22,479 bases of DNA, taken from a virus. Shown here one piece after another: positions 1 to 22,479 of the stretch. The translations under genes and the position numbers were made by a program. How positions within the stretch are numbered: position 1 is the stretch's first letter; the number at the start of each line of letters is the position of its first letter. The DNA is taken from positions 1 through 22,479 of the IMG/VR virus record IMGVR_UViG_3300018426_003336, one strand, 5' to 3'. The notes below the pieces were generated by a model that was not told where the DNA came from, searched no databases, and worked only from the letters and a program-made list of their open reading frames with translations.

Positions 1-520
1 ATTGTCCGCCGTTATCGAATGTGCGGATGCTGCACACGGCTTGGGTGGCCATATTATCGCTGATGGTGGCTGCACTTGTCCTGGCGACATTGCTAAAGCA
101 TTCGCAGCTGGTGCCGACTTTGTAATGCTAGGTGGTATGCTTGCCGGACACGATGAAGGTGGCGGCGAAGTAATTACTAAAGTTTATGAAACTAACGAAG
201 TCATTAAAGATGATAAAGGATGGCTTGAGCCAGTTTATGAAGAAAAGCAGTTTGTCCAATTCTACGGAATGAGTAGTGATGCAGCAAATACAAAACACTT
301 TGGTGGATTAAAAGATTATCGTTCAAGCGAAGGACGAGAGGTATTAGTACCTTATCGTGGAGAAGTAGCTCGTACGATTCAAAATATACTTGGTGGTGTT
401 CGTAGTACTTGTACATATGTTGGCGCAATTAAACTAAAACAATTGAGCAAGTGTACAACATTCATACGAGTAAATAATCAGTACAACAGAACCTACGAGA
501 GTACTACTACCAAAATGTAG
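1..520 (+). CDS. guaC: GMP reductase, C-terminal part (5' end outside window)
   Basis: This is the last ~172 residues of a GMP reductase, which converts GMP to IMP with NADPH and returns guanine nucleotides to the purine pool. It reads in frame from base 2; the first TTG codon is internal Leu, as in the family string [16 protein letters not shown]. Visible motifs are [14 protein letters not shown] around the catalytic region, [14 protein letters not shown] (phosphate-binding loop), FYGMSSDAA, and the family C-terminus [14 protein letters not shown] followed by TTFIRV. Compared with E. coli GuaC from memory, a longer segment of about 20 residues lies between the glycine-rich loop and FYGMSS. 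IMP dehydrogenase is the related alternative, but the C-terminus matches GuaC better. It is followed after 45 bases by a phage-type gene with a late promoter. The upstream half and real start lie outside the window. Confidence 0.9.
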
Positions 521-526
521 ACTTTG

Positions 527-552
527 CATAAATATAACTATATTGCAATATA
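527..552 (+). promoter_or_regulatory. T4-type late promoter plus palindrome
   Basis: CATAAATA at 527-534 matches the T4 late promoter octamer TATAAATA except at its first base. A perfect 14-base palindrome (TATATTGCAATATA, 539-552) sits at the predicted transcription start near 540. An AAAGGA ribosome site follows just before the ATG at 566. The promoter class is inferred from the motif. Confidence 0.6.
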
Positions 553-565
553 AAGGATATTTAGA

Positions 566-1045
566 ATGGATATTAACAGACTTAAACAACTTTCTGGAAT
601 TTTAACAGAATCAACTATTGTGAAAGAAAACGCAGACACATTTGTTGGTATCAATACAGAAACAGGTGACTTTGAATCAGGACTTAGCCATGAAGAAGTA
701 ACAAGTGGCAGATTCACACACATGTTACCAGATGACACAACATACTTTGACCCAGACACAGCAGCAGAACTAGTTGGAGCACCTGACGAAGAAATGGAAG
801 CAATGGGTTGGGAAAAAGTTATGCCTAGCACATCTACAGATTCTACAAAAACTTTCAAAACACCATACGGCAAAGTAGACGCTAACTGGGATAGTAATGC
901 AGGTGAGTTTGGCGATTTTGATGCAGAAGACAAACAACTACGTGACATTATGATGAACATGGCAGATGACTTTGGTTCAGTGGATCATGACAATGTAAGA
1001 GACTTTGTTAAAGCAGCAATGAAAAAACGCAGAAGTATGAAATAA
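566..1045 (+). CDS. Acidic phage protein of unknown function
   Basis: This 159-residue protein begins MDINRLKQLSGILTES, a start often seen in small proteins of marine T4-like phages. It is strongly acidic through the middle (many D and E) and ends in a short basic tail (KAAMKKRRSMK). No signal peptide, membrane helix or enzyme motif is visible. The start is well supported by AAAGGA about 8 bases upstream of the ATG and by a late-type promoter at 527. An acidic body with a basic tail could suit a virion-associated or DNA-mimic protein, but that is speculation. A long open frame on the opposite strand here is only a shadow of its codon bias. Confidence 0.75.
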   Translation: MDINRLKQLSGILTESTIVKENADTFVGINTETGDFESGLSHEEVTSGRFTHMLPDDTTYFDPDTAAELVGAPDEEMEAMGWEKVMPSTSTDSTKTFKTPYGKVDANWDSNAGEFGDFDAEDKQLRDIMMNMADDFGSVDHDNVRDFVKAAMKKRRSMK

Positions 1046-1087
1046 CAACGTATCTGTTTACACCAACACTTACATTACCAAAATGTA

Positions 1088-2134
1088 ATGAAAATAAACT
1101 GTTCTATAATGAAACATCAGTTGATGGCTGAGCCAAAGAGAATTGCACCTTGTTGCAATTTCAAAGGCAATATACCCTTAGACGACTATCACAATCAGAT
1201 TGAACAGTATCTTCAGCAGTTGGATCAAGGTATTAAAATACCTGAATGTAGACTGTGTTGGGAATCTGAAGACAACGGTTTTGTCAGTGTTAGACAATCA
1301 GGAAATCAAGACTATCATACTTTTGAAGGTAATGGTACCACTTATCTAGACATAAGACTGGACAACGAGTGCAACCTTGCTTGCAACATGTGCAGTAGTG
1401 ACTTTAGTACACTGTGGGGTAAACTCAAAGGACATGGGCTGTTAACACTAACACAAAGCAGAATTGAACAAATTCGTTCACTGGCTCTGGATTTAAAACG
1501 TGTTAGTATACAAGGCGGAGAACCTTTTTATGGCAATAGATACATTGACTTTATCAACAGTTTGCCAAACAAAAAACAGATATCCATCGATATATTTTCA
1601 AACATAATTACTGCCAACACACAAGTGATACAACAGTGGATACACCAGTTTAAAAAAGTAAACATCAATGCCAGTGTGGATGGATATCAGCAGTCATATG
1701 ACAGTATCAGATGGCCCACCACTTGGAACAAATGGTCTAGAAAAGCAGTACAACTGCATGAACTGCACAACCTTACTATAAATTATTTTTACTGCATACA
1801 AGCAGACAATGTGCTGTCTATTGTTGATTTTGTAAATTGGAGAAACACTTTTACTCCTCACAGACACATTGTTTTTACTCCTGTGTATCATGAAGATATA
1901 ACCTATCAATCACTCACAGTTGATGAACGTGATCAGTTTTTGTCTCAAGAACAACAACTGATTTCGCTGATGCATGCTGATTCTAGAGAATATCAGGAGA
2001 TCAAATCTTTTATTGAGTTAGTCAAACAAATGACACCCAATAATCAAATGATACAACAGCGGCGAGATTTCAATAACTTGGTTAATCGTATGCGCAGTAA
2101 TTACAGAAATAAAATAAATACTAGCAGCAATTAA
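1088..2134 (+). CDS. Radical SAM protein with extra N-terminal cysteines
   Basis: This 348-residue protein carries the radical SAM signature C95-x3-C99-x2-C102 (in CNLACNMC), which binds the [4Fe-4S] cluster that cleaves S-adenosylmethionine. A GGEPF motif near residue 144 matches the SAM-binding region. Upstream of the core lie CC at 22-23 and CRLC at 54-57, which could ligate a second cluster as in twitch/SPASM-type enzymes. Such proteins are known in marine T4-like phages, but their substrate is not settled. There is no good ribosome site before the ATG at 1088; another ATG (1083, out of frame) lies just upstream, so the start is uncertain. The phage also encodes iron-sulfur assembly-type proteins and a ferredoxin at 16523-18215, which could support it. 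Confidence 0.85.
   Translation: MKINCSIMKHQLMAEPKRIAPCCNFKGNIPLDDYHNQIEQYLQQLDQGIKIPECRLCWESEDNGFVSVRQSGNQDYHTFEGNGTTYLDIRLDNECNLACNMCSSDFSTLWGKLKGHGLLTLTQSRIEQIRSLALDLKRVSIQGGEPFYGNRYIDFINSLPNKKQISIDIFSNIITANTQVIQQWIHQFKKVNINASVDGYQQSYDSIRWPTTWNKWSRKAVQLHELHNLTINYFYCIQADNVLSIVDFVNWRNTFTPHRHIVFTPVYHEDITYQSLTVDERDQFLSQEQQLISLMHADSREYQEIKSFIELVKQMTPNNQMIQQRRDFNNLVNRMRSNYRNKINTSSN
2113..2121 (+). promoter_or_regulatory. Late-type promoter inside end of radical SAM gene
   Basis: AATAAATAC lies in the last codons of the radical SAM gene. The predicted start near 2126 would give a leader of about 20 bases to the ATG at 2147, containing a weak AGGT ribosome site. Confidence 0.5.
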
Positions 2135-2146
2135 CTAGGTAAAACA

Positions 2147-2620
2147 ATGAGAGCATTTGAACTATTAGAAAGCAGAGGTGTCACAGCTAGAGCACCAGGC
2201 GAAACATACGTTAGCGATACAGATCCCAAAGATATTCTTACCATACAAGATATCACTGTACTGCCTTCACAAGGCGATGCATATGAAGATATGCAATCAA
2301 TGATGGCAGCGGTAGATGACACTATTCAAGACACCAATCGTAAAGTAGAAGACAACAAAGCCAACAGTGGAACAAGAGCAGCTCTTATTGCAACTGTGAC
2401 AGACACTGCAGGACAACCACAGTATTGGGTACGCTATATTAGAGCAATACCGCCACAAGGTGTACACACAATGTGGAAAACACTCAGAGGATATAAATTC
2501 AGCAAAGGTGCTGAACAAGAAAGCATCCCTATCAAACCCAGTGATCTAATACAAGACGAAAACTATCGCAGTGCTACACAATTGGCAGCAGAGATCAAAC
2601 AAGGCACAGAAAATCTTTAA
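2147..2620 (+). CDS. Conserved phage protein, upstream part of an interrupted frame
   Basis: This 157-residue protein begins MRAFELLESRG, a start typical of marine T4-like phage genes. It contains a mixed alpha/beta-looking region with WVRYIRAIPP and TMWKTLRGYKF and no recognised catalytic motif. It ends in TAA at 2618-2620, and the same reading frame stays open for five codons before the ATG at 2636 and then for 283 more residues. The two parts together may therefore be one ancestral protein of about 446 residues. I do not recognise the function. Confidence 0.7.
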   Translation: MRAFELLESRGVTARAPGETYVSDTDPKDILTIQDITVLPSQGDAYEDMQSMMAAVDDTIQDTNRKVEDNKANSGTRAALIATVTDTAGQPQYWVRYIRAIPPQGVHTMWKTLRGYKFSKGAEQESIPIKPSDLIQDENYRSATQLAAEIKQGTENL

Positions 2621-2635
2621 GGGCTTGGTGAAGTA

Positions 2636-3487
2636 ATGGCTAGTGCTGTTGACCAGGCAGTGAGAGGAACCAGTCAACCCATTCCAAATGCAGGACAGTA
2701 TTTCAATGTACTGCAAAAATACGGCGGCGAATATCTAGGTCCTATTGCACTGATGAGCAATCCTGGTAGTGTCACAGGAGACACTGCCAAAATGATGGAG
2801 GCTTTTGAAATCAATAACTTTGGTGGAGCCAGCGTTATGTTTCCACAAGACACAGCCATGGAGTTAATTGACAGTGTTATACAATTGACTAACGGTCGTA
2901 CACTGCAAATCAGCAGTAAGATCAGCACCAGTGGCGGAGCAGCCAGCAGTCTCAGTGGTATATACAAACAGATGACTCCTGAGATTGAACAGCGTTTTCC
3001 GCAAGGCAGTGAAATTATTAAACTGCTTGCAACTGAAAGCGCAGTAAATGGTCCTCTCAAAGTAGCACGTATGTTGAATATCATTGATCAAAACGATATT
3101 CAAGCATTTGCAAACTTGGACAAGCGTTCGCAAAATATTGCAGACCTGCAAAGTGATAGACTGCAACAACTGACACAACAACAGGGTGTAGCAGCAGACA
3201 CACTAGAACGTCCTGACTATCGTATATTTTGGCATGCACTAACAGCCGTTATGAACGCAGTAATACCTGTTGTCAACAACATAGACGAATTTAAAAATGC
3301 CATGTTGGAAGTACTCAACAACAATGAATATGTACAATTGGTGACCAAAGGCAAGCAAAGCGGAGATGCAGTAAGTCTCACATACTTTACCAAGTTTCCA
3401 GCAGTGTTTAAAGGTGCTCCTCAACTGGTAAACAAAACCTATTACGCAACAGGACAAAAAGGACGCATTGGTTTCAAGATATTATAA
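2636..3487 (+). CDS. Conserved phage protein, downstream part of an interrupted frame
   Basis: This 283-residue protein is in the same frame as the preceding gene, separated by one TAA and five codons (GLGEV). The ATG at 2636 is preceded by GGTGAA at close spacing and by AAGG further upstream, so re-initiation after the stop is plausible. Visible features are a glycine and serine stretch around residues 97-110 (ISSKISTSGGAASSLSG), a glutamine-rich region (QLTQQQG) and a C-terminus GQKGRIGFKIL. There are no signal peptide or membrane helices. Function is not recognised. It is followed by a 7-bp hairpin at 3490-3506. Confidence 0.7.
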   Translation: MASAVDQAVRGTSQPIPNAGQYFNVLQKYGGEYLGPIALMSNPGSVTGDTAKMMEAFEINNFGGASVMFPQDTAMELIDSVIQLTNGRTLQISSKISTSGGAASSLSGIYKQMTPEIEQRFPQGSEIIKLLATESAVNGPLKVARMLNIIDQNDIQAFANLDKRSQNIADLQSDRLQQLTQQQGVAADTLERPDYRIFWHALTAVMNAVIPVVNNIDEFKNAMLEVLNNNEYVQLVTKGKQSGDAVSLTYFTKFPAVFKGAPQLVNKTYYATGQKGRIGFKIL

Positions 3488-3489
3488 GG

Positions 3490-3506
3490 TGCGTTATTTT
3501 AACGCA
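3490..3506 (+). terminator. Hairpin after gene, possible weak terminator
   Basis: TGCGTTA-TTT-TAACGCA forms a perfect 7-bp stem with a three-base loop three bases after the stop codon. No clean T run follows directly (GCTAATTTTG), so termination would be weak. It may instead protect the mRNA 3' end. Confidence 0.4.
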
Positions 3507-3739
3507 GCTAATTTTGTTAAACGTGACTGTGCAGTTGCAGCATTTCGATTACATTTTTAGAACCTATGCAGTAATTGCATAACGGCTTTGTTTGAAGATA
3601 GGTCAGAATCGCTGCGATATTTTTATAAATAATTGTGAACAAACAAAGTTCGGCATAACTCATGCCTTAAAAGAGCTGACGCCGGAAAAGACCGGGGTAT
3701 TGCTTTCCTCAAGCATCCATTACATTCAGGGAGAAAAAA
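3507..3739 (+). promoter_or_regulatory. Structured intergenic leader with late promoter
   Basis: No gene is supported in this 233-base stretch. It holds an inverted repeat TATGCA-N5-TGCATA (3565-3581) and a perfect T4 late octamer TATAAATA (3624-3631). Downstream of the predicted start near 3637 come three small stems: GGCAT/ATGCC (3652-3666), CCGG/CCGG (3682-3695) and TGCTT/AAGCA (3701-3715). A strong GGGAG ribosome site then precedes the ATG at 3740. The leader of about 100 bases is unusually long and folded for this genome. It does not match any riboswitch class I can recall. Confidence 0.6.
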
Positions 3740-3913
3740 ATGGCAACGAAGCTATTCGACAGCCTTGTGACTATGTTTGGACGCAACACTACTCAGTGGC
3801 AAAAAGACATGCTTGCATGGGCTAAAACAGAATATGGTAATGATTGGCAATTTGCTTATGATTATCTAATCAGAAACAACGGAAAACCGCCACACATGGG
3901 AGTACACAACTAA
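3740..3913 (+). CDS. Small 57-residue protein, first gene of DUF1127 operon
   Basis: This short gene begins MATKLFDSLVTMFGRN and contains an aromatic segment WQKDMLAWAKTEYGNDW then FAYDYLIRNN. It has an excellent GGGAG ribosome site seven bases before the ATG. The stop overlaps the start of the next gene as TAATG, so translation is probably coupled. Predicted to be mainly helical, it has no cysteines and no membrane helix. I do not recognise a named family. It lies downstream of the folded leader and the TATAAATA promoter at 3624. Confidence 0.75.
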   Translation: MATKLFDSLVTMFGRNTTQWQKDMLAWAKTEYGNDWQFAYDYLIRNNGKPPHMGVHN

Positions 3914-4158
3914 TGACACAAGCAATTTTAACAGCCGCAACATGGCTTAACTTAGACGGACTAGCAGACCTATTTCGCGACTACAAACGCAATGCAGCTC
4001 GCAGAGCCGAATACAAAAGAACAGTAAAAGAACTTTCTGCACTATCTGATCACGAACTACGTGATATTGGAATCAGCCGCGGCATGATTCATTCTGTAGC
4101 AATGGAAGTTCACTATGATAATATAGATGTCAATAAAAATTTAAGAGGATGGGTATAA
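3913..4158 (+). CDS. DUF1127 family small protein
   Basis: This 81-residue protein carries the DUF1127 core at about residues 40-58 (ELSALSDHELRDIGISRGMI), preceded by a basic, alanine-rich helix (KRNAARRAEYKR). DUF1127 proteins are abundant in alphaproteobacteria, where some affect small-RNA turnover and phosphate or carbon metabolism; their biochemical role is not fully settled. The start overlaps the preceding stop (TAATG) and the stop overlaps the next start (TAATG). Finding it in a phage-like context suggests host acquisition and possible interference with host RNA or nutrient regulation, which is inference. Confidence 0.85.
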   Translation: MTQAILTAATWLNLDGLADLFRDYKRNAARRAEYKRTVKELSALSDHELRDIGISRGMIHSVAMEVHYDNIDVNKNLRGWV

Positions 4159-4349
4159 TGACAGCACTAGTAATGAATTACACAGTAAATCCACTAGCAG
4201 GATTTTTCAAAAGATTTGGAAGAGCACTTGTTCGCTCTCAAATGGTAATGGGATACAGTAAAGCGGCAGCAGAACTTGCACGCCAAGGCTATTACAAAGA
4301 ATCCAAAGAAGTTATGATGAGACTAAAAACTCTGAGGAACGAACAATAA
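4158..4349 (+). CDS. Small basic DUF1127-like companion protein
   Basis: This 63-residue protein starts at the ATG at 4158, which overlaps the DUF1127 stop (TAATG). The sequence has VNPLAGFFKRFGRALVRSQ followed by AAAELARQGYYKESKEVMMRL, a two-helix basic pattern resembling the N-terminal half of DUF1127 proteins but lacking the LSD-x-ELRDIGI core. It is probably a diverged paralogue or a partner protein. The stop again overlaps the next ATG (TAATG). Confidence 0.7.
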   Translation: MTALVMNYTVNPLAGFFKRFGRALVRSQMVMGYSKAAAELARQGYYKESKEVMMRLKTLRNEQ

Positions 4350-4405
4350 TGTGGCCTTACACTGAAGAAGAAAATGACATCCTAAGTAAAAAGCCCTCTA
4401 AATGA
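4349..4405 (+). CDS. 18-residue mini-gene overlapping the terminator
   Basis: A complete short frame, MWPYTEEENDILSKKPSK, starts at the TAATG overlap and stops inside the terminator stem. It is acidic at the front and basic at the end. The TAATG coupling, shared by all four genes here, is the main support. Its overlap with the terminator means ribosomes could affect termination. It may be a real micropeptide or only a leftover frame. Confidence 0.5.
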   Translation: MWPYTEEENDILSKKPSK

Positions 4406-4417
4406 GGGCTTTTTTTA
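4387..4417. terminator. Bidirectional rho-independent terminator
   Basis: The stem AGCCCTC/GAGGGCT (4392-4398 and 4404-4410) has a five-base loop, an A run on the left and seven Ts on the right, so it can stop transcription from both sides. It ends the DUF1127 operon on the plus strand and the lipase gene on the minus strand, whose stop codon lies in the T run. Confidence 0.9.
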
Positions 4418-5164
4418 TTTGTTAAATTCTTTGATACGTTCTACATAGTTGACCATGCTGTGGTCATAAAAGCTGTCGAACCATTGACGCTTGCGCCAAG
4501 CAGCTCTGTAGCCTCTAAATCTATCTTTGAAACGTTGCCATGCAGTGGCATTTCTGATGTTTCCATATGTATTGATATAGTGCAGTGTTCCTGCATGTTT
4601 GTAATACATCAATGCAAATGGTACTCTAGGAACTGCATCGTTGTTGTTTACAAATCTATACAGTGTGTAGTCTTTGTTGAACTGTTTGACCCATCCAGGT
4701 GTTCCTACTCTGGGTGAACCATAGTTGTAGCAAATAGTACCTTTGGGCAATCTACTAGCAGCAATGGTGCTCATTGCGCCACCTAGACTGTGACCACATG
4801 TAAATGCTTGATCGAATTTCTGTTTGTCTAACCACGCTTCAATGTCTACCCAAATATCATCTACTTCATTTTTAAATCCTTTGTGTACTCTACCTACACC
4901 CAATTCATTTTTTACATGAAAGGCTTTGGCATCAGCAGCAAGGTCATTCATTTGTGTTGGCTCAGTGCCTCTGAATGCTAGTATGATTTGTTTGTCTTTG
5001 GATAATCCGTATGCTTGTGCACCGTCTTTGTTAAAAAACACAACTTTGTTAAAGCCCATAAGTTTGGCTTGTGCTTTGAATTGTTTTTCGTCCAAGTATG
5101 CATGTTGTGCTAGTTGTGCAAACAACAGTGCATTGTCATAACTGAACTCATTTTTTACCGCCAT
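4415..5164 (-). CDS. Class 3 lipase family alpha/beta hydrolase
   Basis: This 249-residue protein of the lipase class 3 fold probably hydrolyses esters of acylglycerols or phospholipids. The nucleophile elbow is GHSLGGA with Ser126. The oxyanion-side motif is AFRGTE at 63-68. The acid is likely Asp176 (NNNDAVPRVP) and the base His235 (YDHSMVNY). No signal peptide is visible, so it probably acts on inner-leaflet or internal lipids, or is released at lysis. A basic patch near residues 212-227 (RFKDRFRGYR) could bind membranes. The ATG has a GAGGAG ribosome site and overlaps the upstream MscS-like gene by 17 bases, so the two form an operon. Confidence 0.9.
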   Translation of the reverse strand: MAVKNEFSYDNALLFAQLAQHAYLDEKQFKAQAKLMGFNKVVFFNKDGAQAYGLSKDKQIILAFRGTEPTQMNDLAADAKAFHVKNELGVGRVHKGFKNEVDDIWVDIEAWLDKQKFDQAFTCGHSLGGAMSTIAASRLPKGTICYNYGSPRVGTPGWVKQFNKDYTLYRFVNNNDAVPRVPFALMYYKHAGTLHYINTYGNIRNATAWQRFKDRFRGYRAAWRKRQWFDSFYDHSMVNYVERIKEFNK

Positions 5165-5567
5165 TTTTCATCTCCTCAATAGTGCGTCCGTTTTCTGCTA
5201 TACGCTGTTCGTTTTGAGCAGGTTTGCTGTCAAATATAACTTTCTCTATTTTCAAAACAGATATACGTTCATTTGGCACGTATCTCCAAACATAGTCGCC
5301 GTCGTATTCGCCGCCTTTTTTGTTGATACCAAACACAGTTTGAGTAAGACCAATTTTTACGATTAAAGCTCGCTCGCCATCTAATATGACTTTGTCGCCT
5401 TCGGCAAAGTCTTTGTTCATCTGAAATGCTACTCCTTTGGCTATTTTGGTAGCATAATCCTTAAACCATAATGTAATGACAAGTAATAGTAATGCACTTA
5501 TAAAAGGCATCAATAGGTTGGTGACTTCAAGGCCCACACCAGTGGCACTCATTATTTCTGCGTCCAT
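5148..5567 (-). CDS. One-helix MscS-like beta-domain membrane protein
   Basis: The chosen ATG (5567) follows a GGAGAG ribosome site and gives 139 residues; the open frame extends upstream to 5897 but that part runs over a divergent promoter and gene. A single hydrophobic helix (about residues 17-35, LLMPFISALLLLVITLWF) is followed by a sequence matching the MscS beta domain: F54-AEGDKVILDGERALIVKIGLTQT, then WRYVPNERI near 94-102, like the family's VPN motif. Full MscS channels have at least three helices and about 280 residues. This therefore looks like a minimal TM3-plus-beta module that might insert into, or poison, host channels. It ends in a charged tail. Confidence 0.7.
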   Translation of the reverse strand: MDAEIMSATGVGLEVTNLLMPFISALLLLVITLWFKDYATKIAKGVAFQMNKDFAEGDKVILDGERALIVKIGLTQTVFGINKKGGEYDGDYVWRYVPNERISVLKIEKVIFDSKPAQNEQRIAENGRTIEEMKNGGKK

Positions 5568-5582
5568 GTTCTCTCTCCTATT

Positions 5583-5591
5583 GTATTTATT
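5583..5591 (-). promoter_or_regulatory. Late-type promoter for MscS-like/lipase operon
   Basis: Read on the minus strand this is AATAAATAC, a late-type octamer placed 16 bases before the ATG at 5567 with the GGAGAG ribosome site between. It overlaps the -35 box of the plus-strand promoter at 5590, so the two directions may exclude each other. Confidence 0.55.
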
Positions 5592-5618
5592 GACATATAG
5601 GTTAAATACGTGTACAAT
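5590..5618 (+). promoter_or_regulatory. Sigma-70 type promoter
   Basis: TTGACA (5590-5595), 17 bases, TACAAT (5613-5618). The predicted start is near 5625, giving a short leader with AAAGGA before the ATG at 5636. Confidence 0.85.
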
Positions 5619-5635
5619 ACACAAAAAGGAACACC

Positions 5636-5839
5636 ATGGCACACAGTGTAGAACAACTTTATCAAAAAGCAAAAGTACTGCAAGAGAAAGCACTTGAATT
5701 GCACAGAGAAAGATACAGAGTACAAGGCACTTACGACAAACCCTTGTGCAACTATATGGTGGATGATATACGTACTCTAGCCAGAGAAATAGAACGTGGG
5801 TTAATAGATCTAGATATAGATTTCGGTAAAACCAAATGA
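5636..5839 (+). CDS. Small helical protein of unknown function
   Basis: This 67-residue protein is strongly charged and mostly helical by appearance (EQLYQKAKVLQEKALELHRERY), followed by a short CNYMVDDIRTLAREIERGL segment. It has an AAAGGA ribosome site and a strong sigma-70 promoter just upstream, which suggests early expression. The stop overlaps the YqgE start as ATGA. Function is not recognised. Confidence 0.75.
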   Translation: MAHSVEQLYQKAKVLQEKALELHRERYRVQGTYDKPLCNYMVDDIRTLAREIERGLIDLDIDFGKTK

Positions 5840-6381
5840 TGATGCAACAACAGTTTTTAATAAGTTTGCCCACATTGGTAGACAGTAATTTCAGCAAAAG
5901 TTTAGTTTATGTTGACAGTCATGACGGTGACGGCGCCAAGGGATGGATTGTCAACAAAGAACTGGACAACAGAATCAGTGTACGACTGCGCAAAAGTATA
6001 CAGCTAGCACTGAATGCACCTATATATTATGGCGGTCCAGTTGAGGTCAATCAAGCATTTGTTTTGCACAGCGATGATGTAAAGATCAAACAAACAGTGC
6101 AACTCAATGACAATCTGTGTGTGACCAGAGACAAGTCTATAATAAACATGCTCAACGAAGGCAACTATCCAGAATATTGGAGAATTGTAATCGGTTGTTG
6201 CAGTTGGGGTGCAGGACAACTAGAAAGTGAAATGCTGGGCAGTAGAACCAACGGCAAAGGATTGTGGATAAATTGTCCCTATGATCAACAGTTGATGTGG
6301 CAAGTACTGGCAGAAAATCAATGGGAAAAAGGTATTGAATACAGTGCAACAAAAAAAGTGGCAGATTATTTAAACTTTTGA
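5836..6381 (+). CDS. YqgE/AlgH family protein (UPF0301)
   Basis: This 181-residue protein matches the YqgE/AlgH family along its length: FLISLPTLVDSNFSKSLVYV at the front, GWIVNK near 36-41, YYGGPV near 59-64, and GCCSWGAGQLESEM near 118-131. The bacterial family has about 185-190 residues, so this is full length. The molecular role is unclear; AlgH was linked to alginate regulation in Pseudomonas. It is translationally coupled to the preceding gene by ATGA, with ATGATG offering two starts. Carriage by a phage suggests a role in host control, as inference. Confidence 0.9.
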   Translation: MMMQQQFLISLPTLVDSNFSKSLVYVDSHDGDGAKGWIVNKELDNRISVRLRKSIQLALNAPIYYGGPVEVNQAFVLHSDDVKIKQTVQLNDNLCVTRDKSIINMLNEGNYPEYWRIVIGCCSWGAGQLESEMLGSRTNGKGLWINCPYDQQLMWQVLAENQWEKGIEYSATKKVADYLNF

Positions 6382-6382
6382 G

Positions 6383-6418
6383 TTGACATTTACACACAAA
6401 CACACTATATTATAAATA
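6383..6418 (+). promoter_or_regulatory. Sigma-70 type promoter overlapping a late octamer
   Basis: TTGACA (6383-6388), 17 bases, TATATT (6406-6411), immediately followed by a perfect TATAAATA (6411-6418). The two elements share one base. The segment from -35 to the AACAACAAGGA leader closely resembles the promoter at 9377, as if one cassette had been duplicated. Confidence 0.85.
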
Positions 6419-6438
6419 TAAACAACAAGGAAATTCAA

Positions 6439-6501
6439 ATGTCATACAACAGAACAGCATATAAGCCAGATTGGTGCTCGAGGGGAGAGGGCATGTTCTA
6501 G
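6439..6501 (+). CDS. 20-residue mini-gene in its own transcription unit
   Basis: The frame MSYNRTAYKPDWCSRGEGMF has an ideal AAGGA ribosome site six to nine bases upstream, a consensus promoter at 6383 and a strong terminator at 6530. The whole unit is about 140 bases. It could be a micropeptide, a leader peptide controlling the downstream tRNAs (it contains Trp and Cys codons next to each other, and tRNA-Trp and tRNA-Cys follow), or a small RNA in which the frame is incidental. Confidence 0.55.
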   Translation: MSYNRTAYKPDWCSRGEGMF

Positions 6502-6529
6502 TGTGACATAAAGTTATTTTAGTACATGA

Positions 6530-6558
6530 CCCTCTGTATTTCTACAGAGGGTTTTTTT
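6530..6558 (+). terminator. Rho-independent terminator or attenuator before tRNAs
   Basis: A 9-bp perfect stem CCCTCTGTA/TACAGAGGG with a TTTC loop is followed by seven Ts. The T run ends exactly one base before the first base of tRNA-Trp, so the terminator separates the promoter at 6383 from the tRNAs. Confidence 0.9.
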
Positions 6559-6632
6559 ATGGGTGTGGTGTAATGGTAACACGTCAGTCTCCAAAACTGA
6601 AGATAGGGGTTCGATTCCCTTCACCTGTGCCA
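6559..6632 (+). tRNA. tRNA-Trp (anticodon CCA)
   Basis: The anticodon arm is TCAGT-CTCCAAA-ACTGA with CCA at the anticodon. The D arm is GTGT-loop-ACAC, the T arm AGGGG-TTCGATT-CCCTT, and the acceptor ATGGGTG/CACCTGT pairs with two wobble pairs. The CCA end is encoded at 6630-6632. Confidence 0.9.
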
Positions 6633-6634
6633 AT

Positions 6635-6710
6635 GTTGGAGTGGCTCGAATAGTTAGGCACTGGATTGCAAATCCAGTTTATGTAGGTGCAAATCCTATC
6701 TCCAACTCCA
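6635..6710 (+). tRNA. tRNA-Cys (anticodon GCA)
   Basis: The acceptor GTTGGAG/CTCCAAC pairs perfectly, the anticodon arm is CTGGA-TTGCAAA-TCCAG, and the T arm GTAGG/CCTAT has the loop TGCAAAT. The CCA end is encoded. It lies two bases after tRNA-Trp, so the tRNAs must be cut from a common transcript. Confidence 0.9.
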
Positions 6711-6712
6711 GT

Positions 6713-6787
6713 GGTCTGTTAGTGAAGGGGTAATCACACTTGACTGTCTATCAGGAATCACGGGTTCGAATCCCGTACAGACCGCCA
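6713..6787 (+). tRNA. tRNA-Asp (anticodon GTC)
   Basis: The acceptor GGTCTGT/ACAGACC pairs perfectly, the anticodon loop CTGTCTA holds GTC, and the T arm CGGG-TTCGAAT-CCCG is canonical. CCA is encoded at 6785-6787. It is the third member of the tRNA cluster, two bases after tRNA-Cys. Confidence 0.92.
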
Positions 6788-6858
6788 TTTTTACCAGTAT
6801 GTTAGCGTACAACTTTGCAACCGTTTTGTAAATAAAAATACAACAAAAAGGCGTTGCA

Positions 6859-7077
6859 ATGACACAAGCAGAATATAAATTCGCAAATGAACTGCATTAT
6901 GCAGTCAAAGGTCATCTCATTAATCCCAATTATGACGAAGAAACTGTGCAGAGTATATACGACTCGTACTTTAAACGACTCTGGGGAAACCATGAGCGAC
7001 TTGTATATAGTAGAGAACACTTCGAAAAACTTTGGGAAGAAACCTATGGTAAGCAAATCAATATCAAATTTAAGTAA
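6859..7077 (+). CDS. Small hypothetical protein
   Basis: This 72-residue protein is rich in aromatic and charged residues (ELHYAVKGHL, YDSYFKRLWGNHE, LWEETYG) and looks helical. An AAAAAGG element lies about 10 bases before the ATG. It is downstream of the tRNA cluster and overlaps the next gene by 32 bases in another frame. No family recognised. Confidence 0.65.
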   Translation: MTQAEYKFANELHYAVKGHLINPNYDEETVQSIYDSYFKRLWGNHERLVYSREHFEKLWEETYGKQINIKFK

Positions 7078-7255
7078 TGACGATTTAACATACTTAGAAA
7101 CTTTATTAGGCAAAGAGTTTGCCAATCAACATGAACGCAGGAAGCAGTTTGAAACTAAAAATGGATGGTCGCCAGCAGATGATAGTGCTAAAGTTCTGAG
7201 ACTGTTGAATGCTGTAAGATCTCAGAAACGGTTAGCAAATATAGGCGAATGGTAA
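7046..7255 (+). CDS. Small hypothetical protein
   Basis: The chosen start is the ATG at 7046, preceded by GGAAGAA, giving 69 residues: MVSKSISNLSNDDLTYLETLLGK and onward, ending IGEW. An ATG at 6992 in the same frame would add 18 residues that overlap the preceding gene further. It is charged and helical, with no cysteines and no membrane segment. The pattern LSNDDLTYLETLLGKE is the most family-like part but I do not recognise it. Confidence 0.6.
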   Translation: MVSKSISNLSNDDLTYLETLLGKEFANQHERRKQFETKNGWSPADDSAKVLRLLNAVRSQKRLANIGEW

Positions 7256-7256
7256 T

Positions 7257-7270
7257 CTAGTAAATACTAG
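7257..7270 (+). promoter_or_regulatory. Late-type promoter inside a 14-base palindrome at start codon
   Basis: CTAGTAAATACTAG is a perfect palindrome that abuts the ATG at 7271 and contains the late-like octamer AGTAAATA (7259-7266). The predicted start falls within a base of the ATG, and there is no ribosome site, so a leaderless mRNA is possible. Confidence 0.45.
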
Positions 7271-7846
7271 ATGAAGACGATTTATATACACGGCGCTACT
7301 GCCAGCGAGCGCAGTTTTGCTTTTGTTCAAAAAAGTATCAAGGCAAAGAGTCCAATATACTTGAACTATGACAAAAGCACAACTGCAAAAGATAACCTAA
7401 CAGACATGTACAAGAGATTGGAAGATGAAAAAGGCCCATTCTTTTACATATGTCATAGTTTGGGTGGAGTATATGCAACTTATTTGCAAAAACAATTTCA
7501 AGACCGTAGCATAGGATGTGTTAGTCTAGCCACTCCATTTGGAGGTAGTGAAATTGCCAGTTGGGGCAGCATGCTAAACCCAGGATACCAATTGTTCAAA
7601 GACATTGCTCCTACCAGTAGTTTTATAAGAGACAGTAGACGAACACCAATTGCAATACCTTGGACACAGGTACTAACTACAGTGGGCGATGTTCCTTGGT
7701 TAAGTGGACGCAACGACGGTATTGTGACACACAAAAGCATGACATGCAGAACAGATGTAGAATACGAACAAGTGGACCGCAATCATTATGAAATTGTTCT
7801 TAGTCAAAGAGCGGTTGACATTATCAAAAAACGAATGTATAAATAA
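7271..7846 (+). CDS. Alpha/beta hydrolase (lipase/esterase-like)
   Basis: This 191-residue hydrolase begins MKTIYIHGATAS, with the HGA oxyanion-type motif at the front. It has the nucleophile elbow CHSLGG (Ser63), a likely acid Asp149 in SGRNDGIV and a likely base His172 in RNHYEIV. It lacks a signal peptide and is shorter than most lipases, so the lid is small or absent. The substrate is unknown. There is no ribosome site before the ATG, which touches a palindrome carrying a late-type promoter. Its 3' end contains the promoter of the tmRNA gene. Confidence 0.85.
   Translation: MKTIYIHGATASERSFAFVQKSIKAKSPIYLNYDKSTTAKDNLTDMYKRLEDEKGPFFYICHSLGGVYATYLQKQFQDRSIGCVSLATPFGGSEIASWGSMLNPGYQLFKDIAPTSSFIRDSRRTPIAIPWTQVLTTVGDVPWLSGRNDGIVTHKSMTCRTDVEYEQVDRNHYEIVLSQRAVDIIKKRMYK
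7815..7845 (+). promoter_or_regulatory. tmRNA promoter, sigma-70 type merged with late octamer
   Basis: TTGACA (7815-7820), 17 bases, TATAAA (7838-7843). The -10 box is also a perfect late octamer TATAAATA (7838-7845). The predicted start near 7851 matches the first base of the proposed tmRNA precursor. It lies within the end of the hydrolase gene. Confidence 0.85.
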
Positions 7847-7850
7847 ACTG

Positions 7851-8135
7851 TTAGCGTTGAAGCAACGTGGACATATACTGGACCTCGGGGCGGTACCGAG
7901 CAGCTCCAACATAAGTACATTTGATGAGTGTGTTTATGATGGGGCTGAAAATAGGATCGACAGGTGTGAAAGTGAAGTGGAGTTAACCGGTTGACAGCGT
8001 AATAGGTCAAAATTCACAATTGCAAATGACAATCGTGCGCCAGAAATGGCACTAGCTGCCTAATTAGGTAAGTGGGGGTTGGCAACACACCTAGCAACAG
8101 AAGGTGTTGCGCTAAGTTGGATTCTATATCATCGC
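7851..8135 (+). ncRNA. ssrA: Circularly permuted (two-piece type) tmRNA
   Basis: tmRNA rescues stalled ribosomes and tags the unfinished protein. The acceptor half comes first: T arm CTCGG-GGCGGTA-CCGAG (7884-7900) and acceptor 3' strand CAGCTCC (7901-7907). After a spacer of about 29 bases comes the coding half with acceptor 5' strand GGGGCTG (7941-7947); the two strands pair with one G-U. The tag frame at 8022-8063 reads ANDNRAPEMALAA then TAA, like alphaproteobacterial tags. A stem GCAACAC/GTGTTGC follows, then CGCTAA (8110-8115), which can pair with TTAGCG at 7851. The encoded end is AACA rather than ACCA. The 3' boundary is approximate. The permuted order is typical of alphaproteobacteria. 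Confidence 0.9.
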
Positions 8136-8153
8136 AGTCACGGAGACAAACAA

Positions 8154-8375
8154 ATGAAACCAAACAAATTTTTTGAATTGACTGTACAGGATATTGATAT
8201 CATTGAATCTGCGCTCAATGCCAAAGTAAGTCGTAGAACACATGCTGTAATACAAGGGCAAGGCGATAGAGAAAAACTAATACAAGAAGCCAATCAAATC
8301 AGAGATCTGTTGGGCAGACTGCACAATCAAAAGCATTGGTATCGTCCAAAAGATGATACCTATGTAAGCGGATAA
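8154..8375 (+). CDS. Small hypothetical protein after tmRNA
   Basis: This 73-residue protein starts at the ATG at 8154 with GGAG eight bases upstream. The open frame extends back into the tmRNA, which is not coding. The sequence MKPNKFFELTVQDIDIIESALNAKV resembles short phage proteins with a helical core (LIQEANQIRDLLGRLHNQKHW). Function is not recognised. A perfect 7-bp inverted repeat follows at 8378. Confidence 0.7.
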   Translation: MKPNKFFELTVQDIDIIESALNAKVSRRTHAVIQGQGDREKLIQEANQIRDLLGRLHNQKHWYRPKDDTYVSG

Positions 8376-8377
8376 CT

Positions 8378-8393
8378 GTTGCAAACTTGCAAC
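8378..8393. repeat. 16-base inverted repeat
   Basis: GTTGCAA-AC-TTGCAAC is a near-perfect palindrome just after the stop codon at 8375, followed by an AT-rich stretch with ATAAATA at 8398. It could be a protein-binding site or an mRNA end. Confidence 0.5.
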
Positions 8394-8420
8394 AAAAATA
8401 AATATATGGACAAAAAGTCT

Positions 8421-8449
8421 TGATTTTTTAACAGAAAACTGTTAAATAC
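8421..8449 (+). promoter_or_regulatory. Porin-gene promoter with embedded operator-like palindrome
   Basis: TTGATT (8421-8426), 17 bases, TAAATA (8444-8449). The spacer and -10 box contain a perfect 8-bp-arm palindrome TTTAACAG-AAAA-CTGTTAAA (8428-8447). A protein bound here would cover the promoter. The element is the only clear operator-like palindrome spanning a promoter spacer in the window. Confidence 0.65.
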
Positions 8450-8502
8450 ACTAGGACAACGCAAGAAATTGCCTTGTCTATTTTTTATAACCTAAGGAAA
8501 AA

Positions 8503-9291
8503 ATGATGAAAAAACATTTACTAGCAATTCTTTTTGCTACTGCATCAACAGCGGCATTTGCTGAAGAAGCAACAGTAGCAACAGGACCAGTATTGTCAGG
8601 TGAAGTATCACTTGATTTTGCACAAGATGCAAACGACGACTGGGGCGGAACAATGGGTCTAGACCTAGGTGTTGATGTCACAGGACTAGCAACAGTTGAT
8701 CTAGACTTTGAAGCAGAAGATGGTGGCGCATTAACACTTGACACATGGAAAGTCGGAACTGAAGTAGGCGGTGTTGGCATTGCAATGGGCGACGACCTAG
8801 GCGTAATGCCAGGTGCAGAAGGTGAACAAACACTAGCAGCACCAGCAATGGCTGAAGCAATCAGCATCACAACAGGAAGTGCAACTGTAGCAGTTGGCTT
8901 TACTGATTGGAGCACAGACATCACAGACATCAGCAACGTACAAGGTGCTTACACACTTAGCCTAGCAGGGCTTGATGTGACTGCCGCTGGCGACTATAAC
9001 CTAGACACAGAAAACACTGTACTAGGTGGTAGTGTTGGTACAACAATGAATGATCTAGCACTAACAGGTGTTGTAACATATGATGTAGATGCAGAAGCAT
9101 TTGGCTACGAAGGTGTAGTTGGTGTAATGGGTCTAACAGCATATGTAAACGGTGACGACACAGATGCGTTCCAAAACGTAGGTGGTGAGTACAAGTATTC
9201 ATTGAACGGTGCTACACTAACAGCAGGTGCTAACTACAACGTTGACACAGAAGATTTTGCTCCAACAGCGGGCATCAGCTTTGCATTCTAA
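8503..9291 (+). CDS. Porin-like outer-membrane beta-barrel protein
   Basis: This 262-residue protein has a clear signal peptide (MMKKHLLAILFATASTAAFA, cut before EEATVA). The mature part is acidic, rich in Gly, Thr, Ala and Asp, with repeating alternating-hydrophobic strands such as VSLDFAQD, ATVDLDFEAED, ATVAVGFTDWS, GVVTYDVDAEA, and GANYNVDTEDFAPTAGISFAF. The terminal Phe preceded by alternating hydrophobics is the usual C-terminal signal of outer-membrane barrels. At about 242 mature residues it is smaller than classical 16-stranded porins. A strong AAGGA ribosome site, an operator-like promoter and a GAAA-loop terminator make it a single-gene unit. Its role could be nutrient entry or a receptor change in the infected cell. 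Confidence 0.8.
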   Translation: MMKKHLLAILFATASTAAFAEEATVATGPVLSGEVSLDFAQDANDDWGGTMGLDLGVDVTGLATVDLDFEAEDGGALTLDTWKVGTEVGGVGIAMGDDLGVMPGAEGEQTLAAPAMAEAISITTGSATVAVGFTDWSTDITDISNVQGAYTLSLAGLDVTAAGDYNLDTENTVLGGSVGTTMNDLALTGVVTYDVDAEAFGYEGVVGVMGLTAYVNGDDTDAFQNVGGEYKYSLNGATLTAGANYNVDTEDFAPTAGISFAF

Positions 9292-9334
9292 ATAATTCCT
9301 ATGCGGTACCCTACGGGGCATCATGAGTAGGATG

Positions 9335-9363
9335 AAAGGGCGGTAGAAATATCGCCCTTTTTT
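9335..9363 (+). terminator. Rho-independent terminator with GAAA loop
   Basis: An 11-bp stem AAAGGGCGGTA/TATCGCCCTTT with a GAAA tetraloop and a T run follows the porin-like gene. Confidence 0.92.
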
Positions 9364-9376
9364 ACTGAATACACTC

Positions 9377-9405
9377 TTGACATTTGTGGGTAAATACACT
9401 ATATT
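9377..9405 (+). promoter_or_regulatory. Sigma-70 type promoter
   Basis: TTGACA (9377-9382), 17 bases, TATATT (9400-9405). The downstream leader ACAACAAGGAG supplies the ribosome site for the ATG at 9437. It is closely similar to the promoter at 6383. Confidence 0.88.
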
Positions 9406-9436
9406 ATAAGTATATTCACACAACAAGGAGACAGTG

Positions 9437-9619
9437 ATGTTTGCAGGTTATGAAGGCTATATAGCCGTAGCGATATGTTTATTTTGCACTTGGCTAGGCT
9501 ATATGCAAGGCAAACGCAGTGGTATTGAAAGTGCTATCGAAGGTATGGTAGCATTGAAACTGTTGAAAATTCTTCCCAATGGTAGAATAATCGCTGGACC
9601 CAATTTAGAAACCAAATGA
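9437..9619 (+). CDS. Small one-helix membrane protein
   Basis: This 60-residue protein has an N-terminal hydrophobic helix (YIAVAICLFCTWLGYMQG) followed by a short cytoplasmic-looking tail with KLLKILPNGRII. A GTG three bases before the ATG is an alternative start; the AAGGAG site suits either. The strong promoter and terminator make it a one-gene unit, suggesting high early expression. Function unknown; small membrane proteins like this often act in host takeover or lysis control, but nothing proves it. Confidence 0.7.
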   Translation: MFAGYEGYIAVAICLFCTWLGYMQGKRSGIESAIEGMVALKLLKILPNGRIIAGPNLETK

Positions 9620-9674
9620 TTAGAAAAGAATAGAGGTTTTGAAACCCTCAGATAAGAAGCAAATTTATGCTAAC

Positions 9675-9709
9675 AAAAAAGCTCACTGTTAACAACAGTG
9701 GGCTTTTTT
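9675..9709 (+). terminator. Rho-independent terminator
   Basis: Six As, then a stem GCTCACTGTT/AACAGTGGGC (one T-G wobble) with an AAC loop, then six Ts. The T run leads directly into the late octamer at 9710. Confidence 0.92.
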
Positions 9710-9717
9710 AATAAATA
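9710..9717 (+). promoter_or_regulatory. Late-type promoter with predicted start at the GTG codon
   Basis: AATAAATA. By T4 spacing the transcript would begin at about 9723, which is the GTG start of the lipoprotein gene. There is no ribosome site in between. Confidence 0.55.
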
Positions 9718-9722
9718 TCACA

Positions 9723-10211
9723 GTGACGCAAATCAAATCTATATCGCTGTGGCTACTACTTGTCTTGCCTATGCTGTCTGCTTGTCAGACAACCACCTCC
9801 ACACCTGTAGACACTGCCAGAGAGTATATTGGTTTAACTGAATGGCGCAATAGACAAGAACTCAGAGAACTAACAGGTGTAGATCCTGTGCGCACAGAAT
9901 GGTGTGCTGCTTTTGTGAATGCTATACTAGAACTAGAAGGCATACCCGGCAGTGACACTGTGAGCGATTATCCACTTACAGCAAGAAGTTTTTTAAAATG
10001 GGGAGAGGAGATTGATCCCCAAGACATAAAGCAAGGTGATGTTGTAGTTTTCCCCAGAGGCAATCAAGGATGGCAAGGTCATGTTGGCTTTTACTATGGT
10101 ACTACTGAACAGGGTTATTGGGTAATACTGGGAGGCAATCAATCAAACACTGTGAGATATGATTTATATAGACCCAGTAGAGCTATCGGCATAAGACGTT
10201 GGATGGAATAA
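9723..10211 (+). CDS. Lipoprotein NlpC/CHAP-like peptidase or amidase (TIGR02594-like)
   Basis: This 162-residue protein has a lipoprotein signal: MTQIKSISLWLLLVLPMLSAC with lipobox LSAC and Cys21 as the lipidated residue. The catalytic domain resembles the TIGR02594/CHAP group: Cys61 in TEWCAAFVN, His120 in WQGHVGFY and Asn139 in LGGNQSN. Such enzymes cut peptidoglycan cross-links. Anchoring to the outer membrane would place it at the periplasmic face, suiting a spanin-like, lysis-aid or superinfection-exclusion role; these are inferences. GTG is chosen because it alone gives the complete lipoprotein signal. The gene may be translated from a leaderless late mRNA. Confidence 0.82.
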   Translation: MTQIKSISLWLLLVLPMLSACQTTTSTPVDTAREYIGLTEWRNRQELRELTGVDPVRTEWCAAFVNAILELEGIPGSDTVSDYPLTARSFLKWGEEIDPQDIKQGDVVVFPRGNQGWQGHVGFYYGTTEQGYWVILGGNQSNTVRYDLYRPSRAIGIRRWME

Positions 10212-10215
10212 ATAC
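10207..10215 (+). promoter_or_regulatory. Late-type promoter
   Basis: AATAAATAC, followed by TCATATAGGAG, close to the arrangement in classical T4 late promoters. It overlaps the stop of the lipoprotein gene. GGAG precedes the ATG at 10234. Confidence 0.7.
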
Positions 10216-10233
10216 TCATATAGGAGTATAACT

Positions 10234-11535
10234 ATGAGCGCAAATGGTATCAGCACTCTTGCAGTAGGCACAGATATTGAAAACAAAGAAGCAAGACAAA
10301 TTGCCAAACTTGACATTGCACAAGCCAAGCGTCAAGGCAAAGTTGTTGCAGTTGATGGTACCATTACTGGTGTTGTTGATGATACAAAAACATATTATCG
10401 TTATTGGAATGTATACGATAGGCTAACACTGCAAGGCCCATATAATATTGCAGAAAACCTAACTTTTAACAGTCAGCCACACAGACCATGGACCAGTAAT
10501 GTCAGCGGTGCTGCCGTTCCTGTAGGTACTCCTACAGTTAATACTCTAGCTGATGCCAGTACACAGCCAACAATTACAGGTACCTATGACAATATCAACA
10601 GCACTACATTTACTGTCACTGTAGACGGAACAACCTATACCTTAGGTACTGATCCTGAACTAACAACTGATGGCGCTAATATGTGGACACTTGATTTGAA
10701 CGGCAGTGCGCAAACATTGTCCACTGATACATCATATGATGTAGTAGCTACCAGTAATGGCACTACAAGTGATACAAGTACCAACGAAATTACAACAGTC
10801 AGTGCAATCGAGGCAATTGTTACTGATGCTGCAACAACTTTGGAAATTTGGTACGATGGCAGTGACATTACACAATTCCAACCAACCAATCCAGCAGATG
10901 GTGATGGTATTACACAGTGGAACGACAAATCAAACTTTGCTCACAATGCTAACCCAATTGGTGTAGGACCTGCGGCACGTGCAACATACGAAACCAATGA
11001 ACTTAATACTTACAGTGTAGTACGATTTGATGGCGATGCAGGTTTAAGTATCAATCCTTTTGCAAGTCTCGCAGGCAGTGCAGCACAAACAGTATTTGTT
11101 GTTGCCAAAGGCACAAACTTAGGCACTGGTACACAGTATCTAACAAGCACAAACAATGGCGGGCTTGCTATCTATCACGATGGCACAGAATGGAAAGTTA
11201 ATACCAGCGGCGGCACTGGTGCAAGTGGTGTGGCAGGAGATGCTAACTGGCACATCTTTGGACTTGTGTACAACGGAAACGGAATTGGCGATGCAGGTAA
11301 ATTAAAATTCCGCTATGATAAAATAGAACAAACACTAGACTTTAGTGCAGATCCGGGTGTAAGCTCAACACTATTAGGAACAACAAATGAATACTACTTT
11401 GCATGTCGTGACGACGGTGTAAGTCACTTTGTAGGTGATATAGCAGAAGTATTGATGTTTAACAAAGTATTAAGTGCAGGAGAACTTGCAGACGTAGAAG
11501 AATACTTGAACACACACTGGGCACTAGGATTATAA
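10234..11535 (+). CDS. Virion structural protein with Ig-like and lectin-like domains
   Basis: This 433-residue protein begins MSANGISTLAVGTDIENKEARQIAKLDIA, resembling N-termini of structural proteins in marine T4-like phages. Residues about 90-190 look like a bacterial Ig-like domain (PTITGTYDNINSTTFTVTVDGTTYTL, given here in parts: TFTVTVDGTTYTL, WTLDLNGSA). Residues about 205-433 resemble a LamG/ConA-like lectin fold: LEIWYDGSDI, ITQWNDKS, VVRFDGDAG, TVFVVAKG, IFGLVYNG and the typical end FVGDIAEVLMFNKVLSAGEL. It is probably a tail fibre or decoration protein that binds glycans. It has a GGAG site and a late promoter, as expected for a virion gene. Confidence 0.82.
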   Translation: MSANGISTLAVGTDIENKEARQIAKLDIAQAKRQGKVVAVDGTITGVVDDTKTYYRYWNVYDRLTLQGPYNIAENLTFNSQPHRPWTSNVSGAAVPVGTPTVNTLADASTQPTITGTYDNINSTTFTVTVDGTTYTLGTDPELTTDGANMWTLDLNGSAQTLSTDTSYDVVATSNGTTSDTSTNEITTVSAIEAIVTDAATTLEIWYDGSDITQFQPTNPADGDGITQWNDKSNFAHNANPIGVGPAARATYETNELNTYSVVRFDGDAGLSINPFASLAGSAAQTVFVVAKGTNLGTGTQYLTSTNNGGLAIYHDGTEWKVNTSGGTGASGVAGDANWHIFGLVYNGNGIGDAGKLKFRYDKIEQTLDFSADPGVSSTLLGTTNEYYFACRDDGVSHFVGDIAEVLMFNKVLSAGELADVEEYLNTHWALGL

Positions 11536-11539
11536 TTGA

Positions 11540-12823
11540 ATGGGCGTACAAAATCCAAATAGCACAAACTATGTACACGCAGATGAGCCAAATATTCTAA
11601 ACCTACACAAGGCCATGGAATACAATGCACTTGGGCAACCCATTATCCGTACAGTAGCAGGCGGCGGAACTGGCGGCATTGATGCGTTTGGTCGTATGCA
11701 AGTTGCACAACCATATACACTGTTTGACAGTCAACATCGTTATGCAGAAAACGACAAGTTTTTTACACAAACAACTGGAACAGGCGCAACAGCACATGAT
11801 GCAGATGCAAGTCTAGTAGACATGTCAGTCACGGGAGCAGGCAGTGTTATCCGTGAAACAACTCGTGTGTTTACATACCAACCTGGCAAAGCACTGGAAA
11901 TATTCAACACATTTACAATGGCAGTAGGTGCAACTGGACTTACACAGCGTGTGGGATATTTTGGTGAACAAAATGGCGTTTACTTGGAACAAGCAGACGG
12001 CGAACTATATTTGGTATTGCGCAGTTATACCAGCGGTGCAGTGGTTGAAAATCGTGTAGCACAAGCAGACTGGAATACAGATACACTTGATGGCACAGGC
12101 AACAGTAAAATAACACTAGACGAAACAAAAAGTCAGATCCAGTTTATTGATATTGAATGGCTAGGCGTTGGCACAGTACGTGCTGGTTTTGTAATTGATG
12201 GTGCGTTTGTTATTGCACACAAATTTCATCATGCTAACAGTATAGTAGGAACATACATGACCACAGCAAGTTTGCCCATACGCTATGAATTGACCAGTAC
12301 CGGACCCAGTGCTACAATGAAACACATTTGTAATACTGTAATCAGCAGTGGAGGTTTTACACCCAGCGGATACAGCAACACTGAAGGCAGAGGACTAGCA
12401 TACTATACCATGTCTAGTGCAGGTACATTCTATCACATGGTTAGTATCAAATTAAATTCTAGTAGATTGGACGATGTTGTAATCCCAACTGATGTCAATG
12501 TAATGACAGACAGCAACACAAACTTGCAGTTCAAACTAGTAAAAAATGCAACTTTTTCTACACCTTTGGTTTACACAACACACACCAATGGCACAGTTGA
12601 TTACAGTACAACAGATAGTGCTGTCACTGACCAAGGAGAGGTGTTGTTGAGTGGATATATTGTTAACAAAGGCGAGGCACGTGGATTCAATCCTGCAGAA
12701 CTGCAAAAACTACAGTTAACAAGAACTACTACCAGTGATGTGTTGAGTATTATTGTGACAGCAGAATCACCTAGCACCAAAGCAGCCGGCAACATCAGTT
12801 GGATGGAACCGCTACGCAGCTAG
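11540..12823 (+). CDS. Virion structural protein (tail or baseplate-associated)
   Basis: This 427-residue protein has the string DAFGRMQVAQPYTLFDSQHRY near residues 48-68, which I recall from structural proteins of cyanophages and other marine T4-like phages. Further features are FTYQPGKALEIFNTF and QRVGYFGEQNGVYLEQ, with many beta-rich, Thr/Ser-rich stretches. No catalytic motif was seen. The ATG lies four bases after the preceding stop with no clear ribosome site, so coupling is likely. The gene converges with the minus-strand gene at 12812, the two stops overlapping by 12 bases with no terminator between them. Confidence 0.8.
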   Translation: MGVQNPNSTNYVHADEPNILNLHKAMEYNALGQPIIRTVAGGGTGGIDAFGRMQVAQPYTLFDSQHRYAENDKFFTQTTGTGATAHDADASLVDMSVTGAGSVIRETTRVFTYQPGKALEIFNTFTMAVGATGLTQRVGYFGEQNGVYLEQADGELYLVLRSYTSGAVVENRVAQADWNTDTLDGTGNSKITLDETKSQIQFIDIEWLGVGTVRAGFVIDGAFVIAHKFHHANSIVGTYMTTASLPIRYELTSTGPSATMKHICNTVISSGGFTPSGYSNTEGRGLAYYTMSSAGTFYHMVSIKLNSSRLDDVVIPTDVNVMTDSNTNLQFKLVKNATFSTPLVYTTHTNGTVDYSTTDSAVTDQGEVLLSGYIVNKGEARGFNPAELQKLQLTRTTTSDVLSIIVTAESPSTKAAGNISWMEPLRS

Positions 12824-13174
12824 TAGTACAATTGCTAGATATATTGTGTAGTGTAGTATTTGGTCTATAGCTTGAACTTTCCAAAATGTATGATTTTTAG
12901 TACTTAGATTTGTTCTCAGTACATATTGATTTTTGGTATAATCTATTGCAAAATGCAACACAAAGTCCAACAGTGCAAACAACAGTGCATTCACAACACC
13001 TGTGAACAACAGTGCAACAGCAAAAGTCAACACAGCATGATCACCACAGTGTATCCAAAGTTTGGGATGCTTAAAGTTGTTTTTATCTCCAAACTTTGGT
13101 TTATTCAATCTGCCCTGCATCCATAGATCAGCGATAGCATGTTTGACCAACAGTAGATAGAAAAATATGGTCAC
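12812..13174 (-). CDS. DUF3307-like membrane protein
   Basis: This 120-residue protein resembles the DUF3307 family of phage and bacterial membrane proteins. It has an N-terminal segment FFYLLLVKHAIADLWMQ, a central H-rich part WIHCGDHAVLTFAVALLFTGVVNALLFALLDF (two helices) and a last helix IYLAIVLLAA. Conserved-looking HAIAD and HCGDHA histidines could bind metal. It overlaps the preceding minus-strand gene by four bases. Role unknown; membrane placement allows a holin-like or host-interaction function. Confidence 0.7.
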   Translation of the reverse strand: MTIFFYLLLVKHAIADLWMQGRLNKPKFGDKNNFKHPKLWIHCGDHAVLTFAVALLFTGVVNALLFALLDFVLHFAIDYTKNQYVLRTNLSTKNHTFWKVQAIDQILHYTIYLAIVLLAA

Positions 13175-13407
13175 CGTTTTTTACTACCCTTGAACACATC
13201 ACGTGCATTTACACGGATAAAACGTTTGTTGGTTTCGTTTTTGTTTGGATTTTCTATAGTGAGTACTACATTTTTACCTTTCAAAAACGCATTCAGCTGA
13301 TTCATCATTCTACGTGCAGGATAATCTGGATCGCTTTTGTCTCGACTCTTGGTGGTACCAACAACACCCTTGCTCACATATTGAGCTCTAAGTTTTTTCT
13401 TTCCCAT
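13171..13407 (-). CDS. Conserved basic phage protein
   Basis: The start at 13407 overlaps the upstream stop as TAATG, giving 78 residues; a longer frame exists but lacks a ribosome site. The sequence MGKKKLRAQYVSKGVVG at the front and a C-terminal VLTIENPNKNETNKRFIRV segment match a small conserved protein I recall from marine T4-like phages. It is highly basic, so it may bind nucleic acid. Function not known. Confidence 0.75.
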   Translation of the reverse strand: MGKKKLRAQYVSKGVVGTTKSRDKSDPDYPARRMMNQLNAFLKGKNVVLTIENPNKNETNKRFIRVNARDVFKGSKKR

Positions 13408-13601
13408 TATGGTGCTCCAAACATATCTACCAGAGGAGGACCATAAGTTCCGCCTGCCCATGCTAGTGCTACGATAGTGATAACACCATACACCAGCCAT
13501 TTCATCTTGAAGTCATCTACTTCCATTTTTAGTGCAACCAGTTCATTACCAAGAATTCTTACTGCTATTTCTAGTTTGCCTTTGTCGTCAGGTTGTGCCA
13601 T
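13407..13601 (-). CDS. Small one-helix membrane protein, holin-like shape
   Basis: This 64-residue protein has a charged N-terminal helix (about residues 5-30) and one transmembrane segment WLVYGVITIVALAWAGGTYG at about 35-54, ending in a short outside tail. The shape is like small class III holins or membrane anchors. A strong AAAGGAG ribosome site lies upstream. It heads a three-gene minus-strand operon with TAATG and four-base overlaps. Confidence 0.75.
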   Translation of the reverse strand: MAQPDDKGKLEIAVRILGNELVALKMEVDDFKMKWLVYGVITIVALAWAGGTYGPPLVDMFGAP

Positions 13602-13619
13602 GGTCTTCTCCTTTAGGAC

Positions 13620-13648
13620 TTGACTTTTCGTTAAAGTATGTATATATT
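13620..13648 (+). promoter_or_regulatory. Sigma-70 type promoter
   Basis: TTGACT (13620-13625), 17 bases, TATATT (13643-13648). It would drive the genes from 13680 on. Its -10 box overlaps a minus-strand late-type element. Confidence 0.75.
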
Positions 13649-13652
13649 TACC
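13645..13652 (-). promoter_or_regulatory. Possible late-type promoter for minus operon
   Basis: Read on the minus strand this is GGTAAATA, with a predicted start near 13639 and a leader of about 38 bases to the ATG at 13601. It is a weaker match than the other late octamers. Confidence 0.35.
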
Positions 13653-13664
13653 TTGTCGGATAAC

Positions 13665-13673
13665 AATAAATAC
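13665..13673 (+). promoter_or_regulatory. Late-type promoter at mini-gene start
   Basis: AATAAATAC, with a predicted start near 13678, two bases before the ATG at 13680. There is no ribosome site between. Confidence 0.5.
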
Positions 13674-13679
13674 CTTACC

Positions 13680-13760
13680 ATGGAAGATCCAGAAGAAGAT
13701 TGGAAGAACTCATGTGATGACCCATGCGATGATGTGACACATTGGATAGGATTAATATGA
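13680..13760 (+). CDS. 26-residue acidic mini-gene
   Basis: The frame reads MEDPEEDWKNSCDDPCDD then VTHWIGLI. The stop overlaps the next gene's start as ATGA, and a promoter pair lies just upstream. It is very acidic, with a C-x3-C pair. It may be a real small protein or only a leader that couples translation into the next gene. Confidence 0.5.
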   Translation: MEDPEEDWKNSCDDPCDDVTHWIGLI

Positions 13761-13984
13761 GTAGAATACCAATAGAACAGCATAAACCGTGGCCCAAAAA
13801 AGTTTACAAATATCATGTTGTAAACAGTAAAGGTCAAGATGTTGAAACTGATCTTCCCAGTGAAGATCACGCTCGTGTGGTGATTGATTATTGGCACGAT
13901 CAAGATGTGCATGACTTGCACATTGAAGTTGAACACAAACCACAGGTAAAAAAAGGGTTTGGCAGAGATCCAGATCTACACTAA
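13757..13984 (+). CDS. Small hypothetical protein
   Basis: This 75-residue protein starts at the ATG at 13757 inside the ATGA overlap, with a weak AGGA site upstream. The sequence PWPKKVYKYHVVNSKGQDVET and HARVVIDYWHDQDVHDLHIEVEHKP suggests a small beta-alpha-beta fold rich in His and Asp. No family recognised. A strong promoter for the next gene follows at once. Confidence 0.7.
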   Translation: MSRIPIEQHKPWPKKVYKYHVVNSKGQDVETDLPSEDHARVVIDYWHDQDVHDLHIEVEHKPQVKKGFGRDPDLH

Positions 13985-13988
13985 AAGG

Positions 13989-14017
13989 TTGACATTGTCT
14001 ACTAGCGATGCTATATT
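13989..14017 (+). promoter_or_regulatory. Sigma-70 type promoter
   Basis: TTGACA (13989-13994), 17 bases, TATATT (14012-14017), five bases after the preceding stop codon. It drives the gene at 14045, with a GAGGA ribosome site. Confidence 0.88.
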
Positions 14018-14044
14018 GTATATAAACTAACAGTGAGGATATGC

Positions 14045-14215
14045 ATGACATTTGAACAAGCTATTCAACTTAAAAAGTTTAACGATGATTATTACGATAA
14101 TCAAAAAGAGCGTGAAGTTTGGAATGATGAACCTTTGACCAAAGAACAATTCTTTGAGAAATGGTTATGGAGAGACGAGAAATGCGATACTTTGAAAAAT
14201 GTTTCCACACAGTAA
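14045..14215 (+). CDS. Small hypothetical protein
   Basis: The chosen ATG (14045) follows GAGGA at 14035-14039 and gives 56 residues: MTFEQAIQLKKFNDDYYDNQ with later LTKEQFFEKWLWRDEKCD. It is charged and helical. A GTG at 14033 in the same frame is less likely because it overlaps the ribosome site. It overlaps the next gene by 34 bases. Confidence 0.65.
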   Translation: MTFEQAIQLKKFNDDYYDNQKEREVWNDEPLTKEQFFEKWLWRDEKCDTLKNVSTQ

Positions 14216-14736
14216 TTATTGCTGGATTGATTGGATTAATAGCCAGCACTGCCAGTGCTGATACCAGCAGTTTTATAACTGAAGGCAAGATTATTCGAAA
14301 AGAACCAATCTACACACAAGTACAACAGCGAGATCCTTATCAAGAGTGCTACACTGTTGATGTTCCTGTGTACGGCAACGTAGGTGGCAGCAATGGTGCC
14401 AGTGCAGGCGATGTACTGGGAGGAATGATCATAGGTGGTCTGATTGGTAAAGGTGCTACTGGCAAAGACAACGGTGCCGCCGCAGGTGCAGTGATTGGTG
14501 GACTAATTGCCGCTGACCGCGGACAACAAGGACAACAAGGCATTGTTGGCTACAAACAAGAAAATCGTTGTGAAACAAAATACCGAGTTTCATACAATCA
14601 AGTTGTTAATCAGTACAAACTTACTTTTAGAGTAGATGGACATGATATTGTGTTTACAGTCAATCGTGCTCAAGGTGAGAATGCATTGATTGGTCAAACA
14701 AAACGTATTCGTGTAAACTATCAATTTTTAAACTAA
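14182..14736 (+). CDS. Exported glycine-zipper protein
   Basis: The ATG at 14182 follows a GGAGAGACGAG purine run and yields a clean signal peptide (cut near TASA-DTSS), giving 184 residues in total. The mature protein has a double glycine-zipper: residues about 80-98 (GDVLGGMIIGGLIGKG) and 105-118 (GAAAGAVIGGLIAADRG), as in the Rick_17kDa/SlyB group of envelope proteins. There is no lipobox; Cys residues at EC and RC (about 55 and 132) could form a disulfide. The C-terminus is beta-like. Such zippers can insert into membranes, so it may alter the host envelope; the precise role is unknown. Confidence 0.78.
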   Translation: MRYFEKCFHTVIIAGLIGLIASTASADTSSFITEGKIIRKEPIYTQVQQRDPYQECYTVDVPVYGNVGGSNGASAGDVLGGMIIGGLIGKGATGKDNGAAAGAVIGGLIAADRGQQGQQGIVGYKQENRCETKYRVSYNQVVNQYKLTFRVDGHDIVFTVNRAQGENALIGQTKRIRVNYQFLN

Positions 14737-14746
14737 GAGGTTATCA

Positions 14747-15139
14747 ATGAGTATGCATCTAGTTGGTCCTTACATGACCACTACACAGTACAACCGTCGG
14801 CGCAAACCCACTAAAAACAAACGTGAACTAGCTGCACAAGCAGAGCATGAAAAGTTTTTACAAAAAATGGGTGTTAGCGATTCACAACTCAAAGAAAAAC
14901 TATATGATGAAAACGGCAAGCGCAAACACTATGGAAAGATTCCTGACTATTCAGAACATCAAGCAACTGCTTCACTGAGTAATCGTATTGCAGGCAGTGC
15001 TGCACAAAAAGAACGCAATGTATATTCAGGAGAACGACAACTGCTGGGTGTTGCTACCATGCACAAAAGCAATATGGTACCCATCTTTGCAGACAAAAAA
15101 GAAGACGCCAAAGACATAGCAAACATGAGGCGTGGATGA
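14747..15139 (+). CDS. Conserved T4-like phage hypothetical protein
   Basis: This 130-residue basic protein has an N-terminus HLVGPYMTTTQYNRRRKPTK, a middle AAQAEHEKFLQKMGV and a C-terminal LLGVATMHKSNMVP motif, a combination I recall from conserved proteins of marine T4-like phages. Two in-frame ATGs (14747 and 14753) are possible; GAGG upstream fits the first. It looks disordered between. The stop overlaps the next gene as ATGA. Function unknown. Confidence 0.78.
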   Translation: MSMHLVGPYMTTTQYNRRRKPTKNKRELAAQAEHEKFLQKMGVSDSQLKEKLYDENGKRKHYGKIPDYSEHQATASLSNRIAGSAAQKERNVYSGERQLLGVATMHKSNMVPIFADKKEDAKDIANMRRG

Positions 15140-15288
15140 AGTGGTATGATTTTCCAGTGATATTGTTTTTTGCATTTAATTTCTGGATAACAGTATTAAC
15201 TTTGAACTTGATTTCTTTTGTAATCATGTGTATACTATGGTTGCAATATGAAGAATGGAGGTCACGTGGCAATTCACGCAATGATTGA
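15136..15288 (+). CDS. 50-residue membrane protein overlapping exonuclease start
   Basis: This small frame starts in the ATGA stop of the preceding gene and reads MKWYDFPVILFFAFNFW then ITVLTLNLISFVIMCILWLQ, a hydrophobic segment long enough for one long or two short helices, followed by a charged tail EEWRSRGNSRND. The coupled start and the clear membrane pattern support it. Its end overlaps the exonuclease gene by 23 bases in another frame. It could be a holin-like or leader protein. Confidence 0.65.
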   Translation: MKWYDFPVILFFAFNFWITVLTLNLISFVIMCILWLQYEEWRSRGNSRND

Positions 15289-15862
15289 TTTGGAAACATT
15301 GGACACCAGTCCTAGATGCACCGTCCTCACAGTAGGCGGTGTAAAGTTTGATCCATACAGCAACACAGAACCTCACAGCGAATTTTATTTTCGTCTAGAC
15401 CTAGATGAACAAGATCGTTTGGGACGCACAGTCACAGACGATACCATTGAATGGTGGGCCAAACAGGATCCTCAAATAAAAGAAGAAGCCTTTAGAGAAG
15501 ATGATAGAGTCGGGCTGAAACACTTTCTAGACCATTTGACCAAGTGGATGGTTGGTGTCGATGTATTATGGGGTCATGGATATGGTTTTGATGTCACTAT
15601 CGTAGAAGATATGTATCGTCAATTGGCCACACCTATTCCTTGGAACTTTTGGCAAGTAAGAGATGGTAGAACATTTTTGAGCTTACTGCCAAGTGATCCT
15701 CGCAAGACAATGCAACAGGATCTACACAATGCACTTGCTGACAGCTACTATCAAGCAAAGGCAATCCAAATAGCATATGCTAAATATGACGAGTGGACTA
15801 CACAGGGATCGACCCACTATAAACATTCCGCCCCCTCATCCAACGAGGTAAAATATGGGTAA
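15266..15862 (+). CDS. DEDDh 3'-5' exonuclease, RNase AS/Rv2179c-like
   Basis: This 198-residue protein belongs to the DnaQ-like exonuclease superfamily. Exo I is MIDLETLDTSP (Asp8, Glu10), Exo II includes WGHGYGFDVTIVEDM, and Exo III is HNALADSYYQA, the DEDDh pattern. The phage subgroup related to Rv2179c degrades RNA; DNA is an alternative substrate. The start is taken as GTG at 15266 because GGAGG lies four bases upstream; the ATG at 15248 would place that site inside the gene, and ATG 15281 is too far away. The stop overlaps the QueD-like start by eight bases. Confidence 0.85.
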   Translation: MAIHAMIDLETLDTSPRCTVLTVGGVKFDPYSNTEPHSEFYFRLDLDEQDRLGRTVTDDTIEWWAKQDPQIKEEAFREDDRVGLKHFLDHLTKWMVGVDVLWGHGYGFDVTIVEDMYRQLATPIPWNFWQVRDGRTFLSLLPSDPRKTMQQDLHNALADSYYQAKAIQIAYAKYDEWTTQGSTHYKHSAPSSNEVKYG

Positions 15863-16304
15863 ACATCTATCAACAAAAACATACGGACACAACATTGGAC
15901 TGAGTGCCTGCTTTAGACAACCTAAAGCACACAGTCATTGCAGATTCCTGCATGGATACAGTTTGCAATTTCGTTTTACATTTGCAGCAAGTGAACTAGA
16001 CGAAAAGAACTGGGTAGTAGACTTTGGTGGACTAAAACCACTCAAAGCATGGCTTGAAGATACATTCGATCACAAAGTTGTATTGGACAATGATGATCCA
16101 GAAATGGCGACATTTGAACTATTACAAGAAAAAGGACTAGCAGAACTTACAATCTTAGATGGTGTAGGTGTTGAGAAATTTGCAGAGCATGCTTGTGAGT
16201 TTGCTGATAACCTTGTAAGAGAAATGACCAACGGACGTTGTCGTTGTGTTGAAGTAGAATGTGCAGAGCACGGAGCAAACAGTGCGATTTATATCAACCA
16301 GTGA
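15855..16304 (+). CDS. QueD-like 6-carboxytetrahydropterin synthase family protein
   Basis: This 149-residue protein is related to QueD and PTPS enzymes of 7-deazaguanine or pterin synthesis. Visible motifs: a zinc region HSHCRFLHGYS (His26, His28, Cys29, His33), WVVDFGGLK near 53-61, FDHKVVL near 71-77, and AEHGANS near the C-terminus. The usual first zinc His (AAH motif) is Phe here (SACF) and HGH is HGY, but His26 and His28 may replace them; this looks like an alphaproteobacterial subfamily. No QueE or QueC is present in this window. Products could serve DNA modification of the phage genome, as inference. Confidence 0.85.
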   Translation: MGKHLSTKTYGHNIGLSACFRQPKAHSHCRFLHGYSLQFRFTFAASELDEKNWVVDFGGLKPLKAWLEDTFDHKVVLDNDDPEMATFELLQEKGLAELTILDGVGVEKFAEHACEFADNLVREMTNGRCRCVEVECAEHGANSAIYINQ

Positions 16305-16533
16305 TTTAGAATGGTGTGCTAATTGGACACAGGACGATAGATACTATTGTACTGTGTTCATTAGAAGTGATCGTTTTAAAAAGCCCAAAGGTTTCCACAA
16401 GTTGCTTGAGGAACTGTTTGGTACAAAGTACGGTGGATTTAGATACGACCAGTATCGAAATGGATACGAGTGTTGGTTTCGCAATCAAGAAGATATGTTG
16501 ACATTCAAGTTATTGGCTAAAAATGGATATTAG
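16282..16533 (+). CDS. Small hypothetical protein, GTG start
   Basis: The GTG at 16282 with GGAG nine to twelve bases upstream gives 83 residues and overlaps the QueD-like gene by 23 bases. The sequence has a beta-like aromatic pattern (DLEWCANWTQDDRYYCTVF, FGTKYGGFRYDQYRNGYECWF), two or three cysteines and a charged middle. An ATG is lacking near the front, so the start is not certain. It overlaps the next gene by 11 bases. No family recognised. Confidence 0.6.
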   Translation: MRFISTSDLEWCANWTQDDRYYCTVFIRSDRFKKPKGFHKLLEELFGTKYGGFRYDQYRNGYECWFRNQEDMLTFKLLAKNGY

Positions 16534-16825
16534 TGAACAAATTGTACAAAAACTAAAAATGGTATATGATCCTGAGATAAGTATCAATGTATACGATCTC
16601 GGGTTGATATATGATATCGACGTGAAAGAATTTCCCAAGGTTAAAATAACGCACACACTTACCAGTGCATTTTGCCCTGCGGCAGATTTTATTATTTCAG
16701 ACATTCATGGTGCTACCATGAGTGTAGATGGTGTTGAAGATGTAGAAGTTATAACTACATTTGATCCGCCATTTGGCCCTTGGGCAATGAGTGAGGAAAC
16801 CAAAATGATATTAGGAGTTTGGTAA
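16523..16825 (+). CDS. MIP18/DUF59 family protein, SufT/PaaD-like
   Basis: This 100-residue protein matches the MIP18 family: YDPEISINVYDLGLIYDI near residues 15-32, THTLTSAFCPAADFI near 44-57 with Cys51, and a C-terminal TFDPPFGPWAMSEE near 79-92. Family members help mature iron-sulfur proteins (SufT) or the phenylacetyl-CoA oxygenase (PaaD). In this context, next to a ferredoxin and an A-type carrier, an iron-sulfur role is most likely. It is full length, overlaps the previous gene by 11 bases and joins the next by TAATG. Confidence 0.88.
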   Translation: MDISEQIVQKLKMVYDPEISINVYDLGLIYDIDVKEFPKVKITHTLTSAFCPAADFIISDIHGATMSVDGVEDVEVITTFDPPFGPWAMSEETKMILGVW

Positions 16826-17100
16826 TGAAATGGATTAAACAACTGTTTGGCATCAAAGATGAAGATGTACAACTGGGTGAAAAATTTGAAAATGCCAGTG
16901 CAACCAATGAGCTGGTGATTTCACCACGACAGGACACTGCTAAAAAGAAACAGAAACAAACCAAAGCAAGTCTAAGTAAATTGAGCAAAGTTCAAATCGA
17001 CGAACTAGCCAAAAATGAATTAGGAGTTGAGTTGGATCGCCGCAAGAAAAAAGACACCATGATCAGTGATTATCTTGCAGCACAAAAAGAGGCCAACTAA
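16825..17100 (+). CDS. Small protein with HeH/LEM-like C-terminus
   Basis: The ATG at 16825 overlaps the MIP18-like stop (TAATG) with TTAGGAG upstream, giving 91 residues. The front MKWIKQLFGIKDEDV is an amphipathic helix, then a lysine-rich linker (KKKQKQTKAS), then LSKVQIDELAKNELGVELDRR with KKKDTMISDYL, the typical pattern of small HeH/SAP-like helical domains seen in many phage proteins. It may bind nucleic acid or partner proteins; role unknown. Confidence 0.75.
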   Translation: MKWIKQLFGIKDEDVQLGEKFENASATNELVISPRQDTAKKKQKQTKASLSKLSKVQIDELAKNELGVELDRRKKKDTMISDYLAAQKEAN

Positions 17101-17103
17101 TAC

Positions 17104-17463
17104 ATGACATACATTGTAAACGATGCTTGCATCAAGTGCAAGTACACAGACTGTGTTGCGGTGTGTCCAGTAGACTGTTTTTACGAGGGTGAAAACATGC
17201 TGGTAATACATCCTGACGAATGCATTGATTGCGGTGTATGTGAACCGGAATGTCCAGCAGATGCAATCAAACCTGACACAGCACCTGGTGCAGACGATTG
17301 GGTTGACTTCAATCGCAAGTGGAGTGAAAAGTGGCCTAACATCAATGAGATGAAAGATCCATTGCCAGATGCAGATGCTTACAATCCCAGCAAAGGATAT
17401 ACAGGACCCAACAAGTGGCAAGAATACTTTGCTCCATTTGTTGATATAGAAGACCGCTCATAA
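17104..17463 (+). CDS. fdxA: Seven-iron ferredoxin (FdI/FdxA type)
   Basis: This 119-residue protein is an electron carrier with one [3Fe-4S] and one [4Fe-4S] cluster. Cysteines 9, 17 and 50 suit the first and 21, 40, 43 and 46 the second; an extra Cys12 and Cys25 match the Azotobacter FdI family pattern. The family string [27 protein letters not shown] and [14 protein letters not shown] is very well conserved. The C-terminal ~60 residues are the usual extension. Cytosolic. Neighbours MIP18-like and HesB-like suggest an iron-sulfur group, perhaps feeding electrons to the radical SAM enzyme at 1088 or to a reductase elsewhere. Confidence 0.95.
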
Positions 17464-17467
17464 ATAC
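17459..17467 (+). promoter_or_regulatory. Late-type promoter at end of ferredoxin gene
   Basis: CATAAATAC followed by TCCT, close to the classical T4 arrangement. It overlaps the ferredoxin stop. The predicted start near 17472 leaves a leader with GAGGAG for the nuclease gene. Confidence 0.65.
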
Positions 17468-17487
17468 TCCTAGCAGAGGAGAAAATT

Positions 17488-17913
17488 ATGAGTGATAAAC
17501 CCGCACCCTATAGTTATAGGGTAAAAAATATTGTAAAAATCATTGACGGTGATACATTTGATTGTATAATGGATTTAGGATTTGATGTATTGCTTGAAGC
17601 AAGAGTCCGCATGATGGGCATAGACACACCAGAGAGTAGAACTAGAGACCTAGAAGAAAAGAAGTTCGGATTACTTGCCAAACAATGGCTCAAAGATAAT
17701 CTACACGGAGAGATTGTAATCACAACCGCAGTAGACAATGAAAAGGGCAAGTTTGGTAGAATACTCGGAACTGTTTGGGCAGAAGGTAAAAACTTAAATC
17801 AATCAATGATTGATGAACATATGGCAGTTGCGTACTTTGGTCAAAGCAAAGACGATGTACAAAACGAACATATGAAAAACAGAGAAATATTAACTGAGCA
17901 AGGTAAAATATGA
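17488..17913 (+). CDS. Staphylococcal-nuclease-like (SNase) protein
   Basis: This 141-residue protein has the thermonuclease fold: VKIIDGDTFDC near 16-26 with calcium-binding Asp, RVRMMGIDTPES near 39-50 (Arg, Asp46, Glu49), and GKFGRILGTVW near 87-97 with the second catalytic Arg. These are the residues used by staphylococcal nuclease, so the enzyme is probably active on DNA or RNA. There is no signal peptide, so it would act in the cytoplasm, for example on host nucleic acid. GAGGAG precedes the ATG. The stop overlaps the next start (ATGA). Confidence 0.92.
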   Translation: MSDKPAPYSYRVKNIVKIIDGDTFDCIMDLGFDVLLEARVRMMGIDTPESRTRDLEEKKFGLLAKQWLKDNLHGEIVITTAVDNEKGKFGRILGTVWAEGKNLNQSMIDEHMAVAYFGQSKDDVQNEHMKNREILTEQGKI

Positions 17914-18215
17914 TACTAACAGTCACTGAATCCGCTAAAAAATACTTAACAACTATGATAGAACAACACAACAAACGTTATGTAAATCTATCAGTCAGAG
18001 GTGGCGGATGCAGTGGCTTTCAGTATGAATGGACATTCACTGATGAACCTGAAGGTACTGTGTTTGAAGACGTATTGAGTCTCGATCCAATGGCTGAAAT
18101 GTTTGTGTTTGGTTGTACAGTGGACTACATAAATGAGCTAGGCGGCAGTTATTTGACCGTAAAGAATCCCAACGCAACTGCATCATGTGGTTGTGGGGAA
18201 AGTTTCGCAGTTTAA
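17910..18215 (+). CDS. HesB/IscA-like A-type iron-sulfur carrier
   Basis: This 101-residue protein has the three conserved cysteines of A-type carriers: Cys34 in [10 protein letters not shown] and Cys93 and Cys95 in SCGCGESF. Such proteins hold and pass on iron-sulfur clusters to target enzymes. hesB-like genes are known in marine T4-like phages. The start is coupled to the nuclease stop by ATGA. With the MIP18-like gene and ferredoxin nearby it completes a compact iron-sulfur set. Full length for the family. Confidence 0.93.
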
Positions 18216-18226
18216 CGGAGGCGCAA

Positions 18227-19174
18227 ATGAAAATCATCTCGGGCAGTAGCAACCCTGCCTTTGCACAAAAGGTTGCTGAACATTGTTTTACTGATCTCGT
18301 TCCAGCAGATCTCAATCGGTTTAACGATGGTGAAATATGTGTAGAAGTTAAAGAGAACATTCGCGGTGCGGATGTTTTTTTATTGAACAGCACTTGTACA
18401 CCAGTCAACGAAAGTTTAATGGAATTGTTGATCATGATAGACACTGCCAAGCGTAGCAGTGCAAGACGTATTACCGCAGTAATTCCCTATTTTGGATATG
18501 CACGCCAAGATCGCAAAAGTGCAAGTCGCACTCCCATCACAGCAAAACTAGTGGCTGATTTGTTGACCAAAGCTGGAGCAGACAGAGTGCTTACAATGGA
18601 TTTACATGCAGGACAGATACAGGGATTTTTTGATATTCCTGTGGATGACTTAACAAGTCGTGTGGTATTTGCAAAGGACATCAAACGTAGTATTGGTATA
18701 ATAGATGATCCAAACGTACACCAACAAGGCACAGTTTTTGTAAGCCCTGATGCTGGAGGCGCAGTAAGAGCACGTAAGTTTGCTGACATGTTTGGTGGTG
18801 AAATTGCCATTGTTGACAAGCGCAGACCTCGTGCAGGTGTAAGCGAAGTTATGGCACTGATTGGAGATGTTAAAGGTAAACATGCAATATTGGTAGATGA
18901 TATTGTGGACAGCGGCGGCACACTGTGCAAAGCCGCAGATGCAATATTGGAAGCAGGTGCGCTCAGTGTTAGAGCTTATATCACACACGGTGTACTCAGC
19001 AACGGTGCTAGTAAAAAAATTGATGCAAGTAGTTTAGAAGAGCTTGTAATTAGTGACAGTATACCGTATAATGGAACAAGTAAGAAAGTAAGACAAGTCA
19101 GTGTTGCACCTTTGTTTGGTGAAGCAATGCGTAGGATTACCAACGAAGAATCAGTGAGCAGTTTATTTCAATGA
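18227..19174 (+). CDS. prs: Ribose-phosphate pyrophosphokinase (PRPP synthetase)
   Basis: This enzyme makes PRPP from ribose 5-phosphate and ATP, the entry point for purine, pyrimidine, NAD and histidine synthesis. The 315-residue length equals bacterial Prs. Motifs: DGEICVE near 34-40, the flexible loop [11 protein letters not shown] at 91-101, [11 protein letters not shown] near 125-135, and the PRPP-binding [13 protein letters not shown] at 221-233. The start is the ATG at 18227 with a perfect GGAGG; the frame upstream belongs to the end of the HesB-like gene. The stop overlaps the aldolase start by four bases (ATGA), so the two are coupled. Confidence 0.96.
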
Positions 19175-19965
19175 CAACATTTATAGCGGCAATAGATCAT
19201 AGTGGCGGAAGCACAGGCGGTGTACTAGAACGCTATGGTCAAGAATACACAGAACAAAACAAAATGGAACTGGTGCATGCTATGCGTTTGCGCATGGTAA
19301 ATCACACAGCGTTTACCGGTAATCAAATCAGTCATGCTATCTTATACAAAGACACTGTGGACAGAGGTATGGTGCCTGTACTAGAATCAAAAGGTATTCG
19401 TGCTATTCTAAAGATCGACAGTGGTTGTGCTGGGGATGGTTCACTCAAACAATTTCCTGTAAAGCAAATGTGCGAATATGCAGTTGCCAATGATTGTGTT
19501 GGTACCAAGATGCGCAGTATTGTAAAAAGTACATCCATGGTAGATCTAGTTGTGGAGCAACAGTTTGTGCTTGCAGGTACAATTGCAGAACATGGATTGA
19601 TTCCTATTATTGAACCGGAAGTTCCTATTGACCATCCTCAAAAAGAAGAAGTGGAAGAAAAACTTAGAAAAAGTCTAATCAAACACTTGAAAGATTTCAA
19701 CAAAAAGTGTATACTAAAACTAACGCTACCGGAACGACCTAACCTGTACAGAGATTTGTTGCTGTATAATTGTGTACAAAAGATTGTAGGGTTGAGTGGT
19801 GGCTATACAACTGAAGAAGCATGTAGACGTTTGAGCATGAACGCAGACATGAGTGCTAGTTTTAGTAGAGCACTCAGTGAAGGTTTGTATGTGCATCAAA
19901 CAGACGATGAATTCGATCAAAGATTAGGACAAAACATCCAAGATATCTTGGAAGCGTGTAGATAA
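19171..19965 (+). CDS. fda: Class I fructose-bisphosphate aldolase (FbaB/Staphylococcus type)
   Basis: This 264-residue enzyme cleaves fructose 1,6-bisphosphate to triose phosphates. It matches the bacterial class I group with [11 protein letters not shown] at 7-17, [11 protein letters not shown] near 40-50, GTKMRSIVK near 111-119, [10 protein letters not shown] near 127-136, IIEPEVPID near 146-154 and [12 protein letters not shown] with the likely Schiff-base Lys183. It is about 30 residues shorter than the S. aureus enzyme, mainly at the ends. The coupled start with prs (ATGA) points to joint use of host carbon for nucleotide supply, as inference. Confidence 0.92.
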
Positions 19966-19976
19966 AAGAGGTATAA

Positions 19977-20384
19977 ATGTCACAAGTAGATTTAAACAAA
20001 TACAAAGACTTTGTAGAGAAAGTCACCAGCAGTCAAAGCAATGCATTTGGTGCACTGCACAGCAGAATGATTGAATTGAATGATGAAGGTGTGAATCCTT
20101 CACTGCTACTCACAGCTAGTATTGGCATGGCCAGTGAAGGCGGAGAGTTTAGTGAGATTGTAAAGAAGTGTGTGTTTCAAGGCAAACCCATGAACGAAGA
20201 AACAATCTTTCACATGAAGCGTGAGCTGGGTGATATCATGTGGTACTGGGTAAATGCATGCCGTGCAATTGGAGAAGACCCAAACGAAGTGGTAGCAGAA
20301 AATGTACGCAAACTAGAAAGTCGTTATCCAGGCGGCAGTTTTGACGTTTATTACAGCGAAAATAGACAACAAGGTGATCTCTAA
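19977..20384 (+). CDS. MazG-like nucleotide pyrophosphohydrolase
   Basis: This 135-residue protein carries the MazG-like pattern: SEGGEFSEIVKK near residues 53-64, FHMKRELGDIMWYW near 79-92, and the end KLESRYPGGSFD. The glutamates and aspartate bind magnesium; the family hydrolyses nucleoside triphosphates to monophosphates. MazG-like proteins are frequent in marine T4-like phages, where they may adjust nucleotide or alarmone pools. AGAGG precedes the ATG. A terminator follows 12 bases after the stop, closing the metabolic run that starts at about 15855. Confidence 0.92.
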   Translation: MSQVDLNKYKDFVEKVTSSQSNAFGALHSRMIELNDEGVNPSLLLTASIGMASEGGEFSEIVKKCVFQGKPMNEETIFHMKRELGDIMWYWVNACRAIGEDPNEVVAENVRKLESRYPGGSFDVYYSENRQQGDL

Positions 20385-20396
20385 TATAAGTAAAAG

Positions 20397-20426
20397 CGTC
20401 AGGTCTAGTCCGCCTGACGTTTTATT
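20397..20426 (+). terminator. Rho-independent terminator
   Basis: A perfect 7-bp stem CGTCAGG/CCTGACG with a nine-base loop is followed by TTTTATT. It ends the run of metabolic genes. Confidence 0.8.
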
Positions 20427-20432
20427 GTGAGC

Positions 20433-20449
20433 GACGGGGTAAAGCCGTC
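20433..20449 (+). promoter_or_regulatory. Leader hairpin before phosphate permease gene
   Basis: GACGG-GGTAAAG-CCGTC forms a 5-bp stem six bases after the terminator T run, followed by AAGGAG before the ATG at 20465. No sigma-70 or late promoter is visible between the terminator and the gene, so the permease may depend on read-through. No riboswitch family is recognised. Confidence 0.4.
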
Positions 20450-20464
20450 AAGCAAGGAGAAAAA

Positions 20465-21436
20465 ATGGAACTACTCACGCTATGGAGCCTTGTTGGCTTC
20501 TTGCTTGCTGCCTATGCAGTTATAGCAAACGATTCAGTACAAACTCTCGGTACATGGATGGCATCAAACAATGAGAGATTTAACTACAAAACATTATGGG
20601 CCGCTGCCAGTGCAGTATTGCTTGCCACACTTTGGTATGGTTGGGCAATGAATGGCGGCGACATCAGCTATGGGCGACTAAACAAAATACCTTGGCAAGA
20701 AGTACAATGGTATCATGCAGCCGCCCCTGCTATACTGGTTGCACTAACACGTATTGGTGTGCCAGTATCAACATCATTCCTAGTTCTGTCAGTGTTCGCA
20801 AGTACATTTGTGCTTGAAAAGATGCTGATGAAATCAATCATGGGCTACGGTGTTGCAGCCGCATTTGCATATGTGGTATGGTTTGCAATACACAAATACT
20901 TTAGCCGTTGGTATGACGAAACACAACCTGTTAGCGAAGGCAACAAAAACTTCTGGCGCATTGCACAATGGATTGCAACTGCCGGATTATGGTGGACTTG
21001 GCTAAGTCATGACATTGCAAACATTGCAGTGTTCCTTCCACGTGAAGTGCCAATGGATTTAATGATTTTCATTTCGTTGGTATTTGTTGGCGGATTGTTC
21101 TTTATGTTTAGAGAACGTGGCGGCAAGATACAACAGATTGTACTAGAAAAACACAACACTAGATATGTGCGCAGTGCTACACTGATTGACTTGTTTTATT
21201 GGTTGTGCTTGTACTTCTTCAAAGAGCTCAACGACATCCCTATGAGTACAACATGGGTATTCGTTGGTTTGCTTGCAGGTAGAGAACTTGCAATGGCTTC
21301 TTACTTTGGTAAGAAGAAAACAAAATCAGTGTTTCCATTGGTTGCCAAAGACTTTGGCAAAATGATGGTTGGACTTGGTGCATCAGTGGCACTTGTATTA
21401 GCAATCCACTATGTTATCTTACCTAACGGACTATAA
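20465..21436 (+). CDS. PiT/PHO4-like inorganic phosphate permease
   Basis: This 323-residue membrane protein has about eight to ten hydrophobic helices. It carries both halves of the inverted-repeat PiT signature in diverged form: AYAVIANDSVQTLGT (residues 16-30) with GVPVSTSFLVLS in the first half, and LSHDIANIAVFLPRE with IPMSTTWVFVGLLAGRE in the second. These match the GANDVANAFGT and PVSTTHA motifs that bind phosphate and cation. PiT proteins bring in phosphate with H+ or Na+. The length is shorter than E. coli PitA (about 500), as in compact forms. Phosphate limits phage DNA synthesis in the sea, so uptake during infection is a plausible role. Confidence 0.85.
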   Translation: MELLTLWSLVGFLLAAYAVIANDSVQTLGTWMASNNERFNYKTLWAAASAVLLATLWYGWAMNGGDISYGRLNKIPWQEVQWYHAAAPAILVALTRIGVPVSTSFLVLSVFASTFVLEKMLMKSIMGYGVAAAFAYVVWFAIHKYFSRWYDETQPVSEGNKNFWRIAQWIATAGLWWTWLSHDIANIAVFLPREVPMDLMIFISLVFVGGLFFMFRERGGKIQQIVLEKHNTRYVRSATLIDLFYWLCLYFFKELNDIPMSTTWVFVGLLAGRELAMASYFGKKKTKSVFPLVAKDFGKMMVGLGASVALVLAIHYVILPNGL

Positions 21437-21443
21437 AAAACAG

Positions 21444-21472
21444 TTGACACGGGCTTCGGCCCGTGTTATATT
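21444..21472 (+). promoter_or_regulatory. Sigma-70 type promoter with hairpin in the spacer
   Basis: TTGACA (21444-21449), 17 bases, TATATT (21467-21472). The spacer is almost wholly a stem ACACGGGC-TTCG-GCCCGTGT (21447-21466), which also acts as a stable 3' hairpin for the permease mRNA. The predicted start is 21478-21479, the ATG of the next gene. Confidence 0.85.
21447..21472 (+). terminator. UUCG-loop hairpin ending the permease mRNA
   Basis: An 8-bp perfect GC-rich stem with a TTCG tetraloop is followed by TATATT, a weak T-rich tail. It could terminate or protect the permease transcript while sharing bases with the promoter of the next gene. Confidence 0.55.
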
Positions 21473-21477
21473 CTAGT

Positions 21478-21732
21478 ATGTTTACAAATTTATCCGGACT
21501 TAATGTAGAGCAACTGATTGAAAAACAAATTGAGTTGCGACAAAAACTAGCTCAAGCTCACAGCATGGGTATGTCTAGTGTTGCTGGGCAAATACAAAAC
21601 ATGTTGGAGCAAGTGAGCATAGAAATTCGAACACAAAGCGAATTACAAAAACTTGAAGCAGATCGTCAAAAGAATATTGACGAAGGCAAAGACCCAGACG
21701 ATGACGTATTGGACATTGGCAGTATAGAATGA
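21478..21732 (+). CDS. Small coiled-coil protein, probably leaderless
   Basis: This 84-residue protein begins MFTNLSGLNVEQLIEKQIELRQKLAQ. Residues about 10-65 are a long heptad-like helix with many Q, E, K and L, followed by an acidic tail KDPDDDVLDIGSIE. There is no ribosome site, and the consensus promoter puts the transcript start at or one base past the ATG. A GTG further upstream in frame lies inside the promoter spacer and is not credible. The stop overlaps the next gene as ATGA. Function unknown; coiled coils suit assembly or scaffolding roles. Confidence 0.72.
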   Translation: MFTNLSGLNVEQLIEKQIELRQKLAQAHSMGMSSVAGQIQNMLEQVSIEIRTQSELQKLEADRQKNIDEGKDPDDDVLDIGSIE

Positions 21733-22238
21733 AAATGAATCATCTTAATGAAATGATAGTAGATGAAAATGACCTAGTAGAAAGCATGCTCAGAGGGCAA
21801 CGTGCCAAGCGTGTGGTCACCCGCGACACAGAAAAAATAGAACAGTTCAATCACTTTTGCACACTGTTTAAGTTCGATGATCATATTGAAATAGATCAGC
21901 CAGGTGAGAACTTGGATAAGTACAACTATGCAGATGCTGAAAATTGGTTGATGCCAAACGAATACAAACAATTAGATATTGAACAATACTTGCTACAAAA
22001 AATTGAAACACAACAACAACGTCAAAGAGTGGAACTTGAATTCGATGAATTTAAACAGCGTGGAATGCTTCCAATGCTGAAGTTTCTAGTATATATGGTA
22101 GACCAACTAAAACACAACAACATTATGTGGGGAGTTGGCAGAGGAAGTAGTGTTTCAAGCTATATATTGTATCTAATTGGCGTACACAGAGTTGACAGCA
22201 TCAAATATGATTTAGACTATAAGGAATTCTTAAGATGA
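21729..22238 (+). CDS. DnaE-like polymerase shard without catalytic aspartates
   Basis: This 169-residue protein has a helical front (residues 1-120) and a C-terminus IMWGVGRGSSVSSYILYLIG then DSIKYDLDYKEFLR, matching the bacterial DNA polymerase III alpha segment around PGRGS and its downstream helix. In DnaE the catalytic Asp-x-Asp motif comes just after this point, but here the frame stops. It therefore keeps a nucleotide/phosphate-binding element but cannot polymerise alone. It may be a regulator, a domesticated fragment, or one part of a split enzyme whose other part lies elsewhere. It overlaps the next gene by four bases (ATGA). Confidence 0.75.
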   Translation: MKMNHLNEMIVDENDLVESMLRGQRAKRVVTRDTEKIEQFNHFCTLFKFDDHIEIDQPGENLDKYNYADAENWLMPNEYKQLDIEQYLLQKIETQQQRQRVELEFDEFKQRGMLPMLKFLVYMVDQLKHNNIMWGVGRGSSVSSYILYLIGVHRVDSIKYDLDYKEFLR

Positions 22239-22479
22239 GTAGAGGTACTAGAACTGCTCGCGGTGCTATGATAGATATGGCTGCAATGGCAGCAAAACAC
22301 GAAATGACAAGAGCTGTGAGCAATGTCAACATGAATGCTAGAGGTGACAGATTACATGCAGACGGCAGTGTAAAAATCAAAGCAGAAGACATTGCAGTGG
22401 CACATCAGAATTCTAAACAGCCACCTGAGACACAGCCTATCAGTGATCCAAAACCAATTCAACAAACACAAACTACAAC
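22235..22479 (+). CDS. Conserved phage protein (N-terminal part, runs off window)
   Basis: The frame starts in the ATGA overlap and runs open to the window end, about 81 residues. The front MSRGTRTARGAMIDMAAMAA and the segment NMNARGDRLHADGSVKI resemble a conserved small protein I recall from marine T4-like phages. After that it is proline- and glutamine-rich and looks disordered (QPPETQPISDPKPIQQ). Function is not known. The 3' end lies outside the window. Confidence 0.7.
   Translation, partial: MSRGTRTARGAMIDMAAMAAKHEMTRAVSNVNMNARGDRLHADGSVKIKAEDIAVAHQNSKQPPETQPISDPKPIQQTQTT

Follow-up and report, generated by a model that had tools for sequence, protein, structure and literature searches.

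The locus described here bears on why phages carry tmRNA genes, through the promoter that stands in front of the gene. The stretch of DNA that we analysed, called the window below, is an entire IMG/VR virus record (IMGVR_UViG_3300018426_003336; 22,479 nucleotides, 22.5 kb) and a marine phage contig. A sequence-only reading had proposed that it holds a circularly permuted tmRNA gene, taken over from the phage's host and expressed throughout infection. We ask what the gene is, where it came from, and when and for what it might be used.

The permuted tmRNA gene and its fold

ARAGORN reports a permuted tmRNA (tmRNA*) at 7818-8154 with the tag ANDNRAPEMALAA, and two Rfam covariance models find the same gene: RF01849 (alpha_tmRNA) at 7811-8113 with 112.8 bits (E 2e-30, gathering threshold 50) and RF04321 (tmRNA_permuted) at 7850-8063 with 113.1 bits (gathering threshold 47). 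These three results confirm the order, coordinates and tag of the alpha-type gene that had been claimed, and the check proposed for it, acceptance by the alpha-tmRNA model, came out in its favor. The marks of an alpha-type permuted tmRNA are present: a covariance score above gathering, an acceptor piece that precedes the coding piece, an acceptor stem of 7 bp with G3:U70, and a tag frame with a stop codon and an Ala-Ala end. The pairing of the acceptor strands also holds as claimed, GGGGCUG at 7941-7947 with CAGCUCC at 7901-7907. The features of the locus are as follows.

6559-6787, plus strand: genes for tRNA-Trp, tRNA-Cys and tRNA-Asp, with CCA encoded in all three (ARAGORN)
7271-7846, plus strand: open reading frame (ORF) upstream of the tmRNA, with the promoter inside its last codons; the tmRNA comes next in relatives with enough sequence
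7815-7820, plus strand: -35 box TTGACA, exact consensus, kept at 16-18 nt spacing before 42 of the 77 phage tmRNA genes compared
7838-7845, plus strand: T4-type late octamer TATAAATA at the -10 position, conserved across phage tmRNA genes
7850-7911, plus strand: acceptor piece (P2 3' strand, T arm, acceptor 3' strand, A73, encoded ACA), from Rfam alignments and compensatory changes; 5' end approximate (predicted)
7884-7900, plus strand: T stem and loop, 7884-7888 pairing with 7896-7900; in relatives, three of five pairs have changes in both strands and all stay paired
7901-7907, plus strand: 3' strand of the acceptor stem, with U70 at 7905
7909, plus strand: position C74, here A, which makes the encoded end ACA
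7912-7940, plus strand: intervening segment, predicted to be removed; cleavage inferred by comparison with the Rfam permuted models
7941-7947, plus strand: 5' strand of the acceptor stem and start of the coding piece (Rfam, compensatory changes)
8022-8063, plus strand: tag reading frame ANDNRAPEMALAA and stop codon (ARAGORN, Rfam)
8076-8110, plus strand: 3' pseudoknot, 8082-8088 with 8104-8110 and 8076-8079 with 8089-8092
8154-8375, plus strand: small ORF downstream of the tmRNA

G3:U70 and A73 are found in all 89 readable phage tmRNA loci, some of which are the same contig fetched twice. Compensatory changes among the phage relatives support the acceptor stem, the T stem and the 3' pseudoknot. 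In an alignment of ten phage sequences every position of the acceptor and T stems is paired, with six pairs changed on both sides and a covariation score of 0.54, compared with 0.14 in shuffles; none of 500 shuffles scored as high, but the aligned relatives share kinship, so such counts are not probabilities. For the pseudoknot, 100% of the cells are paired in 11 sequences and four pairs are changed on both sides, in an alignment from which one unpaired base after GAA was omitted by hand in the window and in loci L016 and L049. Slid controls fell far below the observed covariation values for both the stems and the pseudoknot, and the tmRNA fold looks to be maintained by selection.

The gene's 3' end had been read as encoding AACA, so that CCA would have to be added. 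The letters are indeed there, A73 followed by ACA, but as a feature of the gene they reduce to a private substitution at 7909. The viral locus L020 differs from the window at 9 of 10,930 bases (99.92% identity), and 7909 is among them, A in the window and C in L020. CCA is encoded in 88 of the 89 readable phage tmRNAs, the window being the sole exception, and this near-universality is not a selection effect, since the T-arm pattern that gathered many of the loci left base 74 open. An encoded CCA is usual but not required in alpha-type permuted tmRNA (PMC11915505); the window has ACA where its relatives have CCA. Because L020, the other readable phage tmRNAs and the window's own three tRNAs all encode CCA, the ACA end is, judging from these comparisons, a private variant or a sequence error and not a trait of the lineage. 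One might suppose that the change of C74 to A has left this copy non-functional, as the only record of 89 without CCA, but this is quite improbable: two of 24 cellular tmRNA genes likewise lack an exact encoded CCA (one CCT, one CCC), 7909 may be a sequencing error as one of so few differences from L020, and the host CCA-adding enzyme, which can rebuild a tRNA-like 3' end after trimming, could restore it.

Phage setting and ancestry

The gene lies within a phage genome, as the sequence-only reading had it. Besides being a virus record, the window encodes a virion protein (phrog_1645) with homologues in cyanophages and in Puniceispirillum phage HMO-2011, and it is collinear over its full length with a 172,409-bp viral contig, G001. 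That it could instead be a piece of bacterial chromosome might be argued from its numerous metabolic genes, but against the virus record, the virion protein and the collinearity with a 172-kb phage contig this is extremely improbable. G001 encodes a T4-type DNA polymerase, ribonucleotide reductase, clamp loader, endolysin, PhoH and virion proteins, and it retains the tmRNA with an identical tag; ARAGORN finds zero tRNA genes in it. G001 may be incomplete, because the scan of its proteins turned up no terminase, capsid or gp55, and a search of it with the structural, late-sigma and terminase proteins of Methylophilales phage Melnitz gave a clamp-loader-type protein as the sole match. Among 50,697 phage records there was no near DNA match to the window.

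The neighboring genes offer a few observations of their own. A GHSLGG-like motif in the upstream ORF suggests a hydrolase fold for its predicted product, which has zero Pfam or PHROG matches, and the small downstream ORF has neither a Pfam or PHROG match nor a phage homologue. Close downstream of the tmRNA, 8503-9291 encodes a secreted, porin-like protein for which a Pfam search gave no match; its relatives occupy at least 25 viral loci, and in several of these a permuted tmRNA also lies nearby. A run of metabolic genes occupies 15855-21436 (PTPS/QueD-like, FeS assembly, ferredoxin, HesB-type, PRPP synthetase, class I aldolase-like, MazG).

Did the phage take this RNA from its present host, as had been suggested? 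The T-arm pattern matched at least 120 viral stretches; ARAGORN reads most of the fetched viral loci as permuted tmRNA, with highly diverse tags. The exact tag ANDNRAPEMALAA is encoded in 13 viral contigs and matched none of 84,980 species genomes. A midpoint-rooted tree was built from 40 cellular and 46 phage-side sequences, L197 among the latter coming from a metagenome bin; the molecule is short, support is weak on many branches, and the cellular side is a sample. The window falls within a group of 47 tips, two of them cellular, with support 0.976; its thirteen nearest other tips are all phage, and the nearest cellular tip lies at a distance of 1.37. A recent capture would make a cellular tmRNA the closest relative, and among the sampled cells this is not what we see, the best cellular match to the window's tmRNA being 72% over 161 nt. 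The phage-dominated clade and the distribution of the tag, as far as these sequences go, speak against recent capture from a host, and they do not name the ancestral host. Comparing tags and sequences to identify the host, as had been proposed, did not succeed: the exact tag had no match in the species genomes, and a search of 385 alphaproteobacterial genomes gave only weak matches.

A looser tag pattern, tried for the same purpose and rejected, gave four matches, two of them on contigs that share genes with G001: L197 (PBPT01000016.1, binned as Neomarinimicrobiota) and L198 (PALK01000009.1, binned as Rickettsiales). Both carry phage-type tmRNA tags; from their gene content they look like misbinned phage contigs, and they could mislead tmRNA databases. 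The phage-dominated clade also comes with the caution that some bin-derived "bacterial" tmRNA genes are phage. Among the other viral loci, six permuted tmRNAs (L127, L131, L105, L136, L121 and L073) have very long or odd called tags, one example being AKKSTTFASILPVKVERVSLVQEALAASA, whose end is not Ala-Ala. Rhodobacter phage RcSimone-Hastad (L532, 31455-33035) and Phaeobacter phage MD18 (L004) have a permuted tmRNA in their DNA that is unannotated in the deposited records.

A composite promoter in front of the tmRNA

The window's promoter reads TTGACA-N17-TATAAATA. The sequence-only reading had described a sigma-70 element combined with a perfect late octamer, and this is borne out by a -35 box joined to TATAAATA that is conserved across many phages. 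With the exact octamer and at most one mismatch to TTGACA required, the composite stands before 42 of the 77 non-redundant phage tmRNA genes whose upstream sequence is long enough, and before none of 41 cellular ones; the spacers differ, and the spacing is nearly always 17 nt. About half of the compared phage tmRNA genes, such as that of Mosig, lack it. In 39 unique phage promoters, anchored for this comparison on TTGAC and TA only, positions 3-8 of the octamer read TAAATA in 97-100%. The composite occurs once each in G001, G004, G008, G009 and G012, always at the tmRNA, and reversed control patterns gave zero matches. Sites away from a tmRNA are present at G002:25181, G002:46816, Melnitz 10881 and three places in Sinorhizobium phage Phosso. 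Of 113 composite sites assessed in IMG/VR, 18 are followed by a permuted tmRNA, compared with 0 of 120 shifted-control sites.

Both the -35 box and the octamer lie inside the 3' end of the upstream ORF. The four codons under the promoter elements are invariant in seven homologues of this ORF, whereas just 16% of the codons that encode invariant residues are themselves invariant, and in L013 the octamer is retained even though the stop codon under its overlap is lost. The number of octamers in the window is by itself not significant (three sites with 1.3 expected, and 15 of 100 shuffles reach three), so the case for the octamer rests on the comparison with relatives. Upstream of G001 genes, TATAAATA is enriched over shuffles (6 compared with 1.4), as are ATAAATA (19 compared with 5.8) and GGTTGACA (6 compared with 0.3). 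We found no description of a composite promoter at phage tmRNA genes in the open-access literature, and the conserved promoter appears to be a new element; the permuted tmRNA in phage is itself already published.

The octamer is the published T4 late consensus, recognized with gp55 (PMC10132071), and it stands at 7838-7845 near the predicted transcription start, as a T4-type late promoter should. gp55 is present in the tmRNA-bearing G007-G012, Melnitz and Phosso, and it was not found in the window or in G001-G006, contigs that may be incomplete. Late use of the composite promoter in the window's lineage is likely from this pattern, but it stays putative because gp55 was not found in G001-G006. 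The octamer could also be just a variant sigma-70 -10 element with no late function. TATAAA agrees with the -10 consensus at five of six positions, and the failure to find gp55 in the window's closest relatives fits this alternative too. We nevertheless consider it rather unlikely, since the last two bases of the octamer, which no sigma-70 -10 hexamer would reach, do not vary in the 39 promoters, position 6 is A in 97% of these where ten other TTGACA promoters in G001 have T in 90%, and other G001 genes, too, show an excess of the octamer upstream.

Proposed function and known systems

Our main reading, to which we assign a probability of roughly 0.8, is that the locus encodes a two-piece, alpha-type tmRNA, long carried by phages, that performs trans-translation and tagging with host SmpB, and that the composite promoter has it transcribed both early and late. 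The gene order, fold, identity elements, tag frame, promoter conservation and phage context on which this builds were observed here; processing, alanine charging, use of SmpB, degradation and dual timing we infer from sequence. Processing would split the transcript into an acceptor and a coding piece joined by pairing, and host AlaRS would charge the RNA with alanine through G3:U70. SmpB was found in none of the 13 phage records searched and must therefore come from the host. Most likely, the RNA and host SmpB would then release ribosomes stalled on broken messages during infection, as in ordinary trans-translation, and peptides to which ANDNRAPEMALAA is added would go to Clp-type degradation by host proteases. 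The promoter's sigma-70 -35 box and T4-type late octamer would provide for transcription early and late in infection, sustaining the supply of tmRNA once host-type transcription fades. Counting against this reading are the failure to find SmpB in the phage records or gp55 in the nearest relative, the window's own altered CCA and the presence of the composite in only about half of the genes.

Two other uses of such an RNA have to be weighed. In the mycobacteriophage DS6A, the gene consists of little beyond a tRNA-like domain, and a molecule of this type was reported as a strong inhibitor of tmRNA, perhaps by titrating SmpB (PMC4131195). A phage tmRNA might thus act as a decoy, titrating host SmpB or blocking the host's own tmRNA, and the failure to find phage SmpB in the 13 records would suit it, but the window's RNA has a full tag frame with a stop and an LAA-type end and a conserved pseudoknot in its coding piece, all unneeded by a decoy, which makes this highly improbable. 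It is also possible that the main use is tagging and breakdown of host proteins early in infection, with recycling of amino acids, and not ribosome recovery. This was put forward for Melnitz on the basis of an early promoter (PMC9004378), and among the genes of G001 is one for a ClpA-type unfoldase whose IGF motif is of the ClpP-docking kind; yet the conserved late octamer speaks against expression at the early stage only and eight of nine tested ClpA phages lack a permuted tmRNA, and we regard this use as unlikely.

The unfoldase gene (G001:61965-64205; L191:2265-4502) has IGF at the position of the IGL ClpP-docking loop in E. coli ClpA, and it adjoins a DnaJ-like ORF. Full-length ClpA and permuted tmRNA occur together in G001, G003, G011 and Phosso, but given the eight of nine, a coupling of the two is only a lead.

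Returning to trans-translation under a dual-use promoter, the near-uniqueness of the composite to the tmRNA in several genomes suggests that this RNA is wanted throughout infection and not early only. We lean, by a little over even odds, toward a wider picture: an old line of permuted tmRNA, carried by phages and common to many aquatic ones, with a dedicated promoter in which a T4 late octamer is joined at exact spacing to a sigma-70 -35 box. Such a promoter, which in several phages is found at no other gene, would keep rescue going from host-type to late-type transcription.

Among known systems, the tmRNAs of mycobacteriophages (Bxz1 type) and Streptomyces phages are likewise phage-encoded but belong with the unpermuted form, and they are not close to the window in sequence; the Streptomyces phage genes match an aquatic-phage tmRNA across only about 90 bases. 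Alphaproteobacterial tmRNA (RF01849, Caulobacter type) shares with the window the gene order, T arm, G3:U70, an ANDN-type tag start and a 3' region with GCAACAGAA, but the cellular genes mostly score 200-310 bits where the window scores 113, fall in another clade of the tree and have the composite promoter in 0 of 41 cases. Pelagibacter phage Mosig EXVC030M, whose host is an alphaproteobacterium, has a permuted ssrA like the window's, but its called tag is GEDNFALAA and it lacks the composite promoter. Buchholz 2022 surveyed 18,146 phage genomes and found 53 two-piece tmRNA structures, 50 of them in marine or aquatic phages, described the permuted tmRNA of Melnitz, connected that gene with Alphaproteobacteria and classed its promoter as early (PMC9004378); the window's tmRNA is a further member of these published phage-borne permuted tmRNAs. 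Melnitz, an aquatic phage that has T4-type genes, likewise carries an ssrA of the alpha-type permuted kind. This ssrA differs in its tag (ANDNYVPVDYALAA) and in a glutamine riboswitch that overlaps the 3' region of the tmRNA, of which the window has none at the Rfam gathering threshold. Its promoter is the same composite, TTGACA-N17-TATAAATA, and since Melnitz is cultured, the timing of the tmRNA can be measured there directly.
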